From an uncultured cyanobacterium (GTDB lineage Bacteria; Cyanobacteriota; Cyanobacteriia; Cyanobacteriales; Geitlerinemataceae), in NCBI GenBank assembly GCA_937899645.1, contig CALCCD010000084.1, positions 1-38,500 of the forward strand: a stretch of 38,500 bases of DNA, in the 5' to 3' direction. The notes beneath the pieces were generated by a model that ran no database searches, was not told the origin of the DNA, and saw only the letters and a program-made list of their open reading frames with translations. The translations under genes were made by a program, and so were the position numbers. Below are positions 1 to 38,500 of the stretch, piece by piece; the first letter of the stretch is position 1; each line of letters begins with the position of its first letter.

Positions 1-135
1 CGCTTCGCGAACGACTCCGCTCAGCCTTCGAGATATCGATTTTGAGGATGAAATTTGGAGTATGCGTTTGCCCTAAGCTCGCGGGACTCGCGGGGGGCGA
101 GAAGTCGGGCTTCTGAAGTTTTCCTGAGATCTGCA
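1..135. other. Non-coding left edge of window
   Basis: No gene is supported here. The stretch lies downstream of the minus-strand haemagglutinin-like gene. A short inverted repeat (AGAAG/CTTCT, 100-104 and 110-114) is present but is not followed by a T-run on the minus strand, so it is not called a terminator. Confidence 0.5.
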
Positions 136-2850
136 TCAGCCACCGAGCTGCGCGGGCAGGTGTCGGCAGTCGGGGGCCGGAGGGGCAACGGCGCGCGCGT
201 CGGTGAGCGCGTAGCCGCGATCGGTTTGGGCGAATCCAGTTGCTTCGGCGATCGTCGGGGCCGCTCCGGCACTGGTGCGGGCGGACGCACTGGACGCGGC
301 CAGGCCCGCCGCTTGCGGCGCGGTTGCGGGGAGTGGCAGCAGACCCGTCCCCGGTACAACCGGCGTGCCGCCGTTGCCGCTGACGGTAAATCGGTTGGCG
401 TCGCTGCGGCCCCGACAGCGATCGGCCCGAACGTTATCGACCCCGGCGAAGTTCTCCGGCAGGGCGACGATCGCCGTATCGAGCTGGACTTCGGGACTGC
501 GTAGCTCGACCGTGCCGCTGAACTGGAAGCCGAGGGCGGAGGTGGCGGTGATGTCGCTTTCGGGGGTCAGGGCGTTGCGAAACGCCAGGCCGAAGACGCC
601 GCTGGCATCGATGCGTACCTGGCCGCCGTTGCCGTCCTCGGCGTTGGCCGTGATATCGCTGTTTTCCAGGCCGACGAGGGTGTCGGCGACGATCGCGATA
701 TTGCCGCCCTGGGCGACGCCGCTGGCGTTGCTGGAAATGGCCGCGCCGCGCCGGAGCTGGACGGTGTCGGCGGAAATTGACAGGTTCCCCTCCGTCGCCG
801 CTGCGGTTTCCGCCACGATCGTCGCACCGGTATCGAGACGGACGCGATCGGCCTCGATCGAGAGGTTTCCGGCCTGCTCGCCCTCGCCCTGGCTGCTGGC
901 GATCAGCGTCGCGCCGTTGCTAACCCGCAGCTCCGGCGTAATTACCGTCAGATCGCCCGCCGCGCCGACTACGTTGGCCGTGCTGGGGGGGATAAAGCTC
1001 GACGGCGCGCCGGAAACTTCCGCGTCGGCCCGCAGCGAGCTGGGAAACTCTCCGCTCGGCGACCGACCGCTGACCTCGACTGACTCGGAAGCGCGCACCG
1101 TCAGCCGTCCGGCGGGGCCTTCGGCGAGGGCTGAGGTAAACACGCTCGCGCCGCCGGTGACGCTCAATCTGCCGGTGCTCAGCTCGATATCGCCCGCCTC
1201 GCCCGTGCCGCGACTCTGGGTCGTGATGCTGCTCTGCTGGGACTCGTCTCCTGACAAGCCATCCACCGCGATCGACTCCGATGCGCGAATAATAATCGTG
1301 CCGCCGCGCGCGGGGCCGAAGGTGGCCACGCCGATCACGCCGCCATCGGTCAGCGAGATCGTTCGAGCGTCGATCGTCACGATGCCGCCCTCCGTCTCGA
1401 CCGCGCTGAAGGCATTGGAGCCGATGCCGCTCGTAAACTGGCCCTGAGGCGTCGTGCCGTCGATTTCAATGCTGTCGGCGGTGACGTTAACCCGGCCACC
1501 GGGGCCGCTGTCGAAATTCGAGGCAAAGATGCCGCCGCCTTGCACGAGGCGCACGGAGTCCGCTGTCAGATTGACGACGCCGCCCGCCCCCGCGCCGAAG
1601 GTGTCCGCGAAGATCTCCGCGTCGCGCAGCGTGATGTTGGCGGCGCTGACGTTGAGCGTGCCGCCGTTGCCCGCGCCCGTGGCGATCGCCGAAATAAAGC
1701 CGCTGTTTTCAAGCCGTATGTCAGTGGCATTGACGTCGAGCGTTCCGGCGTCGCCCGCGCCGAGGCTCATGGCGAATAGGCCGCTGCCAATTTGGTCGGG
1801 ATTGTCGAAGACGCCAATCTCGAACAGCACGGGCAAAACTTCATCGAGGCTGGCCGTGCCGGTGAGTTCGACGGTCGGGGCGTTGACGCGGATCGTGCCG
1901 CCGCGCCCTGGGCCGAAGGTGGAGGTGGAAATCAGGGCGTCGTTGCGGACTTCGAGGCGATCGACGTCGATCGCGATGTTGGCCGTGACTTCGTTCGGCA
2001 GGTCGGTGCCGCCCGCCGTTCGCAGCGAGTCGGCCAGAATCTTCGAGCCGTCTAGGGTTTGCAGGACGCTAGCGGCGATCGCGATCGTGCCGCCCGTCTC
2101 GCCGCTGGTCTCGATGCGCCCGGCTGCGGTTATGGCAATCGTCTCCGTGGCCGACAGCTCGAAGCTGCCGTCGATGCTGGTCGCGTAGCCGCCCGCAAAC
2201 TCGATATTGCGCCCGACCAAAGTAACGCCTTGGCCGGTATTGACCTGAAGGCCGACGGGTTCGCCTGCCGCATCGAGAGCGCTCGAACGGTTGACGATAT
2301 CGCCCGCGCCCACCGAGCCTTGCCCCAGGCCGATCGGCACGCCCACCGACAGCAGCGCCGCCGAATCGATCGCGCCGAGGCCGAAGCTGCGCCCGTCGTC
2401 GAAGTCGATCGCCGCGCCCGTCGTTACCGTGAAGTCGCGGCCCACATCGAGGCGAGCGTTTTCCCCGAAGATCGCGCCGCCCGGTGCGAGCAGATAGAAG
2501 CTGGCATCGCCGGTCGCCAGCGTGCCGTCAATCGTCGCGATGCCGTCGCCCGTGACGCGGGTGAAGATATTGGCGATCGCGCCGTCGGCGGCAAATTCAA
2601 CGCGCGTCCCGTCGGGAATCGCAAAGCGCTCGAAGCTGTGGAAAAGATTGGAACCCGCTAGCGTACCGCCCGTAACGGTCTGGCCGTCTGGGGTGTCGCG
2701 AGCGATCGAGACGTCGGGCAGGGTCGCGTCGGGCACGAGCTGCGCCCCGAGCGGCGTCGAATTGATAACGAACGAGAAGCCGGAGAGGCCGAACAGACAA
2801 GACAGCAGGGGCGAAAGAGCTGAGGGGCGGCGGGCCAGCGACCGGAACAT
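136..2850 (-). CDS. Secreted filamentous-haemagglutinin-type (TpsA-like) beta-helix protein
   Basis: A 904-residue exported protein of the two-partner secretion (TPS) type. The chosen ATG at 2850 gives a basic start (MFRSLARR) and a hydrophobic signal peptide ending near residue 36 (STPLGAQ). An upstream in-frame extension to 3030 would bury the signal peptide and is not used. The TPS domain follows (about residues 38-190), with APGGAIFGENARLDVG matching the NPNG-like conserved block. From about residue 190 to 820 there are repeating G/T/S-rich strands typical of a right-handed beta-helix. The C-terminus has a Cys followed by a RFTVSGNGGTP block and a last Cys, as in cyanobacterial S-layer/haemagglutinin-like exoproteins. 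Family knowledge: such proteins are moved across the outer membrane by a TpsB/Omp85 pore, and none is in this window. Whether it serves adhesion, cell surface or contact toxicity is unknown; no toxin domain is visible. It is divergent from the next gene. Confidence 0.85.
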   Translation of the reverse strand: MFRSLARRPSALSPLLSCLFGLSGFSFVINSTPLGAQLVPDATLPDVSIARDTPDGQTVTGGTLAGSNLFHSFERFAIPDGTRVEFAADGAIANIFTRVTGDGIATIDGTLATGDASFYLLAPGGAIFGENARLDVGRDFTVTTGAAIDFDDGRSFGLGAIDSAALLSVGVPIGLGQGSVGAGDIVNRSSALDAAGEPVGLQVNTGQGVTLVGRNIEFAGGYATSIDGSFELSATETIAITAAGRIETSGETGGTIAIAASVLQTLDGSKILADSLRTAGGTDLPNEVTANIAIDVDRLEVRNDALISTSTFGPGRGGTIRVNAPTVELTGTASLDEVLPVLFEIGVFDNPDQIGSGLFAMSLGAGDAGTLDVNATDIRLENSGFISAIATGAGNGGTLNVSAANITLRDAEIFADTFGAGAGGVVNLTADSVRLVQGGGIFASNFDSGPGGRVNVTADSIEIDGTTPQGQFTSGIGSNAFSAVETEGGIVTIDARTISLTDGGVIGVATFGPARGGTIIIRASESIAVDGLSGDESQQSSITTQSRGTGEAGDIELSTGRLSVTGGASVFTSALAEGPAGRLTVRASESVEVSGRSPSGEFPSSLRADAEVSGAPSSFIPPSTANVVGAAGDLTVITPELRVSNGATLIASSQGEGEQAGNLSIEADRVRLDTGATIVAETAAATEGNLSISADTVQLRRGAAISSNASGVAQGGNIAIVADTLVGLENSDITANAEDGNGGQVRIDASGVFGLAFRNALTPESDITATSALGFQFSGTVELRSPEVQLDTAIVALPENFAGVDNVRADRCRGRSDANRFTVSGNGGTPVVPGTGLLPLPATAPQAAGLAASSASARTSAGAAPTIAEATGFAQTDRGYALTDARAVAPPAPDCRHLPAQLGG

Positions 2851-3124
2851 GGGCAAGGCAGGGATGGGGAGAACTCGCTCGTGGAGACGAATATTCGGGA
2901 GACCCCCAACTGCGAAAAAAGGTCTTGCCACGCAGGATTTACGGATCGTTCCGGGCTCTCCACTATGCCCAATTCTAACGTTTCTGCGGGGCTCGGCCCG
3001 ATCGCAACAGCGCGCTGGCCCGAGCCCCAAGAAAGTTTACAGAGCAAAATCACTGTTCTCCGTATGGCTTTGTTATCGTTGTTTTCGGAAGATCGCAGCG
3101 ACCAAATCGAGGCCGCGAACGGGA

Positions 3125-4399
3125 ATGACGAGCGAGCTGTTGCAGCAAGTGCGGGCGATCGACCCGGCCTCGGGAGCCGATCGCACTGCGGACGTGTGGA
3201 TCGAGAATGGCACGGTGCGGGCGATCGAGCCGACGTTCGCCACCGCCGATGGCGAGCTGCCCGCCGGAACCATCATCCGCGACGTGCGAGGCTGCGTCCT
3301 CGCGCCGGGACTCACCGACCTCTACAGCCACAGCGGCGAACCCGGTGACGATAGCGTCGAGACCTTGGCCTCGCTGCAAGCCGCCGCCGCCGCCGGGGGC
3401 TTCACCCGCGTTGCCATCCTGCCCGACACCGATCCCTGTCTCGATCGCCCGGAAGTCATCGCAACAGTGCGAGATCGGGCCGAGGGCGGCGCGACCCGGC
3501 TGCTGATCTGGGGCGCGCTCACGTCCAGCAGGGGCGGCGATCGGCTCTCGGAGATGACCGAGCTGGCCGCCGCCGGAGTCGTTGGCCTCAGCGACGGCGC
3601 GCCGATCGAAGATTTACTGCTGCTGCGCCGCCAGCTCGAATACGCCCAACCCCTCGGCTTGCCCTTAGCGATCTGGCCGTACAGCACGCGCCTAACCGGG
3701 GGCGGCACGGCGCGTGAGGGCGTCGATTCGCTGCGGTTTGGCCTGGTCGGCGATCCGGCGATGTCCGAAACGGCGCTGCTGGCCGCCGCGATCGAGTGCG
3801 TCGCCGAGCTGGGCGTGCCGGTACATTTCATGCGCGTTTCCACCGCGCGGGGCGTCGAACTGATCGATCGCGCCAAACAGCAGGGGCTCGACATCACCGC
3901 CAGCACGGCCTGGACGCACCTATTGCTCAGTACGCGCGGTCTGCGGCGCTACGATCCCAACTTCCGCCTCGCGCCGCCCCTGGGCACGCCCCGCGATCGC
4001 GATGCCCTGATCGACGCCGTCCAGTCCGGTACGATCGACGCGATTGCGATCGATCACCGCCCGATCGCCTACGAAGACAAAACCGTCGCCTTCGCCGAAG
4101 CGCCTCCGGGGACGATCGGGCTGGAGCTGGCCTTGCCGCTGCTCTGGCAGGAGTTCGTCGAGCCCGGTCGCTGGTCGCCACTGGAGCTGTGGCGGGCGCT
4201 GTCGCTATCTCCGGCGCGCTGCCTGGGTCACGAGCCGCCCCGCTTGCAGGCCGAAGCCCCGGCGGAGCTAGTGTTGTTCGAGCCGAATCGCACCTGGACG
4301 GTGTCGCCCGAAACGCTGAAGTCGCGATCGTGCAATACCCCGTGGCTCGGTCGGCAAATTGCCGGTCGCGTCGTCCAAACCTATCGCCACGGACTCTGA
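3125..4399 (+). CDS. Dihydroorotase-like protein with degenerate metal site
   Basis: A 424-residue amidohydrolase-fold protein aligning by motif with dihydroorotase, which makes dihydroorotate from carbamoyl-aspartate in pyrimidine synthesis. The ATG at 3125 starts just before the first beta-strand; the open frame continues to 2522 but that part is antisense to the haemagglutinin gene. The fold landmarks are present: GLTDLYSHSGEPG at 62-74, LSDGAP at 155-160, VHFMRVST at 233-240, AWTHLLLS at 262-269 and IAIDHRP at 307-313. The usual ligands are not: the first His of HxH is Tyr67, the substrate Arg after it is Gly71, the His before ED is replaced in AIWPY (182-186), and the HxxH of the VST loop is Arg237. 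His69, His265 and Asp310 remain. It is therefore probably a non-catalytic paralogue, as known for PyrC-prime proteins that hold aspartate transcarbamoylase together; that role is inference. Confidence 0.75.
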   Translation: MTSELLQQVRAIDPASGADRTADVWIENGTVRAIEPTFATADGELPAGTIIRDVRGCVLAPGLTDLYSHSGEPGDDSVETLASLQAAAAAGGFTRVAILPDTDPCLDRPEVIATVRDRAEGGATRLLIWGALTSSRGGDRLSEMTELAAAGVVGLSDGAPIEDLLLLRRQLEYAQPLGLPLAIWPYSTRLTGGGTAREGVDSLRFGLVGDPAMSETALLAAAIECVAELGVPVHFMRVSTARGVELIDRAKQQGLDITASTAWTHLLLSTRGLRRYDPNFRLAPPLGTPRDRDALIDAVQSGTIDAIAIDHRPIAYEDKTVAFAEAPPGTIGLELALPLLWQEFVEPGRWSPLELWRALSLSPARCLGHEPPRLQAEAPAELVLFEPNRTWTVSPETLKSRSCNTPWLGRQIAGRVVQTYRHGL

Positions 4400-4455
4400 T
4401 TCAAAACAGAGTCGATGAGCGCTGAGCGTCGTCGTTGGCGTAGCCTCTGCGAGGC
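4392..4455. repeat. Two small palindromes after the dihydroorotase-like gene
   Basis: GACTCTG (4392-4398, overlapping the stop codon) is repeated inverted as CAGAGTC (4407-4413). A second palindrome, GCCTC-TGC-GAGGC, lies at 4443-4455 within a GCGTAGCCTCTGCGAGGC stretch that resembles dispersed cyanobacterial repeats. This is the 114-bp gap between two convergent genes. Neither hairpin has a T-run, so a terminator role is uncertain. Confidence 0.4.
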
Positions 4456-4513
4456 AGATAGTACGGGTTTCGCCAGGAGCGACGATATCGGAACGTAGGG
4501 AACGAACCTGGAA

Positions 4514-5674
4514 TTACTCCCACGGCAGCAGCTTCTTCATCAGCTTGGCAATCCCCAGCTCCACCACCTCCGAATAGCGCAGCTCCCCGCACAGCACCTT
4601 CGACATCAACTGGCTCGCCTTGCGCTTCTGCGTCGCCAGCTTGTACGCCGCGCCGGGAAAACGATACAGCGCCTGCGCCAGCCGCGACGCCCAAGCGTAA
4701 TCCGTACCCCAAGTCTGCTGGATCTGCCGCGTATAGCCCCGCAGCGCCCCAGTTTGCCCGTCTAGCGCTGCTCCGATCGCCGCGCCCGCCTGTAGGCCAC
4801 TGTCGATCGCCGAGCGAATCCCCTCCGCCGTCACCGGATCGGACAGCCCCGCCGCATCGCCCGCCACCAGCGCCCGCTCCGCATTCAGCACGCGATCGCC
4901 CGACCACAGCGCGATCGGGCGTTGCCGCACGTTGGCTTTTTCCGCTTGCCAACCACGCCGCGCCGCGTAGGCCACCAGGCGATCGGCCAGCTCCGGATCG
5001 CCCTCGCCGATAAACGTCGCCGCCCCCAGCGACACCGCGCCCTGCTTCGGGAAGCACCAGAGAAAGCCGCGATCGATTTCCCCCAGCACGAAATCCACGC
5101 GCGGAACCTCATCGGGCGGCGCAGCTAGCTCTAGAGACACCGCACTTCGCACCGTCGGGCGCGGCAACCCGACCCAACGCAGCGCCGTACTGCGCGCCCC
5201 GTCCGCCACGATCGCAAACGCCGCCGTTAGCTCGCCTGCCGGAGTTTTGACGCACCAGCGCCGATCGCCTTCGACCTCCACTAATCTCGCCCCCTTCGCC
5301 GTCACGGGCTCGAACGTCGCGCCCGCCGCGATCGCCTTATCCCGCAGCAGCGCATCGAAGCGATCGCGCCGCACCATCCACATCGCCTGCGCCGCATCGA
5401 GCTGCATCGACACCGGCGCGTCGTCCTTCCAGGCGTAGCGCACGTCGCGCACCACGCAGTCGATCGCGGGCGTCAGGTCGAAGTCCAGCAGCTTTGCCAC
5501 CGCCGGGGACACGCCGCCGGTGCAGATCGGCGGTTGGGTTGGCGATCCGGTCGGCGATCCGGCGCGATCGCCCGCCAGTACGACGACCCGACGCCCCAAG
5601 CTTGCCAGCCGATATGCCGCACTCGTCCCCGCGACCCCCGCCCCGAAAATCACACAGTCAAACTCGCGATCCAT
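4514..5674 (-). CDS. Geranylgeranyl reductase family FAD-dependent oxidoreductase
   Basis: A 386-residue flavoprotein. An N-terminal Rossmann motif (IFGAGVAGTSAAYRLA, residues 9-24) binds the FAD ADP moiety. A later GDAAGLSDPVTAEGIRSAI block near residue 270 is the second FAD motif, in the form used by the geranylgeranyl reductase family, where G(L/F)(I/V)xP.TGEGI is usual. Members saturate isoprenoid chains (chlorophyll phytyl tail, archaeal lipids) or act on other polycyclic substrates. This protein is not close enough by eye to call chlP, which should have its own longer form, so only the family is named. The C-terminus is a basic helix ending MKKLLPWE. The gene follows the pyrH-frr pair on the same strand, but a strong terminator at 5758-5794 separates it, so it probably has its own promoter in the 5675-5757 gap. 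Confidence 0.8.
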   Translation of the reverse strand: MDREFDCVIFGAGVAGTSAAYRLASLGRRVVVLAGDRAGSPTGSPTQPPICTGGVSPAVAKLLDFDLTPAIDCVVRDVRYAWKDDAPVSMQLDAAQAMWMVRRDRFDALLRDKAIAAGATFEPVTAKGARLVEVEGDRRWCVKTPAGELTAAFAIVADGARSTALRWVGLPRPTVRSAVSLELAAPPDEVPRVDFVLGEIDRGFLWCFPKQGAVSLGAATFIGEGDPELADRLVAYAARRGWQAEKANVRQRPIALWSGDRVLNAERALVAGDAAGLSDPVTAEGIRSAIDSGLQAGAAIGAALDGQTGALRGYTRQIQQTWGTDYAWASRLAQALYRFPGAAYKLATQKRKASQLMSKVLCGELRYSEVVELGIAKLMKKLLPWE

Positions 5675-5757
5675 CCTCGCCTCGTAAAAGAATTTGTCCT
5701 CTCGCCGTTTACATCGTTCCGACGCTCTGCATCTGCGTGGTAGCGATAAGCCGACAA

Positions 5758-5794
5758 AAATCCCCGCCTAGATCGAACATCTGTGCGGGGATTT
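5758..5794 (-). terminator. Rho-independent terminator of pyrH-frr
   Basis: A perfect 10-bp inverted repeat, AAATCCCCGC (5758-5767) and GCGGGGATTT (5785-5794), with a 17-nt loop. Read on the minus strand the stem is followed by a T-run (complement of 5756-5760). It lies 43 bp after the frr stop codon. Confidence 0.8.
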
Positions 5795-5837
5795 CTCGTT
5801 GATGCGCGATCGCGACTTGCCGCGACCCGAACGCAAC

Positions 5838-7137
<1,300 letters not shown>

Positions 7138-7140
7138 TCA

Positions 7141-7149
7141 AATATAGCA
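7141..7149 (-). promoter_or_regulatory. Extended -10 promoter element of pyrH-frr
   Basis: On the minus strand the sequence reads TGCTATATT, a TGn extended -10 box, which would start transcription about 30-35 bases before the pyrH ATG. No good -35 hexamer is seen, which is common for extended -10 promoters. The 12-mer that includes it recurs before the Rieske oxygenase gene. Confidence 0.4.
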
Positions 7150-7228
7150 GGGATTATTGGCGCTTCCGGTTTGCGGCCTCGTCCGCCCGATGGTTGCGTG
7201 CGCTCGCCCGCCCCGCTCGCCCCGCCCG

Positions 7229-8146
7229 CTAAATCCAGCCCCGCGCCTTGGCCTGATAGCCGATCGCGCGGTACACCAGCTTCGCTGCCGTGAACTCCGG
7301 GTAAACGAGACCCGCGATCGGGCACAGCTCCATGACGTCCATCCCGATCGCGGTCTTCTCCGTAAATAACCGTCGCACGAAGTCCAGCGTCTCGTACCAG
7401 CCCAGCCCGCCCGGTTGGGGTGTGCCGACGCCGGGAATCACCGTGGCGTCGAGGCCGTCGAGGTCGATCGTCAGGAAGACCTTGTCAGTGGGGATGGCGG
7501 CGATCGCGCGATCGATCCAGTCCGGATCGCGAGCGATCTCGTGCGCCCAGATCGTCGGGATCTGGCGATCGCGAATCAGCTCGGCCTCCTCTTGGCAAAT
7601 GCTGCGAATGCCGACCGGCACGATCGGGACGTCCAGTTCCAGCACCCGTCGCATAACGCAAGCATGGTTGTAGCGCGAGCCTTCGTAGCTATCGCGCAGG
7701 TCGCCGTGGGCGTCGATCTGGACGACGGTGAACGGCTCGTCTCCGAGGGCCTGCCGGTAGCCCGCGACGACGCCGCCGGTGATCGCGTGTTCGCCGCCGA
7801 TCGCGATAACGAATTTGCCCGCGCGCCGGAGCTGACAGACGCGATCGGCGATTTCAGCCATTGCCGCTGCCGGGTCGATCGCGCCCGATCGCGTGTCGGC
7901 AACAGGCTCGGCGCGATGAATCCCGACCGCGTAACCCACCTCGCAGCCCAGCTCCACATCGTAATATTCAAGCTGGTCGGAGGCTTCGAGCAGGGCAGCG
8001 GGGCCGTGCTGACAGCCCCGAACGTAGGTGGTCGTCGCTTCGTAGGGGACAGGCAGCACCACGACGCGCGAGTCCTCGAGGCCGAAATCGAGGCTACGAT
8101 CGAGAAACGGATCGAGCGCTGCCCTCGTGCCAGAATCTGAGTCCAA
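7229..8146 (-). CDS. speB: Agmatinase / ureohydrolase
   Basis: A 305-residue arginase-superfamily enzyme, most like agmatinase (agmatine to putrescine plus urea). All six Mn ligands of the family can be placed: His120 in IGGEHAITGG, Asp145/His147/Asp149 in QIDAHGDLRD, and Asp228/Asp230 in TIDLDGLDA. The usual DxDxxDP motif ends in Ala here instead of Pro. The start is unusual: an in-frame TAA lies two codons upstream, so translation must begin at TTG 8146 or further in, and no clear ribosome binding site is seen. Substrate choice inside the family (agmatine, guanidinobutyrate, or other guanidino compounds) cannot be settled by eye; some cyanobacterial members prefer other guanidino substrates. 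Divergent from the phosphatase gene at 8348. Confidence 0.85.
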   Translation of the reverse strand: MDSDSGTRAALDPFLDRSLDFGLEDSRVVVLPVPYEATTTYVRGCQHGPAALLEASDQLEYYDVELGCEVGYAVGIHRAEPVADTRSGAIDPAAAMAEIADRVCQLRRAGKFVIAIGGEHAITGGVVAGYRQALGDEPFTVVQIDAHGDLRDSYEGSRYNHACVMRRVLELDVPIVPVGIRSICQEEAELIRDRQIPTIWAHEIARDPDWIDRAIAAIPTDKVFLTIDLDGLDATVIPGVGTPQPGGLGWYETLDFVRRLFTEKTAIGMDVMELCPIAGLVYPEFTAAKLVYRAIGYQAKARGWI

Positions 8147-8347
8147 ACTTTAAGTCCCGTGTATCAGTTGTCAAGGATTCACAAACACCGTAAACTTTTG
8201 CGGTACTTGCACCAATTGAGAAGCACCACATTGCGTCCGTTTTGACAAGCCTTCGGCGGTAACGTCAAGCCAAATCGGCCCGAGCGCGCTTTTCGCCCAG
8301 CTTTTCACCGATGTTCCACTGCCGCTCTGCGTGAGCGCTCTGCCCCT

Positions 8348-9727
8348 GTGCCGTCGCCCATCGAGCCCGCACGCACGAACCGACTCTCCGATCGAGACGC
8401 TGACTCCCACTCCATCCTCGCTCTCAAGCAACTCATCGCGCGCCTCCAGCGAGAGCAAAACAGAACCCAAGATCTCCTCAGTTCCATCGGGTTTGCCCTA
8501 CGCAGCTTTAACAACCTCAATCAGTTTCTCGATCTGATCCCCCTCGTCGCCAGCCGCGTCACGGACTCGAGCGTCAGCGCCCTGGTGGCTTTTTCCGCCA
8601 GTGGTCGCCTGCGCCTCCAGCGGCTGCACTGTGCCGACGAGCAGCTCGGCGCTCAGCTTCGGCTCGAGATCGAAGCCGCGATCGGCGATTTCAGCTCGGA
8701 AATGTCGCTCGATAACCTCGATAGCCTCGTCCGCCAAAATCTCGGCGCGTTTGCACGGGTCTTTCCGACCTCGATTTTGATCGAAAATCGCGATCGCGGC
8801 AGGCTCTACATCATTAGCCACGACCCCAGCTACGTCTGGACGGAGAACCGGCGCAAGCTCGTGCAGCTCATCGCCGATCAAACTGCTGTGGCGATGTTCA
8901 ATGACGAGCTGGCCGCCGAGCTGCGCCGCAAACAGCACCTCGATCGCGAGCTGGAAATCGGTGCAGAAATCCAGCTCCAGCTTTTGCCCCACAGCTATCC
9001 CGCCATCGACGGAATCGCCGTCGCTGCCCGCTGCATTACCGCCAACCGCGTCGGCGGGGACTACTACGACTTTATTCCGACGCGCCCTGACTCTGACGCG
9101 CAGGAAAACGACGATACAACCGACGAAATACACCGCTCCCGCTGGGGCGTGGCGATCGGCGACGTGATGGGTAAGGGCGTTCCGGCAGGACTGCTAATGA
9201 CCCTGACGCGGGGCATGCTGCGCGCGGAAGCGCTCAACCGCCGATCGCCCAGTCAGATCTTGCAGCACCTGAACCGCGCCATGTATGCCGATCTGGAAAA
9301 CTCGCACCGTTTCGTGACGCTGTTCTACTCCGAATACGATCCGACCACCCGCAGGCTTTCGTACAGCAACGCCGCCCACAATCCGCCGCTGTTTTGGCGC
9401 GCGAAAACCGACACGATCGAACGGCTCGACACCTGGGGAATGCTCGTCGGCCTCGAGTCCGACACCGAGTATGAAGAAGACTCGGTCTTGCTCGAACCGG
9501 GCGACACGATTTTGTTCTACACCGACGGCTTCACCGAGGCGTCTAACCCCGAAGGCGATCGCCTCGAAGAAGACGCTCTGATCGACCTGTTTCAATCCGT
9601 CTGCCGCGATCGCGCCGCGCCTCAGGAAATCCTCGACTTCCTATTCGAGAGCCTGCGGAGTTTTGTCGGTCTCGGACGATCGAACGATGACGACACGACT
9701 CTCGTGGTGCTGCAAAGTACGGCATGA
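8348..9727 (+). CDS. GAF-like plus SpoIIE-type PP2C serine phosphatase (RsbU-like)
   Basis: A 459-residue signalling phosphatase starting at GTG 8348. Residues 25-50 form a helix. Residues about 52-185 look like a GAF sensor domain, ending in the usual helix ENRRKLVQLIADQTAVAM. A linker coiled coil follows, then a SpoIIE/PP2C catalytic domain from about 205: GGDYYDF (236-242), GDVMGKGVPAG (271-281), YSNAAHNPP, FYTDGFTEA and the final DDDTTLVV hold the metal-binding Asp residues. Family knowledge: such enzymes dephosphorylate a STAS anti-sigma-factor antagonist in partner switching. A STAS protein with an intact acceptor serine is encoded at 31276 in the same window, a possible but unproven substrate. 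No membrane segment is visible, so it is probably cytoplasmic. Confidence 0.88.
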   Translation: MPSPIEPARTNRLSDRDADSHSILALKQLIARLQREQNRTQDLLSSIGFALRSFNNLNQFLDLIPLVASRVTDSSVSALVAFSASGRLRLQRLHCADEQLGAQLRLEIEAAIGDFSSEMSLDNLDSLVRQNLGAFARVFPTSILIENRDRGRLYIISHDPSYVWTENRRKLVQLIADQTAVAMFNDELAAELRRKQHLDRELEIGAEIQLQLLPHSYPAIDGIAVAARCITANRVGGDYYDFIPTRPDSDAQENDDTTDEIHRSRWGVAIGDVMGKGVPAGLLMTLTRGMLRAEALNRRSPSQILQHLNRAMYADLENSHRFVTLFYSEYDPTTRRLSYSNAAHNPPLFWRAKTDTIERLDTWGMLVGLESDTEYEEDSVLLEPGDTILFYTDGFTEASNPEGDRLEEDALIDLFQSVCRDRAAPQEILDFLFESLRSFVGLGRSNDDDTTLVVLQSTA

Positions 9728-9811
9728 TATGGGGTCGATTGCCCGCCCGCGTCGGCATTTTGCCCGACTCCGCGCGATCTCTGCCGTTCATTGCCCTATT
9801 CGCCGAACTCC

Positions 9812-11212
9812 ATGACCTCCGACCCGTCTACCTCCACGCAGAAAACTTGGAGCCAGCGCTTCGAGTCCGCGCTCCATCCTGCCGTGGCCGTTTTTAACGC
9901 CAGCATCGGTTTCGATATCGAGCTGATTGAATACGACCTGACCGGGTCGGTCGCCCACGCCGAGATGCTCGCTAAAACCGGCATTATCTCTACAGAGGAA
10001 GGCGAAACCCTCGTCAAAGGTCTGGAGCAAATTCGCGAAGAACACCGCGCGGGTAACTTCAACCCCGGCATCGATGCCGAGGACGTTCACTTCGCCGTCG
10101 AGCGTCGCCTGACGGAGCTGGTCGGCGATGTGGGCAAAAAGCTCCACACCGGTCGATCGCGCAACGATCAAGTCGGCACCGACACGCGCCTCTACCTGCG
10201 CGATAAGGTCAAATCGATCCAGGCTCAGCTGCGCCAGTTCCAGGCCGCGCTGCTCGCCCACGCCGAAAAACACGTCGAGACCCCGATCCCCGGCTACACG
10301 CACCTACAACGCGCCCAGCCCATCAGCCTCGCCCACCACCTGCTCGCCTACTTCGAGATGGCGCAGCGCGACTGGGAGCGCCTCGAAGAGCTGCACAAGC
10401 GCGTCAACACCTGCCCCCTGGGCGCGGGAGCCCTGGCGGGAACCACCTTCCCGATCGATCGCGAATTCACCGCCGATAAGCTGGGCTTCGAGCGTATCTA
10501 CGCCAATAGCTTGGATGCCGTGAGCGATCGCGACTTCGCCGTGGAATTCCTCTGCGCGTCGAGCCTGATCGTCGCCCACCTCAGCCGCATGTCCGAGGAG
10601 ACGATCCTTTGGGCGTCTAACGAGTTCAGCTTTATCCGTCTCACTGACACCTGCTCGACCGGATCGAGCATCATGCCCCAGAAGAAAAACCCCGACATCC
10701 CCGAACTGGTGCGCGGTAAAACCGGGCGCGTCTTCGGCCACCTGCAAGGAATGCTGGTGCTGATCAAGGCGCTGCCGCTGGCCTACAACAAAGACATGCA
10801 AGAAGACAAAGAAGCGCTGTTCGATAGCGTCAAGACCGTCTCCGGCTGCCTGGAAGCAATGACGATCCTGCTCCAGGAGGGCATCGAGTTCCGCACCGAG
10901 CGGCTGGCGAGCGCCGTCGCGGAAGACTTCTCCAACGCAACGGACGTGGCCGACTATCTGGCGGGCAAGGGCGTGCCGTTCCGCGAGGCGTACAACCTCG
11001 TTGGCAAGGTTGTCCGGACTTGCCTGGAGTCGAACAAGCTGCTGAAAGATCTAACGCTAGAGGAATGGCAGGCGCTGCATCCGAAGTTCGAGGAGGACAT
11101 CTACGCCGCGATCGCGCCCAGCCAGGTGATCTCGGCGCGGAACAGCCTCGGCGGCACGGGCTTCGTGCGGGTACGCGAGGCGCTGGCGAAGGCGCAAGCG
11201 ACGATCGCGTAG
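9812..11212 (+). CDS. argH: Argininosuccinate lyase
   Basis: A 466-residue enzyme of the fumarase/aspartase superfamily that splits argininosuccinate into arginine and fumarate, the last step of arginine synthesis. The superfamily signature [12 protein letters not shown] is intact, as are [12 protein letters not shown] and the [10 protein letters not shown] region with the catalytic His. The ATG at 9812 (MTSDPSTST) is preferred to a TTG seven codons upstream. Full length, no defect. It stands alone on the plus strand, 84 bp after the phosphatase gene. A CCAGAAAC palindrome follows the stop at about 40 bp. Confidence 0.97.
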
Positions 11213-11253
11213 TTGCTGCGCGGTCATCCCAGAAGTCGGCGAAACCGCCAACA

Positions 11254-11272
11254 CCAGAAACCCGGTTTCTGG
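11254..11272. repeat. Small palindrome CCAGAAAC-N3-GTTTCTGG
   Basis: Perfect 8-bp inverted repeat with a 3-nt centre, downstream of argH. The AGAAACCCGGTTTCT core is of a kind dispersed in many cyanobacterial genomes. There is no T-run, so a terminator role is unlikely or weak. Confidence 0.5.
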
Positions 11273-11387
11273 GACGTTCTCGTTCAAAGCGCAATCGACG
11301 CTCGGAGACCTGGCTCCTCGCTGCGAGCCGAACTGGCCGAAACCTTACAATGGCCTCAGACCCACCACCCCGGTAACGAGGTCAGCC

Positions 11388-12161
11388 ATGCTCCCACCCG
11401 TTAACCACTCGCTCCCCAGCTCCCGCGAGCTGCCCTGCTCTGGCGACCCCCCCGTGGATAACGAAGACCAGAACTTATTGCCCAACCTGCTGCTGATGCT
11501 GCTGGCTGACATTTAGGCGAAGCGCCAAGACTGGTACTTCGGCGTCGAGATGGGCGTTTATCACACCACCGGCGAGCTGAATAAGAGCGGCTTCGCGCTG
11601 GTGGTTCCCGATGCGTTCCTCAGCGTCGGCGTCGAGCGCAAGAAGGGCGGCAAGTCGCGGCGCAGCTACGTGATGTGGGAAGACGTGATGTGGGAAGAGG
11701 ACTACACGCCGCCGCTGTTCGTGCTGGAGATGGTGTCCCACGCACCGGGGGGCGAGTACAACAAAAAGATGGCGATCTACGCCCAGCTCGGGGTGCTGTA
11801 CTACCTGGTTTACAACCCAGAGTTTTATCGGCGCGATCGCCACGAGCCGTTCGAGGTTTACAAGCTGGAAGACGGCGAATACCGGCGGCAAAGCGGTGAA
11901 CCGTTCTGGATGCCGGAGGTCGGGCTTGGAATCGGGCGCGATCGCGGCGAGGTCGGCGGCATCGCGCAGGAAATGCCGATCTGGTGCGATGCGCAGGGCA
12001 ATCGCTTCCCGAGCGCGGTGGAGCTGGAGCGCGAACGGGCGGAACTGGAACGCGATCGCGCTCTGCATCGGCGCGATCGCGCCGATCGCGAGCGAGAAGC
12101 CAAAGAACGACTTGAAGCCTACCTGCGCACTCAAGGCATCGATCCGGAGCAATTGTCATAA
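11388..12161 (+). pseudogene. Uma2-family (DUF820) putative endonuclease interrupted by an amber codon
   Basis: Reading from ATG 11388, the frame encodes MLPPVNHSLPSSRELPC and continues through DNEDQNLLPNLLL to a TAG at 11514-11516 (codon 43). The same frame then continues AKRQDWYFGVEMGVYHT to the end at 12161. Intact relatives in cyanobacteria read through this point with a Trp (I-W-A-E/K-R-Q-D-W), so one TGG-to-TAG change explains the break. Downstream the family core is intact: VPDAFLSVGVERKKGG, the LVLEMVSHAPGGEYNKKM block with Glu and Lys of the PD-(D/E)xK-like site, and a charged C-terminal coiled coil rich in ERERAELERDR. Translation could restart at ATG 11550 (203 residues), but that would lack the N-terminal helices. 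A possible -10 TACAAT lies at 11346-11351. Function of the family is largely untested. Confidence 0.8.
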
Positions 12162-12202
12162 TCGCGCAATTCAGACCGTCTTTTTGCCTTTGGCGTCGCC
12201 GC

Positions 12203-13228
12203 TTATTTTCCCGCCATCGCCTGTTTATTTTCCTTCTTCAGGTTGCGCGTCCCCGCCGCCGCCAGCTCCGCGTCCATCAGTGTCTTGCCCGTCGCCGCCA
12301 AATACACGTCATCGAGGCTCGGTCGCGCCTGGGCGATGCTAAACGTCGGCAGGTCGCGATCGCGCAGCGCTTCCTGGATCGAGAGCAGCGCGTTATCGTG
12401 ACCCGACACCACCAGGTTCAGCGAATTCCCCTGAGCGGCATTGACGACGATATCCGACACGAAATCGAGACCGCCCAGCACCTCGCGCGCCGTCGCCACC
12501 TCCGCGTCGGGCGTAAATTCGCGAATCCGCAGCGTGACGCGATCGCCGCCCACCGTTTGCTTCAGCGCGTCCGGCGTCCCCTCGGCGATGATCTCGCCGC
12601 GATCGATAATCGCCACGCGATCGGCCAGCGCGTCGATCTCCTCGAGGTAGTGGCTCGTCAGCACGATCGTCGTCCCGTCATCGCGTAACTGCTGCAGAAA
12701 ATCCCAAACCACGATGCGGCTCTCGATATCCAGCCCCACCGTCGGCTCGTCGAGCACCAGCACGTCCGGCTGGTGCAGCAGCCCCGACGCCAAATCCAGA
12801 CGGCGACGCATCCCGCCCGAGTACGCGCCCGTTTTGCGATCGATAAATTCCTCCAGGCCGAGCAGCGCGATCGCCCGCTCGATCCGCTCGGGGATCGTCT
12901 TACGCGGGAGGTGATAGAGCGCCGCCTGAAGCTCCAACATCTCGCGGCCCGTCAGCACCTTGTCGAGCGCGACTTCTTGAGCGACATAGCCGAGGCGGTT
13001 GCGGACGGCGCGAGGATTGGCGATCGCGTCGATGCCCGATACGGTAACTTTTCCGGCGTCGGGGCTTGCCAGCGTGCAGAGACAGCGAATCGTCGTGGTT
13101 TTCCCCGCGCCGTTGGGGCCGAGCAGCCCGAAGATCTCACCGGGCTCGATCGCGAAGGAAACGTCTTTGACGGCTTCGATGTCGCCGTAGCTTTTTTTCA
13201 GGTTTTCGATCGAAACTGCGGGAGCCAT
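12203..13228 (-). CDS. ABC transporter ATP-binding protein, daunorubicin-resistance (DrrA) type
   Basis: A 341-residue ABC ATPase. From the start at ATG 13228 (MAPAVSIENLKKSYG) it has Walker A GPNGAGKT at 37-44, the Q-loop VAQEVALD, the signature YSGGMRRRLDLASG, Walker B VLVLDEPTVGLD and the switch His in LTSHYLEEID. A C-terminal extension of about 100 residues, ending near SIAQARPSLDDVYLAATGK, is typical of DrrA-like exporters of drugs or lipids. An in-frame extension to 13315 is possible but has no support. No permease (DrrB/ABC-2) lies next to it, so its membrane partner is elsewhere; the fraE permease at 21566 is distant and probably unrelated. Confidence 0.9.
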   Translation of the reverse strand: MAPAVSIENLKKSYGDIEAVKDVSFAIEPGEIFGLLGPNGAGKTTTIRCLCTLASPDAGKVTVSGIDAIANPRAVRNRLGYVAQEVALDKVLTGREMLELQAALYHLPRKTIPERIERAIALLGLEEFIDRKTGAYSGGMRRRLDLASGLLHQPDVLVLDEPTVGLDIESRIVVWDFLQQLRDDGTTIVLTSHYLEEIDALADRVAIIDRGEIIAEGTPDALKQTVGGDRVTLRIREFTPDAEVATAREVLGGLDFVSDIVVNAAQGNSLNLVVSGHDNALLSIQEALRDRDLPTFSIAQARPSLDDVYLAATGKTLMDAELAAAGTRNLKKENKQAMAGK

Positions 13229-13360
13229 AGGAGTTGCTAAAAGTGGTGTCGGTGGACGTTCTACAAGGCGTCGAAATCGCGTCGGGGTTAGCCTTTCCGG
13301 GGCGCTGCATTTCAATATAACGTCCGCCGATCGACCTCGGTGCTTCGCTAAACTAGAGCT

Positions 13361-13651
13361 ATGAACAGACAGACGATCGAGAACGCGCTCGACCAGCTCG
13401 ACTTGCCGCTGCTCGTCGATTCTTGGCAGATGAAAATCGGCCTCGATCTCGACGAAGAGCCCGCCATTTGGGTCTGGGTCATTCTCACGCGCAACGACAC
13501 CGATTTCCCGACGCGCGAAGGCATACGCCGACAGGTGGAAGAAGCGATCGCAGCAGTTACGACGACGGAAACTTTACTCGGCACGGTCGCCCCTTGGGTA
13601 TTCGTCAACTTTCGCACTGTCGATGAGGTTCGAGAGCTTGAGCTGGCCTAG
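13361..13651 (+). CDS. Small acidic protein of unknown function, partner of HEPN-like gene
   Basis: A 96-residue protein (MNRQTIENALDQLDLP...). I do not recognise a named family. It is acidic, has a short amphipathic N-terminal helix, a strand-rich centre with PAIWVWVILTRND, then a helix (TREGIRRQVEEAIAAV) and a final strand and helix with PWVFVNFRT, an alpha/beta arrangement with no signal peptide or membrane segment. It overlaps the next gene by 29 bp, so the two are surely co-expressed. The overlap and the HEPN-like partner suggest a toxin-antitoxin-like or regulatory pair, but that is inference. Confidence 0.7.
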   Translation: MNRQTIENALDQLDLPLLVDSWQMKIGLDLDEEPAIWVWVILTRNDTDFPTREGIRRQVEEAIAAVTTTETLLGTVAPWVFVNFRTVDEVRELELA

Positions 13652-14147
13652 AGATCTCCTAGAGCAAGCCCGCCACCTCGCAAATCGCGAGCGCCAGCGC
13701 CCCAAGCAGGTCAGCCTGCGGCGAGCCGTGTCGGCGGCTTACTACGCGCTGTTTCACTTGCTCGTCGATGAAGCTTCGTCCTTTCTCATACGCGGCCAAG
13801 GCCGAACGCCGCTGCGCCAATGCCTGAGTCGTGCCTTCTCTCATGCGGATATGCGAGCAGTCTCGAAAGGATTCAGCAGCGGCAACATTTCCAATAAGAT
13901 TCGTCCCGCGCTTGACGGTCAGGCGATCCCGTCGGAACTTTGCAACGTTGCCAGAATGTTTGTTGCCCTGCAAGAAATACGCCACAAAGCAGATTACGAC
14001 CCCGCACAGTCGCTGACGCGGCAAGAGGTCAACAACCTCGTCGATCGCACGGAACAGGCATTTCGAGACTGGCAAGCCGTACGCGGGACGCTGCAAGCGG
14101 ACGTGTTCTTGACGGCGTTGCTCGCCCAGAAGCACATGCAGACATAG
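13623..14147 (+). CDS. HEPN-domain-like protein
   Basis: A 174-residue, mostly helical protein. The block RRAVSAAYYALFHLLVDEA (about 33-51) and the C-terminal EIRHKADYDP (around 136-145) are the two typical landmarks of HEPN-type proteins. HEPN proteins are often RNases in toxin-antitoxin and defence systems, with an R-x4-6-H active motif. I cannot place that motif with confidence here, so catalytic activity is open. ATG at 13623 lies inside the end of the preceding small gene (29-bp overlap). The gene is convergent with hemW, whose stop is 7 bp away. Confidence 0.75.
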   Translation: MRFESLSWPRDLLEQARHLANRERQRPKQVSLRRAVSAAYYALFHLLVDEASSFLIRGQGRTPLRQCLSRAFSHADMRAVSKGFSSGNISNKIRPALDGQAIPSELCNVARMFVALQEIRHKADYDPAQSLTRQEVNNLVDRTEQAFRDWQAVRGTLQADVFLTALLAQKHMQT

Positions 14148-14153
14148 CGCGAT

Positions 14154-15431
14154 TCACGGGTCTTCGCCCTCGATCGCGTTGAATAAATCCGACAGCACCG
14201 AGTTCGACAGCAAGAAGCCTTCGGGATCGGTGAGGCGAACCCGATCGCCTACCACCGCGATCGCGCCAGACTTCTCATATCGCGCCAGCACGGCCTCGAC
14301 TCGCTCCCAAGCTGGCCCGCCCGTCAGCGCCAAAATCTCCGATCGCAGCAGCCCGCGATCGAGCCCCGCCGAAGTCCGAAACTTCAACATCACCGATTCC
14401 AGCGCCAGGTCAATGGGCGCGATTGCCTCAGCGTTCGAGACTCCGTCGCGATCGCAAAATGCCGCTAGCCAGTCCCCGTAGTCCTGTCGTTTGCGCGGCC
14501 TCGAGACCCGCTGACCGCCCACATAGCTGGTCGCGCCCTGGCCGAAGCCGTAGTACGGGCGATTGTGCCAGTAAGTTAGGTTGTGGCGGCACTCGCGCCC
14601 CGGTCGGGCGTAGCTGCCGATTTCGTAGTGGTGGTAGCCCGCCGCAACTAGGCGATCGACGGCGTGGCAAAACATCTCGGCGGTGGCGGCTTCGCTGGGC
14701 AGCGGTGCGGTTCCAGGCTCGTAGTAGCGATCGAAGACGGTTCCGGGCTCGACGATCAGGTCGTAGTAGGCGAGGTGCTGCGGCGAAATCTCCAGGGCGC
14801 GATCGAGCGTCGCGTCCCAGTCCTCGGCAGTTTGGTGCGGCAACCCGGCCATCAGGTCGATGCTGAAGTTGTCGATCGCGCTGGCGGCGAGGATTTCTAG
14901 GGCCGTATCAATTTCGTCGGCGGTGTGCGATCGGCCGATCGCCTGCAAGATGCGATCGTCAAAGGTCTGGATACCGAGGCTGATGCGGTTGACGCCTGCC
15001 GCCGCGATCGCGCTCAGCTTGGCGAGGTCGAACGTGCCGGGGTCGATTTCGATCGAGATTTCCGCGCCGGAGGCGATGCCGAACTGGCGTTCGAGCGTTT
15101 CGAGAATGCGGACGATTTGCGCGGCAGTCAGCAGCGAGGGCGTCCCGCCGCCGAAAAATACAGTTTTGAGCGATCGACCCCGGCTCGGCGTTGCGGCAAT
15201 TTCCCGGCAAAGCAGATCGACGTAGGTTTGCACCGCCTGGGAGTTCGAGCCGTTTTTGCGATCGCCGATAACCGACACGGCAAAATCGCAATAAAAGCAG
15301 CGCCGCCGACAGAAGGGAATATGCAAATAGGCCGCGACGGGCGGGGCGCAGGCGCGATCGCGCCAGATCGATGTAACCGAGCGATCTGCGGCGATCGCCC
15401 CCGAATCGGCCCCACAAGTCATCGAGCTCAC
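14154..15431 (-). CDS. hemW: Radical SAM HemW-like protein (coproporphyrinogen oxidase-like)
   Basis: A 425-residue radical SAM protein. Cys41, Cys45 and Cys48 in FCRRRCFYCDF form the CxxxCxxC cluster. The Phe two residues after the last Cys, where true HemN has a fourth Cys, points to HemW rather than oxygen-independent coproporphyrinogen III oxidase. Other family blocks: FFGGGTPSLL, the RISLGIQTF strand, the SIDLMAGLPHQT motif and GQGATSYVGGQR. HemW proteins are thought to bind and deliver haem rather than oxidise coproporphyrinogen. The aerobic enzyme HemF is encoded separately at 30019. Start at GTG 15431 overlaps the stop of the upstream GNAT gene by 4 bp (GTGA), so the two are translationally coupled; ATG 15422 is an alternative. 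Confidence 0.88.
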   Translation of the reverse strand: MSSMTCGADSGAIAADRSVTSIWRDRACAPPVAAYLHIPFCRRRCFYCDFAVSVIGDRKNGSNSQAVQTYVDLLCREIAATPSRGRSLKTVFFGGGTPSLLTAAQIVRILETLERQFGIASGAEISIEIDPGTFDLAKLSAIAAAGVNRISLGIQTFDDRILQAIGRSHTADEIDTALEILAASAIDNFSIDLMAGLPHQTAEDWDATLDRALEISPQHLAYYDLIVEPGTVFDRYYEPGTAPLPSEAATAEMFCHAVDRLVAAGYHHYEIGSYARPGRECRHNLTYWHNRPYYGFGQGATSYVGGQRVSRPRKRQDYGDWLAAFCDRDGVSNAEAIAPIDLALESVMLKFRTSAGLDRGLLRSEILALTGGPAWERVEAVLARYEKSGAIAVVGDRVRLTDPEGFLLSNSVLSDLFNAIEGEDP

Positions 15432-16543
15432 AGCGCCCGCTCGTACATGCTGTAGGTCTTGAGCACCTTCGCGCCCGACGCCTCGGTGATATTGCGCGAC
15501 GCCTTGTTATCCGCCCAAATCCAGGACAGCTCGGCGTTCGTGTAACCCTGCTTCTGGCCGCCCTGCATCCCCAGGTAGATCAGCGCCAAGGGAACCATCT
15601 TGCGGCGAAACTCCGGCAGCGCGCAGATCGCCAGCACCCGCGCCCGATCGATCGTCCGGCGATACCAAAGAAACTTCAAAATCCCCCAAATATTCAGCCG
15701 CCCGTCAACTTTCTTCAGCGCGATATTGTAGTCCGGCAGCGCCATGAAGAAGCCCACCATCTTGCCGTCGTACTCGGCGATCGGAAAAATCTCCGGATCG
15801 ACGAGCGTTTTGAGCTGTTGCGCCGACTCGAAAAATTCTGCCTCGGTGCGCGGCGACGAACTCCAGCTCGCCTCGAAGGCGTCGGTAAATAGTCGATAGA
15901 GGCTGCGGACATCTTCCTCGAAGCCCTCGCCCTTGGTACGAATCGGACGGAACGTCACCCCGGCTTTAGTGGCGATTTTGTAGCCGCGATCGAAGCGATC
16001 GTCGAGCGGAATCATCGGGAAGTCGTAGGCGTAGGCGTCCTTCGCCCGCGCGAAGCCGTAGCGCTCCCAGGCCGCGCCGTAGTAGGCCGGATTGTAGGGC
16101 ATCATCAGCATCGGCGGCGACTCGAACCCTTCGGACAAAAAGAGGCAGTTGTTGTGGGTGTAGAGGTCGATCGGGCCGCGTACGGTCGTCATCCCCTGCG
16201 ATCGCAGCCAGTCGCAAGCCGCATCGAGCAGCGCGGCAATCGCCGCCTCGTTGTCGATGCACTCGAAGTATCCCAGCAGCCCGACGTTCTGACCTTCGCG
16301 ATCGATTAACCGCCGGTTCACCGCCGCCACGACCCGCCCGACGGGCTTTTCACCCGCCACGACAAAGGCTTGTAGCGTCCCGTAGCTGCGGAAGCTATTT
16401 TCCGGCGAGAGCTGCTTCGCCAGATCGCTACGGATCGGCGGAACCCAAGGCGATTCGGGTTCGTAGACGCTCCAGGGTACGTCGAGAAAGCGATCGAGTT
16501 CGGCAGCGTTGGCAGGGTCGATCGCGCGAACGGAAAAAGACAT
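15428..16543 (-). CDS. GNAT-like N-acyltransferase family protein (YghO-like)
   Basis: A 371-residue protein resembling the double-GNAT proteins annotated N-acetyltransferase or YghO-like. The first half has RAIDPANAAELDRFLDVPW, then AFVVAGEKPVGRVVAAVNR and LLGYFECIDN, a typical GNAT strand-turn region. The middle has TTVRGPIDLYTHNNC and MMPYNPAYYGAAWERYGF. The second half has IAEYDGKMVGFFMALPDYN and the C-terminal NAELSWIWADNKASRNITE, the end of the GNAT fold. Some members of this broad family act as bacterial ceramide synthases, N-acylating a long-chain base, which matters because an alpha-oxoamine synthase gene lies directly upstream. Substrate is not decided by the sequence. It overlaps hemW by 4 bp and is separated from the oxoamine synthase by a palindromic repeat. 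Confidence 0.75.
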   Translation of the reverse strand: MSFSVRAIDPANAAELDRFLDVPWSVYEPESPWVPPIRSDLAKQLSPENSFRSYGTLQAFVVAGEKPVGRVVAAVNRRLIDREGQNVGLLGYFECIDNEAAIAALLDAACDWLRSQGMTTVRGPIDLYTHNNCLFLSEGFESPPMLMMPYNPAYYGAAWERYGFARAKDAYAYDFPMIPLDDRFDRGYKIATKAGVTFRPIRTKGEGFEEDVRSLYRLFTDAFEASWSSSPRTEAEFFESAQQLKTLVDPEIFPIAEYDGKMVGFFMALPDYNIALKKVDGRLNIWGILKFLWYRRTIDRARVLAICALPEFRRKMVPLALIYLGMQGGQKQGYTNAELSWIWADNKASRNITEASGAKVLKTYSMYERAL

Positions 16544-16562
16544 GGCAAACGGCCGGAAGGAC

Positions 16563-16672
16563 TATCGTTCCCATGCTCTGCGTGGGAATGCAGCGAGCGA
16601 CGCTCTGCGTCACGGGATCCCACGACGCAGAGCGTCTGCGGAGGCATTCCTACGCAGAGCGTAGGAACGATA
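16563..16672. repeat. Large imperfect palindromic repeat element
   Basis: A 110-bp element between two minus-strand genes. The outer arms TATCGTTCC (16563-16571) and GGAACGATA (16664-16672) are perfect complements. Moving inwards, CATGCTCTGCGTGGGAATGC on the left mirrors GCATTCCTACGCAGAGCGTA on the right, and the centre repeats CGACGCTCTGCGTC against GACGCAGAGCGTCTG. The whole can fold as a long hairpin. The GCTCTGCGT-GGGAATG sequence is a dispersed repeat type found in several bacterial phyla. It may stabilise or attenuate the transcript, or be a non-autonomous mobile element. Confidence 0.8.
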
Positions 16673-16690
16673 TTGCTAGAACCGCGTAGA

Positions 16691-17980
16691 CTACGCGCTC
16701 ACCGTCTCGCGCGCCGTGGTCATCGCGTCGCGCACCGTCACCAGTGCCGCCACCAGACGATCCATCTCCTCCTTCGTGTGCAGCGCGTTTACCGTAATCC
16801 GCAGGCGCGGCTTAGCGATAAACCAAATCGCCGAGACCCAGATACCGTGTTCGTGCATCAAACGATCGCAGAACTCCTTCGGATCCAGCTCCGACGGCAG
16901 CACGATCGGCACGACGTTGGTCACGCCCGACGGCTCGAACTCGTGTTCGATCAGCTGCGCCCGCAAGTAGCGCGCGTTGCCTTGCAGCGTATCGACCAGC
17001 TCGGGGGCCTTGCGGACTTCACGGATACTTTGCAGCGCCGCCGCTGTCGTCGGGGCGGGCAGCGCAATCGTCCCGATCGAAGTCGGCGACGCCGTCAGCA
17101 GGTCGTTAAACTCGGGGCTGAAGCTGCTCAGCGCCGCACCCGCCGAAGCCGCAAACTTCGAGAACGTGGTCATCACGATCGGCTCGACACCGCGATCGAG
17201 CACGTCCTGAGGCGTCATGTTGTAGTGCTCGTAGACGCCACGCCCGGTCTTGCCGATCGCACCACTCGCGTGGGCTTCGTCCATCACCAGCACGCTACCC
17301 GGATACTCGGCCATCACCTCCAGCATCTCCGGCAGCGGCGCGATGTCGCCGTCCATCGAAAACACCGCATCGGCAATCAGCAGAATGCGATCGCCTGGCT
17401 TAGCGTACCGCTTCAGCTTCCGCGCCAGGTCGCGCGTATCGTTGTGACGGAAAGCCTTGACGCGGACTTCGGGGCTGTTGCTAAAGACCTTGCCCGAGCG
17501 GTTGTTGGCATTCGTAATCGCCGAGATGATGCATCCGTGGTTGAGGATGTCGCTCATAATCAGCGTTTCGCGCGTGTGCTGGAAGCCCGGAACCGGGATC
17601 GCCAGATGGCAGAATGCATCCATCAGCGCCTGCAAAGCCATCCACGCATTCAAGAACAGGTGCGTGTGCGGCAGGTGCTTGAACTCGGAAATCTCTTTTT
17701 CGAGCTGGCGGTGCAGGTCGATGCGACCGCTGAGCGCTTCGCAGGAGCTGTTAGACGTGCCGTATTGAACGATCGCGTCGATCGCCGCCTGCTGCACGTT
17801 TTTATTTTGAACCAACCCGAGAACGTCGTTGGTACAGAACGTCAGCACCGTCATTTTCTTGCCGCTCGCAACCTCTTCGATATCCACAAGGTTGCCACGC
17901 CGATTTCCATGGCCGACATACTCGTCCGGGTACAACCCGTTCGCGTATATTTTTTGCATGTACTCTTTGACGACTTCCAC
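16691..17980 (-). CDS. Alpha-oxoamine synthase family PLP enzyme (SPT/KBL/BioF-like)
   Basis: A 429-residue fold-type I PLP enzyme of the alpha-oxoamine synthase family, which condenses an amino acid with an acyl-thioester and releases CO2. All main active-site residues are present: His148 in SDILNHGCIIS (ring stacking), Asp234 and His237 in VMDEAHASGAIG, and the Schiff-base Lys275 in TTFSKFAAS. The glycine-rich GTSNSSCEALSG segment and the C-terminal RITVNALHTKEEMDRLV match the fold. It departs from classical BioF and KBL in these loops and has a longer N-terminus, so serine palmitoyltransferase-like or CAI-1-synthase-like chemistry is possible; the substrates are unknown. GTG at 17980 is preceded by GAGGGG. 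The GNAT-like acyltransferase follows on the same strand, and a Rieske oxygenase precedes it. Confidence 0.85.
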   Translation of the reverse strand: MEVVKEYMQKIYANGLYPDEYVGHGNRRGNLVDIEEVASGKKMTVLTFCTNDVLGLVQNKNVQQAAIDAIVQYGTSNSSCEALSGRIDLHRQLEKEISEFKHLPHTHLFLNAWMALQALMDAFCHLAIPVPGFQHTRETLIMSDILNHGCIISAITNANNRSGKVFSNSPEVRVKAFRHNDTRDLARKLKRYAKPGDRILLIADAVFSMDGDIAPLPEMLEVMAEYPGSVLVMDEAHASGAIGKTGRGVYEHYNMTPQDVLDRGVEPIVMTTFSKFAASAGAALSSFSPEFNDLLTASPTSIGTIALPAPTTAAALQSIREVRKAPELVDTLQGNARYLRAQLIEHEFEPSGVTNVVPIVLPSELDPKEFCDRLMHEHGIWVSAIWFIAKPRLRITVNALHTKEEMDRLVAALVTVRDAMTTARETVSA

Positions 17981-18301
17981 TAGCGTATTCCCCTCAATTA
18001 GTTAGTTGTTGCCAATCACCGGCGTGCTGCGAGCGAGCGAGCCCAGTCTAATTTTGCCGTCACCATAGCGTTTGAGGCCGTAGGCTAGCAAGTTCTCTGG
18101 CACAGTCGCCGCCTGTGCTAGAGCAGAAATCGACTAATATACGAGATGCGCGATTGCCGTCAGGAAAACGACACCTCATCGGCGTACTCAGGACTCGCTC
18201 GAAGACCGAGTTCAGACATTAGCAAAAGTGCCTATCGCCACTAATTCAACCTGTCCGAATCAAGATTTCCAGACTTAGCAGCCCCCTCGCTTCCATCGGC
18301 T
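17981..18301. other. 321-bp gap between oxoamine synthase and Rieske oxygenase genes
   Basis: No coding region is supported. The only signal is a possible minus-strand promoter at 18137-18164. No terminator-like hairpin with a T-run was found after the Rieske gene, so readthrough into the oxoamine synthase gene is possible. Confidence 0.5.
18137..18164 (-). promoter_or_regulatory. Possible promoter of the oxoamine synthase gene
   Basis: On the minus strand CTGACG (18164-18159) and TATATT (18142-18137) are spaced by 16 bases, a fair match to a sigma-70 promoter. The leader would be about 150 bases long. Seen only as a sequence match. Confidence 0.25.
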
Positions 18302-19423
18302 TCAGTTATGAATTCGAGACGGCTCGGACTCAGCTTCCTGGCGCGATGGTTCCACCTCGGAAGGTTTTTCCTCGGTCTCGGACTGCAGGTAGTGCTCGTA
18401 CTGCTTGACGATCGTCCGCTGTAGAGCCAGGATTGCGGGGTTGACTTCGATGTAGCGGCGCTTGCGATTACGCAGGTAGTTAAGCTGCTCGCTTTCCATC
18501 ATGCCCACGTCCTGATCGAGGAAACGCTGGAACAGAACGCGCTCGACGAAGAACACGAGCGGCTTTTTAATAACGGACAGCAGCCACTGGGGCAGCCGAA
18601 TTTTCAGGAAGAAGAGCGCGAACGATCGCGTTTCGGTGGGGCTGACGGGTAGCCGCATCAGATGAATCGACGAAACCCCTTCGAGGGAGCTGTAGTAGTG
18701 CGGATAGCGGTAGCGCACCGAAATCACGCGGGATGTCACCTCGTCCGCCGTTTCGGCAATGCCGAGAAATTTCGCCATCTGCCCCTTGTAGGACACTTGG
18801 TAGTCGGCTTTCACGAGGCCGTCGCCGCGCTGAAGGTCGAGCAGTACCGGATCGAACCAGCCCTGAAGGTCTTCGTGGAGAAAGCCGTGGAACACGTCCA
18901 TCGCATTCTCGTTGGCGATCGAGAAGTGCGCGCCAAAGTGCCCGGTCACCGGAATCAACAACCAGTCGTCATTTTCGTACTCGGGCACTTCCGGCGGGGC
19001 GCAGGCGTCGGCCAGCGTCGGATCGCCGGGAAAGACCCAAACGATGCCGTACTGCTCGCGCACCGGATAGCTGCGTGCCTTGGCGCAGGGCAGCTTTTGC
19101 TCGGGCGGGTAGTAGGGAATTTCCACGCAGTCGCCATCGCCGTTGAACTTCCAGCCGTGGTACGGGCACAGGAGGTTGTCACCATCGAGCTTGCCTTTGT
19201 GCAGCTCGACGCCCTTGTGGGGACATGCGTCTTCAAGGGCACGCACGTTGCCCGCACTGTCGCGGAATACAGCCAGCGGCTGCTGCCAGACCATCACGGG
19301 AACGATCTTTCCGGGCTTGAAATAGTGCGACCAACCGAGGGGATACCAGTGGTTGGGGTTAATGCCGGTTTCGCGAATATAATTCTGAACGCTCTGACCT
19401 GTAAGTTGCGTTGCTAGCTTCAT
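18302..19423 (-). CDS. Rieske non-haem iron oxygenase
   Basis: A 373-residue oxygenase. An N-terminal Rieske domain binds a 2Fe-2S cluster through CPH (about 67-69) and CPYHGW, with the usual spacing. The catalytic domain carries the 2-His-1-carboxylate site in NENAMDVFHGFLHED, with Asp and two His. The order and the C-terminal hydrophobic stretch (around LPQWLLSVIKKPLVFFVERVL) recall the pheophorbide a oxygenase/Tic55 group, which sits at membranes, but a clear C-terminal redox CxxC is not seen, so no plant-type name is given. The C-terminus is a charged tail. The ATG at 19423 is set by an excellent Shine-Dalgarno GGAGGT five bases upstream; a GTG one codon earlier would be too close. Substrate unknown. 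An electron-donor reductase is not in the window. Confidence 0.88.
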   Translation of the reverse strand: MKLATQLTGQSVQNYIRETGINPNHWYPLGWSHYFKPGKIVPVMVWQQPLAVFRDSAGNVRALEDACPHKGVELHKGKLDGDNLLCPYHGWKFNGDGDCVEIPYYPPEQKLPCAKARSYPVREQYGIVWVFPGDPTLADACAPPEVPEYENDDWLLIPVTGHFGAHFSIANENAMDVFHGFLHEDLQGWFDPVLLDLQRGDGLVKADYQVSYKGQMAKFLGIAETADEVTSRVISVRYRYPHYYSSLEGVSSIHLMRLPVSPTETRSFALFFLKIRLPQWLLSVIKKPLVFFVERVLFQRFLDQDVGMMESEQLNYLRNRKRRYIEVNPAILALQRTIVKQYEHYLQSETEEKPSEVEPSRQEAESEPSRIHN

Positions 19424-19796
19424 CACCGACCTCCAATCGCTGCGAGTCTATGCGGGACGTCCGCCGTGCGAATAGCATGCGACATGCGCCAATTTATCGA
19501 AACCATAGTCAAATATAGTAAAGGACTTTTAACATTCTGGTATTTTCGCCAGGATGTTTGCGGTCGATCGCGCTCGGATGAGGGTTTCCACCGGGGCCGG
19601 TCTGAGTTTGGCCGATATCCGCTGATATCCTTAGTGTTGCGCGCATGTTCGATGGCTGCCGCGTCGCTGGGCTCGACCGGGAGGTCAACCCGGTAGACCA
19701 CTGCCATGACCAGTCAAACGACCAGTCCGATGTCTAGTCCGGACGCAAGATACGCCTGCCGCTCGAATTTCCGTACTTGTTGCCTAGGAGCGCTTT
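19424..19796. other. 373-bp divergent intergenic region, Rieske oxygenase and fraC
   Basis: No gene is supported. It holds a minus-strand -10-like TATATT at 19512-19517, a small hairpin ACCGGG/CCCGGT (19676-19694), and two direct copies of GACCAGTC 12 bp apart (19708-19715, 19720-19727) upstream of fraC. The fraC ribosome binding site AGGAG is at 19786-19790. Confidence 0.5.
19507..19518 (-). promoter_or_regulatory. Possible -10 region of the Rieske oxygenase gene
   Basis: The minus strand reads CTATATTTGACT, identical over 12 bases to the -10 region before pyrH. The TATATT at 19512-19517 would give a leader of about 80 bases. No convincing -35 box is seen. Confidence 0.3.
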
Positions 19797-20330
19797 ATGC
19801 TGCCGGTCGTTATACCGCTGCGTTTATTTCTCAGTCAACTGTTTTGCATCTCTATGGGGTTGGCGATCGAGGCGAGCGTACTCTCGAAGCGCGCCGAGCT
19901 TCCCCGTCAGGTGGCGTTTCACTATAGCCTCGTGGCCAATGTGGTGGCGATGTTCGCAGGCTGGGCCGCGATCTTTGCCGTGCAGGAATTTTTCTTGCGA
20001 GGCGTGCGCGGGCAGCAGGTGCTGAGCTACATATTTTCCGGGGCGTTTATTACTGAGTTCGCCCTCGTGCCGACTCAAGTGGCCTGTATGACGCTGGCGA
20101 TTGTCTTCTTCGTCGGTGGATTTTTGCTCAAGCCCTATAGCGTTCGCATGTTGGAGCAGTTCGATCTCGTACCGCCCCTGCCAGAGATGCAGGTCGGTCG
20201 CGACGACCCGCGCTTGAAGGCTTTGGTCGAAGCGCGGCTGCGCGAGCGGGTGGCAGAGGCGATGCAGCTCGGCCATATCGCCAGCACGATCGCGACGATG
20301 TTATTTTTCGCGCTGCTAATCGCATGGTGA
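19797..20330 (+). CDS. fraC: FraC-like filament integrity protein
   Basis: A 177-residue membrane protein, close to the usual FraC size of about 180. It has an N-terminal hydrophobic segment (VVIPLRLFLSQLFCISMGLAI), two further membrane segments (NVVAMFAGWAAIFAV and VACMTLAIVFFVGGFLL), a cytoplasmic loop with PPLPEMQVGRDDPR, and a C-terminal membrane helix (TIATMLFFALLIAW). ATG 19797 follows AGGAG by six bases. In Anabaena, FraC sits at the septa between cells and, with FraD, is needed for filament integrity and cell-to-cell exchange. The identification rests on length, topology and above all the order fraC-fraD-fraE here. Confidence 0.78.
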   Translation: MLPVVIPLRLFLSQLFCISMGLAIEASVLSKRAELPRQVAFHYSLVANVVAMFAGWAAIFAVQEFFLRGVRGQQVLSYIFSGAFITEFALVPTQVACMTLAIVFFVGGFLLKPYSVRMLEQFDLVPPLPEMQVGRDDPRLKALVEARLRERVAEAMQLGHIASTIATMLFFALLIAW

Positions 20331-20360
20331 CGCAGTGGCGAGGCGGCGTCGGTTCGTCAG

Positions 20361-20383
20361 ATGGCCGGATGGCCGGATGGCCG
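20361..20383 (+). repeat. Short tandem repeat between fraC and fraD
   Basis: ATGGCCGG is repeated almost three times in tandem (20361-20368, 20369-20376, partial 20377-20383) in the 132-bp gap. Probably slippage-prone; no function is evident. Confidence 0.6.
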
Positions 20384-20462
20384 AACTGTCGGCGACCGGT
20401 GCGCGATCGATGCGCGGGTTTGACGTGATTTACGTGATTGGTAGGGGCGCGAGGTAACTGCT

Positions 20463-21569
20463 ATGGAATCGGCTGTCGATCGGCTCAAGTCGTTGTTTGA
20501 ATCGCTGGCACCGCCGCGTTTGGTGTCCTGGCAGAGCATGTTTCTGTTCGGGCTAGCGATGTGGGTGCTGTCGGGCGTGGTGATGCTGGCCGATCCCGAG
20601 CGCACCCTCGATCTATTTTTGCTTCAGCGCTTTGGCTGGGTGTTTATCGCGGGCGGGATCGTCTGGCGTCAGGCTCTCGATCCGGTGAGGATTTGGGGCT
20701 TTCCGGTCGGCGCGGTCGCGGCTTCGCTGGTGCTGGTCAACCTGATCTTCGAGGACGAGGTGGGGCAATGGCGGCAGTCGGGCTTTATCGCGCTGCCGAT
20801 TTTTTCCGGACTGCTCGTCGCCATGTCCTATTTCCTCTCGACATCCGGGCGCTGGCGCGTCCCCAACCGCTTCGAGCGTCTCAAGTCGATCGTCGCGCTG
20901 GGCATCGGCCTGGTGCTGGCCTGCTGGCTGAATTTTTACTTCATCACCCAAGATTGGCTGGTGCAGTATCCGGGGCTGTGGAACGCACGCATCGACAACA
21001 GCAACTTTATGGCCCTGGTGAAAGACCCACGCCAGGACTGGGGCCGCGATTTGGTTGCCGAGGTCGATTTTCTGCTCTACGACAAGTTTCACGGTCGTCC
21101 CTGGCCGCAGATCGAACGGGCGCTCGAGGAGTACGGCAGCCAGCCCGAGTCGCTCGAACGAGACCTACGCGACAGTGCCGGTCGCAGTTTTTTCTTCAAG
21201 CTGCCTTTTCGACGCGAGCCGGACTGGAACGTTACGCTCACGACCAGCGGCGATGGCAATCCGTCCTATCTCATCAACACGCGCGTGACTTGGGAGTCGC
21301 CGCTGTTTTTCGACGATCGCGACTTCACCATCGTCCGTAGCTGCGAAATTGCCCGCGCGCCGCTGCCCCTAGAACTATTTAACGAGTCCACGCAAACGGG
21401 CCTCATTTCCTGCAACACCAGCCCGGAATTTATCTTCCGAGAGGAGCCGGAACTCGAGGAGGCCAGCACCGACGCAGACGCCGAGACTCCAGACGCTCCG
21501 ACGGGCGACACCCAAGACAACACTCAAAACGACACCCGGAACAATACCCAGGAGGAAAACGGCTCGTGA
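20463..21569 (+). CDS. fraD: FraD-like septal protein
   Basis: A 368-residue membrane protein with five predicted membrane helices in the first 165 residues (for example FLFGLAMWVLSGVVML and IVALGIGLVLACWLNFYF), then a soluble domain of about 170 residues (DPRQDWGRDLVAEVDFLLYD through LISCNTSPEFIF). The C-terminal tail is acidic and rich in Asp, Asn and Thr. In Anabaena, FraD has five membrane helices and a large periplasmic domain and forms part of the septal junction plug/cap structure. The topology here agrees. ATG 20463 has GAGGT a few bases upstream. Its stop overlaps the fraE start (GTGA), so fraD and fraE are translationally coupled. Confidence 0.75.
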   Translation: MESAVDRLKSLFESLAPPRLVSWQSMFLFGLAMWVLSGVVMLADPERTLDLFLLQRFGWVFIAGGIVWRQALDPVRIWGFPVGAVAASLVLVNLIFEDEVGQWRQSGFIALPIFSGLLVAMSYFLSTSGRWRVPNRFERLKSIVALGIGLVLACWLNFYFITQDWLVQYPGLWNARIDNSNFMALVKDPRQDWGRDLVAEVDFLLYDKFHGRPWPQIERALEEYGSQPESLERDLRDSAGRSFFFKLPFRREPDWNVTLTTSGDGNPSYLINTRVTWESPLFFDDRDFTIVRSCEIARAPLPLELFNESTQTGLISCNTSPEFIFREEPELEEASTDADAETPDAPTGDTQDNTQNDTRNNTQEENGS

Positions 21570-22429
21570 GCGATCGCCCGTCTTCTAAAGCCGCGATCGA
21601 GTCGCCAGACTGGTCAGACGCGTCTGCTTCCAAGGGGCTTGGCAGTGCGGCGGGGTTCTCGCACCTCTGGGCGATCGGGGCTAACACCTTCCGCGAGGCG
21701 ATCCGCAGCCGCGTGCTCTACGCCGTCGGGATTTACGGTCTGGTGCTGCTGGCGGCGATGCTAGCGCTGCCCAGGATTGCCGGTGGCGCGCAATTTAAGA
21801 TGTTGCTCGATGTGGGACTGGCGGCGATGGAGGCGATCGCAGTGGCGATCGCGTTGGTCGCGGCCTCGAACGCCATCGATCGCGAAATCGACAAGCGCAC
21901 GATCTTAGTCGCCCTCTCGAAGCCGATCGCGCGAGCGGAGTTCGTGCTGGGCAAAGTCTGCGGTCTGGCGGCGGTGCTGGCAGTCGCAGTCGCGGCGATG
22001 CTGGCGCTGTTTGCCGTGGCGCTGTGGGTCCAGCAGAACGATCTCGGGCTGGAGCTGGCGGTGCTGTCGGCGGGCTTTCTCTGGCTGCGGCTGGTGCTAG
22101 TCGTGGCGATCGCGATCGGCTTCGGCACGTTCTCGAGCGGGTTGCTGGCGCTATTGCTGAGCCTGACGCTCTACCTAATCGGCAACCTCAGTCAGGATCT
22201 AATTCGCATCGGCAAGGCCACAGAAAATGCCGACCTCGAGCGCCTGACGCGGATGCTCTACCTGGTGCTGCCCGACTTCTCGCGGCTCGATATCAAAAAC
22301 GACGCGATCTATGGGTTTGCGGGCCTGCCCGATGCAGCGACGCTGGTCGGAAACGTCGCCTACGGAATTTTTTACACGGCTTTGGTTTTGGCGATCGCCA
22401 CCGGAATTTTTTCGCGCCGACAGTTCTGA
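21566..22429 (+). CDS. fraE: FraE-like ABC-2 type permease
   Basis: A 287-residue ABC-2-type membrane permease. The soluble N-terminus leads into ANTFREAIRSRVLYAVGIYG, the typical amphipathic entry helix. About six membrane segments follow. The segment DREIDKRTILVALSKPIARAEFVLGK is the conserved cytoplasmic loop of ABC-2 exporters that contacts the ATPase. In Anabaena, FraE is the permease encoded with FraC and FraD and is needed for filament integrity. No ATPase gene is adjacent. GTG at 21566 overlaps the fraD stop by 4 bp and is preceded by AGGAGG. The stop codon lies inside a tandem duplication. Confidence 0.78.
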   Translation: MSDRPSSKAAIESPDWSDASASKGLGSAAGFSHLWAIGANTFREAIRSRVLYAVGIYGLVLLAAMLALPRIAGGAQFKMLLDVGLAAMEAIAVAIALVAASNAIDREIDKRTILVALSKPIARAEFVLGKVCGLAAVLAVAVAAMLALFAVALWVQQNDLGLELAVLSAGFLWLRLVLVVAIAIGFGTFSSGLLALLLSLTLYLIGNLSQDLIRIGKATENADLERLTRMLYLVLPDFSRLDIKNDAIYGFAGLPDAATLVGNVAYGIFYTALVLAIATGIFSRRQF

Positions 22430-22453
22430 GCGCGTCAATTCTGAGCGCGTCAA
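22424..22453 (+). repeat. Tandem 15-bp duplication at the fraE stop codon
   Basis: TTCTGAGCGCGTCAA occurs twice without a gap (22424-22438 and 22439-22453). The first copy contains the fraE TGA (22427-22429). Confidence 0.85.
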
Positions 22454-22695
22454 TTGCTAGGAAGCGTCCGCCCGGTGGCGACGGAGCCGAGCGACAATCG
22501 AGCCACTGCCGAGCCGCTTCATTTCGGCAATCCGCCGATCGCCGATCGCCCAGCCCTAAAGCCAAGCTCTTAAACTAGAGTCAGCGCCACACAAGCGGGC
22601 GCGGCCCCGAGCTAAGAGCTGTCATCGTTGTGGCTGCCACTCCGCTGACACGCCCGAAAAGCTCGCATTGAGACGTTCTCAGGAGAGTGACTCCC

Positions 22696-23382
22696 GTGTT
22701 TTTCCATTCGTCGTATCTCTTCGTTATTCCTGGCATCTTGCTGATGTTCTGGGCGCAAAACCGGGTGCGCGGAACCTACAACCGCTACTCGAAGGTGTCT
22801 TCCAGCATGGGCATGACCGGCGCGGATGTCGCCAAATCGATCCTCAATAACCTCGGCTTCCACGACATCTCCGTCGAGCACGTCCCCGGCGAGCTGACCG
22901 ACCACTACGACCCGAGCGCCAAAACCGTCCGTCTGTCCGACAGCGTCTACGGCTCCGACTCCCTGGCCGCCGCCGCCGTCGCCGCCCACGAATGCGGCCA
23001 CGTCATGCAGGACAAGCAGGGCTACACCTTCATGAACTTGCGCGCGGCGCTCGTCCCCGCTGCGAATATCGGCTCGCAGTTCGGGCCGTTTCTCGTCATC
23101 ATCGGCATTGTCCTCAATGCTATGGCAGGCGTATCGAGCCTGTTCGTCACCCTGGGGATCGTGCTGTTTGCCGCGTCGATCCTGTTCCACGTGGTGACGC
23201 TGCCGGTGGAATTTGACGCCTCGGGTCGCGCCCTGAGAATCGTCGAGACCCTGGGCATCCTTGACGGCGAAGAGCGACGCGGCGCAAAGGCCGTACTGAA
23301 CGCAGCGGCCTGGACGTACGTGGCGACCACGATCTATTCGGTGTTGCAGCTCGTCCAGCTTGTGCTGATGTCGCGCGACTAG
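22696..23382 (+). CDS. YugP-family membrane zinc metallopeptidase
   Basis: A 228-residue membrane-bound peptidase of the YugP/DUF family. The HExxH zinc motif is in AVAAHECGHVMQDKQGY. Before it lies a short N-terminal membrane helix (SYLFVIPGILLMFWAQNRV); after it are two hydrophobic segments (FGPFLVIIGIVLNAMAGV, LGIVLFAASILFHVVTL), then EFDASGRAL with a likely third zinc ligand Glu, and a C-terminal membrane helix. GTG at 22696 is preferred because AGGAG sits ten bases upstream; an in-frame GTG at 22687 would touch it. Physiological substrates of the family are unknown. It lies 266 bp after fraE and is probably a separate unit. Confidence 0.9.
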   Translation: MFFHSSYLFVIPGILLMFWAQNRVRGTYNRYSKVSSSMGMTGADVAKSILNNLGFHDISVEHVPGELTDHYDPSAKTVRLSDSVYGSDSLAAAAVAAHECGHVMQDKQGYTFMNLRAALVPAANIGSQFGPFLVIIGIVLNAMAGVSSLFVTLGIVLFAASILFHVVTLPVEFDASGRALRIVETLGILDGEERRGAKAVLNAAAWTYVATTIYSVLQLVQLVLMSRD

Positions 23383-23592
23383 CCGCCAAAATCTGACGCT
23401 CGGCCGATGCGAGGACAGCTTCACCCACGTGACGGCCTCGCTCGACGGCCTGATCGCGACGTTTTTCTCGCGTAGGGGCCACCCACTGACCCGCGCCACT
23501 TTTTCGTTCTGGCCGGGGGCCGATCGCCATTTGCGGTCGCCAGTCGCGAAGGTTGTGGGTAGAATCGTTTCGATGCTTCCCGAGGAGACCCA

Positions 23593-24102
23593 ATGACCCG
23601 CACCCGCATGCCCCAACTCGCCCGCTGGCAACGCGCCGCGATCGCCGCCACGATCGCCCTGGTCGGTGGCCTTGGATTCGGGGAAGCGGCCAGCGCCCAG
23701 GCGGCCTACGGCAGCTACGTCGGCGTCGGCGCGAGCGCAGGCTTTGGAGACGAGACCGAAGTGGCGGGCGTTATCGCCTTTCGCTACAACGTCCTGGAGC
23801 TGCCGATTTCGCTGCGCGCCCAGGCATTTATCGGCGACGGTTTCGCGATCGCGCCCACCGTCTCCTATGACATTCCGCTGAGCTGGCAAACCGACGTGTA
23901 CGTGGGTGCGGGCGTGTCGTTCGCGGGCGATGACTCGGTGTTGGGCGACAAGACGGCCTTCGCGATTCAGTCCGGCATCGACCATATGATGTCCGACAGT
24001 AATCTGGCGCTCTTCGGTAACGCGATCGTCGCGTTCGATGCGTTCCGCGATCGCGACGCTGCCGCTGTTTCTGTTCAAGGCGGCGTCGGTCTCCAGTTCT
24101 AA
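23593..24102 (+). CDS. Small exported beta-barrel-like protein
   Basis: A 169-residue protein with a basic start and signal peptide (RWQRAAIAATIALVGGLGFG, cleavage near ASAQA). The mature part has alternating glycine-rich strands (GSYVGVGASAGFGDE, TDVYVGAGVSFAGDD) and ends in aromatic Phe (GGVGLQF), as in outer-membrane barrels. About 135 mature residues would allow an eight-strand barrel. I recognise the form but no named family. ATG 23593 is preceded by GAGGAG. It is 80 bp upstream of the NACHT gene on the same strand, but the link may be accidental. Confidence 0.75.
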   Translation: MTRTRMPQLARWQRAAIAATIALVGGLGFGEAASAQAAYGSYVGVGASAGFGDETEVAGVIAFRYNVLELPISLRAQAFIGDGFAIAPTVSYDIPLSWQTDVYVGAGVSFAGDDSVLGDKTAFAIQSGIDHMMSDSNLALFGNAIVAFDAFRDRDAAAVSVQGGVGLQF

Positions 24103-24182
24103 TCGGCGTTTAATCGACGGAAGGCACTGCGCTCGCGGCGGTTGCGGCGGGCGATCGCCCCTCAAGAGGTTTCCCGACTGCT

Positions 24183-26921
24183 ATGGCCGAAAATCTGGGT
24201 CTCGATCTGAAGAAGCCGATCTCGGTTTGGAATAAGCCGCTGAAGGTCAACTTCAAGGACTTGTTCAAGGCTGTGGGCAAGCTGGGGGTGGATGCCGCGA
24301 CGGGAAAATGGGAAGGCGTCGCGAAAGACACTGTCGAGACGCTGGCGGCGGTCGGCCTCGGGAGCAATACGCCGGAAGAGCAAGCCTGGGCGCTGATTTA
24401 CAACGCGCTGGCTCAGGCGGTGGCGAGCGTGGTGGGCGACAGTCGGACGCTGATGCGGAAGCTCCCGGAGAACGTGGAGGCGACGATCGAGGTGCTGGAC
24501 TTCTCGCTGGAGGCGACGGAGCTGGCGCTGTCGCGCGATTTGTTCGAGTATCCCGAGCGGCTGGCGATCGTCGGCGCGGTGCGGGCTCCGCTGCGGCAGT
24601 TTTTGGAAGGGATGGGCGTTGATGAGGTGCAGGCCGACAGCCTGAGCAGTCGCCTGCCGGGGTATTTTGCCTACGCGCTGAATCGGGAGTGGCGCAAGAA
24701 CGGCTCGAGCTACGGCGAGATCTCGACTGCCATCGATACGCCCTTTACAAAGGCGCGCGAGCGGGTGCAGGGCTGGCGGCTCTATCGAACCTGGCTGCAG
24801 CAGAAGATCCAAGAGCCGATGCTGTCCGAGGCGTTTGGTCTGGAGGACGTGTACGTTCCGCTGCGGGGCTACCGGCGCGAGAAGCGCGAATCGGATGAGG
24901 AAGAGTTTCGGCGTGACGCATCCCGAGGGGAATATGCTCGCGTGGTGGTGGATATCGCGGAGGATTTACGGCGGTGGTTGCGCGAGGCGAACAGAAACGA
25001 TGCCATCCGGATTCTAAGCGGTGGCCCCGGTTCGGGAAAATCGTCGTTTGCGAAGGTGTTCGCGGCGCAACATGCGACAAGTGGGGCGTTTCCGGTGCTG
25101 TTCGTACCGCTGCATCAGTTAAGGCTGAGTGGCGATCCAATGCAGGCAATTGTGAATTTCATAGATGGCGACAAAGACCTTCAGGAAAATCCACTCGATC
25201 CAGGCACTGCAAAGCTGCCACGACTGTTGGTGATTTTCGACGGATTAGACGAGCTTGCACTACAAGGCAAGCTAGCGAAGGAAGTAGCACGAGAATTTGT
25301 GCGCGAAATCCGTTCCATTGTCAAAAGTGACTTCAATCGCGAAAGCGCTCGTCTGCAAGTGCTGTTCACCGGGCGGGAAGTGGTAGTGCCGGACTCGTTT
25401 AAAGACCCGCGACAGGTGCTGCACGTTTTGCCGTATTTCGTGCCGGAAGAAAAGCGCAAGAGAGAAGACGGCGAACCCTATGAGGATGCAGAAAATCACC
25501 TCGGCTGCGACCAGCGCAACACGTGGTGGTCGAAATACAGCGCGGCGACCAAAGGCACGTATCGGACGATGCCCGCAGAGCTACATCGGGAGAATCTAAC
25601 GGAGATTACGGCGCAGCCGCTGCTGAATTATTTGGTGGCGCTGAACTTTATGCAGGGCAAGCTGACGCTCTCTGACAAAACAAACCTGAATACGGTCTAC
25701 GCCGACTTGCTGAATGCGGTGTACGACCGGGGCTACGAAGACAACAAGCACGCCGCGATCGGCGATATGGAGCGCAAGCATTTCGTGCGGGTGCTGGAAG
25801 AAATTGCGCTGGCGGCATGGCATGGCGACGGGCGCACGACAACTATGGCGGAAATCGAGCGACACTGCGAGAACAGCGGCTTGAAGAGGCTTTTGGAAGT
25901 TTTTGAAGAGGGCGCAAAGGCCGGAGTGACGCGGCTACTGGCGGCGTTTTATTTCCGGCAAAGCGGCGTGCAGGGCAACGATCGCACGTTTGAGTTCACG
26001 CACAAGAGTTTTGGGGAATATCTGACGGCCTGCCGAATTGTCCGGGCGATCGAGCGAATTCAGAAGCAGCTCGATCGGCGCGAGGAAGATATGGAGGAGG
26101 GCTGGGACGAGCGGCAGGCGCTGCTGCACTGGGCGGAGGTGTGCGGGCCGACTCGAATTGACATGTATCTGCTGCATTTTTTACGCGACCAGGTGGCTTT
26201 GCAAGATGCTGAGCGAGTCGGGCAGTGGCAGCGGACGTTTGCCCATCTGATCGAGGTGATGCTGCGGCAGGGGATGCCGATGGAGAAGATCGAGCCACAG
26301 TTACGGTTTCAGCAGGCCAATCAGTGGGCGATTCATGCAGAGGAAGCGTTGCTCGTGGTGTTGAGCGCTTGCGCGAGTGTGACTGGAAAGATTTCAGAGG
26401 TGAATTGGCCGAGTTTGGAGATATTTGGCACTTGGGTTAAGCGACTACAGGGACAGCGGACTGGCTCATCCGAGAGTGTTGCTTCTCTGATGAGCCTCGA
26501 CCATCTCAAGCTGGGCAGGATGACTCTACTTTTCCAGGATCTTCAAAAAGCGAACCTTCGAGAGGCAGATCTGAGAGGAGTGTATCTTCAGCAAGCGAAT
26601 CTTCGGGGAGCAGATCTTCGGGGAGCGAATCTTCAGGGAGCAGATCTTCTGGAGGCGAACCTCCGGGGAGCAGATCTTCGGGGAGCAGATCTTCAGCAGG
26701 CGAATCTTCAGAAGGCGAATCTTCAGCGGGCAGAGCTTCTGGGGTCAGAGCTTCGAGGTGCATATCTTTGGGGAGCAGCTCTTCAGCAGGCGGATTTTCG
26801 GGGGACAGACCTTCTCGGTGTTAGCTGGGACGAAGAGACCAACTGGGAAGATGTTCGAGGTTTGGAGACAGCGCACAACGTCCCCGACAAGCTGAAACAG
26901 CAACTGGGCTTACCTGACTAA
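24183..26921 (+). CDS. NACHT NTPase with C-terminal pentapeptide repeats
   Basis: A 912-residue STAND-type ATPase. Residues 1-250 form an N-terminal region I do not recognise, helical, starting MAENLGLDLKKPISVW. The NACHT domain begins near 270: Walker A GGPGSGKSS (280-288), Walker B LLVIFDGLDEL (348-358), and the later TGREVVVP sensor region and LTEITAQPLLNYLVAL helix. A winged-helix/helical part follows (EFTHKSFGEYLTACRIV near 600, typical of NACHT proteins). Residues 790-879 are 18 pentapeptide repeats (A-N/D-L-x-x), a right-handed quadrilateral helix probably used for sensing or binding. Bacterial NACHT proteins are proven antiphage NLR-like proteins in several cases, with the C-terminus as sensor; defence is an inference here. 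Base composition in 25.1-25.5 and 25.9-26.5 kb is visibly more AT-rich than in neighbouring genes, hinting at transfer. Confidence 0.9.
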   Translation: MAENLGLDLKKPISVWNKPLKVNFKDLFKAVGKLGVDAATGKWEGVAKDTVETLAAVGLGSNTPEEQAWALIYNALAQAVASVVGDSRTLMRKLPENVEATIEVLDFSLEATELALSRDLFEYPERLAIVGAVRAPLRQFLEGMGVDEVQADSLSSRLPGYFAYALNREWRKNGSSYGEISTAIDTPFTKARERVQGWRLYRTWLQQKIQEPMLSEAFGLEDVYVPLRGYRREKRESDEEEFRRDASRGEYARVVVDIAEDLRRWLREANRNDAIRILSGGPGSGKSSFAKVFAAQHATSGAFPVLFVPLHQLRLSGDPMQAIVNFIDGDKDLQENPLDPGTAKLPRLLVIFDGLDELALQGKLAKEVAREFVREIRSIVKSDFNRESARLQVLFTGREVVVPDSFKDPRQVLHVLPYFVPEEKRKREDGEPYEDAENHLGCDQRNTWWSKYSAATKGTYRTMPAELHRENLTEITAQPLLNYLVALNFMQGKLTLSDKTNLNTVYADLLNAVYDRGYEDNKHAAIGDMERKHFVRVLEEIALAAWHGDGRTTTMAEIERHCENSGLKRLLEVFEEGAKAGVTRLLAAFYFRQSGVQGNDRTFEFTHKSFGEYLTACRIVRAIERIQKQLDRREEDMEEGWDERQALLHWAEVCGPTRIDMYLLHFLRDQVALQDAERVGQWQRTFAHLIEVMLRQGMPMEKIEPQLRFQQANQWAIHAEEALLVVLSACASVTGKISEVNWPSLEIFGTWVKRLQGQRTGSSESVASLMSLDHLKLGRMTLLFQDLQKANLREADLRGVYLQQANLRGADLRGANLQGADLLEANLRGADLRGADLQQANLQKANLQRAELLGSELRGAYLWGAALQQADFRGTDLLGVSWDEETNWEDVRGLETAHNVPDKLKQQLGLPD
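26550..26819 (+). repeat. 15-bp tandem repeats encoding pentapeptides
   Basis: Eighteen in-frame 15-bp units encode the pentapeptide repeats. Several are nearly identical in DNA: GGAGCAGATCTTC recurs, giving a run of AGATCT sites. Such similarity above the protein level suggests recent expansion and a chance of change in copy number. Confidence 0.9.
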
Positions 26922-26926
26922 CGCAA

Positions 26927-26963
26927 CAACCCAGCCCGATCGCCCCGCGATCCAACTGGGTTG
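26927..26963. other. Hairpin between convergent NACHT and rodA genes
   Basis: CAACCCAG (26927-26934) and CTGGGTTG (26956-26963) form a perfect 8-bp stem five bases after the NACHT stop. No T-run follows, so it is at best a weak terminator. Confidence 0.35.
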
Positions 26964-27026
26964 CCACCGAAAATATTCAGCCCCACCGATCGCGCCAGCC
27001 CGCCACAAACAGGCAGCCCGCCCGAC

Positions 27027-28292
27027 CTAAAACTTCAGCCGCTGCCTGAAATTCGACACCGACCCCACCAGCCCGATCGCGATGAAATTCGTCAGCAGCG
27101 CCGATCGCCCGTAACTCATCCACGGCAGCGGAATCCCCGTCACCGGCGCGAGACCGATCGTCATCGACACATTCACCGTCACCTGAAAGAACACCATCGA
27201 CAGCACGCCGATCGCGATCAGCGAACCGAAATTATCCTTCGCGTTCTGCGCCACGATCGTAAGACGCAAGCACACCAGCCAAAATAGCCCCAAGACGATC
27301 GCGCAGCCAATAAAACCCATCTCCTCGCCGACAGCAGAAAAAATAAAGTCCGTGTGCTGCTCCGGAATAAAACCGCCCTGGGTCTGCGTCCCCATCTGGA
27401 GGCCGCGTCCCCATAGCTCGCCCGCCCCGATCGCGATACGCGACTGAATCAAGTGATAGCCTCCGCCCAGCGGGTCTTGGCTCGGATCGAGGAACAAAAT
27501 CAGCCGGTCTTTTTGGTAATCCTTGAGCAAGTCCCACAACATAATTCCCAACCGACCTGACACCAGCTCGATCGCCAGCACGACCGCTGCGCTCAGCCAG
27601 CGCTTCGGCAACGACAGCCAAGCCACGACCGTCATCGCTGCAACCCAAACAAACCAGGCGGGCAGCACCAAACTAAACAAAATCGCCGAGACCAGCGGCG
27701 ACACCATCAGAATCAGCCAGCCCGGATTGACATTCGCCCAATAGAGCATCCCCAGCGCGATCGCGCCGAACACCAGCGACGTGCCGAGGTCGGGCTGCAA
27801 AAAAATCAATCCCCAAGGCACGCCGATCGTCACCAGCGCCTTGACCACCTCGGGCATCTGCGACGAGTTGCGGCCCTCTAGCATCGCCGCCAGCGTAATA
27901 ATCGCGCCGACCTTGGCGAACTCCGAAGGCTGAATATTAAAGCCGCCGATCGAGATCCAGCGCTGCGCCCCCAAGCCGACCGTTCCGATCGCCTTCACCG
28001 CCAGCAGCGAGGCAATCGTCAGGATGTAGACGATCCAGTGCCACTGCCGGAGGTTTTCGTAACGCCAGCGGGCGATCGCCAATGCGATCGTCAGTCCGAC
28101 CCCCCCCGTCACCCAGTGCTGCCACCAGTCGGTATAGGGCTGGGCGTTTTGAGTGCTGCGAATCGTGATGCCCGCAATCAGCGTCAGCGCGATCGCAAAG
28201 CCAAATAGCAGCAGATCGACATTCGCCCAGGGCGCAAACAAAGAGCGCGACACAGCGCCCGTCGATCGCGAGTTCGAGAGTCGGTTGGTCAT
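27027..28292 (-). CDS. rodA: SEDS peptidoglycan polymerase RodA
   Basis: A 421-residue polytopic protein of the SEDS family with about ten membrane helices. RodA polymerises glycan strands from lipid II with a class B PBP for cell elongation. Family motifs: GAQRWISIGGFNIQPSEFAKVG (lipid II pocket), FLQPDLGTSLVF with the catalytic-region Asp, SRIAIGAGELWGRG, PEQHTDFIFSAVGEEMGF and LPWMSYGRSALLTNF near the end. Length and the N-terminus without the FtsW extension favour RodA over FtsW. It lies downstream of mrp on the same strand, 154 bp away. Confidence 0.93.
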   Translation of the reverse strand: MTNRLSNSRSTGAVSRSLFAPWANVDLLLFGFAIALTLIAGITIRSTQNAQPYTDWWQHWVTGGVGLTIALAIARWRYENLRQWHWIVYILTIASLLAVKAIGTVGLGAQRWISIGGFNIQPSEFAKVGAIITLAAMLEGRNSSQMPEVVKALVTIGVPWGLIFLQPDLGTSLVFGAIALGMLYWANVNPGWLILMVSPLVSAILFSLVLPAWFVWVAAMTVVAWLSLPKRWLSAAVVLAIELVSGRLGIMLWDLLKDYQKDRLILFLDPSQDPLGGGYHLIQSRIAIGAGELWGRGLQMGTQTQGGFIPEQHTDFIFSAVGEEMGFIGCAIVLGLFWLVCLRLTIVAQNAKDNFGSLIAIGVLSMVFFQVTVNVSMTIGLAPVTGIPLPWMSYGRSALLTNFIAIGLVGSVSNFRQRLKF

Positions 28293-28446
28293 GGAGAGTT
28301 ACGTCCACAAAAGAGGGACGCCAGAGGAACGGGAGGCCGCAGAGGTCGAGTTCGAGAGCTTGTCATCAATGGGGGTAGATGTCCAGCGCTCGTCCGGCGC
28401 TCGTCCGGCGACCGCCAGAAACCAGCCTCTAAATTGACGATATGTC

Positions 28447-29535
28447 CTACACGCGATCTCGCAATGCCGCCACCGAGATCTGCGCGGCAATCTGACCGGC
28501 AATCTTTTTCAGTGCTTGTGCCGAGGCCGAGTCCGGCTGCGCGACGACGATCGGCACACCACAGTCGCCACCTTCGCGCATAGGAATTTCCAGCGGTACG
28601 CAGCCCAGCAGCTCGACCCCTAATTCCTTCGCGGTCTTTTCACCACCACCGGAACCGAAGATGTCGTAGCGACGATCGGGGAGATCGGGCGGCACGAAAT
28701 AACTCATATTCTCGACGATCCCGAGCACCGGAACGCCCAACTGCTCGAACATTTTCAGACCCTTGCGCGAATCGAGCAACGCCACTTCCTGAGGCGTCGT
28801 CACGATCGCCGCACCGGCCATCGGCACGGCCTGCGCCAAGGTTAGCTGTGCGTCGCCCGTTCCCGGCGGCATATCAACGATCAGATAGTCCAGCTCGCCC
28901 CACGTCACCTGATACAGAAACTGACGGATGACGCCGTTGAGCATCGGCCCGCGCCAAATGACGGGCTGATCGCGATCGATCAAAAACGCCATCGACACCA
29001 GCTTGACGCCGTGGTTAAACGCCGGTTCGAGCACTTCTTTACCGTCTTCGCCCGCCTGCACCATTACGTTCGCGTCTGCAAGACCGAGCATATTCGGGCC
29101 GTTGGGGCCATAGATATCCGCATCGAGCAGACCGACCTTCGCGCCCGTTTGCGCCAGCGCCACGGCGACGTTCACCGCGACGCTGCTTTTCCCGACGCCG
29201 CCCTTGCCGCTGGAAATCGCGATAATATTCTTGACGCCATCAATGCCCTGACGGTCTGGAAGCGACGCCTGTGCCGGAGTTTCTGCCGTCACTTCCACTT
29301 CTACATCCGTGACGCCATCGAGCTTGAGAACCGCGCGCTTGCAGTCGTCAACGATCAGCTCTTTGAGCGGACAGGCAGGCGTGGTCAATACCAATGTGAA
29401 CGCGACCGTGCCACCCTCGAGCGTGACGTTGCGAATCATATTGAGCTGGACGAGGCTCTTACCTAATTCGGGATCTTGGACGGGCTCGAGTGCGGCGAGC
29501 ACGGCATCAACGCTGAGCGGCACGGACGTCTTCAC
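28447..29535 (-). CDS. mrp: Mrp/ApbC/Nbp35-type iron-sulfur carrier ATPase
   Basis: A 362-residue P-loop protein. Residues 1-85 are a MIP18-type domain (LEPVQDPELGKSLVQLNMI, TTPACPLKEL). The deviant Walker A SGKGGVGKS is at 109-117, followed by GLLDADIYGPN and the DYLIVDMPPGTGD Walker B block. Mrp proteins bind and transfer Fe-S clusters. The CxxC of E. coli Mrp after VENMS is replaced by a PPDLPDRRYDIF loop; to my knowledge this is the usual cyanobacterial form, so it is not a defect. The start is GTG 29535, with AGAGGA about nine bases upstream; the frame is open to 29640 but that extension does not look like the family. The long upstream gap is shared with hemF. Confidence 0.93.
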   Translation of the reverse strand: MKTSVPLSVDAVLAALEPVQDPELGKSLVQLNMIRNVTLEGGTVAFTLVLTTPACPLKELIVDDCKRAVLKLDGVTDVEVEVTAETPAQASLPDRQGIDGVKNIIAISSGKGGVGKSSVAVNVAVALAQTGAKVGLLDADIYGPNGPNMLGLADANVMVQAGEDGKEVLEPAFNHGVKLVSMAFLIDRDQPVIWRGPMLNGVIRQFLYQVTWGELDYLIVDMPPGTGDAQLTLAQAVPMAGAAIVTTPQEVALLDSRKGLKMFEQLGVPVLGIVENMSYFVPPDLPDRRYDIFGSGGGEKTAKELGVELLGCVPLEIPMREGGDCGVPIVVAQPDSASAQALKKIAGQIAAQISVAALRDRV

Positions 29536-30018
29536 GAGAGATTCCTCTAAACGAGATTTAAAAAAGTCTGCGGTCTGTGGCAGAGCGGGCGGGCGATCGC
29601 ATCGCAGCCTCAGCCCGGCGATCGACCTCGAAACTCGCATCGAGTCGGACGCTTCCGAAACTCGTCTGGCGGGATTTCGTGGCGGGTCGGTTGCGTGCCC
29701 TCACTTCAAAGTAGCAACGATCGACCGTCCGCTGCGCCACGAATCCGCTCGAGTCGAGGCCAGATCGCAAGCCAAAGTCGAGCCACAACATGGAAGCGCG
29801 AAGCGAATTCGCATGTCTTTTTGTAATAAACACTTTACGTTTATTAAACAATTTTCGCGACCGCTCGGATCTGTCTTTAAGATCTCTAAAATCTTCTTGG
29901 CAGATTAATGCAGCTTCGCGCTCGGGGCGTTTGCACCTGCCTCGATGTCCGTCTGCCTGTTGGTGCGCCACTCTAGCGATCGCACCGAACGTTTATCACA
30001 AGCGCCGATTTTTTAATA
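29536..30018. other. 483-bp divergent intergenic region between mrp and hemF
   Basis: No gene is supported. The left 280 bp are GC-rich. The part around 29820-29900 is strikingly AT-rich and contains an inverted repeat (listed separately). A weaker repeat AAGAT/ATCTT is at 29879-29895. Promoters for both genes must lie here, but no clear -35/-10 pair was found. Confidence 0.5.
29824..29846. promoter_or_regulatory. AT-rich inverted repeat, possible operator
   Basis: TAATAAAC (29824-29831) and GTTTATTA (29839-29846) are perfect inverted copies with a 7-base centre, the size expected for a dimeric regulator site. It lies 173 bp before hemF and 289 bp before mrp, in an AT-rich island of an otherwise GC-rich region. 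The regulator is unknown. Confidence 0.4.
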
Positions 30019-31053
30019 ATGACCGTTACTCCCGTTAGTTCTAAGCCCGCCGCACCGCCGTCTGATTCGCGCGCTCGTATCAGCGCCTTTATGAAGTCGC
30101 TCCAAGACAGCATCTGCGAAAACTTGGCGCGCATCGACGGCAAGGGCGAATTCAAGCAAGACATGTGGGAGCGTCCGGAAGGCGGCGGCGGTCGATCGCG
30201 CGTGATGACCGGCGGCGATGTATTCGAGCAAGGCGGCGTCAACTTCTCGGAAGTCCAGGGCGAGACCCTGCCGCCGTCGATCCTCAAGCAGCGCCCGGAA
30301 GCCGCCGGTCACGGCTTCTACGCGACGGGAACCTCGATGGTGCTGCACCCGCACAACCCCTTTATCCCGACGGTTCACCTCAACTATCGCTACTTTGAGG
30401 CTGGGCCAGTCTGGTGGTTCGGCGGCGGCGCGGATCTGACGCCCTACTACCCGTTCCATGAAGACGCGGCGCACTTTCACAGCACCTTCAAGCAAGCCTG
30501 CGATCGCTACCACGGCGAGTACTACAACGTCTTCAAGCGCTGGTGTGACGAATACTTTTACCTGAAGCACCGCCAGGAAACGCGCGGCGTCGGCGGCCTA
30601 TTCTTCGACTACCAAGACGGTCGCGGCCAGCTCTATCGCGGCCCCAACCCCGACGGCGGCGCAGCAGCCTACAGCAACGAACTCGGAGACGTGGAGCCGC
30701 GTTCCTGGGACGACCTGTTTAACTTCGTTAACACCTGCGGCCACTCGTTTATCCCGGCCTACGAGCCGATCGTCGATCGCCGCCGCAACACCGAATACAC
30801 CGAACGCCAGCGCAACTTCCAGCTCTACCGTCGCGGGCGCTACGTCGAGTTCAACCTCGTCTACGATCGCGGCACGATTTTCGGGTTGCAAACCAACGGT
30901 CGCACCGAATCGATCCTGATGTCACTGCCGCCGCTCGTACGTTGGGAATACGGCTACACCCCCGAGCCGGGAACCCCCGAAGCCGAACTGTACGACACGT
31001 TCCTCAACCCCCAAGACTGGGCGAACTGGAGTCCGAGCGAGTCGAAAGCTTAA
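30019..31053 (+). CDS. hemF: Oxygen-dependent coproporphyrinogen III oxidase
   Basis: A 344-residue enzyme that decarboxylates coproporphyrinogen III to protoporphyrinogen IX with O2, in haem and chlorophyll synthesis. Landmarks: [40 protein letters not shown] with the conserved His residues, the [13 protein letters not shown] signature, [15 protein letters not shown] and the C-terminal [20 protein letters not shown]. Full length. ATG 30019; no good Shine-Dalgarno is seen. Divergent from mrp. Confidence 0.97.
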
Positions 31054-31275
31054 GCTATACTGGCCTTAAGTTGCACTCTTGTAGAGTTGCCAGCCGGACT
31101 TCGAGCGCGGGAGCGTGCGATCGCGGTGACGTAGGTGTCGAGGTGTTTGCCGAGCAGCCCGAGCGCTCTTCAGCGGGCGTGCTAGTGTACTGCGCGTCTA
31201 CTTCGGCCACCCATTCTGCGTCGTGAGATCGACTTAAGTCACAGCCCAACGTTATGTCTATCGAGGTAAGGATCG

Positions 31276-31644
31276 GTGATCCATATCGAGCAAAAAACAC
31301 ACACTACTCAAGATGGTGCGACCGTCATCGTTCTCGCGCCTGCGGGTCGCCTAGACATCACTACGGCGTGGCAATTTCGGCTCAAGCTCCAGGAGTGTAT
31401 CTCCAAGCTCAGCCACCACGTCGTGGTCAACCTCGGCCAGGTCAACTTTATCGATAGCTCGGGTCTGACCTCTCTCGTTGCGGGCATGCGAGATGCCAAC
31501 AAGGTCAAAGGTAGCTTTCGGATCTGTAACGTGCATCCCGAAGCCAAGCTCGTCTTCGAGGTCACGATGATGGATTCGGTATTTGAAATCTTCGAGACGG
31601 AAGACGAAGCCCTCGAAGGCGTGCCGCGCAACGTGGCCAGCTAG
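31276..31644 (+). CDS. STAS-domain anti-sigma factor antagonist-like protein
   Basis: A 122-residue single STAS domain. The phosphorylatable serine is in NFIDSSGLTSLVAGM, with the preceding Asp typical of SpoIIAA/RsbV. The fold order is clear: strand with VIVLAPAGRLD, helix WQFRLKLQECISKL, strand HHVVVNLGQVNFID, and the C-terminal helix FEVTMMDSVFEIF. Family knowledge: a kinase phosphorylates the serine and a PP2C phosphatase removes it; the unphosphorylated form binds an anti-sigma or other kinase. The PP2C gene at 8348 is a possible partner. GTG at 31276, with GAGGTAAGG upstream. A good terminator follows. Confidence 0.9.
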   Translation: MIHIEQKTHTTQDGATVIVLAPAGRLDITTAWQFRLKLQECISKLSHHVVVNLGQVNFIDSSGLTSLVAGMRDANKVKGSFRICNVHPEAKLVFEVTMMDSVFEIFETEDEALEGVPRNVAS

Positions 31645-32026
31645 ATTTCAGTCGCTTGCCGGTATTCCCATTTCGCGGCAGAGCCGAGCGTCTTCCACTG
31701 ACGCTGGGTTCAGTAGTCGCGCGCAAACTTCATCGCTCCGCTCCAGGATATTGGAGTGGAGCGTTTTGGGTATGCGGGCCTCGGTTCATGCCGATCGCGA
31801 CGATCGCGGCGGCACGAGCCAGATCGGAGAACCGTTCCATCTAAAGTCTAGACAGTCAGTTAAGATAAGTTTCAGATTGAATCTTTTGGCGGTCACGCCA
31901 CTCGATTGCTGCTATGCGCAGTCGGGGCTCTTCTCGCAATGCGTTGCGCGATCGCCGCTCTTCGCGTTCTCCACCGAGCGTGCGAACGGGCGAGGTAAAC
32001 GAAATACTTAGGATTTACATTTTTCT
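31645..32026. other. 382-bp gap between STAS gene and thf1
   Basis: Apart from the terminator at 31734-31767, I see no gene. The right half holds the thf1 promoter by position, but no convincing -35/-10 pair was found. Confidence 0.5.
31734..31767 (+). terminator. Rho-independent terminator after STAS gene
   Basis: CGCTCCGCTCCA (31734-31745) pairs with TGGAGTGGAGCG (31752-31763), 12 bp with one G-T wobble and a 6-nt loop, followed by TTTT. Confidence 0.75.
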
Positions 32027-32812
32027 GTGGATAGCGTTCGCACTGTTTCCGACACCAAACGCGAGTTCTACTCGCTCTACACCCGACCCATCGACTCGAT
32101 TTTCCGCCGCGTTGTCGAGGAACTGCTGGTCGAGATGCATTTGCTGTCCGTAAATGCTGACTTCGAGCACGATGCGATTTACTCGCTCGGCGTGGTGACA
32201 GCTTTCGATCGCTTTATGGTGGGCTACCGCACGGACAGCGAGCGCGACGCCATCTTCAGCGCCATCTGCCAGGCGACGGGCCGTACTGTCGAGCAGTACC
32301 GCAACGAAGCCCAGGGCTTGCTCGGCTCCCTCGGGGGTCTCTCAGCGGACGACCTGAAGGCGACGCTGGAGCAGACCGATGCGAGCAACCCGTTTAAAGA
32401 TGCCCTCGCAAAGTTCTCGCAGCGCGAGCGCTTTAAGTACAGCCGCTTGTTCGGCATTGGCCTGTGGACAGCGATCGAGGCGATCGCGCCCGACTTTGCC
32501 ACCGAGCGCGAAGACCGCGAGTCCGTGTTGGGTTCGATCGAGAAAATGCTCGGCCTGGGCGGCGACAAGCTAAAGAAAGACGTCGATCTGTATCGCGGCA
32601 ACGTCGAGAAGATGAAGCTGGCGCGCGAAGCAATGGCCGAGGCAGTCGCCGCCGAGCGCAAAAAACGCGATAAGCGTCAGGCCGAGATTGCTGCCAAGAA
32701 AGCCGCCGCTGAAGCCAGCGAAGACGGCACGGCAGAAGCAACCGGCTCCACCGAGACGACCGAAGAAGCCAAGGCCGAAAGCCCTGCCGACGCCGTCGAA
32801 GCGGAAAGCTAA
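32027..32812 (+). CDS. thf1: Thf1/Psb29 photosystem II biogenesis protein
   Basis: A 261-residue protein with the Thf1 hallmark RTVSDTKREFYSLYTRPI at the N-terminus, then VVEELLVEMHLLSVN and YSLGVVTAFDRFMVGY. The C-terminal 70 residues are a charged coiled coil (AEAVAAERKKRDKRQAEIAAKKAA) with an acidic Ala/Glu/Thr tail. Psb29/Thf1 binds FtsH proteases in cyanobacteria and supports PSII repair under strong light. GTG 32027 fits the family start. A strong terminator follows 26 bp after the stop. It fits with the PSII genes a few kb away. Confidence 0.93.
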   Translation: MDSVRTVSDTKREFYSLYTRPIDSIFRRVVEELLVEMHLLSVNADFEHDAIYSLGVVTAFDRFMVGYRTDSERDAIFSAICQATGRTVEQYRNEAQGLLGSLGGLSADDLKATLEQTDASNPFKDALAKFSQRERFKYSRLFGIGLWTAIEAIAPDFATEREDRESVLGSIEKMLGLGGDKLKKDVDLYRGNVEKMKLAREAMAEAVAAERKKRDKRQAEIAAKKAAAEASEDGTAEATGSTETTEEAKAESPADAVEAES

Positions 32813-32837
32813 GCCAAACGATAAGCCTCGGATTCAC

Positions 32838-32880
32838 AACCCCGACGATCGCCACGAAACTGTACGCTCGTCGGGGTTTT
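32838..32880 (+). terminator. Rho-independent terminator after thf1
   Basis: AACCCCGACGA (32838-32848) and TCGTCGGGGTT (32868-32878) form a perfect 11-bp stem; a T-tract overlaps the end of the stem (32877-32880). Confidence 0.8.
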
Positions 32881-32972
32881 GTCATCGAACGCTCCATGAA
32901 GCCCGACTTCTCCAAGAAGCCCGACTTCTAACCCCCGCAAGGAATGGCCCGTCTTTGGTAACCCCTCGACAG

Positions 32973-34352
32973 CTACTCCAACGCACCGCCCTCGATGTGC
33001 GCGATAACGGCCCGCAAGTACCACACTTCTGGCATTCCCGGCACCTGCTCGCGGGCGCTGGCGAGTAGTCGCTCGGCGATTTCCCAGTGGCCGCCCACTA
33101 GCCGCCGCAGCTTCTGCGCGAGCAGCGCTTGTTCGGTTTTCTGCGGGTTCGCCTGCGGCTCGGCTTGCGGATCGGACGATCCGGTTTCGCCGTCGTCGGC
33201 GACTAAGCCTCGAGGTTGCCGCAGCTTCGCCGCTTTGTCGAGTGCCGCTCGATAGTCGTCCCAAGCCTCACGCTCGCAGAATCGCTCGGCGGCCTCTTGG
33301 TAGTCGGCGGCGGCCTTGGCGAGTTCCTCCTGGCGGGCGTAGAGCATTCCGCGCTCTAGATAAATGCGGCCACTGCCCGGATCGACTTCGATCGCCCGGT
33401 CGAAGTCCGCTAGCGCCGCGCTGTCGTTGCCGAGGGCGCGATAGGCCGCACCGCGCGAGACATAGAGCGCCGCGTCGCTGCCGTCAATTTCGATCGCGCG
33501 GCTGAGATCGGACACCGCTCCCTGGGGGTCTTCGAGCCGCATCCGCGCCCGTCCGCGTCCGCCATAGGCCAGCGCCCGCCGAGTGTCGTCCGAGTCGTCG
33601 GCCTTGAGGGCGCGAGCGAAATCCGTCAGCGCCTCGCGAAACTTCCCGAGGGTGCTGTAGATCGCCCCGCGACAGCAAAGCGCCTCGGCGTCCGGCTCGC
33701 CGTTTTTGAGCACCCACTCCAGGTCGGCCAGCGCCCCCGCTGCGTCGCCGGACTCCGCCCGCTCGATCGTCTGCCGGTAAAAGTCGCGCGGGCGGCTGGA
33801 GGGTGCGGAGTTCGTAGGGGTTGCGGCGGGCATCACGGCGGGTGTCACGGCGGATGCTCGCGGCTTGAGGCGATCGACCTGGGCCAGACACTGGCGGCTT
33901 TTCTCCGTGTCGCCGCGATCGAGGTACAGGCGAGTCGCTCGCGTCAGGCTGGCGATCGCCGCGTCGATTTGGTTGGCCCGCCGTTGAGCCGTCCCCAGGA
34001 TTTGATAGCTGGCGGGGTCACTGCCGTCGAGCGCCAGGGCCGCTTCCGCATCGGCCAGCGCGCCGGTCGGATTTTTAAGGGCGAGACGCACCAGGGCGCG
34101 GGTTTGTAGGGCGCGGGCATCGCAGGCGTCGAGGTCTAGCGCCGCTGTCAGGTCGTCGATCGCGGCGTGCAGGTGTCCGAGGTCGAAATAAATCTGACCC
34201 CGGCGTCGCAGGGCTTCAGCGCGCCACGGGCGATCTGCGGGGGCGGAGGCAGCGGCGATCGCGGCTTGGAAGCGGGCCAGGGCCGCCTCGGTGTCGCCCG
34301 TCGTCAGTGCTTTGACGCCGCGTCGGATCTCTCGGGCTGCTGCGCTCTCCAT
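32973..34352 (-). CDS. TPR-repeat protein
   Basis: A 459-residue helical repeat protein. Tetratricopeptide repeats occur in two blocks: about residues 5-145 (for example RRGQIYFDLGHLHAAIDDLT) and about 190-350 (for example SRGAAYRALGNDSAALADF and ERGMLYARQEELAKAAADY). A Pro/Ala/Thr-rich linker lies between them, and a low-complexity acidic stretch (GETGSSDPQAEPQANPQ) precedes a last helical part. There is no signal peptide, so it is probably cytoplasmic. It likely acts as a protein-binding scaffold, with no specific partner visible. It is divergent from rubA; convergence with thf1 is covered by the thf1 terminator. Low-complexity, Ala-rich composition makes closer family assignment unsafe. 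Confidence 0.85.
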   Translation of the reverse strand: MESAAAREIRRGVKALTTGDTEAALARFQAAIAAASAPADRPWRAEALRRRGQIYFDLGHLHAAIDDLTAALDLDACDARALQTRALVRLALKNPTGALADAEAALALDGSDPASYQILGTAQRRANQIDAAIASLTRATRLYLDRGDTEKSRQCLAQVDRLKPRASAVTPAVMPAATPTNSAPSSRPRDFYRQTIERAESGDAAGALADLEWVLKNGEPDAEALCCRGAIYSTLGKFREALTDFARALKADDSDDTRRALAYGGRGRARMRLEDPQGAVSDLSRAIEIDGSDAALYVSRGAAYRALGNDSAALADFDRAIEVDPGSGRIYLERGMLYARQEELAKAAADYQEAAERFCEREAWDDYRAALDKAAKLRQPRGLVADDGETGSSDPQAEPQANPQKTEQALLAQKLRRLVGGHWEIAERLLASAREQVPGMPEVWYLRAVIAHIEGGALE

Positions 34353-34550
34353 GACTGTTTTGCCTCCAGTGCGATCGCGAATGGGCGTTTGCTTTGAATT
34401 AGATCCTAATTGTATCGATCGGCCCTCGCGCCGTTCTACGACAGGCCGAATTCCGGCGGCGATCGCGGCGATCTCGCTTCCCTGCTACCGCAGTTTTGTC
34501 GGTATTTGCCCCACGCCAAAAGTCCCAGCGAAACATCTGACGCACGCTTT

Positions 34551-34578
34551 TCGACAGACAATCGCGTTATGTCATAAT
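34551..34578 (+). promoter_or_regulatory. Possible rubA promoter
   Basis: TCGACA (34551-34556) and CATAAT (34573-34578), spacer 16 bases, about 46 bases before the rubA ATG. A perfect TTGACA at 34602 is too close to the ATG to serve as a -35 for rubA. Confidence 0.35.
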
Positions 34579-34623
34579 CTTTAACAGTTTTCTAAGATTG
34601 CTTGACAATTCACGCACGTCAAC

Positions 34624-35019
34624 ATGGACACTCCCGATCCGGTTACGAAAGAGACCCTTGCTGCGCCAACCGTTGCACCGAACGAAGAAGTCATCGAGAT
34701 TCGCGACGAATCCGAAGACTGTTTCGAGTGTCGCGCCTGCGGCTACACCTACAACCCCATTAAGGGCGACGACAGTGGCGGCATCGAGCCCAATACCGCC
34801 TTTGATAGCTTGCCGATCACCTGGCGCTGCCCAGTGTGTAGCGCGCGCCCGAAAGCATTTGCCAACATCGGTCCCGTCGGCGCTGCCTCGGGCTTCAAAG
34901 AAAACCTGGGCTTTGGTTTTGGAGTCAACACCCTGACGCCCAGCCAGAAGAACGTCCTTATCTTTGGTAGTTTGTTGGTTGGCCTCGCAATCATGCTCAG
35001 CTTTTACGGTCTGGGCTAG
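34624..35019 (+). CDS. rubA: Membrane-anchored rubredoxin RubA
   Basis: A 131-residue rubredoxin with a C-terminal anchor. Iron ligands are Cys36 and Cys39 (CRACGYTY) and Cys69 and Cys72 (CPVCSARP). One membrane helix spans about 111-129 (VLIFGSLLVGLAIMLSFYG). The N-terminal 30 residues are acidic and disordered-looking. In cyanobacteria and chloroplasts RubA/RBD1 is needed for photosystem assembly, and its gene lies next to ycf48 and psbEFLJ, as here, so the assignment is strong. ycf48 starts 64 bp downstream. Confidence 0.96.
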   Translation: MDTPDPVTKETLAAPTVAPNEEVIEIRDESEDCFECRACGYTYNPIKGDDSGGIEPNTAFDSLPITWRCPVCSARPKAFANIGPVGAASGFKENLGFGFGVNTLTPSQKNVLIFGSLLVGLAIMLSFYGLG

Positions 35020-35083
35020 CTCGATTCCGCGCCACCTTTCTATCTGCCCCTAAAAATTTCCGCTTTTTCGCAAGCCTTTATCG

Positions 35084-36097
35084 ATGAACGATATTTTCAA
35101 GCGCCTCCGCACGATCGCGATCGTGCTGGTCGCCACCCTATTCTGCGCGAGCTGTAGCGAAGTTCCGTCTACCTCGGCCAACCCCTGGCAAGTTCTCGAA
35201 CTGCCGACCCCGGCGACCTTTTACGACATTGCCTTTACCGATACCGACACCGATCGCGGTTGGCTCGTCGGCAGTCGCGGCAGCCTGTTCGAGACGAACG
35301 ACGGCGGCGAAACCTGGGAGGAGCGCCCGCTCGACTTCGGCGAAGAGAATATCGTTTTTACTTCGGTGGACTTCTCCGGTGATGAAGGTTGGGCCGTTGG
35401 CGAGCCGTCGATTCTGCTCCATACCACCGATGCGGGCAAGAGCTGGTTCCGCGTGCCGCTGAGCAAAAAGCTTCCCGGCGCACCCAGCTCGATCGTCGCC
35501 ACCGGAGCCAACTCGGCAGAGATGACCACCAACATCGGCGCGATTTACGCCACCGAAGACGGCGGGCAAAACTGGAAGGCGCTGGTGCAGGACGCGCTGG
35601 GCGTGTTTCGTAACATCGATCGCAACGCCTCCGGCCAGTACGTCACAGTCTCGGCCAACGGTAACTTCTATTCCACCTGGGATCCCACAACCGGCGACTG
35701 GACACCCCACAACCGTCAGGATTCGCGCCGCGTTCAAAACATGGGCTTCCGCCCCGACGGCGGTCTTTGGATGCTGGCGCGCGGCGGTCAGCTGCGCTTC
35801 TCCGATGGCGGCAGCACCGAAGAGTGGCTCGAAGCGCAATCGCCGGAATTCTCGACGAGCTGGGGCCTGTTGGATATGGCCTACCGGACGCCCGAGGAAG
35901 TTTGGGTCGTGGGCGGCAGCGGCAACCTGCTGGTGAGCTACGACGGCGGCGAGCCGGAAACCTGGCAAAAAGACCGCGACGTCGAGAACGTGCCCTCGAA
36001 CTTCAACTACATTCGCTTTCTAAATGAAGATCGCGGCTTCATCCTCGGTCAGCGCGGCATTCTGCTGCGCTACACGCCGGAAGGCGAAGCTGCCTAG
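35084..36097 (+). CDS. ycf48: PSII assembly factor Ycf48 (HCF136)
   Basis: A 337-residue seven-bladed beta-propeller. The N-terminus is a lipoprotein-type signal (IAIVLVATLFCASC), with Cys24 the likely lipidated residue, placing it on the lumenal face of the thylakoid. Propeller blades carry the repeated GWLVGSRGSLFETNDGGETW-type motif, seen again at GWAVGEPSILLHTTDAGKSW and GAIYATEDGGQNW. Ycf48 binds precursor D1 and helps form the PSII reaction centre. ATG 35084. It lies between rubA and psbE in the conserved order. Confidence 0.97.
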   Translation: MNDIFKRLRTIAIVLVATLFCASCSEVPSTSANPWQVLELPTPATFYDIAFTDTDTDRGWLVGSRGSLFETNDGGETWEERPLDFGEENIVFTSVDFSGDEGWAVGEPSILLHTTDAGKSWFRVPLSKKLPGAPSSIVATGANSAEMTTNIGAIYATEDGGQNWKALVQDALGVFRNIDRNASGQYVTVSANGNFYSTWDPTTGDWTPHNRQDSRRVQNMGFRPDGGLWMLARGGQLRFSDGGSTEEWLEAQSPEFSTSWGLLDMAYRTPEEVWVVGGSGNLLVSYDGGEPETWQKDRDVENVPSNFNYIRFLNEDRGFILGQRGILLRYTPEGEAA

Positions 36098-36112
36098 CGT
36101 TATTACGAAGCG

Positions 36113-36137
36113 GCTCGGGTTTATGAGAGACCCGAGC
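36113..36137 (+). other. Hairpin after ycf48
   Basis: GCTCGGGT (36113-36120) and ACCCGAGC (36130-36137) form a perfect 8-bp stem, 16 bp after the ycf48 stop. No T-run follows, so it may protect the 3' end or attenuate readthrough rather than fully terminate. Confidence 0.45.
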
Positions 36138-36187
36138 AACGCTGGCATCCTTGGGGAGTCGGCCTCAGAGTAGACTGTGATGCGACA

Positions 36188-36267
36188 AGAACGGTCGAAG
36201 GCAGCGTAAGTCCCGAGTGCGGCCTCGCAAGCGCTTTAGCACACCTTGTAGGTGTTTCGACCGTTCT
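36188..36267 (+). other. Structured element upstream of psbE
   Basis: A perfect 12-bp inverted repeat, AGAACGGTCGAA (36188-36199) and TTCGACCGTTCT (36256-36267), encloses 56 bases. Inside lie a second stem AGCG/CGCT (36203-36206, 36232-36235) capped by CGAG/CTCG (36214-36217, 36224-36227), and a hairpin ACACCT-TGT-AGGTGT (36241-36255) that abuts the closing stem. This makes a three-way-junction shape. It sits before the putative psbE -10, so it could be part of a small RNA, a ycf48 3' end, or a DNA site. Confidence 0.4.
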
Positions 36268-36280
36268 GTATCATAGTGTG

Positions 36281-36286
36281 TATAAT
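36281..36286 (+). promoter_or_regulatory. Likely psbE -10 box
   Basis: A perfect TATAAT, which would start transcription about 30 bases before the psbE ATG. No good -35 hexamer is present at the usual spacing, hinting at activator dependence. Confidence 0.5.
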
Positions 36287-36323
36287 TCTCATGTTTCTCA
36301 ACGCCGAGAGAGGTCTATAAAAC

Positions 36324-36569
36324 ATGGCAGGTACTACAGGCGAGCGTCCCTTTTCCGACATCGTCACAAGCGTGCGCTACTGGCTGATCCACGCCGTCAC
36401 TATCCCGATGCTGTTCGTTGCAGGCTGGCTGTTCGTGAGCACCGGCTTGGCCTACGATGCCTTCGGAACGCCGCGCCCGGATGAATACTTCACCAAGGAA
36501 CGCCTGGAGCTGCCGATCGTTTCCGATCGCTACACGGGCTCAGACCAGATTGGTGACTTTAATAAGTAA
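36324..36569 (+). CDS. psbE: Cytochrome b559 alpha subunit
   Basis: An 81-residue protein of normal size. The haem ligand His23 is in [13 protein letters not shown], at the start of the single membrane helix ([21 protein letters not shown]). The lumenal tail has [20 protein letters not shown], highly conserved. With PsbF it binds the b559 haem and is needed for PSII assembly. First gene of psbEFLJ; ATG 36324 follows AGAGAGGT. Confidence 0.98.
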
Positions 36570-36674
36570 TTTCCACCATTAGCCCACCCTTGGCCCGCGG
36601 TTGCGGCAGCTCTGACGACCGCCCCGGCGCTCGACCTCAGACATTCCCCTAGTGAAAGCTTCAAAACATTTCCG

Positions 36675-36809
36675 ATGACCAACCAATCCCCAAACCAGCC
36701 GATCGCCTACCCGATCTTTACCGTCCGCTGGCTGGCCGTTCACACTCTAGGCGTTCCGACGATCTTCTTCATCGGCGCACTGGCTGCAATGCAGTTCATT
36801 CAACGATAA
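36675..36809 (+). CDS. psbF: Cytochrome b559 beta subunit
   Basis: A 44-residue protein, too short for usual ORF cut-offs. It reads [20 protein letters not shown], with His23 as the haem ligand, and ends AAMQFIQR as in all PsbF. Second gene of the operon, 105 bp after psbE. Confidence 0.98.
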
Positions 36810-36814
36810 TCACG

Positions 36815-36937
36815 ATGCCCACCCGCAATTCAAATCCGAACCGCCAGCCAGTCGAGCTTAACCGTACGTCGCTGTACCTCGGCTTGCTGCTGATCTTCGT
36901 TCTCGGTATTCTCTTTTCTAGCTACTTCTTTAACTAA
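36815..36937 (+). CDS. psbL: Photosystem II protein L
   Basis: A 40-residue single-helix protein: [19 protein letters not shown] is the family block, and it ends SSYFFN. PsbL supports the acceptor side of PSII and dimer stability. It starts 5 bp after the psbF stop. Confidence 0.97.
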
Positions 36938-37026
36938 AGCTTCGGTCGATTTAGCCCGAAAGTGCTAGAAGAAAAGACTACTAAAACGCACTGCTTTTCG
37001 CTTTTTTCATCCTGGAGGACTTCCAA

Positions 37027-37143
37027 ATGTCTGACGTCAGAATCCCGCTTTGGGTGGTCGGCACGATTGCCGGTCTTGGCGCACTTTCCGTTGCGGCGCT
37101 GCTTTTCTACGGTTCGTACACGGGTCTGGGTTCTGCTCAGTAG
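37027..37143 (+). CDS. psbJ: Photosystem II protein J
   Basis: A 38-residue single-helix protein: [18 protein letters not shown], then [12 protein letters not shown], the typical PsbJ end. GGAGG precedes ATG 37027 by about 8 bases. Last gene of the operon. PsbJ affects forward electron flow at QA/QB and assembly. Confidence 0.97.
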
Positions 37144-37293
37144 TCTACAGAAGCGCCTACGGATTCAGGGGTCTAGAGCCCCGGTACAGTTCCAGGAGCA
37201 ATCGAATATTTCCGGTAATAAGGCTCGCCGATCGCCCGATCGCTGGGTCTTTTGCCATTTTCAAGCCTTGGCTCGCCTCGCCGCAGATGAAAA

Positions 37294-37347
37294 AGAAGCG
37301 AGCATCCGCGCTACGGAAAGGAAAACGTAGCGCAGATGTCCGCTTCT
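37294..37347 (-). terminator. Long hairpin terminator of hisB, between convergent psbJ and hisB
   Basis: A stem of about 20 bp with two A-C mismatches and one G-T: GAAGCG...CATC.GCGCTACG (37295-37315) against CGTAGCGC.GATG..CGCTTC (37326-37346), with loop GAAAGGAAAA. On the minus strand a run of five T (complement of 37290-37294) follows, as needed for hisB termination. It may also stop psbEFLJ transcripts from the other side, though without a T-run. Confidence 0.7.
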
Positions 37348-37389
37348 GTCGCTAGGACGTGCGGGCTGTTTTGCGGGAGTTCGAGACCC

Positions 37390-38031
37390 CTACAAAACCC
37401 CCTTGGAGCTGGGAATCCGTCCGGCGCGGCGCGGGTCGATTTCGATCGCCATACGCAGCGATCGCGCGAAAGCCTTGAAGGTCGCTTCGATGATGTGGTG
37501 GGAGTTGATGCCGTCGAGCTGGCGGATATGCAGCGTCAGCTGGGCGTGGTTGACGATCGCCACGAAAAACTCGCGCACGAGCTGGGTGTCGTAGGTGCCG
37601 ACGCGCTCGGTGGGAATCTCGAGGCCGTAGCCGAGGTGGGGACGTCCGGAGAAGTCCAGTGCCACCTGCACCAGAGACTCGTCGAGCGGCGCGACGAAGT
37701 GGCCGAAGCGGACGATGCCTTTGCGATCGCCGAGCGCCTGGGCGAATGCCTGGCCGAGGGTGATGCCCACGTCCTCGTTGGTGTGGTGGTCGTCGATTTC
37801 AATATCGCCTTTGGCCTGCACGTCCAGGTCGATCAGGCCGTGGGATGAAATCTGGTCGAGCATGTGATCGAGGAACGGGACGCCAGTGTCGGCATTGCAC
37901 TGGCCCGTGCCGTCGAGGTTGATGCGAACTCGCACGTCGGTCTCGCCGGTCGTGCGCTTGACGGATGCCGTACGGGCGGTCGGCAGTTTCTCCAGGTCGC
38001 TGGTCTGGAAAGCGGTGTCGCTGATTTGCAT
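37390..38031 (-). CDS. hisB: Imidazoleglycerol-phosphate dehydratase
   Basis: A 213-residue monofunctional HisB (no phosphatase domain), the sixth step of histidine synthesis. Mn-binding His clusters: [19 protein letters not shown] with the tandem His, VNHAQLTLH and [16 protein letters not shown]. The two related halves of the enzyme are both visible. Full length, ATG 38031. It is convergent with psbEFLJ and divergent from the partial gene at 38196. Confidence 0.97.
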
Positions 38032-38195
38032 GGTCGTGGCGGGAGAAGTCTTGGCCTTCGCCCGATGCGAAAGTCTTAAGTTCGTTATCGATATCTTAAA
38101 CTGCCGATTGCGAGGGAGGTCGAGCTTGTGGGGTCGATTCGGGGGGCGATCGAAGGTCGGGTATATGATGCGATCGTCGAATGGCGCGAGAAGCT

Positions 38196-38500
38196 ATGCA
38201 ACTGACGGAATTCGAGCTCGAGCTTGTTGGTGTGGGGTTGGGCGTGGGTTTAATCGTGGCGGCGATCGTCGGGCTGAACGGCCTGCGGCTGCGCTGGAAG
38301 CTGCGCGGGGAAGTGGAAGATTTGAAGAAGAACCTCTACGTCAATATGAGCGTGCAGGCCCAGGGCACGGAGGGTTTGAAACGGGAACTCGAAGAGCTCA
38401 AGCAGACCAACGAGAAACTGCGGACGACGGTGGCGACGCTCTCTAATACCAAATCCGACTTAGTGAAGAGCGTTAGAGCGATGTGTAGGCCACCAGTGGA
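38196..38500 (+). CDS. Membrane-anchored coiled-coil protein, partial at window edge
   Basis: ATG 38196 opens a frame that runs to the end of the window (101 codons seen, no stop). The N-terminus is a membrane helix (LELVGVGLGVGLIVAAIVGL) followed by basic residues (RLRWKLRGE), so the rest is cytoplasmic. A coiled coil follows (DLKKNLYVN and LKRELEELKQTNEKLRTT). I do not recognise a family; similar short proteins are common in cyanobacteria. The last 18 codons may belong to a dispersed repeat, as ATACCAAATCCGACTTAGTG resembles such sequences. Confidence 0.6.
   Translation, partial: MQLTEFELELVGVGLGVGLIVAAIVGLNGLRLRWKLRGEVEDLKKNLYVNMSVQAQGTEGLKRELEELKQTNEKLRTTVATLSNTKSDLVKSVRAMCRPPV

Follow-up and report, generated by a model that had tools for sequence, protein, structure and literature searches.

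Among the closest described counterparts of the genes discussed here is the Spt-bCerS-CerR ceramide pathway of Caulobacter and of the spt/yghO locus of Escherichia coli BL21. An alpha-oxoamine synthase (AOS), a YghO-family GNAT and an extended SDR, often clustered, are common to that pathway and to the cyanobacterial set. In the model published for Caulobacter, as given in PMC11087976, N-acylation precedes reduction. PMC9386255 pairs yghO with CC_1154 of Caulobacter, where dihydroceramide requires this and four other genes. A second system, the sterol C4 demethylation pair SdmA/SdmB, combines, like the cyanobacterial set, a Rieske oxygenase with an SDR of the HpnA/SdmB kind. In E. coli BL21, yghO is encoded with FAAL, SDR, ACP and spt.

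To our knowledge, no genes for ceramide-type lipids are known in cyanobacteria. Ceramides have been reported in Scytonema julianum and Moorea producens, with no genetic basis given in the account of PMC8895605; thus, the statement of the first-pass annotation that sphingolipids are not normal in cyanobacteria calls for some qualification. Both species were absent from the 80 named loci among the matches listed. The true producer of mooreaside A is uncertain because, according to PMC6272925, the sample was hand-collected at sea. In the literature we found just one study, PMC8895605, that takes a genetic approach to cyanobacterial sphingolipids; it describes a single AOS in Nostoc punctiforme, a BioF homologue, and reports that no sphingolipids were found in that organism.

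The window analysed here is a stretch of 38,500 nucleotides from an uncultured cyanobacterium. Its open reading frames and domain matches bear out the description of three genes on one strand, all minus: a Rieske non-heme iron oxygenase (18302-19426, 374 aa; PF00355, E 6.7e-24), an AOS (16691-17980, 429 aa; Aminotran_1_2, E 1.5e-31) and a tandem GNAT of the YghO/bCerS family that we propose as an N-acyltransferase (15428-16543, 371 aa; GNAT PF00583, E 3.1e-6). The Rieske reading frame ends at 19426, 3 bases beyond the end given earlier. On direct reading, the 147-base gap between the AOS and GNAT genes (16544-16690, minus) holds a palindromic extragenic repeat. The GNAT gene is also coupled to hemW, as had been claimed, by an overlap of 4 bases. 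hemW (14154-15431, minus; radical SAM heme chaperone, TIGR00539, 274 bits, above the cut-off) belonged to no gene family common to the neighbourhoods of 20 relatives in a gene-family comparison, and we regard it as a neighbour gene, not as a pathway member. Promoter-like sites (3 vs 1.8 in shuffles) and terminator-like sites (8 vs 6.3) both exceeded the shuffled values by no more than about one standard deviation. We propose, on the basis of sequence comparisons and with a probability of about 0.68, that these genes are the core of a ceramide-like amino-lipid (N-acyl aminoalcohol) pathway.

When 244 genomes were drawn evenly from the phylum, the AOS (E<=1e-100), the SDR (E<=1e-70) and a GNAT matched over its full length (57-65% identity, not counting the query) were found in an identical set of 20 genomes, which span 16 genera and 12 families. 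None of the three was found in the other 224 genomes at these thresholds. For each genome, the first 9 candidates were scored for the SDR and at most 7 or 8 for the AOS and the Rieske oxygenase. Sixteen of the 224 non-carriers contain distant or partial GNAT matches (24-33% identity) and were kept out of the 20; thus, the GNAT family by itself is no marker of the pathway. Among 59 relatives, the AOS, GNAT and SDR were again confined to the same 30 genomes, in one of which the GNAT runs across two reading frames and the SDR is present as a fragment. Three families contain both carriers and non-carriers, and in these the set is all-or-none. A protein of the fatty-acid-hydroxylase superfamily was present in 30 of the 30 carriers among these relatives compared with 6 of the 29 others, and an MFS protein (E<=1e-70) in 27 compared with 0. 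Of the 20 carriers in the 244-genome draw, two have set genes separated by more than 100 kb or located on different contigs, and another two have the AOS, GNAT and SDR each on a different contig. As the co-occurrence persists where the genes are unlinked, linkage alone is an insufficient explanation, and we rejected a chance neighbourhood. Fisher p-values computed here take no account of relatedness. The gene set is beyond chance; it is a fixed set common to a minority of cyanobacteria.

Gene order was compared in the neighbourhoods of 20 hand-chosen genomes among the 30 carriers. The AOS and GNAT genes were close neighbours in 19, the twentieth reaching a contig end, and a Rieske gene, whole or broken, lay with them in 15; the possibility raised earlier, that the three genes are not neighbours in relatives, did not materialize. 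In this comparison the window's own AOS is missing from its gene row, where a longer antisense reading frame was chosen automatically. Among the matches listed, there were 42 named loci of this AOS clade, many ending at contig ends; 27 held both genes, and in 22 of these the AOS-GNAT gap was 5-545 bases. The other five, with the GNAT several kb off or on the opposite strand, were excluded from the gap figures. The GNAT-SDR gap was -4 in 4 of 15 loci and <=88 in 9 of 15, again among the matches listed. The named loci and the 20 neighbourhoods overlap, some of the contigs being from the same genomes.

The four catalytic residues that the first-pass annotation read in the AOS (His148, Asp234, His237 and Lys275) do not vary among 21 AOS of cyanobacteria, nor in a 25-sequence set that includes other phyla. 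The protein is thus a member of the AOS superfamily, a fold type I PLP enzyme with the stacking His, Asp, His and Schiff-base Lys. Its predicted structure (pLDDT 90.1) has AOS structures of all types as top PDB matches, and a Foldseek search with the AlphaFold model scored ThAOS/KBL, SPT, ALAS and BioF alike, so that the types are not told apart. The suggested profile check against Spt was unfavourable: the SPT models scored 166, 153 and 119 bits, far below their cut-offs of 500, 640 and 670. The highest-scoring NCBIfam AOS model is bioF (220 bits, cut-off 426). This score would suit a divergent form of BioF or KBL next to which an unrelated GNAT happens to be encoded. In our tree (19 new-clade sequences and 21 of the 38 'other' rows), the window type forms a deep clade of its own, mainly cyanobacterial, whose stem is 2.21 changes per column long. 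The AOS is therefore inside neither BioF nor KBL, a grouping that had been named as counting against the ceramide reading, but AU tests exclude kinship with neither (BioF p 0.303, KBL p 0.112; SPT, p 0.148, is not rejected either). Against a BioF or KBL identity, the window's genome has a separate BioF-clade gene (G000:C13, 34% identical to the AOS), at least one AOS-family match occurs in 58 of the 59 relatives, and biotin or threonine metabolism leaves the strict co-occurrence with GNAT and SDR unexplained. We consider this identity very unlikely and have set it aside in view of the separate BioF-clade gene, with kinship still allowed by the AU tests.

The AOS could also use another amino acid, such as glycine, alanine or cysteate. 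The set would then make an N-acyl aminoketone or aminoalcohol other than a true sphingolipid, either a lipid of the sulfonolipid or 1-deoxy type or a specialised metabolite that is secreted. The PPATP-type loop has a functional role in SPT. The AOS lacks this loop and carries a C-terminal WFIAKPR motif where others have PPATP/PPTVPAG; it also has two insertions around the PLP-stacking histidine, His148. In addition, the AOS is roughly equidistant from the AOS types in the tree and in the structure matches, and its PDB matches include the cysteate-C-fatty acyltransferase 28eh (97.9 bits). Retention across 12 families may, however, point to a role that is general and not confined to a niche. We give the use of another amino acid a little less than an even chance. 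It overlaps the ceramide-like reading, where the amino acid is left open.

The GNAT deserves the name YghO-like. It matches E. coli BL21 YghO over nearly its full length (30% identity, E 8e-43), the GNATs of 19 relatives do so at E 1.6e-43 to 4.9e-55, and, judged on this YghO, it shows the full-length homology of the bCerS family. Its genetic partners are an AOS and an SDR, which is a bCerS-type context. Its structure is a tandem GNAT fold; Foldseek placed tandem GNATs on top and N-myristoyltransferases further down, and the acyl acceptor is not indicated by the fold. The tree does not group the GNAT away from bCerS, as had been considered, but on the YghO/bCerS side; within that side it is a sister clade and not a member of the Spt-linked clade. 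The Spt-linked side also holds proteins of Shinella and Tunicatimonas and a second Prochloron-type protein (G055) without visible spt.

The first-pass annotation also stated that a reductase is missing. This is correct in that no SDR adjoins the genes in the window, but an SDR ortholog is present on another contig of the same genome, and an HpnA-like SDR lies near the GNAT in 13 of the 20 neighbourhoods of relatives. This SDR is not closest to the CerR proteins compared, those of E. coli and Sphingomonas (BLAST E 3e-14 to 2e-19). HpnA-like paralogs are closer (1e-54 to 6e-38; two of the three tested score above the HpnA cut-off), and a Streptomyces SDR matches at 2e-30 to 9e-24.

In the Rieske protein we read a CxH...CxxH motif and a D-x2-H-x4-H motif, which we take to be the cluster motif and the iron site. 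The protein is a remote relative of the sterol C4 oxygenase SdmA: SdmA is its best NCBIfam model, at 237 bits where 600 is the cut-off for SdmA itself. SdmB is the second-best model for the SDR encoded in the window's genome (181 bits), also far below its cut-off of 600. These scores, and the functional SdmAB of Calothrix sp. NIES-4105 described in PMC10202945, fit a sterol (or hopanoid) tailoring pair of Rieske oxygenase and SDR, with the AOS and GNAT belonging elsewhere. Yet the partners here are an AOS and a GNAT, which the SDR follows without exception, whereas a close Rieske ortholog is absent from 10 of the 30 carriers among the relatives. At E<=1e-100 the Rieske protein was found in 14 of the 244 genomes, all among the 20 carriers. 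Squalene epoxidase (PF08491) exceeded the low Pfam cut-off in 47 of 59 genomes and likewise in the controls E. coli and Caulobacter; strong matches occurred only in G054 and G055 (92 and 104 bits), the rest reaching at most 36 bits and the window's genome about 20. With strong squalene epoxidase matches in only 2 of 59 genomes, we set sterol tailoring aside as unlikely.

The cyanobacterial set thus differs from Spt-bCerS-CerR in each component: the AOS is outside the Spt clade, the GNAT is a sister lineage and the SDR is HpnA-like, not CerR-like. There was no ACP match at E<=1e-6 near the genes in the named loci among the matches listed, and a Rieske oxygenase and a fatty-acid-hydroxylase protein are added. 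Plasmid operons of Rubrobacter radiotolerans and Streptomyces sp. NBC_01001 have AOS, GNAT and SDR in that order, with order and direction as in cyanobacteria. Unlike the cyanobacterial proteins, however, the plasmid AOS fall with Spt in the tree (SH-aLRT 96) and the plasmid SDRs join CerR on long branches (100/99), and the stretches viewed contain no gene annotated as Rieske. In a plasmid collection, at least 24 of the 44 records matched by the window GNAT have an AOS/Spt nearby, a count that rests on the listed rows and opened regions and includes one pair at opposite ends of its record. A further likeness is to DevBCA, the heterocyst-glycolipid exporter. Members of the DevA/DevC families are encoded close to the set in 4 of the 20 neighbourhoods and in 6 of 41 cyanobacterial-type named loci among the matches listed (one genome shared), as well as in L181; on a contig labelled as a Gammaproteobacteria MAG, SDR, AOS and GNAT occur together with DevA/DevC. 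The DevC model gave 295 bits in L181, above its cut-off of 290, but 153 and 155 bits in the two cyanobacterial proteins tested, and none of the window's chosen genes matched DevC.

Based on these comparisons, our model for a ceramide-like pathway is as follows. The AOS, whose fold, family and catalytic residues are established, would join an amino acid and a fatty acyl thioester in a condensation that yields a 2-amino-3-ketone. The GNAT, by family a YghO protein, may then N-acylate the aminoketone as Caulobacter bCerS does. The HpnA-like SDR, which is genetically associated with both, could reduce the ketone to an alcohol. The Rieske oxygenase and the fatty-acid-hydroxylase-superfamily protein may put on hydroxyl groups, and the DevA/DevC-type ABC exporter or the MFS protein near the genes in relatives could export the product. 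More tentatively, we suggest that some cyanobacteria may possess a new class of N-acyl aminoalcohol membrane lipid. Its pathway would have been assembled in part independently of known sphingolipid synthesis, from an AOS of a new subfamily, a GNAT lineage sister to bCerS and a reductase recruited from the HpnA branch, with Rieske hydroxylation and DevAC-type export.

In sum, 20 of the 244 sampled genomes contain a second AOS accompanied by an acyltransferase and a reductase of its own. The question of cyanobacterial ceramide-type lipids can now be addressed in testable strains and genes, including those of Baaleninema simplex PCC 7105 and Leptolyngbya sp. PCC 7375. The Rieske oxygenase is possibly a new kind of lipid hydroxylase, and the set would exemplify a ceramide-like route with a reductase that possibly came in by separate recruitment. 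If such a new N-acyl aminoalcohol lipid class does exist, it could give a genetic basis for the ceramides reported in cyanobacteria.

The Rieske oxygenase (18302-19426), the alpha-oxoamine synthase (AOS; 16691-17980) and the YghO-like GNAT-superfamily protein (15428-16543) are encoded consecutively on the minus strand of the window, with gaps of 321 and 147 bases; hemW (14154-15431, minus) comes next, overlapping the GNAT gene by 4 bases. The first-pass annotation had described these three same-strand genes and the AOS catalytic residues, and both observations were confirmed. His148, Asp234, His237 and Lys275 do not vary among 21 cyanobacterial homologues, nor across a broader set of 25. The contig (C84 of a 4.55 Mb genome) is cyanobacterial in gene content, with FraC, FraD and Ycf48.

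The AOS-GNAT gap (16544-16690) contains a palindromic extragenic repeat, whose elements are inverted GGAATG/CATTCC and CGCAGAGC. Divergent from the Rieske gene, consecutive plus-strand genes (19797-22429) encode FraC-like (177 aa), FraD-like (368 aa) and ABC-2 permease proteins, a row that we take to be a fraCDE-like filament-integrity operon; the first two proteins exceed their Pfam cut-offs and fall below those of NCBIfam (69 of 100 bits and 109 of 400, respectively). A 912-aa protein (24183-26921, plus) joins NACHT N-terminal helical domain 3 to a NACHT domain and pentapeptide repeats, and is NLR-like, with a possible role in defence. Two small overlapping genes of 96 and 174 aa (13361-14147, plus) have no Pfam match and, by eye, look like a nucleotidyltransferase/HEPN-type pair.

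The AOS and GNAT genes occur strictly together with a third gene, for an HpnA-like reductase (SDR). Among 59 relatives, AOS (≥67% identity), GNAT (≥54%) and SDR (≥57%) were confined to the same 30 genomes (14 families); within each of families f1, f11 and f14, some genomes have all three genes and the rest have none. One carrier, G002, has a GNAT split over two frames and a 55% SDR fragment; genome G017 has a partial GNAT match (31%), and non-carriers G015, G037 and G057 have SDRs at 33-34% identity. When 244 genomes were sampled evenly across the phylum and part of the first-look candidates were scored, AOS (E ≤ 1e-100), GNAT (≥57% identity) and SDR (E ≤ 1e-70) were found in the same 20 genomes and at these thresholds in none of the other 224 (Fisher p about 1e-29, with genomes counted as independent and relatedness ignored); GNAT matches that are distant or partial (24-33%) occur in 16 of the 224. 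Linkage does not account for this association, because the core genes are more than 100 kb from one another or split between contigs in G066 and G086, and each sits on a different contig in G097 and G173.

Other genes follow the core set to varying degrees. The Rieske gene is present in 14 of the 244 genomes, all among the 20 carriers, and in 20 of the 30 carriers among the relatives (broken in G038, interrupted in G055); a close ortholog is absent from the other 10. A fatty-acid-hydroxylase-superfamily protein occurs in 30/30 carriers (in the window's genome on G000:C76) versus 6/29 non-carriers, and an MFS protein (E ≤ 1e-70) in 27/30 versus 0/29, at just 40-43% identity in G000, G001 and G040.

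A CerR-like reductase had been noted as missing. It is indeed absent from the gene row, but an SDR ortholog, 58% identical to the query, is present elsewhere in the same genome (G000:C123:9907-10854). In 13 of the 20 carrier neighbourhoods opened, this extended SDR adjoins the GNAT gene or sits within 1.4 kb of it. The top NCBIfam model for the cyanobacterial SDR is HpnA (202-218 bits, cut-off 368), with SdmB next; HpnA is also the top model for E. coli and Sphingomonas CerR and for the Rubrobacter and Streptomyces SDRs. In a small, long-branched tree these four cluster on their own (100/99). The cyanobacterial SDR is nearer to cyanobacterial HpnA-like paralogs, two of three of which exceeded the HpnA cut-off when tested. 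We therefore regard it as CerR-like in context rather than in descent.

Among the matches listed, this AOS clade has 42 named loci; the fetched stretch includes a GNAT gene in 27 of them, and in 22 of those 27 it follows AOS at 5-545 bases; in the 15 loci with a downstream SDR, the GNAT-SDR gap is -4 in four and ≤88 in nine. Also among the matches listed, AOS carriers include Baaleninema simplex PCC 7105, Prochloron didemni, Leptolyngbya sp. PCC 7375, Lyngbya confervoides, Nostoc sp. WHI, Calothrix rhizosoleniae and Stenomitos frigidus. The fetched stretch holds the full core set in Prochloron, Leptolyngbya PCC 7375, Calothrix and Stenomitos (where it is cut off), no GNAT in Lyngbya and no SDR in Nostoc; in Baaleninema the SDR sits on another contig. 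The ascidian symbiont Prochloron (L147/G055) has AOS, GNAT and SDR, an interrupted Rieske frame, and a distant second GNAT (30%) on contig C182.

Plasmids of Rubrobacter radiotolerans and Streptomyces sp. NBC_01001 share the cyanobacterial AOS-GNAT-SDR order. On the latter (L252, 7026-11552), AOS, GNAT, SDR and a condensation-domain gene succeed one another with 4-base overlaps, apparently a ceramide-type core beside a peptide-synthetase-like gene. A contig labelled as a Gammaproteobacteria MAG (L181, 3-5865) carries SDR, AOS (57% identical) and GNAT with DevA and DevC, the last exceeding its cut-off (295 of 290); this set, outside cyanobacteria by its label, reflects either a transfer or a mislabelled bin. 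DevC-like genes lie near the core set in 4 of 20 neighbourhoods and six other named loci, with one genome common to both.

The AOS scored below every curated AOS cut-off (bioF, 220 of 426 bits; three SPT models, 166 of 500, 153 of 640 and 119 of 670). Searched against PDB sequences, it matched Sphingobacterium SPT best (121.7 bits), with KBL close behind (115.1), and its predicted structure (pLDDT 90.1) is about equally similar to all AOS types. In a 65-row tree, 18 cyanobacterial rows and L181 form a clade with support 100, whose stem measures 2.21 changes per column and which lies apart from the SPT, KBL, ALAS and BioF groups; AU tests leave its joining to SPT (p 0.148), BioF (p 0.303) or KBL (p 0.112) unrejected. 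Its own features are a TFSKFA-ASAGA lysine motif and two insertions of about 11-12 residues flanking His148; where a PPATPAG...LR or PPTVPAG...LR loop would stand, it has WFIAKPRLR. That loop probably matters for SPT specificity. The window's genome has a separate gene of the cyanobacterial BioF clade (G000:C13); we infer that this clade is the type of the N. punctiforme AOS-family protein that, according to the relevant passage of PMC8895605, gave no SPT product in E. coli. A further AOS type lies within 1157-aa open frames (G007:C1:2009751-2010785 and G004:C4:2153745-2154779), and the G007 copy (L241) forms its own pair with record L240 near the SPT side of the tree.

The GNAT aligns nearly end to end with E. 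coli BL21 YghO (30% identity, E 8e-43), and 19 homologues of relatives match it at E 1.6e-43 to 4.9e-55. BL21 yghO neighbours genes for a fatty acyl-AMP ligase, an SDR and an acyl carrier protein, and spt. A paper on sphingolipids of rhodobacteria pairs it with Caulobacter CC_1154, which is among the five genes that dihydroceramide synthesis requires there, and the relevant passage goes no further than that E. coli yghO might encode the N-acyltransferase (PMC9386255). The window's GNAT matched 44 plasmid-collection records, at least 24 of which have an AOS or Spt visible nearby (within about 12 kb, except for one pair at opposite ends of its record). Members of the YghO family are not limited to ceramide synthesis, since a Shinella homologue is surrounded by unrelated genes and, for a Tunicatimonas homologue, no AOS is annotated in the 14 kb examined. 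The Shinella sp. plasmid (L274, 6104-13153) places it amid ThiF-type adenylyltransferase and metallophosphoesterase genes, a context that suggests another role for the family.

In an unrooted GNAT tree with several long branches, the cyanobacterial proteins form one clade (97/97; 99/98 with L181 included). Its sister group comprises E. coli, Sphingomonas, Roseomonas, Diaphorobacter, Rubrobacter, Streptomyces and Acidisoma, together with Shinella, Tunicatimonas and the second Prochloron protein. Outside lie six homologues from elsewhere in the phylum and two short sequences (G017, G066). The predicted structure is a tandem GNAT (pLDDT 81.6, one poor segment at 127-150).

Among the open-licence PubMed Central papers listed by our searches, we found no description of this cyanobacterial gene set. 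A Black Sea survey reports Spt-like proteins in 38 phyla, and a word search of its main text finds cyanobacteria named in the reference list only (PMC11334938). Ceramides have been reported from Scytonema julianum and Moorea producens, in the passage concerned without a reported genetic basis (PMC8895605); the Moorea sample is described as a field collection (PMC6272925).

We propose a model in which the AOS would make a 2-amino-3-ketone lipid, the GNAT would N-acylate this aminoketone, and the SDR would then reduce the ketone. This is the order published for Caulobacter, where N-acylation is described as preceding ketone reduction (PMC11087976, relevant part). The Rieske and fatty-acid hydroxylase enzymes may add hydroxyl groups, and DevAC or MFS transporters may export the product. 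The analysis establishes the gene identities, the family to which each protein belongs, the AOS catalytic residues and the strict co-occurrence of the three core genes; we infer all reactions, substrates and locations in this pathway. The sphingolipid-like pathway first suggested for the locus was largely right in kind, and the reductase can now be supplied; a sphingolipid proper is one possible product. We consider it probable, at roughly two chances in three, that the gene set encodes a ceramide-like N-acyl amino-lipid pathway.
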